Of a DNA stretch of 64,000 nt, positions 1 through 64,000 are shown one piece after another (the first letter of the stretch is position 1; every line of letters starts with the position of its first letter). The position numbers were made by a program, and so were the translations under genes. Under the pieces are notes generated by a model, which saw only the letters and a program-made list of their open reading frames with translations, was not told where the DNA came from and did not search any database. The stretch spans positions 186,001-250,000 of the forward strand of contig NZ_VIGW01000005.1 of the NCBI RefSeq assembly GCF_007858435.1, given 5' to 3'. This DNA is from Tsukamurella asaccharolytica. GTDB taxonomy: Bacteria; Actinomycetota; Actinomycetes; Mycobacteriales; Mycobacteriaceae.

Positions 1-172
1 CGGCGCCCAGCAGCTCGGTCAGGTAGTCGCCGCCGACCAGCCCGAAGACCGGCGTCAGCGCCGCCGCCGAGACGGCGCCCGCCCCGGCCGCCCCCGCCAC
101 CGCGGCGGCCAGCGAACCCAGTTCGCTCCCCGCCGCCGTCACCGCGCCCGTGGTCATCTGAAACGGTTCCAT
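1..172 (-). CDS. Partial ESX/type VII secretion-associated protein (EspC/DUF2580-like), N-terminus only
   Basis: Only the first 57 codons are in the window; the gene runs off the left edge. The start ATG is preceded by a GAGGGGG ribosome site seven bases upstream, which favours it over an in-frame ATG five codons later. The peptide begins [18 protein letters not shown] and continues as a low-complexity Ala/Gly helix with regularly spaced Ala and Leu. This is the style of small helical ESX-1-associated proteins of the EspC/DUF2580 type found near type VII secretion loci. Family membership rests only on this style and length, since the C-terminal half and any YxxxD/E signal are outside the window. 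It is divergent from upp. Confidence 0.45.
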
Positions 173-223
173 CGCAATACCCCCTCATTGATTGGACGCC
201 TCAGAGTCCCGCGCGGTTCCCGA

Positions 224-229
224 TACGCT
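224..229 (+). promoter_or_regulatory. Candidate -10 box (TACGCT) for leaderless upp
   Basis: The hexamer fits the actinobacterial SigA-type TANNNT pattern and lies exactly six bases before the upp ATG at 236, leaving no room for a leader or ribosome site. Pattern-based inference only. Confidence 0.4.
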
Positions 230-235
230 GACCGC

Positions 236-865
236 ATGCAGATCACCGTGGTCGACCACCCCCTGGCCGCCGTCCGCCTCACTGCGCTGCGCGCCGAGGC
301 CTCCGACAACGCCTCGTTCCGCGCGGCGCTCAAGGAGCTCACCCAGATGCTGGTCTACGAGGCCATGCGCGAGGCCGCGGTCGCACCCGTCACGGTGACC
401 ACCCCGCTCGAGGACACCGACGGTGCCGCACTCGCCGCACCGCCGCTGCTGGTGCCCGTGCTCCGCGCCGGCCTCGGCATGGTCGACCAGGCGCATGCGA
501 TGCTGCCCGAGTCCCAGGTCGGGTTCGTCGGCATGGGGCGCAACGAGGAGACCCACGTCCCCGAGCCCTACTTCCAGTCGCTGCCCGCCGATCTCGCGGG
601 CCGCCCCGTCTTCGTGCTCGACCCGATGCTCGCGACCGGCGGCTCGATGGTGGAGACGCTCGGCCTGCTCGCACAGCGCGGCGCCACCGACGTGACGGCG
701 GTGTGCGTCGTGGCGGCGCCGGAGGGCGTGCAGGCGCTCGCCGAGAGCGGGCACCCCGTCCGACTGGTCACGGCCACCATCGACCGGGGGCTCAACGAGA
801 ACGCCTACATCGTGCCCGGACTCGGCGACGCCGGCGACCGCCAGTTCGGACCGCGCTGGACCTGA
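236..865 (+). CDS. upp: Uracil phosphoribosyltransferase
   Basis: This 209-residue enzyme converts uracil and PRPP to UMP in cytosolic pyrimidine salvage. The PRPP-binding loop is clear (DPMLATGGS, about residues 128-136), as is the upstream LRAGLGM segment near residue 78 that is typical of UPRTs. The C-terminus retains the family's PGLGDAGDR block. Length matches the usual 205-210 residues. The start at ATG 236 (MQITVVDHP) is chosen because family homology begins there; an in-frame upstream ATG would add 16 residues without homology. It is divergent from the ESX-type gene and convergent with the small anchored protein, and lies close to pmmB and punA as in M. tuberculosis. Confidence 0.95.
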
Positions 866-887
866 TCCGCTGACCCCGAGCCGGCGG

Positions 888-1439
888 CTACGGCCCGGCC
901 CAGAAGCCTGTCGCGGGCTCGGTGAAGTCGCCCGCCGGAGTGCTGATGACCAGGCCGGTGGGGGTGATGTTGATGGTGGCGTCAGGCGCGCGCGCCACCC
1001 AGCCGGGGCCCGCGGGCAGCACGCCCTCGATCCGCGTGCCCGAGCGGGTGTCGGTGCGCCAGCCCGCGTAGTACAGCGCGCCGGCGCGGTTGCAGACCAC
1101 GGCCTGCGACGTCGCGGTGAGGACCATCATCCGCGCGGCGTCGCCGTCGGCGCAGCGCGCCGGGGTGCCCACGAAGCCCAGCGGGTCCGTGCCGGGGATC
1201 GACGGTGGCGGCGCGGGAGCCGGGGCGGCGGGCGCGGGCGTCGATGCCGGGGAGGAGGCGGCGGCGTCGGAGCTCGACGGCGCGGGCGGCGCCACTGCGG
1301 CCAGCTCGGCGGGGCGTTCGTTTCTCACGTGAGCGGTGGCGGCCGCTACGGCGGCCACCACGATGAGAACTCCCACCAGCACGGACAGGGCGATCACCCG
1401 GCCGCGTGCGGGGTGGGCCGGGCGGGAGGGCCGGCTCAC
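888..1439 (-). CDS. Membrane-anchored or exported protein of unknown function
   Basis: I do not recognise a named family. The protein has a short basic N-terminus, one strong transmembrane or signal-anchor helix (about residues 14-38, VIALSVLVGVLIVV...), a roughly 45-residue Ala/Pro/Ser linker, and a compact C-terminal domain of about 100 residues with two cysteines that could form a disulfide outside the membrane. The layout suggests a cell-envelope protein. The chosen GTG overlaps the pmmB stop as GTGA, implying translational coupling; another GTG at 1454 would add five residues. It is last in a punA-pmmB-this gene chain. Confidence 0.6.
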   Translation of the reverse strand: MSRPSRPAHPARGRVIALSVLVGVLIVVAAVAAATAHVRNERPAELAAVAPPAPSSSDAAASSPASTPAPAAPAPAPPPSIPGTDPLGFVGTPARCADGDAARMMVLTATSQAVVCNRAGALYYAGWRTDTRSGTRIEGVLPAGPGWVARAPDATINITPTGLVISTPAGDFTEPATGFWAGP

Positions 1440-3061
1440 TCGAAAGCCGCCCACCGACGCACGGTGTCGGTCACCGCGGTGAGCCGCTGCCGTGCGCGCG
1501 CCTCGGCGTCGTTCGTCTCGCTGCCGGTCGTCACGGGCTCGATCACCTCCAGGTAGAACTTCGCCTTCGGCTCGGTTCCGGAGGGCCGCACCGTGACCCG
1601 GACGCCGTCGCCGCGGAACACCAGCGCGTCCGTCGCGGGACGTGCCGCCAGAAGATCTTCACAGCCGACGGGGGTGTGTGCAACCTCGACGGGCGGGTCC
1701 GTGCGGAGGGCGGCCATGATCGCGGCGATCCGCGCGACGTCGTCCACGCGCAGCGCGTACTGGCCCGACAGATACACGCCGTGCCGTCGATACAGGGCGT
1801 CGAGCGCATCCGGCAGGCCGCTGCCCCGTGCCTTCAGCGCCGCCGCGTACCCCGCCGCGACGACGGCGGCGGAGATGCCGTCCTTGTCGCGCACCGTCGA
1901 CGGGTCGACGCAGAGGCCGAGGGCCTCCTCGTATGCGAAGACGAGGCCCTCGCCCGCCCGGACGAGGTTCTTGAAGCCGGTCAGGGTGCGCGCGTACCGC
2001 GCGCCGTGGCTCTCGGCGATCGCGCCGAGGAGCTCGGAGCTGACGATGGTGGTCGCGACGAGCGGATCCGACGGTGCGCCGTCCAGGGGCGCGTCGAGCA
2101 GGTGCGCGCCCAGCAGTGAGCCGGACTCGTCGCCCGTGAGCATCCGCCAGCCGCCGGGGAAGCGGGCGCCGAGGGCGCACCGGTCGGCGTCGGGGTCGAG
2201 GGCGATCGCGAGATCGGCGTCGACGCTCTCGGCGAGGGCGAGCAGCAGGTCGGAGGCGCCCGGCTCCTCCGGATTGGGGAAGGCCACCGTCGGGAACTCC
2301 CCGTCCGGCGCGAACTGCTGCTCCACGACGTGGACGTCGTCGAAACCGCTGCGGCGCAGCGCGTCCACCGCCACTTGCCCGCCGACTCCGTGCATCGGCG
2401 TGAGCGCGATCCGCAGCGGGACGGCGGGGGCGGGGCGCAGCGAGGACACCCGGTCCAGGTAGGCCGCGACGACCTCCGCCGCCCGCGGGTCGGTGGGCAC
2501 CGGCACTCGGGCGATCTCCTTCGCCGCCGGGGCCGCGGCGATGAGGGTCTCGATCTCGGCGTCGGCGGGGGAGACCAGCTGGGCGCCGCCGTCGAGGTAG
2601 ACCTTGTAGCCGTTGTCGGCGGGCGGATTGTGCGAGGCGGTGATCTGCACGCCGGCGACGGCGCCGAGCGCCCTCGTCGCGAACGCCACCCACGGCGTGG
2701 GACCCAGCTCGGGCAGTGCCACCACGGCGAAGCCCTGCGCGGTGAGTACCTCGGTCGCGGCGGCGAAGAACGCCTCGGAGCCGCGCCGCGCGTCGCGGCC
2801 CACGACGACGGTGCCGCCCCCCAGGCATCGTGCCTGGAGCCATTGGCCGAGTGCCCACGTCGTGCGCGTCACGACCGCCACGTTCATGCCCGACGGTCCG
2901 CCGCGCACCGGGCCCCGCAGCCCCGCGGTGCCGAAGGACAGCGGCGCCGCGAAGCGCTCGGCCAGCTCGTCGCCGCTGAGCGCCTCGAGCTCCGCGCGCG
3001 TCGCGGGATCGGGGTCGGCCTCGATCCAGGCGAGGGCCTCGGCGGCGAGCTCGGCGCTCAT
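1436..3061 (-). CDS. pmmB: Phosphomannomutase / phosphoglucomutase family protein
   Basis: A 541-residue alpha-D-phosphohexomutase. The catalytic phosphoserine loop TASHNP is at residues 141-146 (Ser143), the metal-binding DPDADR at 289-294, a YEEALG sugar-binding segment follows, and a phosphate-binding RPSGTEPK motif is near the C-terminus, so all four functional loops are present. The family interconverts hexose 1- and 6-phosphates, here plausibly mannose or ribose/deoxyribose phosphates, because the gene overlaps punA (ATGA), whose product is a pentose 1-phosphate. The start is set by that overlap; longer in-frame upstream reading lies inside punA. Substrate is not decided by sequence. 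Confidence 0.9.
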
Positions 3062-3894
3062 CCCCGCATCGCCTCGATCACGTCGGCGAGCAGGCCGCCC
3101 ATCCGCGCGGCCGCCTCGCGCCCCGCCTCGAGGACCTCCTCGTGGTTGAGCGGCTTCCCGGTGATGCCCGCGGCCAGGTTGGTGACCAGGGAGATCCCCA
3201 GCACGGCGGCGTCCTCCGCGCGGGCGGCGATCGTCTCGTGCACCGTCGACATGCCCACGAGGTCGGCGCCCAGCGTGCGCAACATCCGGATCTCCGCCGG
3301 GGTCTCGTAGTGCGGCCCGGGCAGGCCGGCGTAGACCCCCTCCTTCAGCGACGGGTCGACCGTCCGCGCCAGCGCCCGCAGCGCCGGGGAGTACGCGTCG
3401 ACGAGATTGACGAACTGGGCGCCCACCAGCGGGGAGCGGGCGGTCAGGTTCAGGTGGTCGGAGATCAGCACCGGCTCGCCGACGAACATGCCCTCGCGCA
3501 GGCCGCCCGCGGCATTGGTGAGGATCACCGCCGCCGCGCCCGCCGCGCACGCGGTGCGCACCGGGTGGACGACGCGGGAGAGGTCGTGGCCCTCGTAGGC
3601 GTGGGTGCGGCCCAGCAGCACCAGCACCCGCTTGCCGCCGACGATGACCGCCGAGGCGGTGCCCTTGTGCCCCGCCGCGCTGGGCGGGGCGAAGTGCGGC
3701 AATTCGGCCATCGGGACGGAGCCGACGGCGGTGCCGCGCGCGGTCAGCGCGTCGGCCGCGGGCGCCCAGCCGGAGCCGAGGACGACCGCGACGTCGAAGC
3801 GCTCACCCCCGGTCGCCGCGATGAGCGCATCGGCCGCCTCCCGGGCCGCCGCGGTGGGATCGTCGATGCCGGTGTCGGGTGCAGTCTGCGCCAT
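3058..3894 (-). CDS. punA: Purine nucleoside phosphorylase
   Basis: A 278-residue trimeric-type (PNP/MTAP family) phosphorylase splitting purine (deoxy)nucleosides into base and (deoxy)ribose 1-phosphate. The N-terminal phosphate loop VLGSGW (residues 38-43), GRTHAYEGH (95-103) and the following VHPVR match the low-molecular-mass class; LTNAAGGL and the C-terminal EVLEAG segment are also present. M. tuberculosis calls this gene deoD or punA next to pmmB, the same order as here. It is divergent from the enoyl-CoA hydratase gene with only 32 bases between starts, and a TAGCAT hexamer lies eight bases before its ATG. Confidence 0.93.
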
Positions 3895-3902
3895 GGGCTC
3901 CG

Positions 3903-3919
3903 ATGCTAGCGGCTATCGT
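3903..3919. promoter_or_regulatory. Back-to-back -10 boxes between punA and the hydratase gene
   Basis: The 32-base divergent gap holds TAGCAT on the minus strand (3908-3903, eight bases before the punA ATG) and TATCGT on the plus strand (3914-3919, seven bases before the ATG at 3927). Both fit TANNNT, and both genes would be leaderless or nearly so. Each promoter's -35 region must lie in the other gene's 5' end. Confidence 0.4.
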
Positions 3920-3926
3920 GATCGCC

Positions 3927-4637
3927 ATGCCTTACGTCACGCGCACCGACGACGTCTTCACCCTGTTCCTGGGAGACGAGGGGGTCGAGCTCTCGGAGTC
4001 CAACCCGGAGAACCGCTTCTCCCCGGGGTGGGTCGACGCGGTGCACGCCCGGCTCGACGAGATCGAGGCGCAGGCGGCCGGATCGCCCGCCGCCCTGGTG
4101 ATCACCGCCACCGGCAAGTTCTTCTCCAACGGCCTCGACGTGATGTACATCCTGGCGAACGTCGGCGAGCTGCCGTCGTACCTGGACCGCGTGCACACGG
4201 TCTACAGCCGGCTGCTGACCTTCCCGATGGCCACGGTCGCCGCGGTCAACGGTCACGCCTTCGGCGCCGGCGCCATGTTGGCGCTCTCGTGCGATTTCGC
4301 GGTGATGCGTGAGGACCGCGGCTTCTTCTGCCTCCCCGAGGTCAGCCTCAAGATGGGTTTCACCGTGGGCATGGCCACCCTGCTGCGCTCGCGCCTGCCA
4401 TACCAGACCGCCGTGGAGGCGATGACCACCGGACGCCGCTACGGCGGCGCCGATGCGGTGGCCGCGGGCATCGTCCAGTCCGCCGTCGCCGAGGCCGAGG
4501 TGCTGCGCACCGCGACCGCGCTGGCCGCGGGCAATGCCGCCGCGGACGGCCCGACGCTGAACAAGATCAAGAACGACCTCCACGCGCCGCTCATCGCGGA
4601 CCTCGCCGTCCCGACCACCGAAGTCAAGTTCGGCTGA
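3927..4637 (+). CDS. Enoyl-CoA hydratase/isomerase (crotonase) family protein
   Basis: 236 residues, slightly short for a crotonase. The oxyanion-hole segments are visible: FFSNGLDV around residue 66 and NGHAFGAGAMLALSCD around residues 107-122. The second Gly-rich loop lacks the usual hydratase Glu in the expected place, so isomerase or another crotonase-fold activity on a CoA ester is as likely as hydration. The shortened C-terminus lacks the usual terminal helices. It starts seven bases after a TATCGT box, with amiB1 two bases downstream, so it probably heads an operon with the two amidohydrolases. Substrate unknown. Confidence 0.8.
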   Translation: MPYVTRTDDVFTLFLGDEGVELSESNPENRFSPGWVDAVHARLDEIEAQAAGSPAALVITATGKFFSNGLDVMYILANVGELPSYLDRVHTVYSRLLTFPMATVAAVNGHAFGAGAMLALSCDFAVMREDRGFFCLPEVSLKMGFTVGMATLLRSRLPYQTAVEAMTTGRRYGGADAVAAGIVQSAVAEAEVLRTATALAAGNAAADGPTLNKIKNDLHAPLIADLAVPTTEVKFG

Positions 4638-4639
4638 CG

Positions 4640-5839
4640 GTGACCGGCCGCGTCACGTCCGTCCTGGGGGCGCTCACCGGCACCGTCGACCGCGCGCGGG
4701 ACGACCTGGTCGCGGTCAGCCACGACATCCACGCCCGTCCCGAGCTGGCCTTCGAGGAGCGGTTCGCCTCGGGCCTGGTCGCGGACGCGCTCGCGGGGCA
4801 CGGTTTCGCGGTCGAGCGGGGCATCGCCGGCCTCGAGACCGCGTTCGTCGGCCGGGCGGGCTCGGGCCCGCTGCGCGTCGCAGTCTTCGCCGAGTACGAC
4901 GCCCTGCCCGGAATCGGGCACGCCTGCGGGCACAACATCATCGCCGCGGCGGGCTTCGGCGCGGGCATCGCGCTCGCAGCCGTCGCGGACGAGCTGGGGC
5001 TGACCGTCGAGGTCTACGGCACCCCCGCCGAGGAATCCGGGGGCGGCAAGGTGCTCATGCTGCAGCGCGGCGCGTTCGACGGTGTCGCGTGCGCGGGCAT
5101 GGTGCACCCGGCCCCGTTCGACGTGGTGCGCACCCGCACCCTGGCCCTCGCCGACCTCGCGATCCGGTACACCGGTCGGGAAGCGCACGCCTCCGCCGCC
5201 CCGTGGGCCGGCCGGAACGCGGGCGACGCCGCGACGGTCGCGCAGGTCGCGCTCGGCCTGCTCCGGCAGCACCTCGAGCCGGGGCAGCAACTCCACGGCA
5301 TCGTCAGCGAGGGTGGGGCTGCGCCCAACGTCGTTCCGGCCGCCGCGGAACTGCTGTACTACCTGCGCGCCGACGACGCCGAGTCGCTGGAGCGGCTCAC
5401 CGGCCGCGCCGGCGACTGCTTCGCCGCGGGCGCGGTGGCGGCCGGCTGCAGCCACGAGGTCACGGAGCTCGCGCCGGCGTACACCGAGCTGCGCAGCGAC
5501 GACGGGCTCGCCGCCGCGTACCGCGCCGCGGCGGTCGCGATCGGCCGCGAGCCGGTGGCGCCGGAGTTCGAGAGGGCGGTGCCGCTGGGGAGTACCGACA
5601 TGGGCAATGTGAGCCACGCTGTACCGTCGATCCATCCGCTGATCGGCCTGGAGACCGACGGGGCCGTGACCCATCAGCCGGAGTTCACGGCAGCCGCCGG
5701 TGGTCCGTCCGCCGATCGGGCCGTGCGCGACGGCGCGCTGGCCCTGGCCGCGGCGTTCGCCGCGGTCGCGGAGGACGAGGACGAGCGCGCGCGGCTGCTG
5801 GCCGGGGCGGGGCGCGGGCGAGAGGGAGGCGGACGGTGA
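4640..5839 (+). CDS. amiB1: M20-family amidohydrolase, aminoacylase-1-like-2 type
   Basis: A 399-residue zinc peptidase/amidohydrolase. The metal-site segments EYDALPGIGHACGHN (residues 85-99) are intact, followed by the PAEESGGGK segment that carries the catalytic Glu of M20 enzymes. A dimerisation insert and the C-terminal metal-ligand region follow, and the tail is Asp/Glu/Arg-rich. It corresponds in order and type to M. tuberculosis amiB1 (Rv3306c). It starts with GTG two bases after the hydratase stop and overlaps the next amidohydrolase by GTGA, so the two are co-translated. Physiological substrate (an N-acylated amino acid or dipeptide) is unknown. Confidence 0.85.
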   Translation: MTGRVTSVLGALTGTVDRARDDLVAVSHDIHARPELAFEERFASGLVADALAGHGFAVERGIAGLETAFVGRAGSGPLRVAVFAEYDALPGIGHACGHNIIAAAGFGAGIALAAVADELGLTVEVYGTPAEESGGGKVLMLQRGAFDGVACAGMVHPAPFDVVRTRTLALADLAIRYTGREAHASAAPWAGRNAGDAATVAQVALGLLRQHLEPGQQLHGIVSEGGAAPNVVPAAAELLYYLRADDAESLERLTGRAGDCFAAGAVAAGCSHEVTELAPAYTELRSDDGLAAAYRAAAVAIGREPVAPEFERAVPLGSTDMGNVSHAVPSIHPLIGLETDGAVTHQPEFTAAAGGPSADRAVRDGALALAAAFAAVAEDEDERARLLAGAGRGREGGGR

Positions 5840-7044
5840 CGGGCACGGCGAGCGGGACTGCGGGCGAGGGCCTTTCGAGGGCCGCGTACGTCGAGAAGTG
5901 GCTGCAGCGCAAAGGCGACTGGCTCCGCGAATTCCGCCGCGACTTGCACGCGCACCCCGAACTCTCCTGGCGTGAGCAGCGCACCACTCTCGCCGTCTTC
6001 GAGGCGCTGAAAGCCGCGGGGCTGCACCCGCAGAAGCTGTCGACGACGGGGCTGATCTGCGACCTCGGGCCGACCTCCGGCGAGCGCGTCGCCCTGCGCG
6101 CCGACATGGACGCGCTGCCGATCCACGAGGCGACCGGCCTCGAGTTCCAGTCCACGACCCCGGGCGTCTCCCACGCCTGCGGCCACGATGCGCACACCTC
6201 GATCCTGCTGGGCACCGGACTCGTGCTGGCCGAACTGGACCGCGCCGGTCGGCTGCCGGTCGGCGTGCGGTTGGTCTTCCAGCCCGCCGAGGAGGTCATG
6301 CCGGGCGGTGCGCTGTCCGCCGTGCGCGACCAGGTGATGCAGGGGGTCTCGCGCATCTACGCGCTGCACTGCGATCCGCGCGTCGAGGCCGGAAAGATCG
6401 GCGTCCGATCCGGTGCCATCACCTCCGCCGCCGACCACCTCGAGGTCATCCTGCACTCGCCGGGCGGGCACACGTCGCGGCCCCACCTGACGGGCGACCT
6501 GGTCTACGCCATGGGCACCGTCATCACCGGGCTGCCGGGCGTGCTGTCGCGCCGCGTGGACCCCCGCTCCGGCACGATCATGGTCTGGGGCGCGGCGAAC
6601 GCCGGCTCCGCGCCGAATGCGATCCCGCAGATCGGCGCGCTGCACGGCACCGTCCGGACCGGCGTGCACCAGATCTGGGAGTCGCTGGAGCCACTCACGC
6701 GGGAGATCATCGGCGAGCTCCTCGCGCCCCTGCGGATCAAGCACGAGGTCAACTACACCCGCGGCGTCCCGCCGGTGATCAACGACCACCTGGCGGCCAC
6801 CCGCCTCGCCGACGCGGCTCGGGCCGTCTCGCCGGACGGGGCGGTCGACACCCCGCAGTCCGGCGGCGGCGAGGACTTCTCCTGGTACCTGGAGGAATCG
6901 CCGGGCGCCATGGCGCGGCTCGGCGTGTGGTCCGGCGAGGGTCGCCAGTACGACCTGCACCAGCCCGACTTCGTCCTCGACGAGCGCGCGCTGGAGATGG
7001 GCGTGAAGGTCTTCACGAACGTGGTCTTCGCCTCCGAGCGCTGA
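5836..7044 (+). CDS. amiA1: M20D-family amidohydrolase
   Basis: A 402-residue homologue of the upstream gene, of the hippurate hydrolase/IAA-amino-acid hydrolase type. RADMDALP (residues 88-95) and SHACGHDAH (112-120, with Cys115, His117 and His120 as metal ligands) are canonical for M20D, as is QPAEEVMPGGA with the catalytic Glu pair. The C-terminal GGGEDFSWY motif carries a final metal-binding position. The GTG start overlaps the amiB1 stop. The pairing amiB1-amiA1 matches M. tuberculosis Rv3306c-Rv3305c and suggests duplicated enzymes acting on related N-acyl substrates. Confidence 0.88.
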   Translation: MTGTASGTAGEGLSRAAYVEKWLQRKGDWLREFRRDLHAHPELSWREQRTTLAVFEALKAAGLHPQKLSTTGLICDLGPTSGERVALRADMDALPIHEATGLEFQSTTPGVSHACGHDAHTSILLGTGLVLAELDRAGRLPVGVRLVFQPAEEVMPGGALSAVRDQVMQGVSRIYALHCDPRVEAGKIGVRSGAITSAADHLEVILHSPGGHTSRPHLTGDLVYAMGTVITGLPGVLSRRVDPRSGTIMVWGAANAGSAPNAIPQIGALHGTVRTGVHQIWESLEPLTREIIGELLAPLRIKHEVNYTRGVPPVINDHLAATRLADAARAVSPDGAVDTPQSGGGEDFSWYLEESPGAMARLGVWSGEGRQYDLHQPDFVLDERALEMGVKVFTNVVFASER

Positions 7045-7113
7045 CCGCCGGCCGTTCCGGTCATCCCCCCCGCTGGCGCAGGTCTGCGGTCACGACGGAG
7101 CGCGGCGAACGGG

Positions 7114-7168
7114 CTCTCGGATTCTGTCCGCTTCGGCCAGCGTGTCCGGAGCGGACAGAATCCGAGAG
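7114..7168. repeat. Long inverted repeat (23-bp stem with one G-U pair, 9-nt loop)
   Basis: CTCTCGGATTCTGTCCG at 7114-7130 is exactly reverse-complemented at 7152-7168. Pairing continues inward (7131-7136 with 7146-7151) with one G-U mismatch, leaving a nine-base loop. It lies 70 bases after amiA1. There is no T-run, so it could be a bidirectional terminator, a small REP/MITE-like element or a regulatory RNA hairpin. I found no second copy in the window by eye. Confidence 0.7.
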
Positions 7169-7186
7169 TCGTCGATGTGACGGTGC

Positions 7187-7297
7187 TCATCTTCCTGGCG
7201 AGTCGTCGTTGAGTATTCGATAGACGACGTAGACGGCGAACCAGAAAGTCGCGACCACGCAGAGGCCGAACAGCACGTCGAGGAAGATCACCGCCAC
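7187..7297 (-). CDS. Possible tiny membrane peptide (36 residues)
   Basis: A short open frame from a GTG encodes a strongly hydrophobic single helix (VIFLDVLFGLCVVATFWFAVYVV) followed by a polar tail ending DDSPGR. The composition looks like a genuine small single-pass protein. However, I see no convincing ribosome site before the GTG, and the frame could extend upstream without a start. It sits between the long hairpin and the TetR remnant. Kept only as a weak possibility. Confidence 0.25.
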   Translation of the reverse strand: MAVIFLDVLFGLCVVATFWFAVYVVYRILNDDSPGR

Positions 7298-7302
7298 TTT
7301 TG

Positions 7303-7432
7303 AGGGCAGGTCTGGATCTGCTCGGTCGAGTCGGGCTCAAGAACTGGTCGATGCGCGCGGTGGAGGACGAGGCAGGAGTTCCATACGGGACTGCACGGCG
7401 TCACTTCTCGAACCAGTCAAATGCTGGCGGTA
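7303..7432 (+). pseudogene. Remnant of a TetR-family regulator (HTH part only)
   Basis: An open segment with no plausible start translates as a run containing LDLLGRVGLKNWSMRAV and DEAGVPYGTARRHFSN. This is the recognisable helix-turn-helix core of TetR N-terminal domains (AGL-LL-G-SMRAVA-EAGVP-GT-HF-N). The first 15 or so residues and all of the ligand-binding domain are missing. Downstream the frame runs into antisense of the SDR gene at 7460. It is therefore truncated at both ends. A TetR gene divergent from or beside an SDR is a common arrangement, so this may be the lost regulator of that SDR. Confidence 0.55.
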
Positions 7433-7459
7433 TGACTTCCGCGATTCGGCCGGTGTCTT

Positions 7460-8239
7460 TCAGGTCCGCCCGTCCAGGCCGCCCGAGATATCGATCGAGG
7501 TGCCGGTCGTGTACGAGGACCGGTCGGACAGCAGGAACGCGATGGTGTCGCCCACCTCGTCCGGACGGCCCATGCGCCGCAGCGGGATCGCGCGCCGGCG
7601 TGCCTCGTCCCGGCACCAGTCGGCGTAGTCGGTCGCCGCACCGGACCGCTCGTACTTCTGCCGCTGTCGCGCGGTCTCGATGACGCCGACGTTGACCGCC
7701 ACGACGCGGACGCCGTCGGGCGCGAAGTCGGCGCTGAGAGTCGCCGCGTAGTTCGCGAGGGCGGCCCGCGCCGCGCCCACAGGGGCCAGCTCGGGACTCG
7801 GATGGTGTGCGCTGACGCCGTTCACCAGCACGATCGCGCCCCGGGTGGCGACGAGGTGGGGACGGGCGGCGCGCACGAGTGCCACGGCCGCGCCGACCTT
7901 GATCGCGAACTGCTCGGTCCACACCTCGGGATCTGCGTCGACGCGGGCCGTCCCGCCGATTCCCGCGTTGGCCACGACGCCGTGGACGCCGCCGAAGGTT
8001 CGCCACGCGGAGTCGACGATCGCCGCGACGTCCTCGGGCCGCCGGGCGTCGCCCGACGATAGGAGCAGTTGATCGGCCGGGGCTCCCGTGCCCGCGAAGG
8101 CGGCGGTGAGGCGATCGAGGTCGCGGGCGAAACAGCAGACCCGGGCGCCCTCGCGCAGGAGCCGCTGCGCCGTGGCGAGGCCGATGCCGCTGCTCGCGCC
8201 GGATACCACGAACGAGCGTTCGCGCAGGTCAAGATCCAT
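7460..8239 (-). CDS. Short-chain dehydrogenase/reductase-like protein with altered catalytic site
   Basis: 259 residues with a classical SDR layout: cofactor loop SGASSGIG (residues 13-20), NAG at 91-93, and Ser143 in the catalytic position. The expected YxxxK aligns with LAPVGAARAAL, where Tyr is replaced by Val154 and Lys by Arg158. The C-terminus ends in a typical ISGG segment. It may bind NAD(P) without classical dehydrogenase chemistry, or use different residues. It starts inside the end of the ArsR-type gene (11-base overlap), so the two form an operon. The ATG is favoured because the SDR fold starts there and it has a GGGAGCC-type ribosome site. Confidence 0.8.
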   Translation of the reverse strand: MDLDLRERSFVVSGASSGIGLATAQRLLREGARVCCFARDLDRLTAAFAGTGAPADQLLLSSGDARRPEDVAAIVDSAWRTFGGVHGVVANAGIGGTARVDADPEVWTEQFAIKVGAAVALVRAARPHLVATRGAIVLVNGVSAHHPSPELAPVGAARAALANYAATLSADFAPDGVRVVAVNVGVIETARQRQKYERSGAATDYADWCRDEARRRAIPLRRMGRPDEVGDTIAFLLSDRSSYTTGTSIDISGGLDGRT

Positions 8240-9239
8240 GCGGGGCTCCCTTTCCGCGGTCGATGAGGGCGTCACCGAGGGCGGTGCGGCGGTAGAGGAC
8301 TCGGTGGCCGTAGCGGGAGCTCTCGACGATGCCGTTGGCGCCCAGGATCTTCAGGCTCTGCGACACTGCCGACGGGGAGATCCGCAGCGCGGCAGCCAGG
8401 TCCACGACCGCGGCGGGTTCGGCGAGTGCCGCGAGCAGATCGGCCTTCGCCGCCCCGATGAGTCTGCGCAGTGCGTCGTCCGCCACCGGGCGAACGGTTT
8501 CCGCGAGCGTCGCCGATCCGCGGGCCGGATAGCCGATGTGCGGCGCAGTGCGGCGGGGGTCGTGTGCGACCGTGATCTTGCCGATGAAGACACTGGGCAT
8601 CAGGGTCAGCCCGCGGCCGCCCGAGGAGAAGCGGCCGGAGCCGACGGTGCAAGCGAGGTCGACGCTGAGTTCGCCCGTCCGAGTCCATTCCACACGGGGA
8701 CTGAGTGATTCGAACAGGCGTGTCGGTCCGCCGGTCGCCAGGACGCCGCCCCGGTGGGTGACATCGGACTCGAGGATCCGCGAGATCGTCGGCCAGACCG
8801 GCGCGATCGCCGCCTGGTGGTAGTCGGCGAGCGCTTCTGCGACGACCGGTGCGGGGTCGTCGAGCGAGAGCAACCGCGCCAGGGCGGGGGACGGCGGCCC
8901 GTCCTCGATGAGCCCGGCGAGTTCGGTGTGTGCGGTCGCCGGATCGGTCGCTGCGACTGCGGCGAGGTGATCGTCGAACGACGGGCGGCCCGAGCCCGGC
9001 GCCGTGATCGGGGTGAGGAAGTCGGGGATCCGGCGACCGGAGGGCGCCGCCAGGGCGTCGATGAGGTCCCGGTCGTACGTGGTGCGGAGCTCGTCTGCCG
9101 CTGCGCGCCACGCGGTCAGGTGATGCGACGTGCGGTGAATGTGATTGAGGTGGAAGATGCTGAGCGCTGTCTCGTTGAGCGGGGACACCACGAAGCGGGC
9201 GTCGGCCAGATCGCCGACGTCCAACAGGTAGGTCAACAT
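8229..9239 (-). CDS. ArsR-type winged-helix transcriptional regulator with long N-terminal domain
   Basis: 336 residues. The last 80 contain a winged helix-turn-helix of ArsR type (VVDLAAALRISPSAVSQSL, then ...SRYGHRVLYRRT for the wing). The N-terminal 250 residues are a domain resembling the DUF5937-type N-terminus found in actinobacterial ArsR-like regulators; its ligand is unknown. The usual ArsR metal-binding cysteines are absent, so it is not a metal sensor of the SmtB kind. It precedes and overlaps the SDR gene and probably controls this small operon. The ATG has an AGGTGG ribosome site ten bases upstream. Confidence 0.75.
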   Translation of the reverse strand: MLTYLLDVGDLADARFVVSPLNETALSIFHLNHIHRTSHHLTAWRAAADELRTTYDRDLIDALAAPSGRRIPDFLTPITAPGSGRPSFDDHLAAVAATDPATAHTELAGLIEDGPPSPALARLLSLDDPAPVVAEALADYHQAAIAPVWPTISRILESDVTHRGGVLATGGPTRLFESLSPRVEWTRTGELSVDLACTVGSGRFSSGGRGLTLMPSVFIGKITVAHDPRRTAPHIGYPARGSATLAETVRPVADDALRRLIGAAKADLLAALAEPAAVVDLAAALRISPSAVSQSLKILGANGIVESSRYGHRVLYRRTALGDALIDRGKGAPHGS

Positions 9240-9294
9240 GTAGGCGCCACCTAATTCATTGGAACCTGCGACGAGGTTCGTGTGTGCTCGGGAT

Positions 9295-9531
9295 ATGAGC
9301 GAATACCGAGAGCATTGGAACCTGGCGACTGATCCTCCGACAGCAGCAGTCTACGCCCGCATGGCGGACGTGTACGACCGTTCGGAGCTGGACCGGGAGC
9401 GGCGGAACCGGGTGGGGCGCGCCGTCGCACCCCGGCGGCGGGGTCTGCGTCCCCGACTGGCTCGCGCACTGCGCCGACTGGCGGCGGCCGTCGAGCCTGC
9501 ACCGGCGACGTGCGGTCCCGACGCGGCCTGA
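9295..9531 (+). CDS. Small hypothetical protein
   Basis: A 78-residue basic protein beginning MSEYREHWNLATDPPTAAVY. I do not recognise it. The N-terminal half (about 40 residues) has balanced composition typical of coding sequence, while the C-terminal half is Arg/Ala-rich and could be read-through of high-GC DNA. There is no clear ribosome site. It is divergent from the ArsR-type regulator and convergent with the gene at 9536 with a four-base gap. It could be genuine or a decayed gene end. Confidence 0.4.
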   Translation: MSEYREHWNLATDPPTAAVYARMADVYDRSELDRERRNRVGRAVAPRRRGLRPRLARALRRLAAAVEPAPATCGPDAA

Positions 9532-9535
9532 GGCG

Positions 9536-10030
9536 CTACTCCGGGCCGTCGGCGGAGGCGCCCGGGCCCGGGCCGACGTTGCGGGACTCGCGCGTGCGGA
9601 TGTCGAGGACGTACTCCTCGGGGGCGCCGGCGATGTACGCGGCGTCGGCCATCACGCCGAGGTAGCGGGCGGAGGGCAGGCCGCCTTCGAAGGCGTCGAC
9701 GACGTACAGCCAGGCCAGGGTGGAACCGCCGTCGATGAGGTCGACGCGCACCTTGAGCTTGACGTGGATGCCCAGCTCGGAGCCCTCCCAGCGATCCAGG
9801 GAGACCTCGTCGTCCGGGGTCACGTCGTAGAGCACCACGAAGACCTTGGCGTCGGGATCGGACGGGTCCTCGGTGACCGTCGCGAGCGCGCCTTCCCAAC
9901 CGATGTCCTCGCCCGAGAAGGTCAGGCGCCACCCGTGCAACCACCCCGTACCTGCCATGGGCGAGTGCGGGGCGCGCTCGGCCATCTGGTCGGGGTGCAT
10001 GTTGGAGCCGTAGGCGGCGTAGATCGGCAC
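9536..10030 (-). CDS. Gamma-glutamylcyclotransferase-fold protein (Rv3304-like)
   Basis: 164 residues starting PIYAAYGSNMHPDQM; the YGSNM motif is the nucleotide-fold signature of the GGCT/AIG2-like superfamily. A glutamate typically used by cyclotransferases may correspond to an acidic residue in the mid region, but I cannot fix it by eye. In M. tuberculosis the equivalent gene (Rv3304) is also divergent from lpdA, supporting orthology. The GTG start lies six bases after a TAAAGT box. Function is unknown beyond the fold. Confidence 0.75.
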   Translation of the reverse strand: MPIYAAYGSNMHPDQMAERAPHSPMAGTGWLHGWRLTFSGEDIGWEGALATVTEDPSDPDAKVFVVLYDVTPDDEVSLDRWEGSELGIHVKLKVRVDLIDGGSTLAWLYVVDAFEGGLPSARYLGVMADAAYIAGAPEEYVLDIRTRESRNVGPGPGASADGPE

Positions 10031-10036
10031 AGAGCG

Positions 10037-10042
10037 ACTTTA
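10037..10042 (-). promoter_or_regulatory. Candidate -10 box (TAAAGT) for the GGCT-fold gene
   Basis: The TANNNT hexamer on the minus strand lies six bases before the GTG at 10030, implying a leaderless transcript. Confidence 0.4.
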
Positions 10043-10104
10043 CCGCGCCGTCCGCCCGGACGGCCCTCCCCGGCGGTGGCCGCACGCGGCGGCCCGGCGG
10101 ACGA

Positions 10105-10110
10105 TAGCGT
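10105..10110 (+). promoter_or_regulatory. Candidate -10 box (TAGCGT) for lpdA
   Basis: TAGCGT lies seven bases before the lpdA ATG at 10118 with no ribosome site between. The same hexamer with six-base spacing precedes the genes at 32133 and 45607. Confidence 0.4.
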
Positions 10111-10117
10111 TGCAGCC

Positions 10118-11521
10118 ATGACGAACATCGTGATCATCGGCGGCGGTCCGGCGGGATACGAGGCAGCACTGGTGGCGGTGGCGCACGGCGGCGACGTCAC
10201 GGTGGTCGAGTCCGACGGGATCGGCGGCGCCTGCGTCCTCTACGACTGCGTCCCGTCGAAGACGTTCATCGCCTCGACCGGCATCCGCACCGAGACCCGG
10301 CGCGCCGTCGATCTGGGGATCGAGCTGCATTTCGACCGGGTCGAGATCGACGTCGAGCGGATCAACTCGCGCGTCAAGGACCTCGCGACGGCGCAGTCGG
10401 CCGATATCCGCGCCCGGCTCGCGGGCGAGGGCGTGCGGATCATCCGGGGTCGCGCGACCTTCGCGCCCACGCCGTCGGGCATGGCCCATCACGAGGTGAA
10501 CGTCGTGACCCCGTCCGGTGGCGAGCAGTCCTTCGAGGCCGACGTGGTGCTCGTCGCCACCGGCGCGTCGCCCCGGGTGCTCGAGTCCGCGAAGCCGGAC
10601 GGCGAGAAGATCCTGACCTGGCGGCAGCTCTACGACCTCGAGGAGCTCCCGAGCCACCTCGTGGTCGTCGGTTCGGGCGTCACGGGCGCGGAGTTCGTGC
10701 ACGCCTACACTGAGCTCGGCATCAAGGTCACCCTCGTCAGCTCCCGTGACCGCGTCCTGCCGCACGAGGACGAGGACGCCGCCCTGGTGCTGGAGGACGC
10801 GCTGCTCGACCGCGGCGTCTCGCTCGTCAAGCGCGCCTACGCCGACAAGGTGGAGCGCACCGACGACGGCGTCGTCGTGCGCCTGACCGACGGCCGCACC
10901 GTCGAGGGCTCGCACTGCCTCATGACGGTCGGCTCCATCCCGAACACCGCGGGCATCGGCCTCGAGGACGTGGGCATCGAGGTGGACAAGGGCGGCTACA
11001 TCCCGGTCGATCGCGTCTCCCGGACCAAGGTGCCCGGGATCTACGCCGCCGGCGATTGCACCGGCCTGCTGCCCCTGGCCTCCGTCGCCGCGATGCAGGG
11101 CCGGGTCGCGATGTACCACGCGCTGGGCGAGGGCGTCTCGCCCGTCAAGCTCAAGACTGTGTCGTCGGCGATCTTCACCCGCCCCGAGATCGCCACCGTC
11201 GGCGTCTCGCAGGCCGCGATCGACGACGGTACCTATCAGGCGCGCACCGTCATGCTGCCGCTCGCGACCAACCCGCGCGCGAAGATGTCGGGCCTGCGCC
11301 GCGGCTTCGTCAAGATCTTCTGCCGCCCCAACACCGGGCTGGTCATCGGCGGCGTCGTGGTGGCGCCCAATGCCTCCGAGCTGATCCTGCCGCTCACCGT
11401 CGCGGTGCAGAACGGCCTCACGGTCGACGACGTGGCGCAGACCTTCTCCGTGTACCCCTCGCTGTCGGGCTCGGTCACCGAGGCCGCCCGGCAGCTGATG
11501 CGCCAGGACGATCTGGCCTGA
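10118..11521 (+). CDS. lpdA: NAD(P)H:quinone reductase of the dihydrolipoamide dehydrogenase family
   Basis: A 467-residue flavoprotein disulfide reductase. It has an N-terminal FAD-binding GGGPAG (residues 8-13), NAD(P)-binding GSGVTGAEF mid-protein, a second FAD segment GIYAAGDCTG, and a C-terminal dimerisation domain. The CxxxxC pair at Cys39 and Cys44 (GGACVLYDCVPS) is complete. The C-terminal active-site His-Glu dyad of true lipoamide dehydrogenases is replaced: the segment reads VYPSLSGS. As known for M. tuberculosis LpdA (Rv3303c), that argues for NAD(P)H-dependent quinone reduction rather than lipoamide oxidation. Start fixed by the FAD motif and the TAGCGT box. Confidence 0.88.
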   Translation: MTNIVIIGGGPAGYEAALVAVAHGGDVTVVESDGIGGACVLYDCVPSKTFIASTGIRTETRRAVDLGIELHFDRVEIDVERINSRVKDLATAQSADIRARLAGEGVRIIRGRATFAPTPSGMAHHEVNVVTPSGGEQSFEADVVLVATGASPRVLESAKPDGEKILTWRQLYDLEELPSHLVVVGSGVTGAEFVHAYTELGIKVTLVSSRDRVLPHEDEDAALVLEDALLDRGVSLVKRAYADKVERTDDGVVVRLTDGRTVEGSHCLMTVGSIPNTAGIGLEDVGIEVDKGGYIPVDRVSRTKVPGIYAAGDCTGLLPLASVAAMQGRVAMYHALGEGVSPVKLKTVSSAIFTRPEIATVGVSQAAIDDGTYQARTVMLPLATNPRAKMSGLRRGFVKIFCRPNTGLVIGGVVVAPNASELILPLTVAVQNGLTVDDVAQTFSVYPSLSGSVTEAARQLMRQDDLA

Positions 11522-11569
11522 CGGTGACGGCCCTCCGCTGAGCCCGACGAGGCCGCTCGCCGGTCCGCG

Positions 11570-12601
11570 TCAGCCGAAGAATTCGACGGCGTCGTCGTAG
11601 CGATCGCGCGGAACGCGTTTGAGCTGTTTCACGGCATCGGCGAGGGGGACGAGGCCGATCTGGGTGCCGCGCAGGGAGACCATCTGCCCGGTGGTGCCGG
11701 CGTGGGCGGCGTCGGCGGCGCGGACACCGAAGCGGGTGGCCAGGACGCGGTCGGAGGGGGTGGGGGTGCCGCCGCGCTGGACGTGGCCGAGGACGGTGGT
11801 ACGGACCTCCTTGTTGATGCGCTTCTCGATCTCGACGCCGAGCTGGTGGGCGACGCCGGTGAAGCGTTCGTGGCCGAATTCGTCGGTGCCGCCGAGACGG
11901 AGTTCCATGGTGCCGTCGGCGGGTTTGGCGCCCTCGGCGACGACGACGATGAAGCTGGAGTGGCCGCGTTGGAAGCGGCGTTTGATCAGGCCGCAGAGTT
12001 CTTCGACGTCGAAGGGCACCTCGGGGATGAGGACGGCGTGGGCGCCGGACGCGAGGCCGGAGTTCAGCGCGATCCAACCGGCGTGGCGACCCATGACCTC
12101 GACGAGCATGACGCGTTGGTGTGATTCGGCGGTCGAGTGCAGCCGGTCGATGGCATCGGTGGCGATCGTCAGGGCGGTGTCGAAGCCGAAGGTGACGTCG
12201 GTGCAGTCGATGTCGTTGTCGATGGTCTTGGGCACGCCGATGACGGGGACGCCCTCGTCGGCCAGCCAGGACGCGGCGGTGAGGGTGCCTTCGCCCCCGA
12301 TCGGGATGAGGACGTCGATGCCGTTGTCGTCGAGGGTCCGCGTGATGCGGTCCAGGCCCGCTTTGAGGATGTCGGGGTGAGTGCGGGCGGTGCCGAGCAT
12401 GGTGCCGCCCTTGGTGAGGAGCCGGTCGTTGCGGTCGTCGTCGGACAGCTGGATCCGGCGGTCTTCGAGAAGCCCGCGCCAGCCGTCCTGGAACCCGACG
12501 ACGGCGGATCCGTACCGGGAACCGCTGGTGCGGACCACGGCGCGGATCACCGCGTTCAGGCCGGGGCAGTCGCCGCCGCCGGTGAGCACTCCGATGCGCA
12601 C
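11570..12601 (-). CDS. pfkA: 6-phosphofructokinase
   Basis: A 343-residue PFK phosphorylating fructose 6-phosphate to the 1,6-bisphosphate, the committed glycolytic step. The N-terminal GGGDCPG (residues 8-14), the phosphoryl-donor motif IGGEGT, and catalytic PKTIDND are clear. Gly in GGEGT favours ATP as donor, whereas the Lys in KTIDND is otherwise typical of pyrophosphate enzymes; this mixture characterises the actinobacterial group. The GTG start (RIGVLTGGG) has an AAGGGA ribosome site; upstream in-frame codons are unrelated sequence. It is divergent from a SorC-type regulator across a gap carrying a strong palindrome. Confidence 0.93.
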
Positions 12602-12688
12602 GTCTGTCCCTTCGTCGTAGGAACGAGGCCGTTCGGCCGTCGTCGTTCGAGACCCATCAGACGCCGATCGGAACGTTTCGACAACGGT

Positions 12689-12706
12689 CGCGCCCATATG
12701 GGCGCG
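12689..12706. promoter_or_regulatory. 18-bp perfect palindrome, candidate operator of the SorC-type regulator
   Basis: CGCGCCCATATGGGCGCG is perfectly self-complementary. Its core GCCCATATGGGC recurs between the regulator gene and gap (13743-13754). Relative to a TACGCT box at 12726-12731 upstream of the regulator ORF, it is centred near -40, a position suited to autorepression. It lies about 90 bases before the pfkA start. Confidence 0.65.
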
Positions 12707-12725
12707 CATCGACCTCCGGAGGATC

Positions 12726-12731
12726 TACGCT
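12726..12731 (+). promoter_or_regulatory. Candidate -10 box (TACGCT) for the SorC-type regulator
   Basis: A TANNNT hexamer giving an inferred start of transcription near 12738 and a leader of about 40 bases containing AGGAGG at 12768-12773. Confidence 0.3.
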
Positions 12732-12778
12732 GAAGCCGGCGGGATCGTCCCGACCGCGGCGTCCTCCAGGAGGTTCCG

Positions 12779-13741
12779 ATGGGGTCCATGGGGCCGGCCG
12801 AGGTGGTCCGGGCCGCCGCCATCGCGCGGCGGTTCTACTTCGACGGGAAGTCGAAGATGGAGATCGGGGCGGAGTACGGGCTCTCCCGGTACAAGGTGGC
12901 CAGGATTCTGGACGCCTGCCTCGAGTCGGGGCTGGTCCGGATAGAGATCAACACCGATGCGGCGATCGACGCGGACCTCTCGGAGCGGCTGCGCCGCGCC
13001 TACGGCCTGCGGCGCGCGCTCGTCGCCACCGGCTCCTTCACCGACTTCGACGGACTGCGCCACGGGCTCGGCCGGGTCGCGGCGGACCTGCTCAGCGAGG
13101 TGGTCACCGAATCGGACGTGCTCGGCGTGGGCTGGGGGCGCACCCTGGACGCGATGGCGCAGCACGTGCGGGACCTGCCGCCGTGCACGATCGTCCAGAT
13201 GTCCGGGGTGGTGGGTGACGTCCAGGCCAGCTCGGTCGACCTGGTGCGCCAGCTGACCTCCGTCTCGCGTGGGCCCCAGTACCCGATCTACGCGCCGCTG
13301 ATCATGTCGGACCAGCGGATGAAGGCGGCGCTCGCGCGGCAGCCCGGGGTCGCCACCGCGATGGAACTCTGGAAGCGGATCACGGTCGCCGTGGTGGCCG
13401 TCGGCAGCCTGGATCTGACGGGCTCGCAGGTGTACGCCATGTTGTCGGATCAGGGCCGGGCGGAACTGGATTCGCTCCACGTCGCCGCAGAGCTCTGCGC
13501 CATCCAGTTCGACGCCGCCGGGCGCCCGGTGCGCACGAACTACAGCGGTCGCACACTGGCCATCTCCTACCAGGAGCTGAGCGCCGTCGACGAGGTCATC
13601 GCCATCGCCGGCGGTCACCAGAAGGTGGAGGCCATCCGCGCGAGCCTGATCAGTGACGTCGTCACATCGTTGGTCACCGACCGGGAGACCGCCGTCTCGC
13701 TGCTGCGCGTCGCGCCGGACGAATCCACGGATCGCGCCTGA
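12779..13741 (+). CDS. SorC/CggR-type sugar-binding transcriptional regulator
   Basis: 320 residues. The N-terminal helix-turn-helix is at about 12-52 (FDGKSKMEIGAEYGLSRYKV as recognition region). It is followed by a SorC-type sugar-binding domain with the GVGWGRTLDAM segment near residue 118. SorC-family regulators, such as Bacillus CggR for gapA, respond to phosphorylated sugars. It lies between divergent pfkA and downstream gap, and both flanking gaps carry GCCCATATGGGC. The natural inference is that it senses a glycolytic phosphosugar and controls gap, itself and perhaps pfkA. Start: ATG with AGGAGG five bases upstream; a second ATG nine bases on is less well placed. Confidence 0.85.
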   Translation: MGSMGPAEVVRAAAIARRFYFDGKSKMEIGAEYGLSRYKVARILDACLESGLVRIEINTDAAIDADLSERLRRAYGLRRALVATGSFTDFDGLRHGLGRVAADLLSEVVTESDVLGVGWGRTLDAMAQHVRDLPPCTIVQMSGVVGDVQASSVDLVRQLTSVSRGPQYPIYAPLIMSDQRMKAALARQPGVATAMELWKRITVAVVAVGSLDLTGSQVYAMLSDQGRAELDSLHVAAELCAIQFDAAGRPVRTNYSGRTLAISYQELSAVDEVIAIAGGHQKVEAIRASLISDVVTSLVTDRETAVSLLRVAPDESTDRA

Positions 13742-13742
13742 T

Positions 13743-13754
13743 GCCCATATGGGC
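13743..13754. promoter_or_regulatory. Second copy of GCCCATATGGGC palindrome upstream of gap
   Basis: This perfect 12-bp palindrome begins two bases after the regulator stop. It is identical to the core of the 12689-12706 element. It is centred about 48 bases before the transcription start inferred from the TACGTT hexamer at 13785-13790. Confidence 0.65.
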
Positions 13755-13765
13755 GTGATGGTTGT

Positions 13766-13782
13766 CACCCCGATCCGGGGTG
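13766..13782. promoter_or_regulatory. Inverted repeat CACCCCG-atc-CGGGGTG in the gap promoter
   Basis: Seven-base perfect arms separated by three bases, lying just before the TACGTT box at 13785-13790. It overlaps the spacer of the presumed promoter, so bound protein would block RNA polymerase. It is different in sequence from the GCCCATATGGGC element. Confidence 0.5.
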
Positions 13783-13830
13783 CATACGTTCGGCTCGACA
13801 AACGTGATCCAGGTGCACCGGATCGGCTAA

Positions 13831-14874
<1,044 letters not shown>

Positions 14875-14909
14875 CGTTCGTCGGCGCCATCGCTCGCCGT
14901 CGCTTCGAC

Positions 14910-16082
14910 TCACCGGCCCATCGGTAGCAACACCGTCGACAGTCGCCGGACGGCCTCGCGGAGGCCGTCCGGCGATCCGGTCGTGAAGCACAGTCGCAGC
15001 GCGTGTCCGAGGTCGCGTCGCACGGCGAACGCGGAGCCGGGAACGTAGGCGACCCCGGCCTCGACCGCCTCGCCGAGCTTCGCGGACGTCGTTGTGCCGT
15101 CGGTGAATTCGCCCCAAAGGAACATGCCACCCTCGGGGCTGGTGAGCCGTAGCCGGTCGCCGAAGGCGTCGACGAGCGCGGCGTGCAGGGCGAGGGCCCG
15201 CTCGGCGTAGGCCGCGCGGATCCCGGCGACGTGGCCGTCGAGCCATGCGGTGTCTGCGAGCAACTCGGCGGCGATGGCCTGGGTGAGACTCGAACCGCAC
15301 AGGTCGGCGCCCTGCTTGAGTCGTTCCACCAGCCCGAGCACGGCGGCGTCGCCGTGCATCCAGCCCACGCGCAGCGACGGCGCGAGGATCTTCGACGCGC
15401 TCGACAGGCGGAGCACCCGGTCGGAGAACGCGGCGACGGGCGGCACCGTCGAACCCGCGAAGCGCAGTGCGCCGTACGGATCGTCTTCGATGATCCAGAA
15501 GCCGAATTCGTCGGCCAGGCGGGCGAGTTCGCGCCGCCGTTCCTCGGCCAGGGTGGCGCCGCCCGGATTGTGGAAATTCGAGACGGTGTGCACGACCCGG
15601 ACCGGTTCGCGCTCGAGGAGCGGGCGCAGCTCGTCGACGCGCAGGCCGTCGTTGTCCATCGGCACGCCGATCACGCGGGCGCGCGTCGTGTCGAAGGCCT
15701 GCAGTGCGCCGATGTACCCGGGGTCCTCGACGATAGCCACGTCGCCGGGGTCGAGGAGCGCCTGGGCCAGCAGCGAGAGCGCTTGCTGCGAGCCGTGCGT
15801 CACCACGATGGCGCCCGCGTCGCGGCCGAGGGCCGTCGACTCCCGCGCGTGCACCACGTCCCGCAGCGCCGGCGCTCCGGTGGTCACGCCGTACTGCAGG
15901 GACGACGGCGACCGCAGCGCCGCCTCCGCCGCGCGGGCCACGCGTTCCGTGGGGAGGAGCTCCGGCGCGGGGAGGCCGCCAGCGAGCGAGAGGACGCCGG
16001 GCCGCTCGGTCACGGCGAGCAGGTCGCGGATCGCCGAGCCGCGCACGGCCCGGACGGACAGGGAACCGTTTTCCTCGGACAT
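14910..16082 (-). CDS. PLP-dependent aminotransferase (class I/II, 2-aminoadipate/aromatic type)
   Basis: 390 residues of fold-type I aminotransferase. The PLP lysine is Lys231 in SSASKILAPSLRVGW; the NPGG loop (172-175) and DDPYG (200-204) with the PLP-contacting Asp and Tyr are present. The sequence style is that of stand-alone MocR-like or LysN aminotransferases without the GntR helix-turn-helix. The substrate is probably an amino acid such as aminoadipate, leucine or an aromatic one, not decided here. Upstream of its start are two 15-base imperfect palindromes 21 bases apart, indicating dedicated transcriptional control by a regulator not encoded next to it. It is convergent with gap. Confidence 0.85.
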   Translation of the reverse strand: MSEENGSLSVRAVRGSAIRDLLAVTERPGVLSLAGGLPAPELLPTERVARAAEAALRSPSSLQYGVTTGAPALRDVVHARESTALGRDAGAIVVTHGSQQALSLLAQALLDPGDVAIVEDPGYIGALQAFDTTRARVIGVPMDNDGLRVDELRPLLEREPVRVVHTVSNFHNPGGATLAEERRRELARLADEFGFWIIEDDPYGALRFAGSTVPPVAAFSDRVLRLSSASKILAPSLRVGWMHGDAAVLGLVERLKQGADLCGSSLTQAIAAELLADTAWLDGHVAGIRAAYAERALALHAALVDAFGDRLRLTSPEGGMFLWGEFTDGTTTSAKLGEAVEAGVAYVPGSAFAVRRDLGHALRLCFTTGSPDGLREAVRRLSTVLLPMGR

Positions 16083-16105
16083 GGGAGCACTCTCTCAGCG
16101 CCGCA

Positions 16106-16141
16106 TCTCATTTGTCGAGAGTATTGTCTCATTAGTTGAGA
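16106..16141. promoter_or_regulatory. Tandem operator-like repeats upstream of the aminotransferase
   Basis: TCTCATTTGTCGAGA (16106-16120) and TCTCATTAGTTGAGA (16127-16141) differ at two positions. The second has perfect 5-bp inverted arms, TCTCA/TGAGA. Their starts are 21 bases apart, two helical turns, so bound dimers would face the same side. They lie 24-59 bases before the start codon. Confidence 0.6.
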
Positions 16142-16203
16142 TTCGACCCGCTGTCGCGAGCGCACTCCCTAGCGGGATGAGCTGCGCCTCCGCGTGTCGT
16201 TCA

Positions 16204-16229
16204 CTCCCTACGTCCATGGACGTAGGGAG
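16204..16229. repeat. 26-bp perfect palindrome between glpK and the aminotransferase
   Basis: The half-site CTCCCTACGTCCA is followed immediately by its exact complement. It lies 59 bases after the glpK stop. Related CTCCCTA/TAGGGAG fragments occur on both sides (near 16168 and 16243). No T-run follows, so it may be a terminator stem or a protein-binding site. Confidence 0.6.
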
Positions 16230-16287
16230 GTGGCCGCCCCGATAGGGAGCGACCAGGGGGTGGCGGGGGTGGGGCGGGTGAGGGTGG

Positions 16288-17847
16288 TCAGGCCCAGTTG
16301 AGTGTCCGCTCCACCGCGCGATTCCACTCGGCGTACAGGTGCTCGCGCTCCTCCTCCGGCATGGTCGGTAGCCAGCGCGCGTCCTCGGCCCAGTTGGTGC
16401 GGATCTCGTCCAGCGTCCAGACGCCGGTGGCGTATCCGGCGGCGTAGGCCGCGCCGAGCGCGGTCGTCTCGATGACGCGCGGCCGGATCACGGGGACGTT
16501 CAGCACGTCGGCCTGGAACTGCATCAGTGTGTCGTTGACGACCATGCCCCCGTCGACCCGCAGCTCCGTGAGCGGGATCCCGCTGTCGCCGTTCATCGCC
16601 TCGATCACCTCGCGCGACTGGTACGCGGTGGCCTCCAGGGCCGCCCGCGCGATGTGCCGCTTGTCCGAGAAGCGGGTCAGACCCACGATCACGCCGCGGG
16701 CATCCGGCCGCCAGCGCGGCGCGAACAGGCCGGAGAAGGCGGGCACCACGTAGACCCCGCCGTTGTCGGGGACGCCGGAAGCGAGTTCCTCGACCTCGGG
16801 CGCCGTGGAGATGATGCCGAGATTGTCGCGGAGCCACTGCACGAGAGAGCCGCTCACGGCGACGGAGCCCTCCAGTGCGTACACCGTGGCCTCGTCGCCG
16901 AGCTTGTAGCAGACCGTCGTGAGGAGGCCGTGCTCGCTGACGATCGGCCGCTCGCCGGTGTTCAGCAGCAGGAAATTGCCCGTGCCGTAGGTGTTCTTGG
17001 CCGAGCCCTCGTCGAGCGCGGCCTGGCCGAACATCGCGGCCTGCTGATCGCCCAGGATCCCGGCGATCGGCACGCCGCCGAAGACGCCGCGCTCGCGAAC
17101 CGTGCCGTAGACCTCGGCGCTGGAACGGATCTCGGGCAGCATCGCCATGGGGATCCCCATCGCCGCGCAGGTCGCGGGGTCCCAGGCGCCGTCCGCCAGG
17201 TTCATCAGCATCGTCCGCGAAGCGTTGGTGATGTCGGTGACGTGCAGCGGGCGGCCGGTGTCGCTGCGGGCGGAGGCGGCGCCGAAGTCGTCGTCCGTGG
17301 TCAGGTTCCACACCAGCCACGAGTCGATCGTGCCGGCGCACAGATCGCCGCGCTCGGCGCGCTCGCGGGCACCGTCGACGTGGTCGAGGATCCACGCGAT
17401 CTTGGGCCCCGAGAAGTAGGTGGACAGCGGCAGGCCGCACGAGGCGCGGAAGCGGTCGCGGTCCGGCTCGTCCAGGCCCACGGCGGCGAGCTCCTGGCAC
17501 AGCGCGTCGGTGCGCGTGTCCTGCCAGACGATCGCGTTGTGGATCGGCTCGCCCGTGGCGCGGTCCCACACCACGACGGTCTCGCGCTGGTTCGTGATGC
17601 CGACGGCCGCGATGTCGGTCGCGGTGAGGTCGGAGGCCGCGAGCGCCTCCGCGCACACCAGGCGCGTGTTCAGCCATATCTGCGTGGCGTCGTGCTCCAC
17701 CCAGCCGCCGCGTGGGAAGATCTGGTCGTGTTCCCGTTGTTCGGAGGCCACGATGGTCCCGTGCCGATCGAAGATGATGCACCGCGTGGAGCTGGTGCCC
17801 TGATCGATTGCGGCGACGAACTGCGGGTCGCGCGAGGAAAGAGCCAC
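16288..17847 (-). CDS. glpK: Glycerol kinase
   Basis: A 519-residue FGGY-family kinase making sn-glycerol 3-phosphate from glycerol and ATP. The N-terminal phosphate loop [10 protein letters not shown] (residues 13-22), GGWVEHD, the QRET motif and the [17 protein letters not shown] signature are all clear. The GTG start follows no strong ribosome site. It is divergent from glpD with a gap of only 27 bases, so the two catabolic genes are likely co-regulated from an overlapping promoter region. Glycerol enters here and passes to GlpD, then glycolysis. Confidence 0.95.
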
Positions 17848-17874
17848 GACCGAATACTGACATGGTGATCACTG

Positions 17875-19689
17875 ATGAACGCTGCCAACCCTGAAACCGC
17901 CACGACTCCGGGGACTTCCGGGGCGGCGTCCGCAGGTGTCGCGACCGCCGCATCACTGCTCTCGCCGGAGTACCGGTCGCAGGCCTGGGACCGCCTCGGC
18001 GCGGAGGAGTTCGACGTCGTCGTGATCGGTGGTGGCGTCGTCGGCGTGGGCTCGGCCCTCGACGCGGCCACCCGCGGCCTGAAGGTGGCGCTGGTCGAGG
18101 CCCGCGATTTCGCCTCGGGCACCAGCTCGCGCAGCTCGAAGATGTTCCACGGCGGCCTCCGCTACCTGGAGCAGCTGGAGTTCGGCCTGGTCCGCGAGGC
18201 ACTGCACGAGCGCGAGCTCTCGCTCTCGACGCTGGCTCCGCACCTGGTCAAGCCGCTGCCCTTCCTCGCGCCGCTCACCAAGCGCGTCTTCGAGCGGCCG
18301 TACATGGCGGCCGGAATGTTCCTCTACGACACCATGGGCGGTGCCAAGTCGGTCCCCGCGCAGAAGCACCTCACCCGTGCCGGGGCGCTGCGCCTCGCGC
18401 CGGGCCTCAAGCGCAGCGCGCTGGTCGGCGGTATCCGCTACTTCGACACCGTCGTCGACGACGCCCGGCACACCATGACGGTGGCCCGGACCGCCGCGCA
18501 CTACGGCGCCGTCGTCCGCACGTCGACGCAGGTCGTCGACTTCCTGCGGGAGGCCGACCGGGTTTGCGGCGTCGTGATCCGCGACAGCGAGACCGGTGCC
18601 ACCACCGAGGTCCGCTCCACGGTGGTCATCAACGCCACCGGCGTGTGGACCGACGAACTGCAGGCCCTCTCGCACCAGAAGGGCCGCTTCCGGGTGCGCG
18701 CGAGCAAGGGCGTGCACATCCTCGTGCCGCGCGACCGCATCGTCAGCGACGTGGCGCTGATCCTGCGGACGGAGAAGAGCGTCCTGTTCGTGATCCCGTG
18801 GGGAACCCACTGGATCATCGGCACCACCGATACCGACTGGAACCTGGACCTGGCGCACCCCGCGGCGACGGCGACGGACATCGACTACATCCTCGACCAC
18901 GTCAACAAGGTGCTCATCACCGAGCTGACGCGCGAAGACATCACCGGCGTCTACGCGGGCCTGCGCCCCCTGCTGGCGGGCGAGTCGGACGAGACGTCCA
19001 AGCTGTCGCGCGAGCACGCCGTGGCGGCGATCGCGCCCGGACTGGTGACGATCGCGGGCGGCAAGTACACCACCTACCGGGTGATGGGGTCGGACGCCGT
19101 CGACGCCGCGGAGGCGTACCTGCCGCACAAGATCCCGGCGTCCTGCACCGAGAAGGTTCCGCTGCTCGGCGCCGACGGGTACTACGCGCTGGCCAACCAG
19201 ACCACGTCGATCGCGCGCGAGCACGACGTCCACCCGCACCGCGTGACCCACCTGCTCGACCGGTACGGCTCGCTCATCGGCGACGTGCTCGCGCTCGCCG
19301 GGACCGACCGCGGCCTGCTGGAGCCGCTGGCCGGCGCCCCGCAGTACCTGCGGGTGGAGGCGTTGTACGCCGCGGCGGCCGAGGGTGCGCTGCATCTCGA
19401 GGACGTGCTGGCCCGCCGCACCCGCATCGCCATCGAGTACCCGGACCGCGGGCTCGAGGCGGCCGCCGAGGTCGCGGACCTCATCGCGCCCGTGCTCGGC
19501 TGGTCGGCCGCCGACATCGCGCGGGAACTCGAGAACTACGGCGCCCGCGTGGCCGCGGAGATCGAATCGCAGAACATGCCCGACGACGAGACGGCCGATG
19601 CGCTGCGCGCCGCGGCACCCGAGGCGCGGGGCGAGATCCTCGAACCCGTGCCGGTGCCGGGCGTCGAGCACGGGGCGTTCCGGCGTTAG
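17875..19689 (+). CDS. glpD: Glycerol-3-phosphate dehydrogenase, FAD-dependent aerobic
   Basis: 604 residues. The FAD-binding VIGGGVVGVGSALDAATRG begins near residue 50, and a long SSRSSKMFHGGLRYLEQLE segment follows, as in GlpD2 of mycobacteria. Mid-protein WIIGTTDTDW and a C-terminal accessory domain (to about residue 590) complete the aerobic GlpD. It oxidises glycerol 3-phosphate to dihydroxyacetone phosphate at the membrane, passing electrons to quinone. The N-terminal 38 residues before the fold are Ala/Thr/Ser-rich; no later in-frame start codon precedes the FAD motif, so ATG 17875 is retained. Confidence 0.93.
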   Translation: MNAANPETATTPGTSGAASAGVATAASLLSPEYRSQAWDRLGAEEFDVVVIGGGVVGVGSALDAATRGLKVALVEARDFASGTSSRSSKMFHGGLRYLEQLEFGLVREALHERELSLSTLAPHLVKPLPFLAPLTKRVFERPYMAAGMFLYDTMGGAKSVPAQKHLTRAGALRLAPGLKRSALVGGIRYFDTVVDDARHTMTVARTAAHYGAVVRTSTQVVDFLREADRVCGVVIRDSETGATTEVRSTVVINATGVWTDELQALSHQKGRFRVRASKGVHILVPRDRIVSDVALILRTEKSVLFVIPWGTHWIIGTTDTDWNLDLAHPAATATDIDYILDHVNKVLITELTREDITGVYAGLRPLLAGESDETSKLSREHAVAAIAPGLVTIAGGKYTTYRVMGSDAVDAAEAYLPHKIPASCTEKVPLLGADGYYALANQTTSIAREHDVHPHRVTHLLDRYGSLIGDVLALAGTDRGLLEPLAGAPQYLRVEALYAAAAEGALHLEDVLARRTRIAIEYPDRGLEAAAEVADLIAPVLGWSAADIARELENYGARVAAEIESQNMPDDETADALRAAAPEARGEILEPVPVPGVEHGAFRR

Positions 19690-19696
19690 CCGTGGG

Positions 19697-19716
19697 CCGT
19701 CCGTCCGTCCGTCCGT
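19697..19716. repeat. Five tandem CCGT units
   Basis: A perfect tetranucleotide repeat, eight bases after the glpD stop. An ACGGCT-c-AGCCGT hairpin follows at 19731-19743 and may help end glpD transcription. Such repeats can vary by slippage, but this one is intergenic. Confidence 0.6.
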
Positions 19717-19804
19717 CCCGCCTCGGCCAAACGGCTCAGCCGTCGCGCAGCGTTTCGGCCCTTCGGCGGATCCGGTGGCGCCCGGCGTGCGGCAGAGTCG
19801 CGTC

Positions 19805-20947
19805 ATGATCATGACGCGCGCGGATCGGGTCATGCTCGCCCTGGTCCTCGCTGGAGGGTGGGCGATCGGAACGACGATCTCCCTCATCGTCGATTCGTCC
19901 CTGCCGTCCCTGGTCCTGAACGCGGTGGCGTCCCTGGGGGGCGCCGTCACCGTGTGGGCGGAGATCCGCGGAGCGAACGCGGCATGGTCATGGGGTGGGG
20001 CAGCGGTCGCCGCCGTGGCGTTCACGGCGGCGGCCGCAGGTCCCTGGGGAACCCCGCTCTGGCTCGCCGGGGCGAGCTGGATCTTCGTGATCGTCGCGGG
20101 GATCACCGCCTCGTACGCGGACACCGCGCTCGACGGGGTCCTGGAACTGGCGGCGGGCGCGCTCGCGGTGCTCCCCATCATCCCGCTGGCGATCGACGAT
20201 CCCAGGCTGCTGGTGCTGGCGTTCCTCCTGACCGGAGCCGTGAACGCGGCCATCATGTTCGGGCACCGGCACCGGACGGCGGAACGACGACTCGAGGAGA
20301 CCCGCTTGGAGGTCCAGCTGACGGAGCGCAGGGCGATGGCGCGCGAACTGCACGACGTGATCGCGCACGAGGTGACGGGGATCGTGGTGCTGGCCCAGGC
20401 GGGGATCGCCGCGGGCGCGGATTCCAGCGGCACGCTCGCGCGGATCGAGCGCAGTGGCGCCCGTGCCCTCGCGGACATCCGCGCCATGGTCGGGACCCTG
20501 CGGGAGCCGACGGACGCTCCGGCGCCGCTCGCCCCGTCGGCGTCCGCCTCCTTCGGCTTGCGGGCCGCACTGGCGGAGCTCGCCCGGAACGGCCCCGGGG
20601 AGCGGATCACGGTGACGGTCGATCCTGCGGCCGACGGCGAGGACGTCCCCGACCTCGTCCGCCTGGTCGCGCACCGCGTGGTCAGCGAGGGCGTGACCAA
20701 CGCCCGCCGGCACGCGCCGGGCGGGAGCCTGCGGATCACCGTCGGGCGGAGCGCGCGGGACATCCGGGTCGACGTGGCCGACGACGGCCCGGCCGACGGA
20801 GGCGTGCCGGGCCCCGGGCCGGGGGGAGGCACGGGTCTGGTGGGCCTGACGGAGCGCGCGGCCACCGTCGGGGGCGAGGTCGCGTACGGACCCGACGGGA
20901 ACGGCTGGCGTCTCACCGCGACCCTGCCGATGCACGGGGTGCGCTGA
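19805..20947 (+). CDS. Sensor histidine kinase, NarL/DesK type
   Basis: 380 residues. About four to five hydrophobic helices fill residues 9-155, followed by a HisKA_3 dimerisation domain with phosphoacceptor His183 in ARELHDVIAHEV, and an HATPase_c domain (residues 285-378) with VADDGP and GTGLVGLTER boxes. There is no extracytoplasmic sensor domain, so the signal is probably sensed in or at the membrane, as in DesK-like kinases. The response regulator follows one base after its stop. Two nearby ATGs exist; the first is used, without a strong ribosome site. Confidence 0.88.
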   Translation: MIMTRADRVMLALVLAGGWAIGTTISLIVDSSLPSLVLNAVASLGGAVTVWAEIRGANAAWSWGGAAVAAVAFTAAAAGPWGTPLWLAGASWIFVIVAGITASYADTALDGVLELAAGALAVLPIIPLAIDDPRLLVLAFLLTGAVNAAIMFGHRHRTAERRLEETRLEVQLTERRAMARELHDVIAHEVTGIVVLAQAGIAAGADSSGTLARIERSGARALADIRAMVGTLREPTDAPAPLAPSASASFGLRAALAELARNGPGERITVTVDPAADGEDVPDLVRLVAHRVVSEGVTNARRHAPGGSLRITVGRSARDIRVDVADDGPADGGVPGPGPGGGTGLVGLTERAATVGGEVAYGPDGNGWRLTATLPMHGVR

Positions 20948-20948
20948 G

Positions 20949-21593
20949 GTGACGATCAGGGTGGTGCTCGCGGACGATCAGGAGATGGTCCGGATCGGGT
21001 TCGCGATGATCCTCGGCGCGGCGCCCGACATGGCGGTGGTGGGACAGGCGTCCGACGGTGTGGAGGCGGTCTCGGTGATCGCCGAGACCCGCCCCGACGT
21101 GGCTCTGCTCGACATCCGGATGCCGCTGCTCGATGGCATCGAAGTGTGCCGGCGCGTCATCGACTCGCCGACGCGGATCGTGATCGTCACGACGTTCGGC
21201 GAGCCCGACTACGTCGACGCGGCGCTCGGGGCGGGCGCCTCGGGCTTCCTGCTCAAGGACGCCGGCCCGGACCTGCTGATCGCCGCGGTCCGCGCCGCCG
21301 CGACGGGGGACGCCCTGATCAGCCCGGAACTGACCGTCGACCTGCTGGCGCGGAGCCGGGCGTCCGGACGCCGCGACGCCGCGGCCGCGGTGGCTCTCGC
21401 GGAGTTGACGGCACGCGAGCGGGAGGTGGCGCAGTGCGTGGCCCGCGGACGCACGAACGCCGAGATCGCCGACGAACTGGTGATCAGCCTGGGCACGGTC
21501 AAGACGCACCTCGGGGCGATCACCCGCCGATTGGGGGCGCGCAACCGGGTCGAGGTCGCCGCGGCGATGTGGGCCGCGGGAGAGATGGACTGA
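20949..21593 (+). CDS. Response regulator, NarL/LuxR family
   Basis: 214 residues: a receiver domain (1-120) with Asp9, Asp10 and phosphoacceptor Asp55 (VALLDIRMP), Thr near 84 and Lys near 104 (LLKDAG), then a LuxR-type helix-turn-helix (about 150-205: LTAREREVAQCVARGRTNAE). It is the partner of the kinase immediately upstream, sharing an operon with a single base between genes. The GTG start is fixed by that junction. Targets are unknown; the convergent lipoprotein and DHA2 exporter next door are plausible candidates by proximity only. Confidence 0.9.
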   Translation: MTIRVVLADDQEMVRIGFAMILGAAPDMAVVGQASDGVEAVSVIAETRPDVALLDIRMPLLDGIEVCRRVIDSPTRIVIVTTFGEPDYVDAALGAGASGFLLKDAGPDLLIAAVRAAATGDALISPELTVDLLARSRASGRRDAAAAVALAELTAREREVAQCVARGRTNAEIADELVISLGTVKTHLGAITRRLGARNRVEVAAAMWAAGEMD

Positions 21594-21597
21594 AGGC

Positions 21598-22137
21598 TCA
21601 GCGGGCGGTCGGCGCGCCGGACGGCGCGGCGCTCGCAGAGCGGGGCGCGATCGGGGTGGGTGCGGCACTCGACGAGCTGCCCGCGGGTGTGAGGACGAAG
21701 GTCCACGCACGGTTGTTGTCGGGGTCGGTGAGCACCAGCTCGGTGCCGTTGCGCGACCAGATGCGCTCGCCCTTGAGCGCCTCGCTGATCGCGGTCTGCG
21801 TGCCCTTGGGGTCCGGGCAGTAGCGCTGGGTGGCCGCGAGGCCGGCACCGAAGTCGACCCGGTCGGCGGTGTTCAGCGCGGTGGCGCTGCCGGTGAGCGA
21901 GTTGCAGGAGTCGTTGCCCGAGATGTTCGAGCCCTGCACCCAGAACCAGGCCTTCGGATCCGACTTCAGGCGCCACTGCGAGCCCACGAGGGCGGGCTTC
22001 GCCGACGCCGACGAAGCGGACGGGGCGCCGCTCGCGGAGGTGGCGGGATTCGCCCCGGCGGAGGCGGCGCACCCGGCCGTGAGGAGCGCGGCACCCGCGA
22101 GCAGCGGAAGGGCGAGAGAGGCGGCGTTACGCGTCAT
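21598..22137 (-). CDS. Lipoprotein with META/HslJ-like domain
   Basis: 179 residues. A lipoprotein signal peptide ends in the lipobox LTAGC, with Cys23 as the lipidated residue. An Ala/Ser-rich linker follows, then a META-like domain with SGNDSCNSLTGSA (the GxxxCNxxxG hallmark) and a second cysteine in RYCPDP that may pair with it. The C-terminal tail is low complexity. META-domain lipoproteins are envelope proteins of unknown biochemical role. It follows the DHA2 exporter by 50 bases on the same strand. A CATAAT hexamer seven bases before the ATG and the lack of a ribosome site suggest a leaderless promoter of its own. Confidence 0.8.
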   Translation of the reverse strand: MTRNAASLALPLLAGAALLTAGCAASAGANPATSASGAPSASSASAKPALVGSQWRLKSDPKAWFWVQGSNISGNDSCNSLTGSATALNTADRVDFGAGLAATQRYCPDPKGTQTAISEALKGERIWSRNGTELVLTDPDNNRAWTFVLTPAGSSSSAAPTPIAPRSASAAPSGAPTAR

Positions 22138-22144
22138 GTACGCG

Positions 22145-22150
22145 ATTATG
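22145..22150 (-). promoter_or_regulatory. Candidate -10 box (CATAAT) for the META lipoprotein
   Basis: Five of six bases match TATAAT, and it lies seven bases before the ATG at 22137 with no ribosome site. Confidence 0.35.
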
Positions 22151-22187
22151 CCGCCTCACCCGCCCCTTGCGCACCTTCAGTTACACC

Positions 22188-23747
22188 TCAGTTGGTCTTG
22201 GTGAGGCTGACCGTGCCCTCAGTGGCCCCGTCCGCGGCGTCGGATCCCAGGTCGAGCGTGGTGCGCAGCGGCTTGTTCGGCAGCAGGGCGACCGCGATCA
22301 GCGTGATGATCGCGCAGGCCGTCGCCACCAGGAAGATCCGGCCGGTCGCATCGCCGAACGCGGCATTGGTGATCTCCACGAACAGCGGGTTGTGCGGGTC
22401 GGGCAGCACGCGGTGCTCGATCGCCCCGGCCTTCACCAACTCGGTGACGCGCGCGGTGAGGATCGCGCCGAGCGCGGAGACGCCGATCGCGCCGCCGAAG
22501 GTGCGGAAGAAGGCGACCGAGCTCGACGCCGCACCGATGTTCTGCACGCTGACGGTGTTCTGCACGGCGAGCACCAGGTTCTGCATCAGCGCGCCGAGGC
22601 CGAAGCCCATGATCGCGATGTACACCTGCACCTGCCAGATCGGCGTGAGGTGATCGATCGTGCTGAGCAGGGCGAAGCCGCCGACCATGATGATCGCGCC
22701 GCCGACGACGAACTGCTTCCACTTGCCGAACCGGGTGATCAGCTGGCCGGACGCGATGGAGGAGATCAGCATGCCGGCGACCATCGGAATCGTGAGGACG
22801 CCCGCCATCGTCGGGCTGTAGCCGCGCGAGTTCTGGAAGTAGAGGCCCAGGAAGGACATGGCGCCGAACATGCCGACGCCGACGGCGATCGAGGCGATGA
22901 TCGCGAGCGCCGTGGTGCGTTCGGTGATGATGCCGATCGGGATGATCGGATCCTTCGCGCGCAACTCGACCAGGACCGTCGCGACGAGCAGCGCGATGCC
23001 GACGATCAGGTACACCGCCGACGAGGTGGAGACCCAGCTGTAGTTCTTGCCGGCGAAGGACACCCAGATGAGCAGCACGGACACGCCCGCGGTCAGCAGC
23101 ATCGCGCCGAGCCAGTCGATGGAGACGTCGTCCTTGCGGGTGGACGGCAGGTGCAGCGTGCGCTGGATGAGGATCAGTGCGCCGACGGCGAGGGGGACGC
23201 TGACGTAGAAGCACCAGCGCCAACCGATGTGGTCGGTGATGACACCGCCCAGGATCGGGCCGCCCGCCATCGAGACACCCATGACGGCACCCATGTAGCC
23301 GGAGTACCTGCCGCGTTCGCGCGGTGGGACGATGCTGCCGATGATGGCGACGACGAGGGCGGTGAGGCCGCCCATGCCGATGCCCTGGATCACCCGGGCG
23401 ACGAGCAGGACCTCGACGTTCGGCGTGGCGCCGGCGAGGATGGAGCCGGCCACGAAGATGACGATCGCGGACTGGACGAGGACCTTCTTGTTGAACAGGT
23501 CGGCGAGCTTGCCCCAGATCGGGGTGGAGGCGGCGTTCGCCAGCAGGGCGGTGGTGATCACCCAGGAGAACACCGTGGTGGAGGCGCCGAGGTCGGAGAT
23601 GATCCGTGGGAGCGCGGTGGACACCACGGTGGTGCTGAGGAGGGCGGTGAACAGGGCGGCGAGCAGCCCCGCCATGACCTCGAGGATCTCCCGGTGGGTC
23701 ATGGGGGCTGCGGACTGTGGTGGTGTCTCCACCGTGGTCTCGGACAT
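22188..23747 (-). CDS. MFS drug exporter, DHA2 (14-TM) family
   Basis: 519 residues with about 14 hydrophobic helices. Family motifs include the loop WGKLADLFNKKVLVQ (motif A-like) after helix 2, the RVIQGIGMGGLTALV stretch in helix 4, and GPILGGVITDHIGWRW in helix 5 (motif C, typical of antiporters). DHA2 members expel drugs, dyes or lipophilic compounds using the proton gradient. The start is ATG 23747 with a GAAGG ribosome site; the upstream in-frame extension is unlikely because it covers the promoter region. It lies upstream of the META lipoprotein. Confidence 0.9.
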   Translation of the reverse strand: MSETTVETPPQSAAPMTHREILEVMAGLLAALFTALLSTTVVSTALPRIISDLGASTTVFSWVITTALLANAASTPIWGKLADLFNKKVLVQSAIVIFVAGSILAGATPNVEVLLVARVIQGIGMGGLTALVVAIIGSIVPPRERGRYSGYMGAVMGVSMAGGPILGGVITDHIGWRWCFYVSVPLAVGALILIQRTLHLPSTRKDDVSIDWLGAMLLTAGVSVLLIWVSFAGKNYSWVSTSSAVYLIVGIALLVATVLVELRAKDPIIPIGIITERTTALAIIASIAVGVGMFGAMSFLGLYFQNSRGYSPTMAGVLTIPMVAGMLISSIASGQLITRFGKWKQFVVGGAIIMVGGFALLSTIDHLTPIWQVQVYIAIMGFGLGALMQNLVLAVQNTVSVQNIGAASSSVAFFRTFGGAIGVSALGAILTARVTELVKAGAIEHRVLPDPHNPLFVEITNAAFGDATGRIFLVATACAIITLIAVALLPNKPLRTTLDLGSDAADGATEGTVSLTKTN

Positions 23748-23763
23748 CGGACCTTCTTTCCAA

Positions 23764-23791
23764 GATCTAAGCAATAACGTGCAGGGTGCAA
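23764..23791 (-). promoter_or_regulatory. Candidate promoter of the DHA2 exporter gene
   Basis: On the minus strand, TTGCAC (23791-23786) and TAGATC (23769-23764) are separated by 16 bases, upstream of the ribosome site. Confidence 0.3.
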
Positions 23792-23862
23792 CTGTAACTT
23801 CTGCGAAGATATTCCGCCACCCGATTGTCCTGTGACCCGGCTCGCATAGGTGGAACATGTTC

Positions 23863-23868
23863 TAGATT
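23863..23868 (+). promoter_or_regulatory. Candidate -10 box (TAGATT) for the SRPBCC gene
   Basis: Lies seven bases before the ATG at 23876, implying leaderless transcription. It follows directly after a small GAACATGTTC palindrome (23853-23862). Confidence 0.35.
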
Positions 23869-23875
23869 GGGTGGT

Positions 23876-24319
23876 ATGGCGTTCACCATCGATCACACCC
23901 GCGAGATCGCAGCCCCGCCCGCGCTCGTCTGGCAGGCGCTCACCGACTTCGCCGCCTACGGGCAGTGGAACCCCTTCGCCGTCGAGGCGACCTGTGACCT
24001 GAGGCCCGGCGGCGCGATCACGATGCGGGTGGCCCTGCTCCCGCCGACGGTGATGACGCAGAAGGAGTACATCGTCTCCGTCGACGAGGGCCGCGGGTTC
24101 GCGTACGCCATGAAGCCCGCACCCGCGGGGCTGCTGCGCAGCATCCGCGAGCAGGACATCGTCGACCTCGGGAGCGGCAGATCGCGCTACACGTCGCACT
24201 TCCAGCTCGACGGCCCGCTCTCGCCCGTCGTCGGCGCGCTTCTCGGCGGTCACTTGCGCCGCGGCTTCGACGGCAACGTCGACGGGCTCGTCCGGCAGGC
24301 GGAGAAGCTCGCCGGCTGA
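23876..24319 (+). CDS. SRPBCC (START-like) family protein
   Basis: 147 residues beginning AFTIDHTREIAAPPALVWQALTDFAAYGQWNPF in style, the classic SRPBCC/polyketide-cyclase opening (beta strand, then the V-W-LTDF-Y-WNPF segment). The fold forms a deep hydrophobic pocket that binds lipophilic ligands. Function is unassigned. It is divergent from the DHA2 exporter, 128 bases away, so the pair might share a hydrophobic ligand; this is speculative. The start is chosen at the fold boundary and by the TAGATT box. Confidence 0.75.
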   Translation: MAFTIDHTREIAAPPALVWQALTDFAAYGQWNPFAVEATCDLRPGGAITMRVALLPPTVMTQKEYIVSVDEGRGFAYAMKPAPAGLLRSIREQDIVDLGSGRSRYTSHFQLDGPLSPVVGALLGGHLRRGFDGNVDGLVRQAEKLAG

Positions 24320-24332
24320 GCCGCCGCGCGGG

Positions 24333-24548
24333 TCAGCCGGCGCCGTCCATCCGGAAGCCGATCTTCAGCGTCACCTGGGTGTGCGCGACTGCGCCGTCCT
24401 CGATGTAGCCGCGGGTGGAGACCACCTCGAACCACTCCAGGTTCCGCATCGTCTGCGCGGCGCGGTCGACCGCGTTCGCGACGGCTGCGTCGTACCCCTC
24501 GGGGGAGGTGCCGACGACTTCGATCACTCGGTACACGTTGTTCGTCAT
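24333..24548 (-). CDS. Dodecin (flavin-binding dodecamer)
   Basis: 71 residues, the normal dodecin length. The N-terminal NNVYRVIEVVGTSPEGYD, Trp39 in NLEWFEV (the residue stacking on flavin in dodecins), and the final VTLKIGFRMD strand match the family closely. Dodecins form hollow 12-mers that store or buffer riboflavin, FMN or CoA in the cytosol. The ATG at 24548 gives the normal family length; upstream reading is unrelated sequence. It is convergent with the SRPBCC gene and upstream of it lies the thioesterase gene on the same strand. Confidence 0.92.
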   Translation of the reverse strand: MTNNVYRVIEVVGTSPEGYDAAVANAVDRAAQTMRNLEWFEVVSTRGYIEDGAVAHTQVTLKIGFRMDGAG

Positions 24549-24600
24549 AGGTTCCATACTCCGCTTCCCGAGCGCCCGGGGCGGCGGAACGGCGAGGTCG

Positions 24601-24987
24601 CTAGCGCGCGCGGACGCGGCGGGTGAACCGCGCCGTGGCACGGGCGACCACCTGGTCGTCGGAGTCGGTGACCCGGATGACGAAGATGTCCTCCTTGGGG
24701 AGCCGGTCGCCGATGCTCGCCTCCGCGCGGAGGGCGTCGCCGAGCCGGGTGGGGCGCAGGTAGTCGATGTGGATCGCGCTGGCGACCCCGGTGTGCTCGT
24801 CGTCGTTCGCCGCAGCCGCGACCGCGGTTCCGACGAGCGCGAAGACGAAGGCGCCGTGGGTGGTCTCGTGCGGGTTCAGGTGGTCCTCGCGGACCGTCGC
24901 CGTCGATACCGCGCGGCCGCCGCCGTGTCCGGTCACCTCGATCCCGAGAAACTGCGCGTACCGATCCACGGGCTGCGGGGTGCTCAT
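24601..24987 (-). CDS. PaaI-type hotdog-fold acyl-CoA thioesterase
   Basis: 128 residues with the hotdog signature HLNPHETTHGAFVFALVGTA (about residues 37-56), where the N-P-T-HGG-like segment carries the catalytic Asn/His environment of PaaI thioesterases, followed by IDYLRPTRLGD. It likely hydrolyses a small or aromatic acyl-CoA. It lies between lhr and dodecin on the same strand, 24 bases downstream of the lhr stop region, possibly co-transcribed with lhr. Substrate is unknown. Confidence 0.82.
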   Translation of the reverse strand: MSTPQPVDRYAQFLGIEVTGHGGGRAVSTATVREDHLNPHETTHGAFVFALVGTAVAAAANDDEHTGVASAIHIDYLRPTRLGDALRAEASIGDRLPKEDIFVIRVTDSDDQVVARATARFTRRVRAR

Positions 24988-25011
24988 CGTTCCATCATCG
25001 CCGATCGCGTA

Positions 25012-28000
25012 TCACCGCGCGCGCAGGCCCTTCGGCGTCCGCGCGAAACCGGCGGTCGCGAGCGCGCCGGCGAGGGGCGAGGTGAGGGCGGGGGCACCGT
25101 CGACCTTCTCGACGGTGAGGCCACCGAGACCCGGCGCGGCGTTCGCCAGGGCGGTGAGAGCGACGTCCGGCGCATCGGTGAAGGTGAGCAGCGTGCGGCC
25201 GCCGCGCTCGACGAAGAGGGCCAGCGCACCGTCGACCAGCACCACCAGGGCGCCCGCCTTGCGGCCCGGGCGCGCGCCCTCGTCGCCGCGGTCGGGCCAG
25301 GGGAGCGCCGCGCCGTACGGATTCGCGGGATCGGTGGCGGCCAGAACCAGGCCGGAGGTCTCGCCTCGCTGCTCCGTGCGCTCGAGAGCGGACGCCGCGT
25401 CGCGCAGCGCGTCGACGGTGCCGCCACGGGCGAACTGGGCCGCGCCCAGCCGCTCGATGAAGTAGCCGCGGCGCGCCTTGCCGGCCTCCTCGAACGCCGC
25501 CAGGGTGCGATAGATCCGGGCGAAGCCGCCCTCGATGTGCTCGGCCATCACCGCGCCGCGGGTCACCACTCCGTACCGTTCCAAGAGTTGTTCGGCGAGC
25601 GCGGCGGACTGCTCCGTCGCGCTCGCCTCCGCCGGTGCGGGCGGCAGCGACCACCGCCCGGCAACCATCGGCGGGGCCTGGTCCGCCGCGACGCGGTAGC
25701 GGGCCCGCGGCGCACGACGGGGGGTGCGGTGCGCGGTCGCGCGACGGCCGCCCGCGAGCCGCGCCCGCACCGGCGCGAAGGTGTCGCCGGTGAGCCGGCC
25801 CGCCCACACCAGGTCCCACAGCGCCTCCGGGGTGGCACCGGTGAGTTGGCGGTAGAAGAACGCGCCGCCACCGCGGACCGCGTCCTCGATCGCTTCGTGC
25901 GCGTCCGCGGTCTCGAGCGCGCCGGGCGGCGGCAGGGTGAGCGGCGCGAGATCCGCGGGATGGAAGGCGATCCAGCCGTCCTGCGCGCCGATCGCGCCGT
26001 GCCCGGTCCACACCACCTCTCCGGTGCCGGTGAGCTCGTCGAGCATGGCGGGCGAGTAGTCGGCGACGCGCTGCGGCAGCACCACGGACTCCCACGCCGA
26101 GGCGGGGATCGGCACCCCCGCGAGCTGATCGATCACGGCGGCGACGCCGTCGATGCCGCGCAGCGGAGCCGCGAGGTGGTGCCAGCCGGCGAGGAAGTGG
26201 GCGTAGGCGCGCCCGGGCACCGGGTCCACGTCCTGCCGGAGCCGCGCGAGGCTGCGCTGCCGGATGCGTCGCAGCACCTCGGCATCGCAGAACTGCGGGA
26301 CCCCGTCGACGCCCGCGTCCGCGCCGTCCGGCACGAAGCGGCCCTCGATCACCCGCCGCGCCGAGACCGACTCGGTGAGCGGGCGCTGCACCACCGCGAC
26401 ACCCAGGCCGTACCGCGCCGCGACGTCGGCCGCGGTGAACGGGCCGTGCCGGCGGGCGTACCGCGCGACCAGGTCGCCCACGGGGTCCGGCACCGCGTCC
26501 GTGAAGGCCGACGCGATCCCCGGCTGCAGCGGCACCCCCAGTCCGTCGCGCAGCCGTGCCGCGTCCTCGACGGCGGCGATCCACCCGTCGCCGTACGCGA
26601 AGACGCGGCCGGCCGCGAGCAACTCGTCGACGGCGGACGGCGCGCCCTCCGACCGCTCGCCGATCTCCGCCCGGGTCAGCGGGCCCAGCTCGCGGATCAG
26701 GTCGGCCACCTGCTCGACGGTGCGTGCGCGGTAGCCGGGCGCGGTGCGCTGGAGCTGCGCCGCGATCTCCCGCAGGATCTCCGCATCGAGCAACTCGGTG
26801 AGCTCGACCCGGCCCAGCAACTGGGAGAGCACCGCCGGGTCCAGGCTGAGGACCGCTGCGCGGCGCTCCGCGAGCGGCGCGTCCCCCTCGTACATGAACG
26901 CCCCGACGTAGCTGAACAGCAGCGAGGCCGCGAAGGGCGACGGCGCGACCGTCTCCACCTCCGCCAGCCGGACGGTGCGGGACTCGAGCGCGCGGTGCAC
27001 GGCGATGAGTTCGGGCACGTCGTAGACGTCCTGCAGGCACTCGCGGACGGCCTCGAGCACGATGGGGAACTGCGGGTAGCCGCGAGCCACCTCGAGCAGC
27101 TGGCTCGCGCGCTGGCGCTGCTGCCACAGCGGGGCCCGCTTACCGGGAACGCGGCGAGGAAGCAGGAGGGCGCGGGCGGCGCACTCGCGGAACCGGGACG
27201 CGAACAGCGCGCTGGAGCCGACGGCGTCGGTGACCAGCGCCTCGATGTCGTCCGGCTCGAACCGGAAGAGCTCGGCGCCGGGCGGGGTGTCGTCGGTGTC
27301 GGGCAGGCGGACGAGGATCCCGTCGTCGGTGGCGGTCACCGCGCCGGAGAGCCCCAGGGTGGCGTTCAGGCGCGACCCGACGGCGAGGGCCCACGGCGCG
27401 TGCACCTTCATTCCCAGCGGCGAGTGCAGCGCGACGCGCCAGTCGCCGAGTTCGTCGCGGAAGCGCTCCACCACGAGGGTGCGGTCGGTGGGGAGCACGC
27501 CCGTGGCCTGCTGCTGCTCGTCGAGCAGCGCGATGAGGTTGTCGGTGGCCCAGTCGCCGAGGCCCACTGCCTGCGCCCGCGCGCGCTGCTCGGGCTCGGC
27601 CAGCGCGGTGAACTCGCGGGTGAACCTCCCGATGGCGCGACCCAACTCGGCGGGGCGGCCGACGGTGTCGCCGATCCAGAAGGGCAGCCGGCCGGGCTGG
27701 CCGAAGGCGGGGGAGACCAGCACGCGGTCGTGCGTGATCTCCTCGATCCGCCAGCTGGTGGCGCCGAGCGCGAAGACATCGCCCACGCGGGACTCGTAGA
27801 CCATCTCCTCATCCAGCTCGCCCACGCGGGAGGCCTTCTCGCCCACCATGAAGACGCCGAACAGGCCGCGGTCCGGGATGGCGCCGCCGGAGGTGACGGC
27901 CAGTCGCCCGGCGCCGGGGCGACCGGTCAGTGTTCCGGCGTCGCGGTCCCAGACGACGCGCGGGCGCAGCTCGCCGAAGTCCTCCGCGGGATACCGGCCG

Positions 28001-29481
28001 GAGATCAGGTCGAGTACCGCCTCGTACGCCGAATCCGGGAGCGCGGCATAGGGGTGCGCCCGCCGCACCAGGGACAGCCAGTCGTGCACGTCGAGTACGT
28101 CCATCGCCGCGGCGGCGACGGTCTGCTGTGCCAGCACGTCGAGCGGGTTGCGGGGTACGACGAGCTTCTCGATCGCGCCCTCGCGCATGCGCTGCACGGT
28201 GACGGTGCTGTGCAGCAGGTCGGTGCGATGCTTGGGGAAGAAAGCGCCGCGGCTGGGCTCGCCCACCTGGTGCCCGGCGCGGCCCACGCGCTGCAAGCCG
28301 GCGGCCACCGAGGGCGGGGCCTCCACCTGGATCACCAGGTCGACCGCGCCCATGTCGATCCCGAGCTCCAGGCTGGACGTGGCGACCACGCAGCGGAGCC
28401 GGCCGGATTTCAGGTCGTCCTCAATGATCGCGCGTTGCTCCTTGCTCACCGAGCCGTGGTGCGCCCGTGCGAGGACCGCTTCGGCCCCGTGCGTCTGGCC
28501 GCTGGCCAGCACCTGCGCGGGAGAGCCGCCGGGGACGGCAGGGTTCGGCGGCCCGCCGTGGGAGCCCGCGGCGAGCTCGTTGATCCGTGCCGTCAGCCGC
28601 TCCGCGAGGCGGCGTGAGTTGGCGAAGACGATCGTGGAGCGGTGCTGCTCGATGAGCTCCACGATGGACGACTCCACGTGCGGCCACAGCGAACCCTGCT
28701 GTGCCGGCTCGTCCGGGTCGTCCGAGACCACGTCGAGCTCAGTCATGTCCGGGACCGGCACGGTGACGGTGAGCTCGAACTCCTTCTGCGCGGGCGGGCG
28801 CACCACCGTAGCGGGGCGCGACCCGCCGAGGAAGGCCGCGACCTCGTGCGCGGGCTCGACGGTGGCGGACAGCCCTATCCGCTGGGCCGGCTCGTCCAGC
28901 AGCTCGTCGAGCCGCTCGAGTGAGAGTGCGAGGTGCGTGCCGCGCTTGGAACCGGCGACGGCGTGCACCTCGTCGACGATGACCGTGCTCACCTGCGCGA
29001 GTGTTTCGCGGGCCTGCGAGGTGAGCATGAGGAACAGCGACTCGGGTGTGGTGATGAGGATGTCCGGCGGCGTCCGGACGAGCTGCCGCCGCTGCTGGGC
29101 GGGCGTGTCCCCGGATCGCACGCCGACGGTGACCGCGGGCGCGGGCTCGCCGCGCCGTTCGCGGACCCGGGCGATCCCGGCGAGCGGCGCGCGCAGGTTG
29201 CGCTCCACGTCCACCGCGAGCGCCTTGAGCGGGGAGACGTAGAGGACGGAGGTGCCGCGCGGACCGTCGGACTCCTGCGGTGCCGGGCGGTCCGCGAGCC
29301 GGTCCAGGGCCCAGAGGAACGCCGAGAGGGTCTTGCCCGAGCCCGTGGGGGCCACGACCAGCGTGTTGTTCCCCTGTGCGATCGAGCGCCAGGCCCCGGT
29401 CTGCGCCGCGGTGGGGGCGGCGAAGGACGCGGCGAACCATTCGGCGGTGGCGGGCGTGAACGCCCGGAGGGCGTCCGGCAT
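25012..29481 (-). CDS. lhr: Large ATP-dependent helicase Lhr
   Basis: 1489 residues, close to the roughly 1500 of mycobacterial Lhr. The N-terminal superfamily 2 helicase core has Walker A GSGKT (residues 47-51), DEVH box (170-173) and later QRVGRAGHQ (motif VI). The Lhr-core winged-helix and beta-barrel domains follow. The roughly 600-residue C-terminal extension typical of full-length actinobacterial Lhr continues to a basic end. Lhr is a 3'-5' ssDNA translocase that prefers RNA:DNA hybrids and belongs to the DNA damage response. The ATG start (PDALRAF) is chosen because homology begins there. Confidence 0.93.
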   Translation of the reverse strand: MPDALRAFTPATAEWFAASFAAPTAAQTGAWRSIAQGNNTLVVAPTGSGKTLSAFLWALDRLADRPAPQESDGPRGTSVLYVSPLKALAVDVERNLRAPLAGIARVRERRGEPAPAVTVGVRSGDTPAQQRRQLVRTPPDILITTPESLFLMLTSQARETLAQVSTVIVDEVHAVAGSKRGTHLALSLERLDELLDEPAQRIGLSATVEPAHEVAAFLGGSRPATVVRPPAQKEFELTVTVPVPDMTELDVVSDDPDEPAQQGSLWPHVESSIVELIEQHRSTIVFANSRRLAERLTARINELAAGSHGGPPNPAVPGGSPAQVLASGQTHGAEAVLARAHHGSVSKEQRAIIEDDLKSGRLRCVVATSSLELGIDMGAVDLVIQVEAPPSVAAGLQRVGRAGHQVGEPSRGAFFPKHRTDLLHSTVTVQRMREGAIEKLVVPRNPLDVLAQQTVAAAAMDVLDVHDWLSLVRRAHPYAALPDSAYEAVLDLISGRYPAEDFGELRPRVVWDRDAGTLTGRPGAGRLAVTSGGAIPDRGLFGVFMVGEKASRVGELDEEMVYESRVGDVFALGATSWRIEEITHDRVLVSPAFGQPGRLPFWIGDTVGRPAELGRAIGRFTREFTALAEPEQRARAQAVGLGDWATDNLIALLDEQQQATGVLPTDRTLVVERFRDELGDWRVALHSPLGMKVHAPWALAVGSRLNATLGLSGAVTATDDGILVRLPDTDDTPPGAELFRFEPDDIEALVTDAVGSSALFASRFRECAARALLLPRRVPGKRAPLWQQRQRASQLLEVARGYPQFPIVLEAVRECLQDVYDVPELIAVHRALESRTVRLAEVETVAPSPFAASLLFSYVGAFMYEGDAPLAERRAAVLSLDPAVLSQLLGRVELTELLDAEILREIAAQLQRTAPGYRARTVEQVADLIRELGPLTRAEIGERSEGAPSAVDELLAAGRVFAYGDGWIAAVEDAARLRDGLGVPLQPGIASAFTDAVPDPVGDLVARYARRHGPFTAADVAARYGLGVAVVQRPLTESVSARRVIEGRFVPDGADAGVDGVPQFCDAEVLRRIRQRSLARLRQDVDPVPGRAYAHFLAGWHHLAAPLRGIDGVAAVIDQLAGVPIPASAWESVVLPQRVADYSPAMLDELTGTGEVVWTGHGAIGAQDGWIAFHPADLAPLTLPPPGALETADAHEAIEDAVRGGGAFFYRQLTGATPEALWDLVWAGRLTGDTFAPVRARLAGGRRATAHRTPRRAPRARYRVAADQAPPMVAGRWSLPPAPAEASATEQSAALAEQLLERYGVVTRGAVMAEHIEGGFARIYRTLAAFEEAGKARRGYFIERLGAAQFARGGTVDALRDAASALERTEQRGETSGLVLAATDPANPYGAALPWPDRGDEGARPGRKAGALVVLVDGALALFVERGGRTLLTFTDAPDVALTALANAAPGLGGLTVEKVDGAPALTSPLAGALATAGFARTPKGLRAR

Positions 29482-29580
29482 GGGTCCATCATGACGCAGC
29501 CGTCCGACAGGTCGCGGGACCGAGCGGCGGGCCCGTCCGGGGTCACGTACCGGCGACACGCCCCGCTCCGTTGTTGTCTG

Positions 29581-29598
29581 TGTGACTCATGTGATTCA
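29581..29598. repeat. Tandem direct repeats TGTGACTCA/TGTGATTCA
   Basis: Two adjacent nine-base units differing at one base, with a third degenerate TGATGTTCA directly after. They lie 34 bases before the LGFP gene start, in the position of a promoter or activator site. Confidence 0.4.
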
Positions 29599-29631
29599 TG
29601 ATGTTCAGGAGGCACGGACTAAGGAGCAGGA

Positions 29632-30249
29632 ATGACTACGTACGACTCGTCGAACAGCCACCGTCGCGCCTGGTTCCGAGGTGTCGTCGCCGCGGCGGCC
29701 ATCGCCGTCGGCATCAGCGGCGCCGTGACCGCCGTCGCCAAGGCCGACCAGCAGGTGGGTCGTTTCCTCGTCAAGGGGCAGATCGAGGTGTCCTACTTCG
29801 CGACCGGCGGGGCTCCCACCTGGGGCGTGCCCTTGATTCCCGAGTCCAACGCCGGTCGGGGTGGCAAGTTCCAGACCTTCGCGAACCAGGCGTCCTTCTA
29901 CTGGCATCCTGGTGCCGACGCCGGCAATGCCCACCAGGTGGGCGGCGCCATCCGCGCGAAGTGGGGCGAGAACCGCTGGGAGAACGGACCGCTCGGCTAT
30001 CCCATCACCGACGAGCTGCGGGCGCGCGGCCCGTTCAACGCCGTCACCGGCGCGATGAACGCCTTCCAGGGCGGCGTGATCTACTGGTCGCCCGCGTCCG
30101 GCGCCTGGCCGGTGTGGGGCGAGATCCTGGTGAAGTGGAGTGCGGACAAGCGCGAGTCCGGCCGCTACGGCTATCCCACCGGGCCCGAGATCCGCACCGG
30201 CAGCACGTTCTCCCAGACCTTCCAGCGCGGCGTGATCACCTGGCCGTGA
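29632..30249 (+). CDS. Exported LGFP-repeat protein
   Basis: 205 residues. A Sec signal peptide (about 1-38) ends in AKA before Asp39. The mature part contains LGFP-type repeats: WENGPLGYPITDE (about 116-128) and RESGRYGYPTGPE (about 179-191), with Gly-Gly-hydrophobic intervals (QGGVIYW, QRGVITW). LGFP repeats are found in corynebacterial and mycobacterial envelope proteins, such as the corynebacterial mycolyltransferase Cop1, and are thought to anchor proteins to the cell wall. No catalytic domain is attached here. Strong AAGGAG ribosome site. It is convergent with the FMN reductase. Confidence 0.85.
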   Translation: MTTYDSSNSHRRAWFRGVVAAAAIAVGISGAVTAVAKADQQVGRFLVKGQIEVSYFATGGAPTWGVPLIPESNAGRGGKFQTFANQASFYWHPGADAGNAHQVGGAIRAKWGENRWENGPLGYPITDELRARGPFNAVTGAMNAFQGGVIYWSPASGAWPVWGEILVKWSADKRESGRYGYPTGPEIRTGSTFSQTFQRGVITWP

Positions 30250-30265
30250 CGGCCAGTGCGGCCCG

Positions 30266-30826
30266 TCAGTGACGGGCCGCGAGGTGCCGTTCGGTGGCCG
30301 CGGTCAGCTCGTCGAGCAGGGCGGTCAGCTCGGCGGAGCGGCGGTCGATCGGGGCGAAGGCTCCGGCGCCGTCGAAGTCGGTGAACAGGCCCAGGCTGAC
30401 CTGCGCGCGGACGTCGACCATGGAGAAGTTGGCGGTGATCTGGCGCCAGTGCTCCACGGCGCGGACGCCGCCGTCGGCACCGTAGGCGACGAAGCCCACC
30501 GTCTTGCCGGCCCACTCCGGGCCGATCGAGTCGAAGGCGTTCTTGAAGGCGCCGGGGATCGAGTGGTTGTACTCGGGGGTGACGAAGACGAAGCCGTCCT
30601 GCGCGTCGATGGCCTGGCCCCACGCGGTGACCGCGGCGTTGTCGTACTGACGGTTCGCCGCGCCCGGCACGGTGGCGGAGGTGAGCAGCGGGACCTCGAA
30701 ATCCTTGAGGTCGATCACGCTGGCCTCGACGCCCGCGCGCTCCGCGGCCGCCGCGGCGACCCACTGGCCGACCTGCTCGGCCTTGCGGCCGTCGCGGATG
30801 GAGCCGAGGATGATGCCGATCTTCAT
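30266..30826 (-). CDS. NADPH-dependent FMN reductase family protein
   Basis: 186 residues of flavodoxin fold. The N-terminal IILGSIRDGRKAEQVG phosphate loop (about 5-20) binds FMN; TPEYNHSIPGAFKNAFD (about 84-100) is the signature of the family. Members reduce flavins, quinones, azo dyes or chromate using NADPH. It is divergent from an XRE-cupin regulator with two strong palindromic structures between them, suggesting direct regulation. The ATG has an AAAGGA ribosome site. Confidence 0.88.
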   Translation of the reverse strand: MKIGIILGSIRDGRKAEQVGQWVAAAAAERAGVEASVIDLKDFEVPLLTSATVPGAANRQYDNAAVTAWGQAIDAQDGFVFVTPEYNHSIPGAFKNAFDSIGPEWAGKTVGFVAYGADGGVRAVEHWRQITANFSMVDVRAQVSLGLFTDFDGAGAFAPIDRRSAELTALLDELTAATERHLAARH

Positions 30827-30840
30827 GCGAGTCCTTTCGG

Positions 30841-30875
30841 GGTGGGTTCGCGCCCGCTCGGGCGTGGCCCCCACC
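30841..30875 (-). promoter_or_regulatory. Hairpin in the 5' leader of the FMN reductase gene
   Basis: CGCCCG-ct-CGGGCG (30851-30864) is nested within outer arms GGTGGG (30841-30846) and CCCACC (30870-30875), just before the ribosome site. It could modulate translation or mRNA stability. Confidence 0.4.
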
Positions 30876-30882
30876 GTAGTCG

Positions 30883-30900
30883 AGCGGACCGCGGTCCGCT
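30883..30900. promoter_or_regulatory. 18-bp perfect palindrome, candidate operator
   Basis: AGCGGACCGCGGTCCGCT is perfectly self-complementary. It lies between the FMN reductase and the divergent XRE-cupin gene, a natural target for that regulator or for a TetR/MarR-type protein elsewhere. Confidence 0.6.
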
Positions 30901-30996
30901 AGGCGTGCGGTCGGTCTGGACATCCCCGCGGCGACGCGATGGGGGACTTCGACGGCCTCGACGTCCGGACCCTGAACCCGTTCGCCTGATGGCGGG

Positions 30997-31002
30997 CACA
31001 AT
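30997..31002 (+). promoter_or_regulatory. Candidate -10 box (CACAAT) for the XRE-cupin gene
   Basis: Lies seven bases before the ATG at 31010, with no ribosome site, supporting that start over the in-frame ATG at 30989. Confidence 0.35.
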
Positions 31003-31009
31003 CGGTCCC

Positions 31010-31582
31010 ATGGCAGACGATCCGGTTCTCGAGCAGGTCGGTCCGCGGCTCCGCGCGATCCGGCAGGAGCGCGACATCACCCTGACCGCGGTCGCGGAGG
31101 CCACGGGCATCTCGGTGAGCACGCTCTCGCGGTTGGAGGGCGGCACCCGCAAGCCGACGCTCGAATTGTTGCTGCCGCTCGCGCGCACCTACGGGCTGCC
31201 GCTCGACGAGCTCGTCGACGCGCCCGAGACCGGCGATCCGCGCGTGCGGCTCAAGCCGGTGCGGCACGGCGACCGCACCATCGTGCCGCTCACCCGGCGA
31301 GCCGGCGGGCTGCGCACCTTCAAGGAGGTCATCCGGCCTCGCCCGGGCGACGGTGTCGCGCCCACGCCCGTCTCGCACCCCGGCTATCACTGGGTGTACG
31401 TCCTCGACGGGAGGTTGCGTCTGATCCTGGGCGAGAGGGAGATGGTGGTCACGCCGGGCGAGGTGATCGAGTTCGACACCCGGCTCCCGCACTGGTTCGG
31501 CAGCGCCGACGGGCGGCCCGTCGAGTATCTGGGCATCTACGGCCCGCAGGGCGAGCGTGCCCACCACGTACTGGGGGAGTAG
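31010..31582 (+). CDS. XRE-family regulator with C-terminal cupin domain
   Basis: 190 residues. The N-terminal XRE helix-turn-helix is at about 8-66 (RLRAIRQERDITLTAVAE, SVSTLSRLEGG). The C-terminal cupin is at about 100-185 with HPGYHWVYVLDGRLRLILG and the second motif PGEVIEFDTRLPHWF, carrying His residues that could bind a metal or small ligand. Such XRE-cupin proteins usually sense a small molecule and repress a neighbouring operon. The divergent FMN reductase and the intervening palindromes make that the likely target. Confidence 0.85.
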   Translation: MADDPVLEQVGPRLRAIRQERDITLTAVAEATGISVSTLSRLEGGTRKPTLELLLPLARTYGLPLDELVDAPETGDPRVRLKPVRHGDRTIVPLTRRAGGLRTFKEVIRPRPGDGVAPTPVSHPGYHWVYVLDGRLRLILGEREMVVTPGEVIEFDTRLPHWFGSADGRPVEYLGIYGPQGERAHHVLGE

Positions 31583-31586
31583 CGCG

Positions 31587-31991
31587 TCAGTCGCTGTTCA
31601 GGCCGGTGGCTTTGCGGAGGTGACTCACGCCGGGGAGCTTGTTCACGCCGCGCTGCACGTCGCTGAGTTTGTTGGTCACGTCGACCAACGGCGGAAGCAC
31701 GGCGTCCAGCGTGTTCAGGGCCGGGTCGGCGACGGCCGTCAGCCGCTCGACCCGGTCGATGACGTTGTTGGCGCGCTCGATCATGTCCGCCATCGCGAGC
31801 ATCACCTTCGGGAGCTCCGCGATCAGCTCGATGGTGTCGGGCGGGATCGTGCTGAGCTTGCCGACACTGGTGACCGTGCGGCCGGTGTTGTCCATGGCCT
31901 TGCCGGCGGCGGACCGCACCGAGTCGACGAGGTCGTTGACCGATTCGCTGATGCTGGGTGGGGCCTTCGGGGGCTCCGGCTTCTTCGCCAT
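31587..31991 (-). CDS. Hypothetical amphipathic helical protein
   Basis: 134 residues, no family recognised. An N-terminal Lys/Pro-rich segment (AKKPEPPKAPPS) is followed by an almost continuous series of heptad-like amphipathic helices with Leu/Ile/Val at regular spacing and Asp/Asn-rich turns. That looks like a coiled-coil or phasin-like surface-binding protein. No signal peptide or transmembrane helix is seen. It is convergent with the XRE-cupin gene. The ATG is chosen because the upstream in-frame sequence changes character. It could bind lipid inclusions or membranes, but that is only a compositional impression. Confidence 0.65.
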   Translation of the reverse strand: MAKKPEPPKAPPSISESVNDLVDSVRSAAGKAMDNTGRTVTSVGKLSTIPPDTIELIAELPKVMLAMADMIERANNVIDRVERLTAVADPALNTLDAVLPPLVDVTNKLSDVQRGVNKLPGVSHLRKATGLNSD

Positions 31992-32120
31992 GTGTCGATC
32001 ATCGCCCGTCACGGCGTCCTGCCGTGGGCTTTTCGCGCCGTACGCTCCGCTCGGTATCCGGCTCGCGCAGAGAATGTTCGATGAACGATAACATCTCGAA
32101 AACTTGTCGGTGGGTCGGCG

Positions 32121-32126
32121 TAGCGT
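32121..32126 (+). promoter_or_regulatory. Candidate -10 box (TAGCGT) for the DUF222/HNH gene
   Basis: Lies six bases before the ATG at 32133 with no ribosome site; same hexamer and spacing as the acyltransferase gene at 45607. Confidence 0.4.
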
Positions 32127-32132
32127 CAGGGT

Positions 32133-33365
32133 ATGGACGAAGACGCAGGTGTAGACGACGATCGACCACCCGATCCGGGATCCGCCGACGGCGCGGCCGA
32201 GCGGTTGCGTTCGATGGAACGGCAACGCTGTCGGACGGTGTTCGAACAGTACCGGTTAGCGGTGGCGTTGCTGCGGGAGCGGGTGTGCGAGCGGATCGCG
32301 GCCGGGTTGCCGCAGGACCGCTGGCAGCAGGGCGTCGCCGCGGAGGTCGGGTTGGCGTTGCACCTGTCGCCGCACACGGGCGCGAAGTTCCTGGCGCGGG
32401 CGGTGGAGTTGGAGAAGAACCTGCCGCACACCCTTGCCCGGCTGCGCGAGGGTGACCTGTCTCCGGAGGCTGTCCCGGTGATCGTCGCCGGCCTGTCGCA
32501 CCTGGACGTGTCGGATCGGCGTCGGGCCGACGAGCAGCTGTGCTCCGACCCGGCGACGCTCGCGGGCATGGGGCTCAAGCAGCTCGCCGCCCGGGTGAAG
32601 CAAGTCGCGTACGCGCTGGACGGGCGGGCCACGGTCGATCGGGACGCCTCCGCGGAGAAGGATCGGACGGTCACCATCCGCCCGCTACCCGAGGGGATGG
32701 CGCGGGTGTCGCTGCTACTGCCGGTCGCGCAGGGCGTCGGCGTCTACGCCGCGCTGCGCAGGCACGCCGACACCGTGGTCGGGGTCGCCGGGGACCTGCG
32801 CACCCGCGGGCAGGTCATGGCCGACACCGCCTTCGCCCGCCTCACCGGCCGCGACTCCGCCGAGGGCCAGCCGGTGCTGGTGAACCTGACGATGCCCGCG
32901 ACGGTGCTCCTCGGTGACCGGCCCGGGACGGCGCACCTGGACGGTGGCGGGACGGTGCCGGCGGAGATCGCCCGCAACCTCATCGGCAAAGCCACCGCCG
33001 CAGGCGTCGCCTGGGTCAAGCGGCTCTACCTCGCACCCGAGTCGGGTGCGGTGGTCGGGATGGACTCGCGGGCGCGGTTCTTCCCCGACGGGCTGGCGGA
33101 GATGATCCGAGCGCCGGATCGGTACTGCCGCACCCCGTACTGCGATGCGCCGATCGCGCACACCGATCACGTGGTTCCGCACGCGGCGGGCGGCCCCACC
33201 AGCTACGAGAACGGTCAGGGGCTGTGCGCGGCATGCAACTACGCCAAGGAAGCCACCGGCTGGCACAGCACAGTCATCGACGACCCGAGCGGACGCCACA
33301 CCGTCGACACCCGAACCCCGAGCGGGCATGTCCACCGGTCCACAGCTCCGGGACAGGCGGCCTAG
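32133..33365 (+). CDS. DUF222 / HNH endonuclease-domain protein (13E12-like)
   Basis: 410 residues. The N-terminal DUF222 region (about 30-300) is all-helical. The C-terminal HNH domain (about 330-375) has CRTPYCDAPIAHTDHVVPH followed by NGQGLCAACNYAK, with paired cysteines for zinc and the HNH-type His residues. The group is abundant in actinobacteria (REP13E12-type genes of mycobacteria), where copies behave like repeated or mobile genes of uncertain role. I see no second copy in the window. It overlaps tail-to-tail by four bases with the small gene at 33362. Confidence 0.88.
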   Translation: MDEDAGVDDDRPPDPGSADGAAERLRSMERQRCRTVFEQYRLAVALLRERVCERIAAGLPQDRWQQGVAAEVGLALHLSPHTGAKFLARAVELEKNLPHTLARLREGDLSPEAVPVIVAGLSHLDVSDRRRADEQLCSDPATLAGMGLKQLAARVKQVAYALDGRATVDRDASAEKDRTVTIRPLPEGMARVSLLLPVAQGVGVYAALRRHADTVVGVAGDLRTRGQVMADTAFARLTGRDSAEGQPVLVNLTMPATVLLGDRPGTAHLDGGGTVPAEIARNLIGKATAAGVAWVKRLYLAPESGAVVGMDSRARFFPDGLAEMIRAPDRYCRTPYCDAPIAHTDHVVPHAAGGPTSYENGQGLCAACNYAKEATGWHSTVIDDPSGRHTVDTRTPSGHVHRSTAPGQAA

Positions 33366-33589
33366 AGAGACGCGCCGAACCGCTCGACAGCGGCACGCGC
33401 GGTGCGCAGCCCCTCGCTATCCGGCCCGTCGACGGTGATCTCCCCGGACGGAAGGAGGGTCACCTCGCCGATCGAGTCGCCGGTGGTGTTCACGCGCACG
33501 GCCCAGGTGTAGGCCTCGTCGGCGTGCCAGGCGTCGGGGCGCAGCTCCGTGAGGTACCACGCCCCGACATTCAGGCCGACGGGATCCAT
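33362..33589 (-). CDS. Small conserved-looking hypothetical protein downstream of accA3
   Basis: 75 residues, no family recognised. Contains AWHADEAYTWAVRVN and a short beta-strand pattern (EVTLLPSGEITVDG), consistent with a small beta-rich domain. It starts 16 bases after the accA3 stop, so it is almost certainly co-transcribed with it. No signal peptide. Possibly a small accessory protein of the carboxylase operon, by position only. Confidence 0.6.
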   Translation of the reverse strand: MDPVGLNVGAWYLTELRPDAWHADEAYTWAVRVNTTGDSIGEVTLLPSGEITVDGPDSEGLRTARAAVERFGASL

Positions 33590-33605
33590 TCCGGATTCGC
33601 CCCGA

Positions 33606-35423
33606 TCAGGCCTCGTCGGACTTGATCTCGAGCAGCACGGTTCCCTGCGTGACGGCGGTGCCGGGCTCGACGGCCACGCCGGTGACGACGCCGTCCTTGT
33701 GCGCGGCGACCGGGTTCTCCATCTTCATGGCCTCGAGCACGACGACGAGGTCGCCGGCGCTGACCTGCTGGCCGTCCTCGACGGCCACCTTGACGACGGT
33801 GCCCTGCATGGGCGCGGTCACGGAGTCGCCCGTGGCGGCCACCCCGGCCCCGCGGTCGCGGGTGCGCGGCTTCGGCTTGCGGCGGATCACGCCCGCGCCG
33901 CCGGCCGCGCCGGCCCCGCCGCCACCGCCGAGCGAGAGCTCACCGGGCAGCGACACCTCGACGCGGCGACCGTCGACGACGACCACGACGTTCTGGCGCG
34001 GCAGCGAATCGTCCTCCTCGATGGCCTGGCCACCGGTGTACGGCTCGATCGGGTTCTCCCAGTCGGTCTCGATCCACTTGGTGTAGACCTCGAAGCCGTT
34101 CTCGTCGCCCACGAAGGCGGGGTTCTCGACGATGTGACGATGGAACGGGATGACGGTCGCCAGGCCCTCGACCTCGAACTCGGCGAGCGCGCGCCGCGAG
34201 CGCTCCAGCGCCTCCTGGCGCGTCGCGCCGGTCACGATGAGCTTGGCGAGCATCGAGTCGAACTGGCCGCCGATGACGTCACCCTGGTCCACGCCGGAGT
34301 CGACGCGCACGCCGGGGCCCGTGGGCTCGCGGTACACGCTGATCGGGCCGGGGGCGGGCAGGAAGCCGCGGCCGGCGTCCTCGCCGTTGATGCGGAACTC
34401 GAAGCTGTGGCCACGGGGAGTGGGATCCTCCGTGATCGTCAGCTTCTTGCCCTCGGCGATGCGGAACTGCTGGCGCACGAGGTCGATACCCGCGGTCTCC
34501 TCGGTGACCGGGTGCTCGACCTGCAGGCGGGTGTTGACCTCGAGGAAGCTGACGAGGCCGTCGGCGGCGACGAGGAACTCGACGGTGCCGGCGCCGTAGT
34601 AGCCCGCCTCACGGCAGATGCGCTTGGCGGACTCGTGGATGGCGGTGCGCTGCTCCTCGGTGAGGAACGGCGCGGGCGCCTCCTCGACGAGCTTCTGGAA
34701 GCGGCGCTGCAGCGAGCAGTCACGCGTGCCGGCGACCACGACGTTGCCGTGCTGGTCGGCGATGACCTGCGCCTCGACGTGGCGGGCCTTGTCCAGGTAG
34801 CGCTCGACGAAGCACTCACCGCGACCGAAGGCGGCGACGGCCTCACGGGTCGCCGACTCGAACAGCTCGGGGATCTCCTCGATGGTGTACGCGACCTTCA
34901 TTCCGCGGCCGCCGCCGCCGAACGCCGCCTTGATGGCGACGGGCACGCCGTACTCCTGCGCGAACGCGACGACCTCGTCGGCGTCCTTGACCGGATCCTT
35001 GGTGCCGGGCGCCATCGGGGCCTCGGCGCGCTCGGCGATGTGCCGCGCCGTGACCTTGTCGCCCAGGTCGCGGATCGATGCGGGGGACGGGCCGATCCAG
35101 GTCAGGCCCGCGTCGATGACGGCCTGCGCGAAGTCGGCATTCTCGGACAGGAAGCCGTAGCCGGGGTGGATCGCATCGGCGCCGGACTTGCGGGCGGCGT
35201 CGAGGATCTTGTCGAAGACGAGGTAGGACTCGGCCGAGGTCTGGCCGCCGAGGGCGAAGGCCTCGGCGGCGAGGCGGACGAACTTCGCCTCGGCGTCGGG
35301 CTCGGCGTACACGGCGACGCTGGTCAGGCCGGCGTCCCGGGCGGCGCGGATGACGCGGACGGCGATCTCGCCGCGGTTGGCGATGAGTACCTTCTCGATC
35401 TTCTTGTCAGCGTGGGCTGCCAC
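33606..35423 (-). CDS. accA3: Acyl-CoA carboxylase alpha subunit: biotin carboxylase plus biotin carboxyl carrier
   Basis: 605 residues. The biotin carboxylase N-terminus ([13 protein letters not shown], 11-23), the ATP-grasp Gly loop FGGGGRG (168-174), the [14 protein letters not shown] segment and the C-terminal BCCP domain with biotinyl Lys567 in EAMKMEN are all intact. It carboxylates its biotin for the AccD carboxyltransferases, supplying malonyl-CoA, methylmalonyl-CoA and the carboxylated acyl chain for mycolic acid condensation. The GTG start has a GAGGAGA ribosome site. Encoded in the same minus-strand run as accD5, accE5 and the acyltransferase block. Confidence 0.96.
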
Positions 35424-35496
35424 TCAAGTCTCCTCGTTCCGTTGCGGCGCGCATGGCGGCGCCCTTACCGTCCCGTCCGGGCACGAACTCCTGACG

Positions 35497-35502
35497 AGTG
35501 TA
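35497..35502 (-). promoter_or_regulatory. Candidate -10 box (TACACT) for accA3
   Basis: A TANNNT hexamer in the 125-base gap, giving a leader of about 65 bases with the ribosome site. No good -35 is seen. Confidence 0.25.
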
Positions 35503-35545
35503 TGCCTACTCACTTGTGGCGGAGCTGACAGTCCCCTCGCCGGTT

Positions 35546-35565
35546 CGGTTACCCACGAGTAACCG
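35546..35565 (-). terminator. Hairpin at the end of the acyltransferase gene
   Basis: CGGTTAC-ccacga-GTAACCG, seven-base perfect arms, spans the TAA stop of the gene at 35549. No T-run, so termination would be partial or rho-dependent. Confidence 0.4.
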
Positions 35566-37009
35566 TCGCGTCGCCGATTTCGGTCAACAACGAACGTAGC
35601 GCGCCGAGGTACAGAGTGACACTCCGGCGTGCCGTGTCGAAGCCGGGGAAGCGCGCCGCCACGTGCAATCCGGACGGCGTGCGCAGCATCCAGAGGTAGA
35701 CGTCGTCGATCGAGTAGTCGCGCGAGCGCAGCGCCCCGGCACCGCCCGCGTCGTTGACGTCGGACCCGGGGGCGGACCGCGTGTCCATGAAGGACACCAC
35801 GAACCGCGGCGGCGGCGCCTGCGAGCGGCCCGGCTCATCGGCGAGCACCTCGCCGATGCGCAGGTAGGGCAGGGTGCTGCCGACCTTCGAGTGCTTCCAC
35901 GCCGCCTGCGAGCGTTGCGCCAGCTCGCCGAACGTGCGGGTGCCCGTGGTGTCCAGGCGGAAGGGCGCGACGCCGACGAACCAGCCCAGCGCCGCGATCC
36001 ACTGCTCGGCGTCGCGGGTGTGTCGGGTGACGGCGCACCGGAAGACCGGGCCGAAGCCCAGGTCGGTGTTGATCTTCGCCATGCACGCGAGCACGCCCGT
36101 CACCAGCGATGCCCCCGATTCCGAGCACACGCGGGTGAAGTTGTTGCACCGGTCGTCGTCGAGCAGGTGGAAGTTCAGGGCGCCCTGCACCAGGCGGGGC
36201 ACCCCGTCGGGGTCGGGGCTCAGGGCCGCCCGCGTCTCGTCGGCGAGCATCTTCGCGCTGACCGGCAGCAGCGGTAGGGGGAACGGGTCGGGCTTGAAGC
36301 CGGTCTCGCTCAGGTACTCGTCCCACATGCGCGCGGCCGGGTGGCTGGCATCGGCCCGGTCCGCCGACTGCCGATCGGTGTCCGAGTAGTTGACGTAGCT
36401 GCCCGCGGGCAGCAGCTTCGGCGGCTCGCCGTGCACGGCCTCGCGGTAGAAGGCGCGCAGCTCGTAGGGGCTGAGGATGAGGGAGTAGCCGTCGAGCAGC
36501 GAGTGGTCCGCGGCGAAGAACAGGGTGAACGAATCGTCCCGCGAGACCGTCGAGAACAGGTACGCGGGCCAGGTCAGCGGGGCCGTCGATCGGTCGAATT
36601 CACCCAGCAGCTGTTCGGCGAGGGGGCCGGTGGACCGGTACGTGCCGATCGCCTTGATCCTCAGGTCGACGGTGGCGGTCTGCGCGCTGCGCCGCCGCGG
36701 GCGGTCGTCCTCGAGGAAGACGTGCGTGCGCAGCACCTCGTGCCGGTCGATCCACGCGCGCAGAGCGCTGCGCAGGCCCGGGATGGACAGCGGCTCGTCG
36801 AATTCGACGGCGAGGCCGAGCCAGGACTCGCGGCCGCCGTCGATGTGCCGGCGGCGGAGCACCGCCTGCGCGCCCCGCAGGTGCGCCTCGTGCACGTGCG
36901 AGGTGTCCCGCGGGTCGTCGTGCCAGCGGGCGGCCGGGCCCGTGGTCGGGATCCAGTTGCGCAGTTCACCCGGGCGCAGCGGGTACGCATCGAGTTCGGT
37001 GAAGTGCAC
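35549..37009 (-). CDS. Condensation-domain acyltransferase, PapA1/PapA2-like
   Basis: 486 residues of the CoA-dependent acyltransferase superfamily. The catalytic motif HSLLDG is at residues 169-174 in FFAADHSLLDGYS. The acceptor-region sequences and a C-terminal TPSGLHVAARFPGFD segment resemble PapA-type enzymes that acylate trehalose in mycobacteria. No peptide carrier domain is attached. It lies between sufE and accA3. The GTG start (HFTELDAYPL) is chosen because PapA homology starts there; more upstream codons overlap sufE. It differs in subfamily from the acyltransferases at 38414-45607. Likely substrates are acyl-CoA or carrier-bound fatty acid and a sugar hydroxyl. Confidence 0.8.
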   Translation of the reverse strand: MHFTELDAYPLRPGELRNWIPTTGPAARWHDDPRDTSHVHEAHLRGAQAVLRRRHIDGGRESWLGLAVEFDEPLSIPGLRSALRAWIDRHEVLRTHVFLEDDRPRRRSAQTATVDLRIKAIGTYRSTGPLAEQLLGEFDRSTAPLTWPAYLFSTVSRDDSFTLFFAADHSLLDGYSLILSPYELRAFYREAVHGEPPKLLPAGSYVNYSDTDRQSADRADASHPAARMWDEYLSETGFKPDPFPLPLLPVSAKMLADETRAALSPDPDGVPRLVQGALNFHLLDDDRCNNFTRVCSESGASLVTGVLACMAKINTDLGFGPVFRCAVTRHTRDAEQWIAALGWFVGVAPFRLDTTGTRTFGELAQRSQAAWKHSKVGSTLPYLRIGEVLADEPGRSQAPPPRFVVSFMDTRSAPGSDVNDAGGAGALRSRDYSIDDVYLWMLRTPSGLHVAARFPGFDTARRSVTLYLGALRSLLTEIGDATVTRG

Positions 37010-37034
37010 GGCGGGCTCGCTGGAAGGGACCCGG

Positions 37035-37454
37035 CTACGCGGCGAGCCGGCGCTTGATGCGGGCGAGCATCGCCGACATGCCGCGCAGGCGCAGCGGGCT
37101 GACCACGGCATCGAGGCCGAGGGCGTGGTGGAAGTCCTCGGGCACGGCGAGGATCGCCGCGGCCGGCTGCCCGTCGAGCCCCTGCGCGAGGATCGACGCG
37201 AAGCCGCGGGTGGTCGGCGCCTCGGGCGGGGCGCTGAAGTACAGCAGGACCGCCTCGGGGTCGGCGGCATCGACGTCGAGGAACAGCGGGGATTGGCACT
37301 CCGGCACCGGCTCCATCGCCGCCGCCGTCAGGTGATCGGGCAACGCGGGGAGCTCCCGCGAGAACTCCAGCAGCAGTTCGAGCCGGTCCTGCTCACCGAC
37401 CCCGGCGAAGTCGTCGACGATCTCCTGGAGCGGCGCGGGAAGGCCGGCCGTCAT
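37035..37454 (-). CDS. SufE-family sulfur acceptor protein
   Basis: 139 residues. The conserved Cys53 in VPECQSPLF and the downstream [11 protein letters not shown] segment are diagnostic of SufE. SufE accepts persulfide sulfur from a cysteine desulfurase or sulfurtransferase. It overlaps the sseA stop by ATGA, as in M. tuberculosis (Rv3284/Rv3283), so a sulfurtransferase-acceptor pair is likely. Confidence 0.9.
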
Positions 37455-38344
37455 GCGCCCGGAACCGTGCCCGGCTCCTCGCCGCGGACGATGGGGGCGC
37501 GCACGGTGTTGCCCCACTCCGTCCAGGAGCCGTCGTAATTGCGCACGTCCGCGAAGCCGAGAAGGTGGGTGAGCACGAACCAGGTGTGGCTCGACCGCTC
37601 GCCGATGCGGCAGTACGCCGTCACGGGCGCCTTCGGGTCCAGGCCGCCGTACACCTCGAGGAGGTCTGCATGGGGGAGGAACCGGCCGTCCTGCCGGGCC
37701 GCCTTCGCCCACGGGATGGACACCGCCGTGGGGATGTGGCCGCCGCGCAGGGCGCCCTCGTCCGGGTAGTCGGGCATGTGGGTGCGCTCGCCGGTGTACT
37801 CCTGCGGCGACCGCACGTCGACGAGGGCGCGCGTGCCGATGTCGGCGCGGACCTCGTCGGCGAAGGCACGGATCACCGAGTCATCGCGCTCGACCACGGG
37901 GTAGTCGCTGCGCGGGTACTCCGGCTGTTCCAGGGAGACGTCGCGCGCGTCGCTGATCCACTTGTCGCGGCCGCCGTCGAGCAGCCGCACGTCCGGGTGC
38001 CCGAAGAGGGTGAAGACCCACAGCGCGTAGGCGGCCCACCAGTTCGACTTGTCGCCGTAGATCACGACGGTGTCGTCCCGGCTGATGCCCTTGGCGCGCA
38101 TCAGTTCCGCGAACTGCTCGCCGGTGATGTAGTCGCGCGTCACCGGATCGTTCAGGTGCAGGTGCCAGTCCACCTTCTGCGCCGTCGGGATGTGCCCGAT
38201 GTCGTAGAGGAGCACGTCCTCGTCGGACTCGATCACCTTCAGGCCGGGGACCCCCAGGTGCCCGCTCAGCCAGTCCGCGGTGACGAGGCGCTCGGGGTGT
38301 GCGTAGTCCTGCAGTTCCGCGCTCGGATCGGTCTCGATAGCCAC
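37451..38344 (-). CDS. sseA: Thiosulfate sulfurtransferase with two rhodanese domains
   Basis: 297 residues: an inactive N-terminal rhodanese domain (about 18-140) and a catalytic C-terminal one (about 155-285) with Cys245 in the active loop CRIGERS. The loop type indicates thiosulfate rather than mercaptopyruvate. It transfers sulfane sulfur to a thiophilic acceptor, plausibly the SufE-like protein encoded next. The GTG start lies seven bases after a TAGGCT box, so it can be transcribed separately from the acyltransferase genes upstream. Confidence 0.92.
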
Positions 38345-38351
38345 GTCCGCC

Positions 38352-38357
38352 AGCCTA
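38352..38357 (-). promoter_or_regulatory. Candidate -10 box (TAGGCT) for sseA
   Basis: Seven bases before the sseA GTG, no ribosome site: leaderless candidate. It implies a promoter separating sseA from the upstream acyltransferase block. Confidence 0.4.
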
Positions 38358-38413
38358 GCCGCCGCGCCGCCCGGCCGCGTCGCGGCGACCCCGGTCGGCG
38401 CGGGTTCGGGCGC

Positions 38414-39703
38414 TCAGTGGTGGGCGTGCTCGGGGACCGACCGGTCGATCACGCCGCGCAGGTCCGCGGCCGACGCGAGGTTGCTCGCGACGAACAGCGA
38501 GGTCTCGGCCTCGGTGCCCGTCCACCCGACGTAGAGGTACGGCGGCCGCGGCGGCGCGATCCGGCCGGGCAGCGCGGACCATGCCAGGCGGAACCAGGTG
38601 CGGTCCGCGGGGGTGCCGTCGGGCGCGCGCACCGGCGCGGGCAGGGCACCGACGCCGGCGCAGGTGGTGACCGGGTGCGCCGGATCCGGCGGCGCGTCGA
38701 TGAGCGCGGCCAGGGTACGGCGCGGCAGCAGGGTCAGCAGCGGGCCGAAGGCGTCGTAGCGCCCGGCGTCCGGGAGTGCGCCCAGCACGGCCTTGACGTC
38801 CGCGCGCAGGGCCGCCACGCCCTCGGGGCCCGGCGCCGGATCGACGGGGAGCTCGGCGTCGACGATCGCATTGCCCCGCAGGTCGCCGTCCTCGCGCCGG
38901 TTCACGGACAGGCCGAGGACGGCCCGCCCGTCGGGCCGCACCCAGCCGAGGCCGGCGGCGATCCGTGCGGCGGCCTGGACCAGCAGGGTCGACTCGGTGC
39001 CGCCGGCCGCGGCCGCCCGCGCCCCGAGCGCCGTGCGGTCGAGGTGCGCGACGGCCCAGCGGTCGGGCCCGACGGGGTGCGCCGGCGCGGGGCCCGTCGA
39101 CCCGCCGCCGTCGTGCTCGAGGCGTCCCCGCGCGAGGCGGGTGGCCGTCGCCGCGGCCCGCACCGCGGCCGGCAGCTCCCGGGCGGCCCGGGCGGCGTCG
39201 CGACGGGCGGCGCGGAGGGGGGCCGCCGCCTCGCGCGGATAGGGCAGGTCGCGGGTAACGCCCAGCGCGGCCTCCGCGACGGCGGTCGCGGTGCCCACCC
39301 CGTCGGCGAGGACGTGCGAGACCACCAGGGTCACCGCGGACCCCCCGTCGGTCAGGGGCAGCACCCCGAGGTGCCACCCCGGCCCCGACCAGGGATCGAT
39401 CGGCGCGGCGGCGCGTTCGTCGAGCCAGTCGTCGATCGCCGTGCGGGGCCGCGGTGCGGCCTCGACGGCGACCCGCGGCGCCGCGGTGGTGGCCACCCAG
39501 CGATCCCGGCCGAAGGGCAGCGGCGAGTGGGCGATCCGGCGGCCCAGCAGGCCGCTGGTGAGCGCGTCGCGGAAGCGGTCGAGACCGGCGAGCGCGACGC
39601 CGTCGTCGTAGATCCAGGTCACCTGGATGAGCGAGTTACGGCCGGTCGCGCGGGTGCCCGAGGCCGCGCCCTGGTCGACGAAGGCCAGCAGATCGGGCGT
39701 CAC
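38414..39703 (-). CDS. Condensation-domain-like acyltransferase (divergent member of the block)
   Basis: 429 residues. HVLADG at 130-135 is the catalytic HxxxDG. The rest differs from the neighbouring acyltransferases: it lacks SNLG and TFxGRL and instead ends with PPYLYVGWTGTEAETSLFV, closer to wax-ester/diacylglycerol acyltransferase style than PapA5 style. It probably transfers a fatty acyl group to a hydroxyl. The GTG start overlaps the stop of the gene at 39700 (GTGA), so it is translationally coupled to the end of the block. Very Ala/Arg-rich. Confidence 0.72.
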   Translation of the reverse strand: MTPDLLAFVDQGAASGTRATGRNSLIQVTWIYDDGVALAGLDRFRDALTSGLLGRRIAHSPLPFGRDRWVATTAAPRVAVEAAPRPRTAIDDWLDERAAAPIDPWSGPGWHLGVLPLTDGGSAVTLVVSHVLADGVGTATAVAEAALGVTRDLPYPREAAAPLRAARRDAARAARELPAAVRAAATATRLARGRLEHDGGGSTGPAPAHPVGPDRWAVAHLDRTALGARAAAAGGTESTLLVQAAARIAAGLGWVRPDGRAVLGLSVNRREDGDLRGNAIVDAELPVDPAPGPEGVAALRADVKAVLGALPDAGRYDAFGPLLTLLPRRTLAALIDAPPDPAHPVTTCAGVGALPAPVRAPDGTPADRTWFRLAWSALPGRIAPPRPPYLYVGWTGTEAETSLFVASNLASAADLRGVIDRSVPEHAHH

Positions 39704-40947
39704 GCGGCGGCTCCCGCCCCGATGAGGCCGGAGGCGATCCGGTCCCGGATGCGGCGGGCGGCGTCGGGCGCGAGGGTGCCCGGCGCGTGCCGCAGCTCGA
39801 TCGACAACCGGCCGTCGAAGGTGAGCGCGTGATGGTGCAGGCCGACCAGCGGCGCCAGCGCCTCGGGCGGCGCGTGCCGCACCAGGGCCCGGACCCGCTC
39901 GATGTCGACCTCGGAGCTCGTGTGGAAGTCGAGCGCCGTGACACCGTCCGGGGTCGACGGGGCCGGGATCGCCCCGATGTTGCTCAGCCGCACGGGGACC
40001 CCGCCGGTGACGGTCACCGGGGCGGCGCCCGCCAGCGCCGCGGCGACGGTGCCGTCGGCGAGGTCGGCGCGCAGCCCCGCGAGGACCGCGCGGCCGATGT
40101 CCTCGGGGGGCGTGTCGCCGCGCACGGCGACCGGCACCGTCGACGACCCCGCGAAGTTGGTGACCGCGGCCGCCGGGACGGCGGGCTCGGCGCGGGCCCG
40201 CAGGTCGACGGGGCTGAAGACCGCGAGCGGCACGGGCTCGTCCGCGGGACGGTCGAGCTCGGCGCGCTCGGCGGCGACGATGATCCCGGCGAGGAGCCCG
40301 TGCACGCTCAGGCCCGCCTCCTTGGCGCGCCGGCGCACCGCCTCGGTCGCCCCGGCATCGAGCCGGATCCGGTCGAAGGCGAAGTCGCCGGCGTCGACGT
40401 CGGCCGGGGAGGGCACCGTCGCGGTGGAAACGACGTCGACGACGGACGGCGCGGGCGGCGCTCCCGCCGCGAGGCGGTCCGCCAGCTCGGTCGGGGCGGC
40501 GGGGAGCCCGGCCGGCGCGGCGGCCTCCGCGCCGGAGTACAGCTCCCACAGGCGCAGATTCAGGAACAGGGCGTGGGCCCCGTCGGCGACGGCGTGGCTC
40601 ACCCCGAGCGTGACGCGGTGCAGGTCCCCGTCGGAGACGAGCTGCACCGCCGCGATCGCCGCGTCGGCGTCGACGCCGAGCCGCACGTCGCCGGGCGCGA
40701 AGGCGCGCAGCTCGACCTGGATCGGCGCGGTGGCCTCGTCGGGCCCGGCGTCGGGCGCGATCAGGTCGAAGCCGTGGTCGTGCGCCTCGATCCGGCCCGC
40801 GAGCACGGGGTGTTCGCGGCGGAGGTCGGCGTACGCGCGGGCCAGGCGGCCCGCGTCCATCGGGCCGCGGACGGTGAAGCTGCCGCTCGAGGTGGTCCCC
40901 GTGAGCACGTAGGGGATCTCGAGCGGGGTCAGGGCGCGTCGGGACAT
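39700..40947 (-). CDS. Condensation-domain acyltransferase, PapA5-like
   Basis: 415 residues. HAVADG (118-123), the RLSNIG segment and TFDGRLSIEL near the C-terminus define the same subfamily as the genes at 43037 and 44366. This subfamily includes PapA5, which esterifies phthiocerol hydroxyls. No carrier domain. It is followed by an overlapping acyltransferase and preceded two bases upstream by the glycosyltransferase stop. Predicted to acylate a sugar or glycolipid. Confidence 0.8.
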   Translation of the reverse strand: MSRRALTPLEIPYVLTGTTSSGSFTVRGPMDAGRLARAYADLRREHPVLAGRIEAHDHGFDLIAPDAGPDEATAPIQVELRAFAPGDVRLGVDADAAIAAVQLVSDGDLHRVTLGVSHAVADGAHALFLNLRLWELYSGAEAAAPAGLPAAPTELADRLAAGAPPAPSVVDVVSTATVPSPADVDAGDFAFDRIRLDAGATEAVRRRAKEAGLSVHGLLAGIIVAAERAELDRPADEPVPLAVFSPVDLRARAEPAVPAAAVTNFAGSSTVPVAVRGDTPPEDIGRAVLAGLRADLADGTVAAALAGAAPVTVTGGVPVRLSNIGAIPAPSTPDGVTALDFHTSSEVDIERVRALVRHAPPEALAPLVGLHHHALTFDGRLSIELRHAPGTLAPDAARRIRDRIASGLIGAGAAA

Positions 40948-40948
40948 C

Positions 40949-42331
40949 TCACACCTCCAGTCCGGCGAGGGAGGCCACGTCGGCGGCGTCGAAGTCGACG
41001 GTGTCCGGCGCCCGCACCGCCGCGACGGTCCGCACGTTCACGCCGTCGTCCTCGGCGATCGATTCGATGATCGTCGCCGCGCGGCGGGCGGGGATGTCGC
41101 CGAGGTCGATCAGCGACGCGATGCGCTGCGCGCGGCGGCGGGTGGCCGGATCGAGCAGTAGGTCGAACGCCGTGTGCAGGCGCTCGGCCGTGACACTGCG
41201 CATCGGCAGGCAGGCCCCGATCCCGAGGTCGGTGACCCGCGCCCCCCAGAAGGGCTGGTCCGCGAGCACGGGGCAGATGAGCGTGGGCAGGCCGGCGCGC
41301 AGCGACGCGGCGGTGGTGCCGGCCCCGCCGTGGTGGACGGCGGCGGCGCAGTGCGGCAGCACCTCGGCGTGCACCACCTCGTCGACGACCCGGACGTGGT
41401 CGCCGAGGTCGGCTCCCACCAGATCGCTCCAGCCGGCGACGATCAGGCCGCGGCGTCCCCGCTCCGCGCAGACCCGGGCGAACGTGCGCGCCATACCGTC
41501 CGGGTCGGCGATGCGCATGCTGCCGAAGCCCCAGTAGATCGGGGCGTCGCCGTCCGCGAGCCACGCCATGAGATCGGCGTCCGTGCGCTTCTGCTCGCCC
41601 TGGCGCAGCCAGGCGTCCGCGGGCACCTCGAGGAAGCCGAGCATCGGCCGGGTGCGGCTGAACTCGGGGACCAGGTCCGGGGTCAGGGCGGGATCGTAGA
41701 GCTGCAGGTCGACGATCTCGTCGGCGTCGCGGTTCTTCGCGCGCCGCGACCGGTACGGCGCCTCGCCGACCGACATCCGGTGGAAGTTCACCGCCGCCCG
41801 CACGTGGGTCCAGGTGAAGGAATCGCCGAGGGCCCACGTCGCGCGCTTGACCATCCGCGGCGACCGGGACAGGACATCGCTGGTCAGACCTGCGGGGGTG
41901 TACTGCGTCATCGGGTAGACGCTGTTGGTGGTGCCGGGGAAGAACCGGTAGCTGATGATCGTCGCGCCGCTGCGACGGGTGATGGGCAGCGCGAAATCCA
42001 CGGCGTCCGAGTGCGTCAGCACCACGTCGGCGTCGCGGCACGCGACCTCGGTCTCGCGGGAGATGGTCGCGATGTTGCGCACCAGCCAGCGACCGTAGGC
42101 CCGCATCCGCTCGACCGGCCGGTGGATGACGTCGCGGTAGTCGTCGTCGTAGTCGGGCACGAAGTCGTTGAGCCGGTGCGCCGCCAGGCCCGCCGAACGG
42201 ATGAGGCGCACCAGCGGATCGCCCATCGCGGCGATGGTCACGTCGTGCCCACGGGCGCGGAGCGCCAGCCCGATCGCGATCGTCGGCTGGACATCGCCGC
42301 GGCTCCCCATGGCGAGGATGCAGACCTTCAT
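40949..42331 (-). CDS. GT1-family glycosyltransferase (UGT/GPL Gtf-like)
   Basis: 460 residues with two Rossmann domains. The N-terminal VCILAMGSRGDVQPTIAIG is the acceptor-domain opening of the sterol/glycopeptidolipid Gtf group. The C-terminal HHGGAGTTAASLRAGLP followed by PVLADQPFW is the nucleotide-sugar-binding signature. Relatives glycosylate lipids (GPL rhamnosyl- and talosyltransferases, sterol glucosyltransferases). Standing inside a block of acyltransferases, it most likely attaches a sugar that is then acylated. ATG start one base after the membrane protein's stop. Confidence 0.88.
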   Translation of the reverse strand: MKVCILAMGSRGDVQPTIAIGLALRARGHDVTIAAMGDPLVRLIRSAGLAAHRLNDFVPDYDDDYRDVIHRPVERMRAYGRWLVRNIATISRETEVACRDADVVLTHSDAVDFALPITRRSGATIISYRFFPGTTNSVYPMTQYTPAGLTSDVLSRSPRMVKRATWALGDSFTWTHVRAAVNFHRMSVGEAPYRSRRAKNRDADEIVDLQLYDPALTPDLVPEFSRTRPMLGFLEVPADAWLRQGEQKRTDADLMAWLADGDAPIYWGFGSMRIADPDGMARTFARVCAERGRRGLIVAGWSDLVGADLGDHVRVVDEVVHAEVLPHCAAAVHHGGAGTTAASLRAGLPTLICPVLADQPFWGARVTDLGIGACLPMRSVTAERLHTAFDLLLDPATRRRAQRIASLIDLGDIPARRAATIIESIAEDDGVNVRTVAAVRAPDTVDFDAADVASLAGLEV

Positions 42332-42332
42332 G

Positions 42333-43040
42333 TCAATTCGTCCTTTCGACGGTCGGGAGGAGCTCGGTCCGGGACGCCCGGTCGGGCGCCTCGTCGGCGC
42401 TGCCGGCGAGTGCGGCCCGGACGGGGCGCAGGAGCAGCAGGGTGAGCGGCAGCACCGGGACGGCGACCAGCAGGGGGATGACCTGGCACGCGACGACCGC
42501 GTAGTCGATCGGCAGGCTCACCGCCGCCGTGAGCGAGGCGGCGGTGCTGACGGCGACGGCGGCGAGCCAGAGGGGATCGACGACGCCGATCGCCCGGACG
42601 CACCGGCGTTCGGTGCGGACGCTGTGGTTCCACCGCTGGGCCCGCGCGGCGTCGCCGCGCACGGTCAGCCGCATCATCAGCGTCGCGACGGCCCGCCGGC
42701 GCAGCACCAGCCCGGCGGCGATGGCGACGGCCATGAGCGCGCCGATCGCCGTCTCCACCAGGAGGATCACGCGGGGGCTGCCCGTGATCGCGGCCGCGGT
42801 GATCGACGACGCGAGGAGGGTGAGGGTGAACAGCTCGAGCGGGTCGACCGCGCGGCGCACCAGCGAGCGGGTCAGGATCCGGAGCGCGACCAGGGTGGTA
42901 CCGGTGACGAGGGCGATCAGCTGACCCACACCGAACAGGTAGCGCAGCGCGAAGTACACGCCCAGCTGCAGCCCGACGTCGACGAGCAGCGCCACCGGCG
43001 GGGCGGGCGGCGACTCGGTATCGGCGAGAGGGACCGTCAT
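42333..43040 (-). CDS. Polytopic membrane protein, possibly VC0807-like
   Basis: 235 residues with about five to six hydrophobic helices in two groups. The first group lies near residues 17-36, 40-55, 67-86 and 93-112. A basic cytosolic loop with WNHSVRTERRC follows. The second group lies near 152-172 and 180-206. The layout and the loop recall VC0807-type proteins of unknown function. It is not an acyltransferase, so it may move or anchor the lipid product. It overlaps the acyltransferase upstream (ATGA) and precedes the glycosyltransferase by one base. Confidence 0.7.
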   Translation of the reverse strand: MTVPLADTESPPAPPVALLVDVGLQLGVYFALRYLFGVGQLIALVTGTTLVALRILTRSLVRRAVDPLELFTLTLLASSITAAAITGSPRVILLVETAIGALMAVAIAAGLVLRRRAVATLMMRLTVRGDAARAQRWNHSVRTERRCVRAIGVVDPLWLAAVAVSTAASLTAAVSLPIDYAVVACQVIPLLVAVPVLPLTLLLLRPVRAALAGSADEAPDRASRTELLPTVERTN

Positions 43041-44323
43041 GCGGCGGCGCCGATCTCGAGCAGCGCGTGCGCACCGTCGGTGATGCGGTCGAGGAGTCGC
43101 AGGCGAGTCTCCGCATCGAGCGTGCCGGGCAGGGCGCGCAGCTCGATCGAGAGGCGCCCGCCGAAGGTGGAGACGAGATAGGAGGTGCCGATCGGCGCGG
43201 CCGGGGCGCCGGGCCCGGTGTGGCCGGCGGCGTACTCGCGAAGACCGCCGGCGCTGCGGATGATCTGCGCGTGGAAGTCGAGGACCTCGAGCCCGGCGGG
43301 CACGTCGGGCTCCGCGACGGGGCCGAGGTTGCTGATGAGGACGGGCGGGCCGTGGCGGCGGGTCCGCGGGTCGGGCATCGGGCTCACGGCGGTCCGCAGG
43401 ACGGTGCCGTCGCGCACGTCCGCGCGGATCCTCTCGGCCACCGTCCGGGCGATCTCGGGGGTGGGGGCGTCGCCGACGGCGACGTAGGAGAAGCCGCAGA
43501 GCGCGGTCACCGATCGCAGCGGGATCGGCGGCGTGATCCGGGCGCGGAAGTCGACCGGAGTCAGCAGGGCCACCGTCGCGTTCTCGGCGCACTCGGCGAG
43601 CTCGGCGCGGGCGATGAGGCCGCTGACCAGCGCGTGCGAGGAGACGTCGTGGCCGCGGGCGGCGGCCTCCAGCGCCGTGGTCTCGCCGGCCGTGAACCGG
43701 GCCCGCAGCACGTCGTCGACGTCGGGGCCGGGATCGTCCGGGAACTCCGCCGGTACCGCGCCGTGCCAGACGGTGCCTGCCAGCCGCTCCTCGTAGTCGA
43801 GCTCCTCCGGGAGGTGCCCGCGCGCCGCCATCACCAGGTGCGGCTCGGCCGGGAAATCCTTGGCGCGCCGGATGATCGGAGTCGCGCCGCTCGCCAGTGC
43901 GGTGTACAGCTCGAACAGCCGGGCGGCGATCGCGACGATGCCGGAGCCGTCCGTCGCGGCGTGACTGGCCCACAGGGTGAGCCGGTGCCGCTCGCCGATC
44001 CCGATGAGCGAGAGTGCCGCCAACTGCTCGGAGCCGACGAACCACGGCGGCGCCTGCTCGTACCCGGTCCACGGGGCGGTGCTCTCGTGGAAGCCGATCG
44101 CCGAGGCCACGGCGGCGTCGCCCGGCGCGAAGTGGGGGCGGCCGGCGATCTCCACGATCCGCGCCGCGAGCACGGGGTACTCCTCCAGCAGGGCGGTGAA
44201 GGCCGACCGGAGCGCGGTGCCGTCGACGACGCCCCGCAGCTCGAACGACGTGCCGATCACCTCGCGCGAGGTCGGCCGCACGAACGAGGCCTCGGAGAAG
44301 GTGAGTGCGCGGTGGTACTGCAT
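43037..44323 (-). CDS. Condensation-domain acyltransferase, PapA5-like
   Basis: 428 residues. HAATDG at 121-126, VLISNLGP, and STFGGRLSIEL near the C-terminus place it with its two sister genes. The first Ala-rich 40 residues resemble the N-terminal strand-helix of PapA5. The gene overlaps the membrane-protein gene by four bases and is 42 bases downstream of the first acyltransferase. Probably acts on a different hydroxyl or with a different acyl donor than its neighbours. Confidence 0.8.
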   Translation of the reverse strand: MQYHRALTFSEASFVRPTSREVIGTSFELRGVVDGTALRSAFTALLEEYPVLAARIVEIAGRPHFAPGDAAVASAIGFHESTAPWTGYEQAPPWFVGSEQLAALSLIGIGERHRLTLWASHAATDGSGIVAIAARLFELYTALASGATPIIRRAKDFPAEPHLVMAARGHLPEELDYEERLAGTVWHGAVPAEFPDDPGPDVDDVLRARFTAGETTALEAAARGHDVSSHALVSGLIARAELAECAENATVALLTPVDFRARITPPIPLRSVTALCGFSYVAVGDAPTPEIARTVAERIRADVRDGTVLRTAVSPMPDPRTRRHGPPVLISNLGPVAEPDVPAGLEVLDFHAQIIRSAGGLREYAAGHTGPGAPAAPIGTSYLVSTFGGRLSIELRALPGTLDAETRLRLLDRITDGAHALLEIGAAA

Positions 44324-44365
44324 GTGCGGCTCCTGTTCTGGACGGGTGGCGGCGGCGGGCGGGCG

Positions 44366-45607
44366 TCAGGCCGCGGGTGCCCGGCGGGCCGCGGCGTGGA
44401 CGAGGGTGTCGATGCGGTCGGCGACGGCGGCGCGGGCCTGTGCGGAGGCCGTGCCGCCCAGCGTGATCGCCTCGATGCCGAGCCGGCCGCGGAAGGTCGA
44501 GACCTGGTGGATCGTGGCCGACGGAGCGGGGCGCCGCGGCCCGGCGGGCACGTGGAGCCCCACGGAGTCCATGGACAGCACGGGCCGCAGGTCCTCCGCG
44601 ACGAGGCCGTCGGGCAGCTCCACGGCGAGCGGTCCGAGGTTGCTGAGCACCACGGGCGGCTCGGATGCCTCACCCGGCGCGGCGGCGACGGCGAGGGCCG
44701 TGAGCGCTCGACCGCCCCGGACGTCGCGGCGGACCGTCCGGGCGAGCTCGTCGCCGACGGTCGCAGGGTCGGAGTCGGAGGTGAGCTCGGGGGCCGCGTA
44801 CGAGGCACCGACGAAGTTGGTCACCTCGGTGGGGTCGAGCAGCGGGCGCACCCGGCGCCGCAGGTCGACGAGCGTCATCGCGCCGATCCGGACGGGCGCC
44901 GCCGGATCCTCGTCGACGAAGCCGGCTCGTTCGGCGGTGAGCAGGATCCCGGAGAGCAGGGCGTTCAGGCCGACGCCCTCGGCGGCGGCGAGCAGCCCCG
45001 CGGTGGTGTCGGCCGAGAAGCGCAGCGAGGTCGTCTCGGGAAGCGTCGCGTCCGCGCCGCGCGGGCCCGAGGTGGGCGCGCTGCCGTACCACCGCGCGCC
45101 GTCGAGCCGGGCCCGGCCGGTGCTGACCTTGGGGACGTCGAGGTCGGCGAGGATCCGCTGCGCCGAGCGGGGAAAGGGCTGCGGCGCCGCGAGCTCCGTC
45201 GAGCCGGTGGCGACCAGTGCGCCGTAGTGCGACCAGAGCCGGCGCAGGAGGGCGTACAGGTGGGTGCCGTCGGCGAGCGCGTGGTTGACCGCGAGCGCGA
45301 CGCGGTGCCGGTCGCCGAGCGGGACGACCTGCAGGCGGGCGAGCGCCGCCGCGGGATCGACCAGCGGTGCCCCCGGACCGGCGGTGACGGTGGCGCCGCC
45401 GGCGGGCGCGACGAAGGCGTAGCCGTCGCCGGTGGACGCGACGGCGGCGTCGAGCGCGGGGTGCTCGGCACGCAGCGCGGCGAAGGCGTCGTCCAGGGCA
45501 TCGGTGTCCAGCGGGCCGCGCACGGTCAGTTCGAAGGCGCACGTGGTGGGGTACGGGCCCACGAAGCCGATCTCGGAGGAGGCGAGGGGGCGGAGCGTCG
45601 TGGTCAT
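44366..45607 (-). CDS. Condensation-domain acyltransferase, PapA5-like (first gene of the block)
   Basis: 413 residues. HALADG at 109-114, VVLSNLGP and STFRGRLGIEA near the C-terminus. It opens the acyltransferase/glycosyltransferase block after a 262-base gap that holds a candidate promoter. The ATG lies six bases after TAGCGT, supporting both start and promoter. Low-complexity Ala/Arg regions are at the ends only. Confidence 0.8.
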   Translation of the reverse strand: MTTTLRPLASSEIGFVGPYPTTCAFELTVRGPLDTDALDDAFAALRAEHPALDAAVASTGDGYAFVAPAGGATVTAGPGAPLVDPAAALARLQVVPLGDRHRVALAVNHALADGTHLYALLRRLWSHYGALVATGSTELAAPQPFPRSAQRILADLDVPKVSTGRARLDGARWYGSAPTSGPRGADATLPETTSLRFSADTTAGLLAAAEGVGLNALLSGILLTAERAGFVDEDPAAPVRIGAMTLVDLRRRVRPLLDPTEVTNFVGASYAAPELTSDSDPATVGDELARTVRRDVRGGRALTALAVAAAPGEASEPPVVLSNLGPLAVELPDGLVAEDLRPVLSMDSVGLHVPAGPRRPAPSATIHQVSTFRGRLGIEAITLGGTASAQARAAVADRIDTLVHAAARRAPAA

Positions 45608-45869
45608 GGGATGACGCTAAGACGGCGTGCATTCCCTTCGCGAGACGAACGAGCGGTGTTGCTCGTCACGCTCCCGGACTCTTGACCAGGGTTGGCGAAG
45701 GGCGCGAAGGACGGATGGTCCGATGTTCTTGCAGCGTGAACGGCATATGCGAGGAAAGCCTCGATTGCGGTTCTCAGCTGGGGAAACGTGCAGATCGCGC
45801 GGATTTAACGCGATGCTTACGAAAGTTCGTCCCCCGGTCCTGTGAGGTCCACCACGTCCGAGACGGGGG
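45608..45869 (-). promoter_or_regulatory. Intergenic region with candidate promoter (TAGCGT at 45614-45619)
   Basis: No gene is seen in these 262 bases. TAGCGT lies six bases before the ATG at 45607. An ACGAGC-ggtgtt-GCTCGT inverted repeat at 45649-45666 is centred near -50 relative to the presumed start, an operator-like position. Composition is somewhat less GC-rich than the flanking genes. Confidence 0.4.
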
Positions 45870-46508
45870 TCAGACCCGATCCGGCCACAGCGCGACGGGG
45901 GAGACGCCGAGCTCGCCCAGCAGGTGCCGGGTCAGCGGGAGGGAGATACCGATGACCGAGCTGGGGTCGCCGTCGATGCCCTCGACGAACCAGCCGCCGA
46001 GGCCGTCGAGAGTGAAGGCGCCGGCCACCTGCAGGGGCTCGCCCGTCGCGACGTAGGCGTCGATCTCCTCCTCCGAGGGTGCGCCGAAGCGCAGCGTCGT
46101 CGACCCGGTGCCGCCGGACTCGCCGGCCACGGCACCGTCGTCGAGGAGGATCGCGCAGTGCCCTGTCAGGAGGCGGCCCGTGCGGCCGCGCATCGCCCGC
46201 CAGCGCGCCGCCGCGACCTCGGGGGTGTGCGGTTTGCCGACGAGCTCGCCGTCGATGGACAGCATCGAATCGCAGCCGATCACCACGGCCCGGCCCGGCA
46301 GCGGCTCCTCCGCGCGGATCCGCTCGACCACGTCACGCGCCTTCGCCCGCGCCAGCGCCGCGACGGCGTCCTCATGCGCGACATCGGGCCCCAGCTCGGC
46401 GAGGATCGCGTCCTCGTCGACCTGCGAGACCGAGACCAGCGGCGACGTGCCCGCGGCGCGCAGCACCGAGAGCCGCGCCGGCGACGCCGACGCGAGCACG
46501 AGCCGCAC
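45870..46508 (-). CDS. maf: Maf-family nucleotide pyrophosphatase
   Basis: 212 residues. The N-terminal LASASPARL (residues 5-13) is the Maf signature. Acidic catalytic segments, including GCDSML and VDED-type residues, follow. Maf proteins hydrolyse non-canonical or canonical nucleoside triphosphates and affect division in some bacteria. It follows accE5 by 11 bases in the carboxylase run, the same order as M. tuberculosis Rv3280-3282. The GTG start fixes the family N-terminus. Confidence 0.9.
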   Translation of the reverse strand: MRLVLASASPARLSVLRAAGTSPLVSVSQVDEDAILAELGPDVAHEDAVAALARAKARDVVERIRAEEPLPGRAVVIGCDSMLSIDGELVGKPHTPEVAAARWRAMRGRTGRLLTGHCAILLDDGAVAGESGGTGSTTLRFGAPSEEEIDAYVATGEPLQVAGAFTLDGLGGWFVEGIDGDPSSVIGISLPLTRHLLGELGVSPVALWPDRV

Positions 46509-46519
46509 GGGAGCGGGAA

Positions 46520-46771
46520 TCAGGTCCCCTTGGTCCAGAAGAGCGGCGTCTGGCTGGTGAAGGCGTTGGGGCCGTTGAAGTACAGCGGACGCATCCGGTC
46601 GCGGACATCGCCCCACAGCGACGTCGGGCCCTCCGGCCCGGTCTGCGGCGCCGAGCCGGTGGCCGCGGCGAGCACCGCGACGACGGCGGCGACGTCCGTG
46701 TCCGACGGGTTGCCCCGCTCGAACCGGATGGTCGCCCTGAGCTTCTCGACGTCGGCGGGGTTCGGAGTCAC
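46520..46771 (-). CDS. accE5: Acyl-CoA carboxylase epsilon subunit
   Basis: 83 residues from the GTG with a GGAG ribosome site (93 from an alternative GTG overlapping the accD5 stop). The conserved IRFERGNPSDTDVAAVVAVL helix matches the AccE signature RGNP-DEE-AALVAVL. AccE stabilises and activates AccA3-AccD5 in mycobacteria. The remainder, with TSLWGDVRDRMRP, is short: M. tuberculosis AccE5 is longer at its N-terminus, which here is nearly absent. Confidence 0.85.
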   Translation of the reverse strand: MTPNPADVEKLRATIRFERGNPSDTDVAAVVAVLAAATGSAPQTGPEGPTSLWGDVRDRMRPLYFNGPNAFTSQTPLFWTKGT

Positions 46772-46797
46772 GGCCTCTCCGTCCTTCCCTGCTGCGC

Positions 46798-48450
46798 TCA
46801 CAGCGGGATGTTCCCGTGCTTCTTGGGCAGGGTGGCGACCACCTTGCGCTCGAGCATGTTCAGCGCCGTGACGATCTGGCCGCGGGTGTGCGACGGCGGG
46901 ATCACCGCGTCGACGTAGCCCCGCTCGGCCGCCACGTACGGGTTGACCAGGGTGTCCTCGTACTCCGCCTGCAGCTTCAGGCGCAGTGCCTCGACGTCCT
47001 CGCCCTTGTCGGCGGCCTCGGCGAGCTCCTTGCGGTAGACGAAGCCGACAGCGCCGCCCGCGCCCATCACGGCGAACTGGGCGGTGGGCCACGCGAGGTT
47101 GATGTCGGCGCCCATGTCCTTGCTGCCCATCACGCAGTACGCGCCGCCGTAGGCCTTGCGGGTGACCACCGTGATCTTCGGGACGGTGGCCTCGCCGTAG
47201 GCGTAGAGCAGCTTCGCGCCGCGGCGGATGATGCCGTCGTACTCCTGGCCGGTGCCGGGCAGGAAGCCGGGCACGTCGACCAGCGTGACGATGGGGATGT
47301 TGAAGGCGTCGCAGAAGCGCACGAAGCGGGCGGCCTTCTCCGAGGCGTCGATGTCGAGGCAGCCGGCCAGCTGCGTCGGCTGGTTGCCGACGATGCCGAC
47401 GCTGCGGCCGTCGATGCGGCCGAAGCCGACGAGGATGTTCATCGCGCGCTGCGGCTGGATCTCGAGGAAGTCGTCGTCGTCGAGCAGGCGGCGGATGACC
47501 TCGCGCATGTCGTACGGCTGGTTCGGGGAGTCCGGGATCAGCGTGTCCAGCTCGCGGTCCTCGTCGTTGACCGACTCCTCGATCGAGCCCGTGAGCGGGT
47601 CCGTCGGGACGAAGCGCGGGGCCTCGGCGCGGTTGTTCGACGGCAGGTAGGTCAGCAGCTCGCGGACGTAGTCCAGCGCGTCCTGTTCGCCCGAGGCGAC
47701 GTAGTGCGCCGTGCCCGACTTGGTCATGTGGGTCTGGGCGCCGCCCAGCTCCTCCTTGGTGACCTCCTCGCCGGTCACCGACTTGATCACGTCGGGGCCG
47801 GTGATGAACATCTGGCTCTCGTGGTCCACCATGACCACGAAGTCGGTCAGCGCGGGGGAGTAGACGTGGCCGCCGGCGGCCGCGCCCATCACCACCGAGA
47901 TCTGCGGGATGACTCCCGAGGCCTGCGTGTTGCGGAAGAAGATCTGCGAATAGAGGGCGAGCGAGACGACGCCCTCCTGAATGCGGGCGCCGGCGCCGTC
48001 GATGATGCCGACCAGCGGGCGTCCCGACTTGGTGGCCAGGTCCATGACCTTGACGATCTTCTCGCCGTAGACCTCGCCGAGCGAGCCGCCGAAGACGGTC
48101 GAGTCCTGGCTGAAGACGCACACCTCGCGGCCGTCGATGGTGCCGTAGCCGGCCACCACGCCGTCGCCGACGGGGCGGCGCGCGGCCATGCCGAAGTTCG
48201 TCGAGCGGTGCTGGGCCAGCTTGTCCAGCTCCACGAACGAGCCCTCGTCGAGCAGCGCGAGCACGCGCTCGCGGGCCGTGAGCCGCCCCTTCTCGTGCAC
48301 CTTGTCGATGGCGCCCTGGCCCATCGGGACCAGCGCCTCGGCGTCCTTCTTGCGGAAGGCGGCCAGCTTGCCGGCCGTGGTGTGGATGCTGGGCTCGGCG
48401 TCAGCGGTGTTGCCGCCGGAGGCGCCGTCGGTGGTGGAGGCACTCGTCAT
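46798..48450 (-). CDS. accD5: Acyl-CoA (propionyl/methylmalonyl) carboxylase beta subunit
   Basis: 550 residues, two crotonase-fold halves. The N-half has [27 protein letters not shown] (oxyanion) and a C-half [18 protein letters not shown] loop for acyl-CoA. Together with AccA3 and AccE5 it forms propionyl-CoA carboxylase, providing methylmalonyl-CoA for methyl-branched lipids or for catabolism. The ATG lies seven bases after TAGAGT. It is divergent from birA, whose product biotinylates AccA3. Confidence 0.95.
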
Positions 48451-48455
48451 GAACC

Positions 48456-48476
48456 CGACTCTAACCAATAGAGTCG
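48456..48476. promoter_or_regulatory. Perfect inverted repeat formed by divergent -10 boxes of accD5 and birA
   Basis: CGACTCT-aaccaat-AGAGTCG. Read on the minus strand, TAGAGT ends seven bases before the accD5 ATG. Read on the plus strand, TAGAGT (48469-48474) is placed to transcribe birA with a leader carrying AGGAGGAGG. The symmetry may simply be two facing -10 elements, or also an operator. Confidence 0.55.
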
Positions 48477-48511
48477 ATTCCGAACCGCACAGCCCATCGA
48501 AGGAGGAGGTC

Positions 48512-49318
48512 GTGGTGCTTCCCGATCAGACGGCGATCGCCGCAGCCGTGCGCGGCACGCGCTGGCACCAGGTGTCGGTGGTGCCCACTACCGGCTCGAC
48601 CAACGCCGACCTCGCCGACGGCGTCCGCGCGGGCGACGAGCCCGGCCGCGTGCTCATCGCGGACGTGCAGACCGCGGGCCGAGGCCGGCACCAGCGCTCG
48701 TGGTCGGCGCCGTCCGGCACGCAGTTGTCCATCTCCGTGACCGTGGCCGTGCCCCCGGGCGCCACGCCCCGCGCCGGCTGGCTCTCGCTGGTCACCGGCG
48801 TCGCCGCCGTGGCCGCGGTGCGCGAGGTGACGGGCCTGAGCGCGGGCCTCAAGTGGCCGAACGACGTGCTCGTCGAGGCCTCGGAGGGCAAGCGGGGCGG
48901 CAAGACGGCCGGCATCCTCTCCGAGCTGGCCACCGCTCCCGGCGGGAACCTCGTCGCCGTGATCGGGACGGGCCTGAACACCACCCTCGCCGCGGCTGAC
49001 GTGCCGGTGGACACGGCCACCTCGCTGCAGCTCGCGGGCGCCGAGGACCCCGACCGCACCGCGCTGGCCATCGCCTACCTGCGGCACCTCGACGCGGGGC
49101 TGACCGCCTGGACCGACGACCCCGCCGCCGTCCGCGCCGACTACCTGGCCGCGTGCGTCACCGTCGGGCAGGAGGTCACGGTCACGCTCCCCGCCGACGA
49201 GGTGGTGCGCGGGACCGCCGTCGACGTGGACGCCGAGGGGCGCATCGTGGTGCGGGACGCCGCCGGGACGCGGCACGTGCTCTCCGCCGGCGACGTGACC
49301 CACCTGCGGCCGGCCTGA
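48512..49318 (+). CDS. birA: Biotin--[acetyl-CoA-carboxylase] ligase
   Basis: 268 residues of class I BirA. The biotin-binding GRGRHQRSW (residues 56-64), STGSTN-like TTGSTNADL (27-35) and KWPNDVLV are intact. There is no N-terminal helix-turn-helix, so it cannot regulate transcription itself, as usual in actinobacteria. It attaches biotin to the carrier lysine of AccA3. Two adjacent GTGs (48512 and 48515) follow AGGAGGAGG; either could initiate. It is the first gene of a plus-strand run with the PH-domain protein and the response regulator. Confidence 0.92.
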
Positions 49319-49321
49319 GAC

Positions 49322-49867
49322 GTGGGCTTCCCGGCGAAGGCCCTCGTCGACGACGAGCGGATCCTCCTGCACACCCGCCCGCAGGCCACGCGGATGATCG
49401 TGCCGGTCCTCGTACTGTTCGCGGCGTGCACCGCCGCGGGCGTCGCGCTCGGCCTGCTCACCCGCGCCAAGCTCGACGGCGCGCTCCCGGACTGGCTGCT
49501 GCTCGCGATCGTCGTGGTGTGGGTCCTGGTGGTCGGCTGGTGGACGGCGCGGCCGTGGGCGATCTGGCGCGCCACCCACCTCGTGGTCACCGATCTGCGG
49601 ATCATGTTCCGCTCCGGCATCGTGCGGCGCCGCGGCATCGACATCCCGCTGCGCCGGATCAACTCGGTGCAGTACCACCAGCGGCTCCTCGACCGGGCCC
49701 TGCGCAGCGGCGTGCTCACCGTGGAATCGGCCGGCGAGGACCCGCTCGACTTCCCCGACGTGCCCCGGATCGCCGCGACGCACGCGCTCATCGTCGACGC
49801 GCTCGACGACGCCGACGACTACCGCAGCCGCGACGCCCGCTCGGCGGAGTATCCTCGGCGGTCATGA
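49322..49867 (+). CDS. Membrane protein with bacterial PH domain (Rv3278c-like)
   Basis: 181 residues. Two transmembrane helices (about 27-45 and 58-77), then a bPH-like domain (about 85-165) with THLVVTDLRIMFRSG, IDIPLRRINSV and DPLDFPDVP in the pattern of bPH_2/DUF304 proteins. The same gene follows birA in mycobacteria. Function is unknown; PH folds often bind membrane lipids or proteins. GTG start three bases after birA; the stop overlaps the response regulator (ATGA). Confidence 0.85.
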   Translation: MGFPAKALVDDERILLHTRPQATRMIVPVLVLFAACTAAGVALGLLTRAKLDGALPDWLLLAIVVVWVLVVGWWTARPWAIWRATHLVVTDLRIMFRSGIVRRRGIDIPLRRINSVQYHQRLLDRALRSGVLTVESAGEDPLDFPDVPRIAATHALIVDALDDADDYRSRDARSAEYPRRS

Positions 49868-50550
49868 CGACGCGGGTGCTCCTGGCCGAGGACGACGAGG
49901 CGATCGCCACCCCCCTGGCCCGGGCGCTCTCGCGCGAGGGCTACGAGGTGACCGTCGCCGACACGGGGACCGACGCGCTCCGGCGCGCGATCGACGAGGA
50001 GTACGCGCTGCTCATCCTCGATCTCGGGCTCCCGGAGCTGGACGGCCTGGAGGTGTGCCGCGAGGTGCGCGCCGTGCGGCCCGAGCTGGCGGTGCTCATG
50101 TTGACCGCCCGGACTGACGAGATGGACTTCGTGGTGGGTCTCGACGCGGGCGCCGACGACTACGTGGGCAAACCCTTCCGCATGTTCGAGCTCATGGCCC
50201 GCACGCGCGCGCTGCTGCGCCGCAGCAACCCGGCCCCGGACGCCCCCGAGGTCGTGGAGGCCGGCGGCATCCGCCTCGACTCCACGGCGCGGCGGGTGAC
50301 CGTCGACGGTGCCGACGTGGCCCTGGCCAACAAGGAGTTCGAGCTACTGCGCTTCCTCATGGAGCACGCCGGGCGGCTGCTCTCGCGCGAGGAGATCCTC
50401 GCCGAGGTCTGGGGTGACTCCGACCTGCGCGGGTCCAAGACCCTCGACATGCACATCTCCTGGCTGCGCCGGAAGATCGGCGACGACACCGGAACCACCC
50501 GGCGGATCGTCACCGTCCGCGGGGTCGGCTTCCGGTTCGACGCCGAGTAG
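49864..50550 (+). CDS. Response regulator, OmpR/PhoB family
   Basis: 228 residues. The receiver domain (1-118) has Asp10/Asp11, phosphoacceptor Asp53 (LILDLGLPELDG), Thr and Lys (DDYVGKPF). The C-terminal winged helix (about 130-227) ends with ...RRIVTVRGVGFRF. It is co-translated with the PH-domain gene and convergent, with a three-base gap, to a histidine kinase that is its probable partner. The convergent layout means the two are transcribed separately. Confidence 0.9.
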   Translation: MTTRVLLAEDDEAIATPLARALSREGYEVTVADTGTDALRRAIDEEYALLILDLGLPELDGLEVCREVRAVRPELAVLMLTARTDEMDFVVGLDAGADDYVGKPFRMFELMARTRALLRRSNPAPDAPEVVEAGGIRLDSTARRVTVDGADVALANKEFELLRFLMEHAGRLLSREEILAEVWGDSDLRGSKTLDMHISWLRRKIGDDTGTTRRIVTVRGVGFRFDAE

Positions 50551-50553
50551 CGC

Positions 50554-51858
50554 TCAGCGGGGCTCCGGTTCGCGCACGACCGGCACCTCCGGCTCGGCCC
50601 CGGGCGCGGCCGCGGGCAGGAACATCGCGAAGGTCGTCGGCCTGCGGCTCTGCAACTGCAGGCGGCCGCCATCGCCCTCGATGAAGGCACGGGCCAGTGC
50701 CAGGCCGACCCCGGTGCCGTCGCCCGCGGAAAAGCCGCGCTGGAAGATGCGCTGCGCGTCCCCGTCGGAGATGCCGGAGCCCTCGTCGGTGACTGTGACC
50801 AGCACGGTGTGCTTGCCGACCGAGCCGAGCCGCACCGTCACCTCCCCGCGGCCGTGCTCCAGCGCGTTGTCGACCAGCACGGCCGCCGCCTCCCGCACCC
50901 GCGTCGCCGTGGCCCGGGCGGGGAGCGGCGGACCGTCGGGCGGAAGCACCGTGAGGCGCCTGCCCGCCCGGTCGAACGACGGGGCGAGATCGGCCAGTAG
51001 GGGAGTGATCTCGGCCCGGACGTCGACCGGACCCTGCGGCGACCGTTCGGCGCGGGACATCAGCACCATGTCGCTGACCGACGAGGTGAGCCGGTCGACC
51101 TGGTCGAGGGCGGCGCGCGCCTCCGAGACCACGTCGGGATCGGGGTGCAGGGTCAGCTCGTCGAGCCGGATGTGGATCGCGGTGAGGCGGCTCCGCAGCT
51201 GATGCGAGACGTCGCCGACGATCTGCCGCTCGCGCTGCAGCCGGTCGGCGATCTCGACCGTCGCGGTGTCCAGCACGTCGAGCACGCGGTCGAGCTCCTC
51301 GATGCCGTGCCGGTGCGGATCGGGCCGGAAGTCGCCGTCTGCGAGGCGCTGCGCGCGGCCGGCGACCTCCTGCACGGGGTCGGCGACGCGGCTGGCGGTG
51401 ACGGCGGCGACCACGACGCCCGCGGTGAGCGACAGCACCATGACGATGAGCTCGATGCTCAGCGCCCGGATCTGGTCGTCGCGGACCCCGGCGTAATCCT
51501 GCTCGATCCGCAGCATCCCGGCGTCTCCGAGTGAGGTGCCCTCGACCATGGCGCGCTCGAGCGGGTCCCGGCCGACGGCCAGCTCCCGTGCGGCGCCGGT
51601 CCGGTCGGTGTAGTTGAGCACGAGGCGGCCGTCCGCGGGGACCAGGAGGCGCAGCGCCTCGACCGGGGGCTCGTCGGCGACGCCGGTGCGCTGCGCCTGG
51701 AGGAGGATCTCCGAGGAGGCCTGCTGCAGCCGGTGCTGGAGGTCGGTGCGGGCCGTGTCGTCGAGCCAGCGCCAGGTGTAGAACATGAGCGGCAGGCCCA
51801 GGAACAGGCCGGTGACCGCCACGACCGCGATGGTCGAGCGGAGGATCCGGTACCGCAC
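50554..51858 (-). CDS. Sensor histidine kinase (HAMP, HisKA, HATPase)
   Basis: 434 residues. TM1 (about 8-27) and TM2 (about 134-153) flank a roughly 105-residue extracytoplasmic sensor region. HAMP is about 155-208, HisKA has His219 in DVSHQLRSRLTA, and HATPase_c is at about 310-418 with DNALEHG, DEGSGISD and GVGLALARAF. The probable partner is the response regulator that ends three bases from its own stop. Signal unknown. The tail is acidic and Pro-rich. It follows gtrA by 11 bases on the same strand. Confidence 0.9.
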   Translation of the reverse strand: MRYRILRSTIAVVAVTGLFLGLPLMFYTWRWLDDTARTDLQHRLQQASSEILLQAQRTGVADEPPVEALRLLVPADGRLVLNYTDRTGAARELAVGRDPLERAMVEGTSLGDAGMLRIEQDYAGVRDDQIRALSIELIVMVLSLTAGVVVAAVTASRVADPVQEVAGRAQRLADGDFRPDPHRHGIEELDRVLDVLDTATVEIADRLQRERQIVGDVSHQLRSRLTAIHIRLDELTLHPDPDVVSEARAALDQVDRLTSSVSDMVLMSRAERSPQGPVDVRAEITPLLADLAPSFDRAGRRLTVLPPDGPPLPARATATRVREAAAVLVDNALEHGRGEVTVRLGSVGKHTVLVTVTDEGSGISDGDAQRIFQRGFSAGDGTGVGLALARAFIEGDGGRLQLQSRRPTTFAMFLPAAAPGAEPEVPVVREPEPR

Positions 51859-51869
51859 GCCCGGGGGAC

Positions 51870-52412
51870 TCAGCGGTCGGCGGACGCGCTGGTCTCGTCG
51901 TCGGGGATCGACTCCGCGACCGGCGCCTCGCGCATGTCCTCGGGGAAGGCGTAGCGGCGCAGCGCCCAGAACCGGAAGGTCATCTGCAGCAGGTTGCCCA
52001 CGATGTAGTTGAGCACGAAGTCAACGATGATCAGCGTGGTCTTCGAGTCGACGTCGCGCAGGTGGAAGAAGTTGTTCGCGATGAAGATGGGGGCGGCCAT
52101 GATGAGCACGCCGATGCCCGAGATCGCGAAGAAGAGCAGCGCCTCGTGGTGCTTCTCCCGGCCGCCGCGGTGCTTGAAGCTCCACTCGCTGTTGAGGATG
52201 TACGACAGGATCACGGCGCAGACGCCGGAGAAGATCTTCGCGACCGTCGGCTTCTCGTCCAGCACCGTGAGGACCAGGCCGTAGAAGATGGCGAGGTCGA
52301 ACACCGCGGTCGTGCTGCCCACGATGGCGAACTTGATCAGCTCGTGGTGCTGCATGACGAGACCGCGGAGCGGTGCCGGGGTGCGATCCAGAATCGCCTC
52401 GATGAAAGCCAC
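51870..52412 (-). CDS. GtrA-family membrane protein
   Basis: 180 residues with four transmembrane helices. HELIKFAIVGSTTAVFDLAIFYGL opens the GtrA domain and a TFRFWALRRYAFP segment closes it, as in the family. GtrA proteins are thought to help flip lipid-linked sugars used in wall or arabinogalactan glycosylation. M. tuberculosis Rv3277 is the local equivalent. The GTG at 52412 lies seven bases after TAGAGT; another GTG at 52421 would overlap that box, so the downstream start is preferred. Confidence 0.85.
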   Translation of the reverse strand: MAFIEAILDRTPAPLRGLVMQHHELIKFAIVGSTTAVFDLAIFYGLVLTVLDEKPTVAKIFSGVCAVILSYILNSEWSFKHRGGREKHHEALLFFAISGIGVLIMAAPIFIANNFFHLRDVDSKTTLIIVDFVLNYIVGNLLQMTFRFWALRRYAFPEDMREAPVAESIPDDETSASADR

Positions 52413-52419
52413 GTGCGCC

Positions 52420-52425
52420 ACTCTA
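52420..52425 (-). promoter_or_regulatory. Candidate -10 box (TAGAGT) for gtrA
   Basis: Same hexamer as upstream of accD5, seven bases before the preferred GTG at 52412. Confidence 0.4.
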
Positions 52426-52513
52426 ACGGAACCGTGAATAGTACCGCGGCGAGTGTGACGTGGTCGAACCGGGGGCTTCGCCCGTGCCGGGCGCGTCCGC
52501 AGCGTCGTGGACC

Positions 52514-52522
52514 TGCGATTAT
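52514..52522 (+). promoter_or_regulatory. Extended -10 box (TGCGATTAT) for purK
   Basis: A TGn extension precedes GATTAT; the hexamer ends six bases before the purK GTG at 52529, so the transcript is probably leaderless. Confidence 0.4.
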
Positions 52523-52528
52523 GGAGGG

Positions 52529-53755
52529 GTGAGTGATGTTCAATCGCGCCGGGCGCGGCCCGTGGTGGCGATGGTCGGTGGAGGCCAGCTGGCCCGTATG
52601 ACCCATCAGGCCGCGATCGCGCTGGGCCAGTCGCTGCGCGTCCTGGCCGCCGCGCCCGACGAGCCCGCGGCGCAGGTGTGCGCCGACGTGGTCCTCGGCG
52701 ATCACGACCGCATCGAGGACCTGCGCCGCGTTGCGACCGGGGCGCACGCGCTGACCTTCGACCACGAGGGTGTGCCCACCGAGCACCTGCTGCAGCTGCA
52801 GGCCGAGGGCGTCACGGTCAATCCGCCGCCGCAGGCGCTGTTGTACGCGCAGGACAAGCTGGCGATGCGGCACCGTCTGGCCGAACTCGGCGCGCCCGTG
52901 CCGGGCTTCGCGGAGATCGCCGGCGCCGCCGATGTCGAGGCCTTCTGGGAGCGGTTCGACGGTGCCGTCGTGCTCAAGGCCGTGCGGGGCGGCTACGACG
53001 GGCGCGGCGTGTGGCTGCCCGACACCCTGTCCGAGGCGGTCGCGGTGGCCGACGAGCAGCTCGCCGGTGGGGTGCAGCTGCTCGCCGAGCAGCGGGTCGA
53101 GATGGTGCGCGAGCTGTCGGCGATGGTCGCGCGGTCGCCGTTCGGGCAGGGCGCCACCTGGCCCGTCGTGGAGACGGTGCAGCGGAACGGGCAGTGCGCC
53201 GTGGTGCTCGCGCCCGCCCCGAACCTCTCCGACGAGGAGGCCTCCTTCGCCGAGTCGCTCGCGCTGCGGCTCGCGAACGAGCTGGGCGTCGTCGGCGTGA
53301 TGGCCGTCGAGCTGTTCCAGACGCCGTCGGGCGAGATGCTGGTCAACGAGCTCGCGATGCGCCCGCACAACTCGGGTCACTGGTCGATGAACGGCTGCGT
53401 GACCAGTCAGTTCGAGCAGCACCTGCGGGCCGTGCTCGACTATCCGCTGGGCGACACGGCCGCGACCGCGCCGCTCACCGTCATGGCGAACGTGCTCGGC
53501 GCACCGTCGGAGCCCGCGATGGGCGTCGACGAGCGACTGCACCACCTCATGGCCCGGATGCCCGAGGCGCACGTGCACCTGTACGGCAAGGAGGGCCGCC
53601 CGGACCGCAAGGTGGGGCACGTCAACCTCGTCGGCGCGCCCGACGGTGACCGGGACGACCCCGCCTACGTGGCGGAGTTGCGGGAGCGGGCGGAACGCGC
53701 GGCGCACTGGATGGCGACCGCGGAGTGGACCGATGGATGGAGCGTGCATGGCTGA
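52529..53755 (+). CDS. purK: N5-carboxyaminoimidazole ribonucleotide synthase
   Basis: 408 residues, ATP-grasp fold. The N-terminal [12 protein letters not shown] (residues 12-24) opens the domain; [16 protein letters not shown] and [14 protein letters not shown] are catalytic and metal-binding signatures. It makes N5-CAIR from AIR, bicarbonate and ATP, and PurE (overlapping by eight bases) completes the step. The GTG start is supported by the extended -10 box six bases before it. Same order as mycobacteria. Confidence 0.94.
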
Positions 53756-54260
53756 GTCTTCCGGCCCCCGGGTGGGCCTGATCATGGGCAGCGACTCGGA
53801 CTGGCCGACGATGGAGGCCGCCGCCGAGGCGCTCGCCGAGTTCGGGATCCGGTTCGAGGTGGGCGTCGTCTCGGCGCACCGCACGCCGCAGCGGATGCTC
53901 GATTACGCGAAGGGCGCCGCGGACCGGGGCATCGAGGTGATCATCGCGGGCGCCGGCGGCGCCGCGCACCTGCCCGGCATGGTGGCCTCCGCGACGCCGC
54001 TGCCCGTGATCGGCGTGCCCGTTCCGCTCAAGCACCTCGACGGCATGGATTCGCTGCTGTCGATCGTGCAGATGCCCGCGGGCATCCCCGTGGCGACGGT
54101 GTCCGTGGGCGGTGCCCGCAACGCCGGGCTCCTGGCCGTCCGCATCCTCGGCGCCGCCGACCCCGCGCTGCGCGCTCGCATGGCGGCCTTCCAGGCCGAC
54201 CTGGAGAAGATGGTGCTCGACAAGGACGAGGCGCTGCGGCGCAAGCTCCTGGAGGGCTGA
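53748..54260 (+). CDS. purE: N5-carboxyaminoimidazole ribonucleotide mutase
   Basis: 170 residues, the class I PurE length. GSDSDW (14-19), SAHRTP (42-47) and [12 protein letters not shown] are the canonical active-site loops; His44 is the key catalytic residue by family analogy. It converts the unstable PurK product to CAIR in purine biosynthesis. The ATG lies inside the end of purK. Confidence 0.96.
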
Positions 54261-54490
54261 CGGGGTAGGTAGCACGCGATGCACACGAAGTCCCAGGAAG
54301 CGTTCTGGGCTAACGCTGTTAAGTCGGGGGGAGGCGGCGGCGGGCGTGGCGCGGGGCTCGGCGGAGGTGCGCGGTGTCCCCGGGGACAAGCGGACCGTCG
54401 AAATGCTGGTTACGTGCGACTAACTGACCGCGGGAGGGGCATGGATACAATCAGCGCGGACCAAACACGTAGACGCTGATGGAGGCCCCC
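54261..54490 (+). promoter_or_regulatory. purE-fadE25 intergenic region with promoter TACAAT
   Basis: TACAAT at 54446-54451 is the best -10 box in the window (five of six to TATAAT). It leaves about 33 bases of leader with GGAGG before the fadE25 ATG. A TAACTG at 54421-54426 is a weak -35. No gene is seen in the rest. Confidence 0.45.
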
Positions 54491-55651
54491 ATGGCTGGCA
54501 ACCCCGACTTCGACCTGTTCCAGCTCCCCGAGGAGCACGAGGAACTGCGCGCCGCCATCCGGGCGCTCGCCGAGCGCGACATCGCGCCGCACGCCAAGGA
54601 CGTCGACGAGAAGGAGCGGTTCCCGCAGGAGGCGCTCGACGCGCTGGTCGCCAGCGGCTTCAACGCCATCCACGTGCCCGAGGAGTACGAGGGCCAGGGC
54701 GCCGACTCGGTCGCCACCTGCATCGTCATCGAGGAGGTGGCCCGCGCCTGCGGCAGCTCCTCGCTGATCCCCGCCGTGAACAAGCTCGGCACCATGGGCC
54801 TGATCCTCAACGGCTCCGAGGAGCTCAAGCAGCACGTGCTGCCGTCGCTCGCCAACGGCGAGGCCATGGCCTCCTACGCCCTCTCCGAGCGCGAGGCCGG
54901 CTCCGACGCGGCGTCGATGCGCACCCGCGCGCGCAAGGACGGCGACGAGTGGGTCCTCAACGGCTCCAAGTGCTGGATCACCAACGGCGGCAAGTCCACC
55001 TGGTACACCGTCATGGCCGTCACCGACCCCGAGAAGGGCGCCAACGGCATCAGCTCCTTCATCGTGCACAAGGACGACCCCGGCTTCTCGGTCACCGGCT
55101 ACGAGCACAAGCTCGGCATCAAGGGCAGCCCGACCGCCGAGCTGGCCTTCGAGGAGTGCCGCGTCCCCGCGATGCGCATGATCGGCGAGGAGGGCACCGG
55201 CTTCAAGACCGCGCTGCAGACCCTCGATCACACCCGCCCCACCATCGGCGCGCAGGCCGTCGGCATCGCGCAGGGCGCCCTCGACGTCGCGATCGACTAC
55301 ATCAAGGACCGCAAGCAGTTCGGCAAGTCCATCTCCGAGTTCCAGGGCATCCAGTTCATGGTCGCCGACATGGCGATGCGCCTCGAGGCCGCCCGCCTCA
55401 TGGTCTACACCGCCGCCGCCCGCGCCGAGCGTGGCGAGAAGAACCTCGGCTTCATCAGCTCCGCGTCGAAGTGCTTCGCCTCCGACGTCGCGATGGACGT
55501 CACCACCGACGCCGTGCAGCTCCTCGGCGGCGCCGGCTACACCCGCGACTTCCCGGTCGAGCGGATGATGCGCGACGCCAAGATCACCCAGATCTACGAG
55601 GGCACCAACCAGGTGCAGCGCCTCGTCATGAGCCGCCAGCTGCTGCGCTGA
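54491..55651 (+). CDS. fadE25: Acyl-CoA dehydrogenase
   Basis: 386 residues, the usual family length. SYALSEREAGSDAASM (near residue 130) and WITNGG bind substrate and FAD; YEGTNQVQR carries catalytic Glu370. It oxidises acyl-CoA to trans-2-enoyl-CoA, passing electrons to ETF. Highly conserved adjacent to purK/purE in this order (Rv3274c fadE25). The second ATG is chosen because GGAGG lies five bases before it; the first ATG, at 54479, has no ribosome site. Confidence 0.94.
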   Translation: MAGNPDFDLFQLPEEHEELRAAIRALAERDIAPHAKDVDEKERFPQEALDALVASGFNAIHVPEEYEGQGADSVATCIVIEEVARACGSSSLIPAVNKLGTMGLILNGSEELKQHVLPSLANGEAMASYALSEREAGSDAASMRTRARKDGDEWVLNGSKCWITNGGKSTWYTVMAVTDPEKGANGISSFIVHKDDPGFSVTGYEHKLGIKGSPTAELAFEECRVPAMRMIGEEGTGFKTALQTLDHTRPTIGAQAVGIAQGALDVAIDYIKDRKQFGKSISEFQGIQFMVADMAMRLEAARLMVYTAAARAERGEKNLGFISSASKCFASDVAMDVTTDAVQLLGGAGYTRDFPVERMMRDAKITQIYEGTNQVQRLVMSRQLLR

Positions 55652-55699
55652 CACCGCTCGCACCCACGCCCGCCGCCTGATCCGCGCACGTCGCGCGGA

Positions 55700-56413
55700 T
55701 CAGGCGACGCGGGCGGTGGCCTTCTCGGTCGCGAACTTGTCCGCCAGCGTCGCCGGATCCGGGTGGGCGACGTGGATGACCGAGGCCGGGGCGGCGAGGG
55801 GCGCGAGCAGGCCGTCGTACAGATCGTCGACGGTGCGCCACTCCCGCGTGGAGAGCACGCGGTCGCCCGCGGCGTAGCCGGCGGACGCGGCCAGGGCCGT
55901 CGAGCGGGCCAGCACGATCTCCGCCGGGTCGCCGGCGAGCACCGGGACGTCCGCGGCTGCGCCGCCCGGTGTGAAGGCATCGGGGTGCACGCGCACCTCG
56001 GTGGTGTAGTCGTCGATGCCCGGCGGCAGGTCCGGCACAGCCAGTCCGAAGGCGTCGAGGCCCACGGCGAGGATCTCGTCGGAGTCGCCGGCCTCGTCGA
56101 TCCGGTCCGGCGCGCAGAAGGTCACGTCGCCGGGCTCGCCGAAGCGGACCTCGCAGCCCGCCCACCAGGCGCCGAACAGGATCCCCGCGGTCTGCCAGTG
56201 CGCCGGCAGCAGTACCCCGACGGGGTCGCCCGGTCCGAGGCCGTACTGGTCGCGCAGCAGATTGCCGCACTTGGCGGCCCAGTTGCCCAGCGTGATCGCC
56301 GAGAGGCCCATCCGGGCGTGGGTGGCATCGTCGTACCAGGTGAACCGGGGCGCGGCCCCGTCGGCCTGGACGATCGGCACGAGCAGCCGGTCGGTGACGG
56401 TCAGTCCACGCAC
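55700..56413 (-). CDS. TIGR03089-type protein (fragmentary AMP-binding-enzyme fold)
   Basis: 237 residues, about the size of the N-terminal half of an AMP-forming acyl-CoA ligase. It has FTWYDDATHARMGLSAITL and GVLLPAHWQTAGILFGAWWAG, the helix pairs of the ANL N-terminal subdomain, but none of the phosphate-binding, A3 or A8 adenylation motifs. This is the known actinobacterial TIGR03089 group, a degenerate relative of such ligases next to LCP genes. The GTG start (56413) overlaps the LCP gene by 13 bases. Biochemical role unknown. Confidence 0.75.
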   Translation of the reverse strand: MRGLTVTDRLLVPIVQADGAAPRFTWYDDATHARMGLSAITLGNWAAKCGNLLRDQYGLGPGDPVGVLLPAHWQTAGILFGAWWAGCEVRFGEPGDVTFCAPDRIDEAGDSDEILAVGLDAFGLAVPDLPPGIDDYTTEVRVHPDAFTPGGAAADVPVLAGDPAEIVLARSTALAASAGYAAGDRVLSTREWRTVDDLYDGLLAPLAAPASVIHVAHPDPATLADKFATEKATARVA

Positions 56414-58200
56414 GGCACGCCCCCGTCCTGCTGGGCGGTGAAGCCCGGGCGGTTGAGCAGCGAGCTGATGCGCGCCGCCTCGCTGGGGTCGAGCGCCTCG
56501 GTCATGCCCGGCGGGATCGACGTGGTCGTCGCCGCGGAGCCCGAGCCGGAGTCGCTCGACGATCCGGGCCCGGTGTAACCGTTCTGGATCAGGACCTTGA
56601 CGCGCCCGGACTGCACCGCCCCGCTCGCGACCACGGGGAGGCCGCCGAGCAGCGCGGCCACGGCCTTCGCTCCCTGGTCGTTCGCCGAGCTCGCCAGGAC
56701 CGCGCTCTGCGCGCTGGACGACGACTCGGCCGTCGAGGCGTTGCCGGTGGACCCCTGCGCGAAGCCCTTGCCGCCGAGGAACGTCGAGACACTGCTCGCG
56801 AGGCCCGAGGTCGTGCCCCCGTTCACCACGTCCACCGTGTAGGAGGCGCGATTCACCGACGGCACCGCCGGTGATGAGCTGGCGGAGGTCGCCTTCGGCT
56901 TCTCCGGCTTCGAATCGCCGAGCAGACCGGCCACGTACGCATGGACCTGCTTCGGGTCGACGACGACCACGGACTGCTGCCCGTCGTCGCTCCACCCGTC
57001 GTCGCGGACCACCGGAATGGTCGAGAACTTGATGTTGCCGGCGGAGAGGTTCGCCAGTTCCTTCGCGAAGCCCATCACGTCCCACTCCTGGTCGAGGGTG
57101 ACCGAGGTGGTCATCGCGTTCTGCAACTGGCTGAGCTTGCCGGGGCTGGTCAGGGTGCCGGTGGAGAGGATCTTGCTCGCGAGCGAGGCCATGAAGACCT
57201 GCTGCCGGGTGACCCGGTCGAGGTCGCCGCGGGGCAGCCCGTGGCGTTGGCGTACGAAGCTCAGCGCCTGCGGTCCCCGGAGGGTCTGCTTGCCGGACCT
57301 GAACCGGGCGCCCGAGAACGGGTCGTTCACCGGCTTCTTCAGGCAGACGTCGACTCCGCCGACCGCGTCGGTGAGGCGCGAGAATCCGTAGAGGCCGATC
57401 TCCGCGTATCGATCGACCGACACACCGGTGAGGTCCGCGACAGTCTCGATGAGCGCTTTGCGGCCCTCCTCGTTACCCTTCTGCACCGCGGTCTTCTCGT
57501 CGACGCCCTGTGCCAGCTCCTTGTCCCGAGTGACGTTGGCCGCGCCGGCGAAGGCGGAATTGATCTTTCCCTTGCCCTGGTCGGGAATCGCCACATAGGC
57601 ATCACGGGGGATCGAGATGGCGGTGGCCGACTTCCCGTCGTTGGGGATGCGGATGAGGATGATGGTGTCGGTGTTCAGGGTGCCGTCGTCGACGCCCGCG
57701 TTCAGCCGCGCCAGCTCCTGTCTCGTCAGCGGATTGCCCTTGGCGTCGGTGCGCGAGTCCGTGCCGACCAGGAGGATGTCGGTGGCACCGTCGGGCTTGG
57801 CCGCGATGCTGGGGCCGCGGGCGATGTCGCCGGCGAAGCGGGACCACCAGAACCAGGCGACGCCGGTGACCACGAGCACGATCGCCGTGATCAGCGCGAT
57901 GAGAGCCTTGCCGCTGCGCTGCAGCCGTTCGCGGGTGTCGACCGAGAGATCGCCGGGGCGGGGGATGGGCCGGGCCCGCGGGGGCTGCGCACCGTCGCCC
58001 TCGTTCTCGGCGCGGACGCTCCGGCGTCGCGTCGTCGCGCGGTCGCCGTCGGCCCGCGCATCCGCGCGATCGGCGCCAGAGCGTCCTGCACCAGCGCGTT
58101 TGTCGGCCGCGCGTTCGTCGGCGGCGCGCTTGGCGGCCGTGCGCTTGGCGTCGGCGCTCCGGGAATGGCGCGCGCCGCGTCGGCTGGGGCTGTCGGACAC
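56401..58200 (-). CDS. cpsA: LytR-CpsA-Psr family arabinogalactan/peptidoglycan ligase
   Basis: 599 residues. A long Arg/Ala-rich cytoplasmic N-terminus (1-95), one transmembrane helix (99-118), and an LCP catalytic domain (about 140-370) with VGTDSRTDAKGN, SIPRDAYVAI, and QALSFVRQRHGLPRGDLDR carrying the conserved Arg/Asp residues for pyrophosphate-lipid binding. A LytR_C domain (about 460-555) follows, with Ser/Thr-rich linkers. LCP enzymes attach arabinogalactan to peptidoglycan outside the membrane. GTG start with GAGGAG; divergent from rmlD. It corresponds to M. tuberculosis Rv3267. Confidence 0.93.
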   Translation of the reverse strand: MSDSPSRRGARHSRSADAKRTAAKRAADERAADKRAGAGRSGADRADARADGDRATTRRRSVRAENEGDGAQPPRARPIPRPGDLSVDTRERLQRSGKALIALITAIVLVVTGVAWFWWSRFAGDIARGPSIAAKPDGATDILLVGTDSRTDAKGNPLTRQELARLNAGVDDGTLNTDTIILIRIPNDGKSATAISIPRDAYVAIPDQGKGKINSAFAGAANVTRDKELAQGVDEKTAVQKGNEEGRKALIETVADLTGVSVDRYAEIGLYGFSRLTDAVGGVDVCLKKPVNDPFSGARFRSGKQTLRGPQALSFVRQRHGLPRGDLDRVTRQQVFMASLASKILSTGTLTSPGKLSQLQNAMTTSVTLDQEWDVMGFAKELANLSAGNIKFSTIPVVRDDGWSDDGQQSVVVVDPKQVHAYVAGLLGDSKPEKPKATSASSSPAVPSVNRASYTVDVVNGGTTSGLASSVSTFLGGKGFAQGSTGNASTAESSSSAQSAVLASSANDQGAKAVAALLGGLPVVASGAVQSGRVKVLIQNGYTGPGSSSDSGSGSAATTTSIPPGMTEALDPSEAARISSLLNRPGFTAQQDGGVPCVD

Positions 58201-58264
58201 CCACCACTCCTCAACGTCGAAAGGGCGGGCCGACTGCTTCGGTCCGCAGAGTCACATCTCCATA

Positions 58265-58317
58265 ACGGTACCGACTCGACATGTGAAGGCTCCGCAGACG
58301 CGGCCGTCACGTACCGT
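58265..58317. promoter_or_regulatory. Divergent TACCGT boxes between cpsA and rmlD
   Basis: TACCGT occurs on the minus strand (58270-58265) pointing to cpsA and on the plus strand (58312-58317) seven bases before the rmlD GTG. Both fit TANNNT. Confidence 0.4.
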
Positions 58318-58324
58318 TCGCGGG

Positions 58325-59245
58325 GTGGAACTGGTGATCACCGGCGCGGCCGGGCAGGTGGGCTCGGCGCTGGTAGCGGGCGCCGCGGCGCGGGGAATCG
58401 CAGCCCGCGCCCTGGGCCGCGGGGAACTCGACGTGACATCGGCACGGTCCGTGGCCGAGCTCGCGCTGGGACCGTCGACGGTGCTGATCAACTGCGCGGC
58501 GCACACCGCCGTCGACGCGGCGGAGTCCGAACCGGACGCCGCGCAGGCCCTTAACGGCGTCGCGCCCGGGCTGCTCGCGGCCCGGTGCGCCGATGCCGGC
58601 GCGCGACTGGTGCACGTCTCGACGGACTATGTCTTCGGTCCCGCCCCGGAGCCGCCGCGCCCCTGGGAGCCGGGCGACCGGACGGGACCGTCGAGCGTGT
58701 ACGGGCGCACCAAACTGGCCGGCGAGGAGGCCGCCCGCGCCGCCGACCCGCGGACCGTCGTGGTGCGGACCGCGTGGGTCTACACCGGGCGCGGAGCGGA
58801 CGGCGCGTGGGCACCGGACTTCGTCGGAACGATGGGGCGCCTGGCCGACGGCGGCGTCGATCCGAAGGTCGTCGACGACCAGACCGGTTCGCCCACCTAT
58901 GCCCCCGATCTCGCGGTGGGTCTGCTGGACCTCGCCCTCCTCCTCGCCCGGGAGCCGGAGCGCCCCGGCGCGGTGCTGCATGCCGCGGGCGGTGGGGCCG
59001 CCACCTGGTTCGACGTGGCCCGCCGTGTCTTCGCGCGCGCCGGCGCGGACGCCGCGCGGGTGTCGCCCTGCACCACCGCGGAATTCCCGCGGCCCGCGCC
59101 GCGGCCCGCCTACTCGGTGCTCTCCGCCGCCGCCTGGAGCGCCTGGGGACTGGCGCCGCTGCCGGACTGGCGCGACGCCCTGGACCGGGCGCTGGGCGCG
59201 CCGCCGGGGACCGGCCTGTCGTTACCGTCGCACCCCGCCCGGTAA
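58325..59245 (+). CDS. rmlD: dTDP-4-dehydrorhamnose reductase
   Basis: 306 residues. TGAAGQVG (6-13) binds NAD(P)H; the catalytic Tyr126-Lys130 pair in SSVYGRTKLAGE is intact and VSTDYVFG is present. It makes dTDP-L-rhamnose, the donor used by WbbL encoded next to it for the arabinogalactan-peptidoglycan linker. GTG start fixed by TACCGT box and fold start. Confidence 0.93.
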   Translation: MELVITGAAGQVGSALVAGAAARGIAARALGRGELDVTSARSVAELALGPSTVLINCAAHTAVDAAESEPDAAQALNGVAPGLLAARCADAGARLVHVSTDYVFGPAPEPPRPWEPGDRTGPSSVYGRTKLAGEEAARAADPRTVVVRTAWVYTGRGADGAWAPDFVGTMGRLADGGVDPKVVDDQTGSPTYAPDLAVGLLDLALLLAREPERPGAVLHAAGGGAATWFDVARRVFARAGADAARVSPCTTAEFPRPAPRPAYSVLSAAAWSAWGLAPLPDWRDALDRALGAPPGTGLSLPSHPAR

Positions 59246-59248
59246 CCT
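59243..59248 (+). promoter_or_regulatory. Candidate -10 box (TAACCT) for wbbL
   Basis: Lies six bases before the wbbL GTG at 59255, overlapping the rmlD stop; may allow separate leaderless expression of wbbL-manB. Confidence 0.35.
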
Positions 59249-59254
59249 GGCCGG

Positions 59255-60151
59255 GTGCCCGGAACCGACACAACGACCCCCGCGATCGCCGTGGTCACCG
59301 TCACCTACTCGCCGGGCGAGCACCTCGAGAACTTCCTGACCAGCCTGGGCGGCGCCTACTCCGGCCCCGCGCCCCGCGTGCTCATGGCCGACAACGGCTC
59401 CGTCGACGGGGCGCCCGAGGCCGCCGAGGCCGCCCACCCGGGAGTCGAGTTGCTGCGCACCGGCGCCAACCTCGGCTACGGCGGCGCGATCAACTTCGCC
59501 ACCACGCGCCTGGACCTCGATGCGCTCGACTTCCTGCTCATCAGCAACCCCGACGTGGTCTTCGGGCCCGGCTCGATCGACGCCCTCATCGCGGCGGCCG
59601 CCCGGCACCCCGAGGCCGGGTCCCTCGGCCCCCTGATCCGCGACCCCGACGGCTCCGTCTACCCGTCGGCGCGGAACGTGCCCAGCATGCGCTTCGGGAT
59701 CGGGCACGCGCTGCTCGGCACCGTCTGGAAGTCGAACCCGTGGACCCGCGCGTACCAGCAGTCGCAGGCCGAGGTCGCCGAGCGGGCGGCCGGCTGGCTG
59801 AGCGGCTCCTGCCTACTCGTGCGGACCGAGGCGTTCGCGGAGATCGGCGGCTTCGACGACCGCTACTTCATGTACATGGAGGACGTCGACTTCGGCGACC
59901 GTCTGGCGCGGGCCGGCTGGAGCAATGTCTACGTCCCGACGGCGGAGATCGTGCACGCCAAGGGGCACGCGGCCGGGAAGGTGCCGGAGCTCATGCTCCC
60001 TGCGCACCACGACTCCGCGTACCGGTTCTTCGCCGACCGGCACCCCGGTCCGGCTGCCGCGCCCCTGCGTGCGGCGATGAAGGTGGGGCTGGCCGCGCGC
60101 TCGCGGGTCAGTGTTCTCGCGGCGACGCGGAGACGAGAAGGGGAAAGATGA
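59255..60151 (+). CDS. wbbL: Rhamnosyltransferase (GT2) making the wall linker
   Basis: 298 residues, GT-A fold. AVVTVTYSPGEHLENFL opens the nucleotide domain, ADNGSVDG (near 46-53) is the first acidic motif, NPDVVF with the metal-binding DxD-like region, and YMEDVDFGDRLARAGW carries the catalytic-site ED. It transfers rhamnose to GlcNAc-PP-decaprenol, building the linker between peptidoglycan and arabinogalactan. Essential in mycobacteria. It starts with GTG and overlaps manB by ATGA. Confidence 0.93.
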   Translation: MPGTDTTTPAIAVVTVTYSPGEHLENFLTSLGGAYSGPAPRVLMADNGSVDGAPEAAEAAHPGVELLRTGANLGYGGAINFATTRLDLDALDFLLISNPDVVFGPGSIDALIAAAARHPEAGSLGPLIRDPDGSVYPSARNVPSMRFGIGHALLGTVWKSNPWTRAYQQSQAEVAERAAGWLSGSCLLVRTEAFAEIGGFDDRYFMYMEDVDFGDRLARAGWSNVYVPTAEIVHAKGHAAGKVPELMLPAHHDSAYRFFADRHPGPAAAPLRAAMKVGLAARSRVSVLAATRRREGER

Positions 60152-61251
60152 CCTCGGTGGATCAGGACGCCGGTGTGGACCTCAGCGACGTGGAGGCCGT
60201 GATCCTGGTGGGCGGCAAGGGCACGCGCCTGCGCCCGCTCACCCTGTCGGTACCCAAGCCGATGCTGCCCACGGCGGGCAAGCCCTTCCTCACCCACCTG
60301 CTCTCGCGGATCCGCGACGCGGGCATCCGCCGCGTGGTGCTCGGCACGTCGTTCAAGGCCGAGGTCTTCGAGGAGTACTTCGGCGACGGCTCCGAGCTGG
60401 GGCTCGAGCTCTCGTACGTCGTCGAGACGGAGCCGCTGGGCACCGGGGGCGGCATCCGCAACGTGCTGTCGGCGCTCACGGCCGACACCGTGCTGGTCTT
60501 CAACGGCGACGTGCTCGGCGGATCGGACATCCGCGCCGTCGTGAACACGCACCGGGAGAAGGACGCCGACGTCACGATGCACCTGGTGCGCGTGCCGGAT
60601 CCCCGTGCCTTCGGCTGCGTGCCCACCGACGCCTCGGGCCGGGTCACCGCTTTTCTCGAGAAGACCCAGGACCCGCCGACGGACCAGATCAACGCCGGCT
60701 GCTACGTCTTCAAGCGCTCGGTGATCGAGGAGATCCCCGTGGGCCGCCCGGTGTCCGTCGAGCGCGAGGTCTTCCCGGCGCTCCTCAACGGCGGCCGACG
60801 CCTCTACGGCCACGTCGACTACGGCTACTGGCGCGATATGGGCACGCCCGACGACTTCGTCGCGGGCAGCTCGGACCTGGTGCGGGGGATCGCCCCGTCG
60901 GCCGCCCTCGACGGCGGGCGCGGCGAGTGCCTCATCCACCCCGGCGCCTCCGTCGCGCCCGGCGCGCTGGTGATCGGCGGGTCCGTCGTGGGGCGGGGCG
61001 CGGAGATCGGGGCGGGAGCCCGGCTCGACGGGGCGGTCGTCTTCGACGGGGTGCGGATCGAGGCCGGCGCGATCGTCGAGCGCTCGATCGTCGGCTTCGG
61101 CGCGCACATCGGGCCGCGGGCGCGCATCCGGGAGGCAGTCATCGGCGACGGTGCGTCCGTCGGCGCCCGGTGCGAACTGCTGCACGGCGCGCGCGTCTGG
61201 CCCGGCGTCGAGCTGCCCGACGGCGGCGTGCGGTTCTCGACGGACGTATAG
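60148..61251 (+). CDS. manB: Mannose-1-phosphate guanylyltransferase
   Basis: 367 residues. The nucleotidyltransferase signature VGGKGTRLRPLTLSVPKPM (21-39) and the FNGDVLGG metal/nucleotide segment are intact. The C-terminal left-handed beta-helix (about 270-350) has isoleucine-patch repeats (GASVAPGALVIGGSVVG). It makes GDP-mannose for PIM/LAM and wall glycans. M. tuberculosis Rv3264c is called manB, though the name is also used elsewhere for phosphomannomutase. AAGGGGAAAG ribosome site; co-translated with wbbL. Confidence 0.92.
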   Translation: MTSVDQDAGVDLSDVEAVILVGGKGTRLRPLTLSVPKPMLPTAGKPFLTHLLSRIRDAGIRRVVLGTSFKAEVFEEYFGDGSELGLELSYVVETEPLGTGGGIRNVLSALTADTVLVFNGDVLGGSDIRAVVNTHREKDADVTMHLVRVPDPRAFGCVPTDASGRVTAFLEKTQDPPTDQINAGCYVFKRSVIEEIPVGRPVSVEREVFPALLNGGRRLYGHVDYGYWRDMGTPDDFVAGSSDLVRGIAPSAALDGGRGECLIHPGASVAPGALVIGGSVVGRGAEIGAGARLDGAVVFDGVRIEAGAIVERSIVGFGAHIGPRARIREAVIGDGASVGARCELLHGARVWPGVELPDGGVRFSTDV

Positions 61252-61262
61252 GAGTTTCTGCG

Positions 61263-62063
61263 GTGGCTGACTTCCTGCGGTACGTGGCGCTCGGGGACTC
61301 CTTCACGGAAGGCGTCGGCGATCCCGATCCGACGGGGACGCACGAGTACCGGGGCTGGTCCGACCGCGTGGCCGAGGTGCTGGCTGCGCGCTCGCCCGAG
61401 TTCGGCTACGCGAACCTGGCGATCCGCGGCAAGAAGATGGACCAGATCGTCGCCGAGCAGGTGGAGCCGTGCCTGGAGCTGGCCCCGGATCTGGTCACCG
61501 TGTACGCGGGCGCCAACGACCTCATCCGGCCGTCGGTCGACGTCGACGCCGTGGTCGAGGCCTATGACGCGATGCTGGGTCGGCTCGTCGACTCCGGCGC
61601 GACCGTCGTGGTGTGGACGGCCGCCGACACGCACGGCAGCGGGATCTTCGGCGCGCTCCGCGGACGCTTCGCGATCTACAACGAACTGGTCCGCGAGATC
61701 GCGTCCGACCGGGGGCTCGTGCTACTCGACTACTGGCGGCTCAAGGAGTACCGCGACCTGCGGATGTGGGAGTTCGACCGCATCCACATGTCGCAGCCCG
61801 GACACCTGCGGATGGCGATCGAGGTGCTCGACGTGCTGGGCGTTCCGCATTCACTCGTGGCGGACGATCTCGGGCCCGAGCCGGTGATCACGCCGGCGGA
61901 GGATCGCGAGATCAAGAGGAAGTGGCGGCGCGAATTCGCCTACCCGTGGGTCTCGCGCCGCCTGCGCGGCATCTCCACCGGCGACGGCCTGCCGCCGAAG
62001 TACCCGACGCTGATGCGACCGGCGGGGGTGGACGTGTCGGAGGCCGTAGGCGACGGGTCCTGA
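61263..62063 (+). CDS. SGNH/GDSL-family hydrolase
   Basis: 266 residues. Block I GDSFTEG (11-17, nucleophile Ser13), block III GAND (83-86) and a C-terminal DRIHMSQPGH with the catalytic Asp/His pair. No signal peptide, so a cytosolic esterase or deacylase. AGGAG ribosome site before the GTG. It follows manB by 11 bases, ending the rmlD-wbbL-manB operon, so a role on a sugar or lipid ester is plausible but unproven. The last 40 residues are a basic extension with no motif. Confidence 0.88.
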   Translation: MADFLRYVALGDSFTEGVGDPDPTGTHEYRGWSDRVAEVLAARSPEFGYANLAIRGKKMDQIVAEQVEPCLELAPDLVTVYAGANDLIRPSVDVDAVVEAYDAMLGRLVDSGATVVVWTAADTHGSGIFGALRGRFAIYNELVREIASDRGLVLLDYWRLKEYRDLRMWEFDRIHMSQPGHLRMAIEVLDVLGVPHSLVADDLGPEPVITPAEDREIKRKWRREFAYPWVSRRLRGISTGDGLPPKYPTLMRPAGVDVSEAVGDGS

Positions 62064-62590
62064 TCTACGCCGGAGTAGTCAGGGCTGGTCGTTGCTGGTC
62101 GTGGCCAAGCAATACACGGATGCCAGAGGGTTGCGCCCTGTCATCCATTCAGATGGTTGATCGATTCGTTGTAGTCAACAACACTGATCACGTGAATTTG
62201 TCTCTGTCTGTACGTCGCAGCCGTCGCATCGGAGCTGTTATTTTGCGGGCCATTTCCGCTGGAGCTATGAAATATTGATTAACTGACTGATTCTCGCTGG
62301 GAGGCCGTGGAGAGGGCCGAGTGCCCTTCCGTATCCGCGTTGTGGATGAGGGCTGGAATTCTGAAATTGGCCTGCGCGGATAGTCCGGGCGCCTGCTGCT
62401 GCAGTACTTGGCGCTGACGTCGTCTAGCGCGGCGGCGACAGAGTTTCGTCGATGGGTTTCGCGCGTGGTGCGCGGGTGGTGGTTACAGACCGCGTTCTGT
62501 CATCCGATCAGACGATTGTTCGGTTGTGCAGGATCGATGAGGCTGGTCCGGTGAAGTGTGTGTGGATGGCCTCTGTGATGGGGAGTGCCC
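62064..62590. other. 527-base intergenic region of lower GC, no gene supported
   Basis: I find no convincing coding frame. Base composition falls to near even GC/AT around 62160-62290, unlike the rest of the window. Small symmetric features include AGGG-ttgcg-CCCT (62127-62139) and a GTTG-tagt-CAAC pair near 62170. It may mark an insertion boundary before the transporter gene. Confidence 0.5.
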
Positions 62591-64000
62591 GTGAGCGGTG
62601 ATGAGCCCAAGTTGATGCGGTTCGATCCGGCCGCCGGGGCGTACGTGCCTAACGGGCCGGCGCAATCCCACGGGAGTGTGTATCCGCAGGCAGAGCCCGA
62701 GGCTCGCTCTCAGCCCGGTGAGCCTCGGACGCAGCGTATTCAGGCGGGACCGGCGATGCAGCAGCGTCCTGTGCGGCCGTCCCCGCCGGTGCGGGCAGCC
62801 CCACCCGAGCGTCTGCCAGTACCGCCGAGAACCGGACCGGCGCCGTCGAGGGGGACTCGTCCGATGCCTCCGGTAGGGCGTCCCTTCGTGCAGCAACCGC
62901 AGGTGCAGAGACTGCCGGCGCCGCGTCCCCCACTGCCCGCCTACGCGCCGGCATCCGCGGGCGGGGCGGGTTCCCCGAGTGCCGCGCGCTCGGGAAGGGA
63001 CGGCGGATCGGCGCGCGCGCCGCGCGAAGGCGGCCCGTGGCCTGAGTTCCTGGCGAGCACGTTCGGATGGTTCGACCTCTTCCTGTACGGCACGCTAACC
63101 GCGCTCGTGTTCCCCAGCGTGTTCTTCCCTTTTGCGGAGGACTTGGTGCTCGCCACGGCGATGACCTATCTCGTGCCGTTCCTGGTGCGGCCCGTCGGCG
63201 GGCTGTTCTTCGGGCACATCGGTGACGTGCGCGGGCGCCGATATGCGACCGCGCTGGCATTGGCGATCCTCGCAGTCGCCACGATGCTGATGGCGTTGGT
63301 TCCCTCGTACTCCACGATTGGAATCGCTGCACCGGTGATCGTGCTGCTGTTGCGCATGGTGCAGATGGCTGCCATAGGTGGGCTTTCGGTCGGGGCGTCG
63401 GTGAACGCTGCGGAACGAGCACCCGCACGGTTTCGAGGCATGTGGTCAGCCCTCTCTCAGTCTGGTCTGGCCGCGGGCAGCGCGGCGGCGAGCGCCGCTG
63501 TGTTGGTTCCTACCGTGATCCTCCCGGAGGGCATCTTCGCCGAGTGGGTCTGGCGTGCGGTAGTACTGCTCGGCGCTGGTCTTTCCGTCGTTCTCGCACT
63601 CGTGCTGCCGAGGATCGTTGATGAGTCGCCAGTCTTCCGAGATCGTCGCAGCATTGCCGATCGAGCGGATTTCGGAGCGGGATTCGCGGGCATCTTCGAT
63701 TCCGGCTGGCGTGGTGTTCTGTACGGAGCGGGTCTGCGATTCGGTGAATCGGTGTTCCTGTTCTTCCTGCTCGGCTTCGCCTTGGTTTTCGCAGGTCCTG
63801 GATGGTCGGAAACCAGATGGGTCCTGCTGTTCGCGGCGGTGCTGCACTGCGGGTTCATCATCGGTGCGGGGGCGGCCTCGGACAGGATTGGGCGGCGGCC
63901 TGTTCTGGCGGCAGGAATCGGACTGTCGGTCGTCTGGGCGCTCGTCGCCTTCCCTGTGCTGCTGTCAGGTAGCCTCACCGCGTTTACGCTGGTGATTGTC
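62591..64000 (+). CDS. Partial MFS transporter, metabolite:H+ symporter (MHS) type, with long disordered N-terminus
   Basis: 470 codons in the window; the stop is beyond the right edge. The first 145 or so residues are Pro/Gln/Arg-rich with no structure (repeated PQ, RP, PPR segments). From about 150 there are MFS helices: STFGWFDLFLYG starts TM1 in the style of the MHS family (FDFFLYG), GHIGDVRGRRYATALALAI is the motif A loop after TM2, and later helices continue to the edge. MHS members import shikimate, betaine, dicarboxylates and similar with protons. GTG start with GGGGAG six bases upstream. Third-base use is less GC-biased than in neighbours, suggesting transfer. Confidence 0.82.
   Translation, partial: MSGDEPKLMRFDPAAGAYVPNGPAQSHGSVYPQAEPEARSQPGEPRTQRIQAGPAMQQRPVRPSPPVRAAPPERLPVPPRTGPAPSRGTRPMPPVGRPFVQQPQVQRLPAPRPPLPAYAPASAGGAGSPSAARSGRDGGSARAPREGGPWPEFLASTFGWFDLFLYGTLTALVFPSVFFPFAEDLVLATAMTYLVPFLVRPVGGLFFGHIGDVRGRRYATALALAILAVATMLMALVPSYSTIGIAAPVIVLLLRMVQMAAIGGLSVGASVNAAERAPARFRGMWSALSQSGLAAGSAAASAAVLVPTVILPEGIFAEWVWRAVVLLGAGLSVVLALVLPRIVDESPVFRDRRSIADRADFGAGFAGIFDSGWRGVLYGAGLRFGESVFLFFLLGFALVFAGPGWSETRWVLLFAAVLHCGFIIGAGAASDRIGRRPVLAAGIGLSVVWALVAFPVLLSGSLTAFTLVIV

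Follow-up and report, generated by a model that had tools for sequence, protein, structure and literature searches.

A candidate operon for a multiply acylated glycolipid, with PapA5-type acyltransferases, a GT1-type glycosyltransferase and a VC0807-family membrane protein, in Tsukamurella

Tsukamurella is a bacterium of soil and clinic. In mycobacteria, PapA-superfamily acyltransferases acylate trehalose, and the glycopeptidolipid (GPL) clusters combine glycosyltransferases of the GT1 type with acyltransferases. The mycobacterial PapA lipid clusters (sulfolipid-1 and DAT/PAT, with PapA5 acting in PDIM) have HxxxDG acyltransferases of the PapA superfamily in common with the locus described here, and the succinoyl trehalose lipid pathway of Rhodococcus (TlsA) acylates trehalose, as the locus may also do. 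In Rhodococcus sp. I2R, three papA3 genes and one papA1 gene have been reported to lie in a cluster; the passages on this strain mention glycosyltransferases as spread over several contigs, with none within the papA cluster, and do not mention a VC0807 protein (PMC8396431). Its di- and oligosaccharide lipids have been described as biosurfactants, and structures of Tsukamurella surface lipids are known. The producer table of a review lists trehalose diesters for four Tsukamurella species and, for T. tyrosinosolvens DSM 44370, tri- and tetrasaccharide lipids in which two sugars each bear a pair of C8-C10 acyl chains, giving four acyls, which trace to Vollbrecht et al. 1998 (PMC4365757). The chemistry given in the first-pass annotation of this locus, trehalose and oligosaccharide glycolipids with several acyl chains, agrees with these entries. 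No paper naming any gene for the di- and oligosaccharide lipids was found in one open-access literature collection.

The window analysed here is a stretch of 64,000 nucleotides of T. asaccharolytica DNA. It carries a block of six consecutive minus-strand genes, all confirmed as first described, with the transcription order AT1-AT2-TM-GT-AT3-AT4 (Table 1). The genes had also been called mostly overlapping; their tight packing is borne out (a 1-nt gap at two junctions and 42 nt at one), but the wording was loose, true overlaps of 4 nt being present at two of the five junctions. Genes were called with a custom, non-standard gene caller, and genes at the ends of loci, including those of genome G007, are incomplete. 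There is no PKS, NRPS, FadD or MmpL gene within the block, and none of its six genes is a trehalose-making gene, an acyl activator or an exporter. Compared with the mycobacterial PapA clusters, the block is without PKS, FadD and MmpL, combines three PapA5-type acyltransferases with AT4, and has a GT1 gene and a VC0807 gene in its middle. It differs from the GPL clusters in the absence of an NRPS, in its single glycosyltransferase and in its several PapA5-type acyltransferases.

Table 1. Features of the block and its flanks in the window, in the direction of transcription
Feature	Position	Strand	Length	Assignment and remarks
maf	45870..46508	-		upstream flank; PF02545, E 7e-47 (scored on the longer frame 45870-46616)
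maf-AT1 intergenic	45608..45869	-	262 bp	candidate promoter region of the block
AT1	44366..45607	-	413 aa	PapA5-type acyltransferase, HALADG; first gene of the block
AT2	43037..44323	-	428 aa	PapA5-type acyltransferase, HAATDG
TM	42333..43040	-	235 aa	VC0807-family membrane protein
GT	40949..42331	-	460 aa	GT1-type glycosyltransferase
AT3	39700..40947	-	415 aa	PapA5-type acyltransferase, HAVADG
AT4	38414..39703	-	429 aa	divergent WS/DGAT-like acyltransferase, predicted condensation fold, HVLADG; GTG start
sseA-like	37451..38344	-		sulfurtransferase, downstream flank, 69 nt past AT4; PF00581, E 1.1e-31
AT5	35549..37009	-	486 aa	PapA1/2/3-type acyltransferase, HSLLDG; outside the block

AT1, AT2 and AT3 match the PapA_C model (PF16911, gathering score 30) with E 5e-42 (144.1 bits), 1.6e-48 (165.3 bits) and 8.4e-56 (189.1 bits), respectively, and PapA5 (1q9j, E 1.4e-20) is the sole sequence match of AT1 in the PDB. 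On the PapA5-specific NCBIfam models NF006787 to NF006790 the best score is 170.2 bits, below the cut-off of 396, and judged from these scores the three proteins would therefore be relatives of PapA5 rather than PapA5 itself. The block had been credited with four condensation-domain acyltransferases, three of them sharing SN(L/I)G and TFxGRL motifs and the fourth being different, and this description stands. HxxxDG is present in all four; across 15 AT1, AT2 and AT3 proteins from five species there is no variation at H109, D113, G114, S322, F372, R375 or L376, and hardly any at N323. AT4 has no Pfam match at E up to 10, hence no PapA_C domain, and scores 13.6 bits against the WS/DGAT family TIGR02946, under the cut-off of 309.95. 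Its H130, D134 and G135 are invariant in 13 sequences. Its predicted model indicates the condensation/WS-DGAT/PapA two-domain fold with HxxxDG, the same fold as AT1-3 with a divergent sequence. In the AT1 of G009, the first HxxxDG-like string is a chance occurrence and the true HALADG comes after it.

The glycosyltransferase, described from the outset as a GT1 enzyme, matches the GT1-type C-terminal domain models PF06722 (E 6.7e-20, 72 bits, cut-off 31.7) and PF00201 (24.2 bits, cut-off 19.5). Its relatives in the PDB are GtfA/GtfB and sterol glucosyltransferases, and the sugar acceptor is not readable from the sequence. The membrane protein passes the cut-off of NCBIfam NF041646, the VC0807 family, with 86.1 bits against 65 (E 2.2e-24). 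Its predicted model is of low confidence (pLDDT 69.2), with no PDB match at E <= 0.001. No paper naming the VC0807 family was found in one open-access literature collection, and both its placement in such a block and the frame shared with the glycosyltransferase, described below, are apparently new.

The six-gene order between maf and sseA is intact in 11 of 16 genomes of the genus; of the remaining five, two have an empty site, two hold another island and one is split by contig ends. Carriers include T. paurometabola (G010), T. pseudospumae (G001) and T. tyrosinosolvens NCTC13231, whose annotated record contains all six genes and which is counted once together with G005, at zero distance from it in the block tree. 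In the 10 other intact-block genomes of the genus, identity is 63-88% for AT1 and 87-97% for the glycosyltransferase. Genome G007 branches together with G008 at the base of the genus; one of its contigs ends in AT4 and AT3 and another in AT2 and AT1 (56% identity for AT1), and these pieces are outside the count of 11. Because pieces of the block are present in this basal genome, a recent horizontal insertion into Tsukamurella was rejected, and the block would be about as old as the genus.

Our search beyond the genus, suggested in the first-pass annotation, reveals that the unit recurs in three other places. A genome of the Williamsia group (G153, locus L254) has all six genes, with TM and GT in one open frame; the front part of this frame passes the VC0807 cut-off and the GT models match behind it. 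G399, from another genus, has five of the six genes with three acyltransferases at the locus, AT4 being absent there and represented by weak relatives elsewhere. In Segniliparus rotundus, where genes of the locus were partly taken from tblastn matches and plain open reading frames rather than from the gene caller, four tandem PapA_C acyltransferases accompany a VC0807 protein and a glycosyltransferase of 54% identity, with MmpS/MmpL adjoining and no AT4 match. The membrane proteins of S. rotundus and G399 also pass the VC0807 cut-off. In the block tree G399 lies inside Tsukamurella, in a clade with G009, G010 and G013 (support 0.999; 0.661 for its closer placement), which makes horizontal transfer out of Tsukamurella to G399 likely.

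Since a glycosyltransferase and PapA-type acyltransferases are packed together without a PKS, and these parts recur together elsewhere, the simplest reading, as originally proposed, is a pathway for a multiply acylated glycolipid. We give a probability of about 0.8 to the block being an acylated-glycolipid operon. As a working mechanism, the block would resemble an operon, with its genes presumably co-transcribed, and would assemble an oligosaccharide lipid with several acyl groups without any PKS. The VC0807 protein would keep the glycosyltransferase at the membrane, where this enzyme would transfer a hexose onto a small sugar core, trehalose being the most likely one, and AT1, AT2, AT3 and AT4 may then attach up to four acyl groups from acyl-CoA, in an order of steps that is itself conjectural. 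Among the lipids described, the tri- and tetrasaccharide lipids are the best match, as one glycosyltransferase and four acyltransferases would account for a trehalose core extended by one sugar and bearing four acyls, and T. tyrosinosolvens, the reported producer, carries the block (seen in NCTC13231, the lipid being reported from another strain, DSM 44370). In S. rotundus, C10:0 makes up 21% of the fatty acids (PMC3035277), a weak hint that agrees with this match. We propose only tentatively that the product is a four-acyl lipid of this T. tyrosinosolvens type. A tetrasaccharide requires one more sugar transfer than the first, whereas only a single glycosyltransferase is encoded in the block; the three acyltransferases at the G399 locus, the lack of AT4 in S. 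rotundus and the lack of genes for trehalose synthesis, acyl activation and export in the block also speak against this product, as does T. pseudospumae, which has an intact block and for which the review and other passages report only trehalose diesters, from other strains and media in which oligosaccharide lipids were perhaps not sought (PMC4365757). If the proposal is true, these would be the first genes for the oligosaccharide-lipid class, the simpler trehalose diesters would be assigned to AT5, and a function would be offered for the VC0807 family.

It is also quite possible that the block makes a different multiply acylated envelope glycolipid, such as an acylated lipid, polyol, sterol-like or terpenoid glycoside or an undescribed acylated disaccharide. 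The acceptors of GT1 enzymes are diverse, the solved relatives include antibiotic and sterol glycosyltransferases, the lipid record of T. pseudospumae would be accommodated, and the MmpS/MmpL genes beside the S. rotundus version point to some envelope lipid. However, there is no aglycone-making gene inside the Tsukamurella block or inside its counterparts in G153, G399 and S. rotundus, and three to four acyltransferases per glycosyltransferase would suit a sugar-rich acceptor more than a mono-glycoside. In S. rotundus, a long ketoacyl-synthase and acyltransferase gene, FAS- or PKS-like, starts some 6.5 kb past the gene for the VC0807 protein. A broader version of the oligosaccharide-lipid reading, in which the block is a mobile module that makes tetra-acylated oligosaccharide lipids, possibly with medium-length chains, independently of any PKS and passes as a unit between mycolic-acid genera, and in which the VC0807 protein is the membrane subunit of a lipid glycosyltransferase, is speculative and on the doubtful side; the natural fusion of TM and GT in one frame suggests its last element.

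The location of the block beside acyl-CoA carboxylase genes raises the question of a functional tie, with malonyl- or methylmalonyl-derived chains and a selected position. The maf-sseA interval of Williamsia muralis, Williamsia sp. CHRR-6 and G031 also contains PapA2-like, AT4-like and GT genes, which speaks for such a tie. We nevertheless consider it improbable, because the unit sits elsewhere in G153, G399 and S. rotundus, because T. spumae and T. sp. 8F keep the carboxylase genes without the block, and because a permissive site is the simpler account. The block had been taken as extra to a maf-sseA neighbourhood that is continuous in M. tuberculosis. This is confirmed in part: the two matches are near-adjacent in Mycobacterium L191 and Mycolicibacter L202 (about 35 bp and 73 bp apart), but have a spacing of about 3.3 kb in Mycolicibacterium L187, and L196 has no sseA match within 10 kb.

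That the product of the block is the ordinary trehalose diesters found in Tsukamurella, as the listing of these lipids for four species and the trehalose acylation by PapA-superfamily enzymes in mycobacteria might suggest, is very improbable, and the extra glycosyltransferase would be superfluous for this job. T. spumae DSM 44113 (G012/L140) is listed as a trehalose-diester producer in the review's table (PMC4365757), where the pairing of DSM 44113 and 44114 with T. spumae and DSM 44117 with T. pseudospumae comes from a flattened row. Its genome has an empty site, no PapA_C match, no AT4 match and no glycosyltransferase match above 34%, and keeps AT5 at 87% identity. On this listing trehalose diesters can be made without the block, and a plain trehalose-lipid reading of the locus is not supported. 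The species reported on fall into three patterns: block and oligosaccharide lipids in T. tyrosinosolvens, no block and diesters only in T. spumae, block and diesters only in T. pseudospumae; together they form a ready natural test set.

AT5, which was absent from the first-pass annotation, lies just past sseA and a sufE-like gene. It is present in all 16 genomes of the genus and is the better candidate for the diesters. It matches PF00668 with E 4.5e-20, and its best PDB match is the trehalose-2-sulfate acyltransferase PapA2 (6aef, E 1.7e-29; residues 7-461 against 16-483 of AT5). The AT5 identity given here is not taken from the table of locus identities, where many rows rest on incomplete genes at the locus ends and the G014 and G015 rows on island paralogs (33%). 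AT5 is put forward as a candidate trehalose-diester acyltransferase, and simple trehalose diesters would probably be made by this genus-wide PapA2-like enzyme without the block.

A chance neighbourhood of separately used acyltransferases, for which the faster evolution of AT1 (dN/dS 0.22-0.41 against 0.06-0.10 for GT, three pairs) and the G399 locus without AT4 could be cited, is hardly credible given the tight junctions, the gene order shared by 11 of the 16 Tsukamurella genomes, dN/dS values of 0.06-0.41 for the six genes (three pairwise comparisons, simple method), the joint absence of block members of all four acyltransferase families and GT from T. spumae G012, the movement as a unit and the TM-GT fused frame.

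Upstream of AT1, an alignment of 11 block-bearing species (invariant columns were counted over 11 of its 12 rows, G007 being omitted) contains short invariant runs, for example at 45810-45805, 45669-45663 and 45644-45637. This conservation was rejected as proof of a promoter, because identity to the 10 other species is 56-78% in the intergenic region as against 56-76% at the third codon positions of AT1 (five species). Scans for a sigma-70-like promoter, a terminator and Rfam families gave no match, and a genome-wide search with a pattern derived from the upstream region had a single hit, at the region itself. The same genome contains another GT1 relative (L250), another PapA2-like gene (L251) and two other PapA_C genes (L134 and L135), with no further block-type gene near them among the genes called in stretches of 14-18 kb. 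More distant relatives of the block glycosyltransferase are found at 37-39% identity in G062 and G244 and at about 30% on plasmid records of M. avium/intracellulare.

All six genes of the block, in unchanged order and between maf and sseA, are present in 11 of the 16 Tsukamurella genomes compared (own genome included), and the identity of the glycosyltransferase GT among these 11 is 87-100%. The full block is also found in the annotated T. tyrosinosolvens record NCTC13231, which is identical to G005 in the block tree; T. paurometabola is represented by G010. The block is missing from T. sp. 8F (G008) and T. spumae DSM 44113 (G012), where the gap between maf and sseA is ~320 bp and ~100 bp, respectively, while G014 and T. 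sp. PLM1 (G015) carry a different island at this site. In G007, acyltransferase genes occur at two contig ends: AT4 plus AT3 at the one, AT2 plus AT1 at the other. This genome groups with G008 at the base of the genus in the flank tree, which points to a block of roughly the genus's own age, with later loss or replacement. In T. pseudospumae (L096:8774-9684), ~650 additional bases separate AT1 from maf, with the AT1-proximal part retained. Record L228 (NZ_LR134451.1), labelled as plasmid 9 of T. tyrosinosolvens, carries accA3, accD5 and purE and is therefore probably a chromosomal contig.

A GT match at E <= 1e-75 is found in 16 of 401 sampled family genomes, comprising the 11 block-bearing Tsukamurella, G022, G153, G399 and two more at 37-39%. 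G153, from the genus of Williamsia sp. CHRR-6, has AT1, AT2, TM, GT, AT3 and AT4 in order at a different genomic place. Here the membrane protein gene TM and GT form one open frame of ~700 codons with no intervening stop (L254:9270-11366), the front part of which scores over the VC0807 cut-off while GT models match the rear part; the GT part itself opens with a GTG, from which it could still be translated separately. G399 has AT1, AT2, TM, GT (82-83%) and AT3 at the locus, with AT4 missing there, and is placed within Tsukamurella in the block tree. PRC-barrel/DUF2382 and transglycosylase-associated genes are situated near the unit in both G153 and G399. In Segniliparus rotundus (G022), GT (54%), MmpL, MmpS and a hydrolase share one strand, and the opposite strand carries four PapA_C acyltransferases in tandem and, behind them, a VC0807 protein that exceeds the family cut-off. 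Some 6.5 kb past this cluster lies a FAS- or PKS-like gene. In the other genome of the Segniliparus genus the GT match is just 31%.

That a GT, a VC0807 protein and three or four acyltransferases recur together, in a unit that contains no PKS, argues for a single pathway that adds several acyl groups to a glycosylated core. The fused TM-GT frame suggests that the two proteins cooperate at the membrane. Selection, measured as dN/dS, is strictest on GT and most relaxed on AT1, which may mean that the sugar step is fixed and acylation is freer. From the spacing of the genes, their invariable order and their common fate, the block would be co-transcribed. We rate it as glycolipid assembly of the PapA type whose recurring set of parts is unusual. 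An open-access literature search, covering the texts in part, returned no genes tied to Tsukamurella di- or oligosaccharide lipids and no mention by name of the VC0807 family.

As to the product, the available text of the review PMC4365757 describes tri- and tetrasaccharide lipids from T. tyrosinosolvens DSM 44370, two of whose sugars carry two C8-C10 chains each, and one GT with four acyltransferases fits a trisaccharide bearing four acyl chains. In S. rotundus, C10:0 makes up 21% of the fatty acids and is termed taxon-specific in the part of PMC3035277 available, which agrees with medium-chain acyl groups without coming close to proving them. However, a tetrasaccharide requires an extra sugar transfer whereas the block has one GT, and for T. 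pseudospumae, whose block is intact, the literature passages covered report only diesters. PMC4365757 names T. pulmonis, T. spumae, T. pseudospumae and T. tyrosinosolvens as sources of trehalose diesters, and the strains it gives include DSM 44113. The genome of T. spumae DSM 44113 has neither the block nor any PapA_C or AT4 match, and no GT above 34%; on this listing, diesters do not need the block, and its role as the trehalose-diester pathway is very unlikely. The six-gene block of the first-pass annotation leaves out a nearby fifth acyltransferase, AT5, which is found in all 16 genus genomes and whose relatives occupy the corresponding position in some related genera. AT5 is a better candidate than the block for the trehalose-diester enzyme.

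Fifth acyltransferase gene near the block
Feature	Coordinates	Strand	Position	Likeness
AT5, acyltransferase	35549-37009	-	between SufE gene and accA3, past sseA	PapA2

The island of G014 (L108:3744-12507), in which alone the island gene families were assigned, contains an AT2-like gene, three condensation-domain genes, a GDSL lipase, an MFS transporter and a 444-aa gene with no match in a Pfam search. Its genes are 69-86% alike to those of the T. sp. PLM1 island (L109:3624-12455), although the flank tree does not pair the two hosts as sisters. In T. sp. PLM1, gene calling gives accD5 in two separate frames and a short frame for sufE (L109:789-2443, 13522-13803); these defects may be sequencing errors, the completeness of this genome being 83.

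The maf-sseA interval is also variable in related genera. In Williamsia muralis, G031 and Williamsia sp. CHRR-6 (L116, L117, L118) it holds larger glycolipid-like clusters with GT1, AT4-like, PapA2-like and ABC-transporter-like genes, families being those assigned in W. muralis only, and both Williamsia additionally have a GT2-like gene. The interval of G036 (L119, L120) is filled by NRPS genes that run opposite to the flanking genes; those in L119 encode condensation, AMP-binding and carrier domains. Other genomes, e.g. G024, G026, G027 and G021, have a short interval. In the window itself, positions 62001-64000 have a lower GC content (0.648) and a strong AT skew (-0.27) relative to the remainder. 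Record L198 (NZ_JNYV01000009.1), titled Kitasatospora arboriphila, shows an arrangement like that of Williamsia muralis and is probably mislabelled or contaminated.
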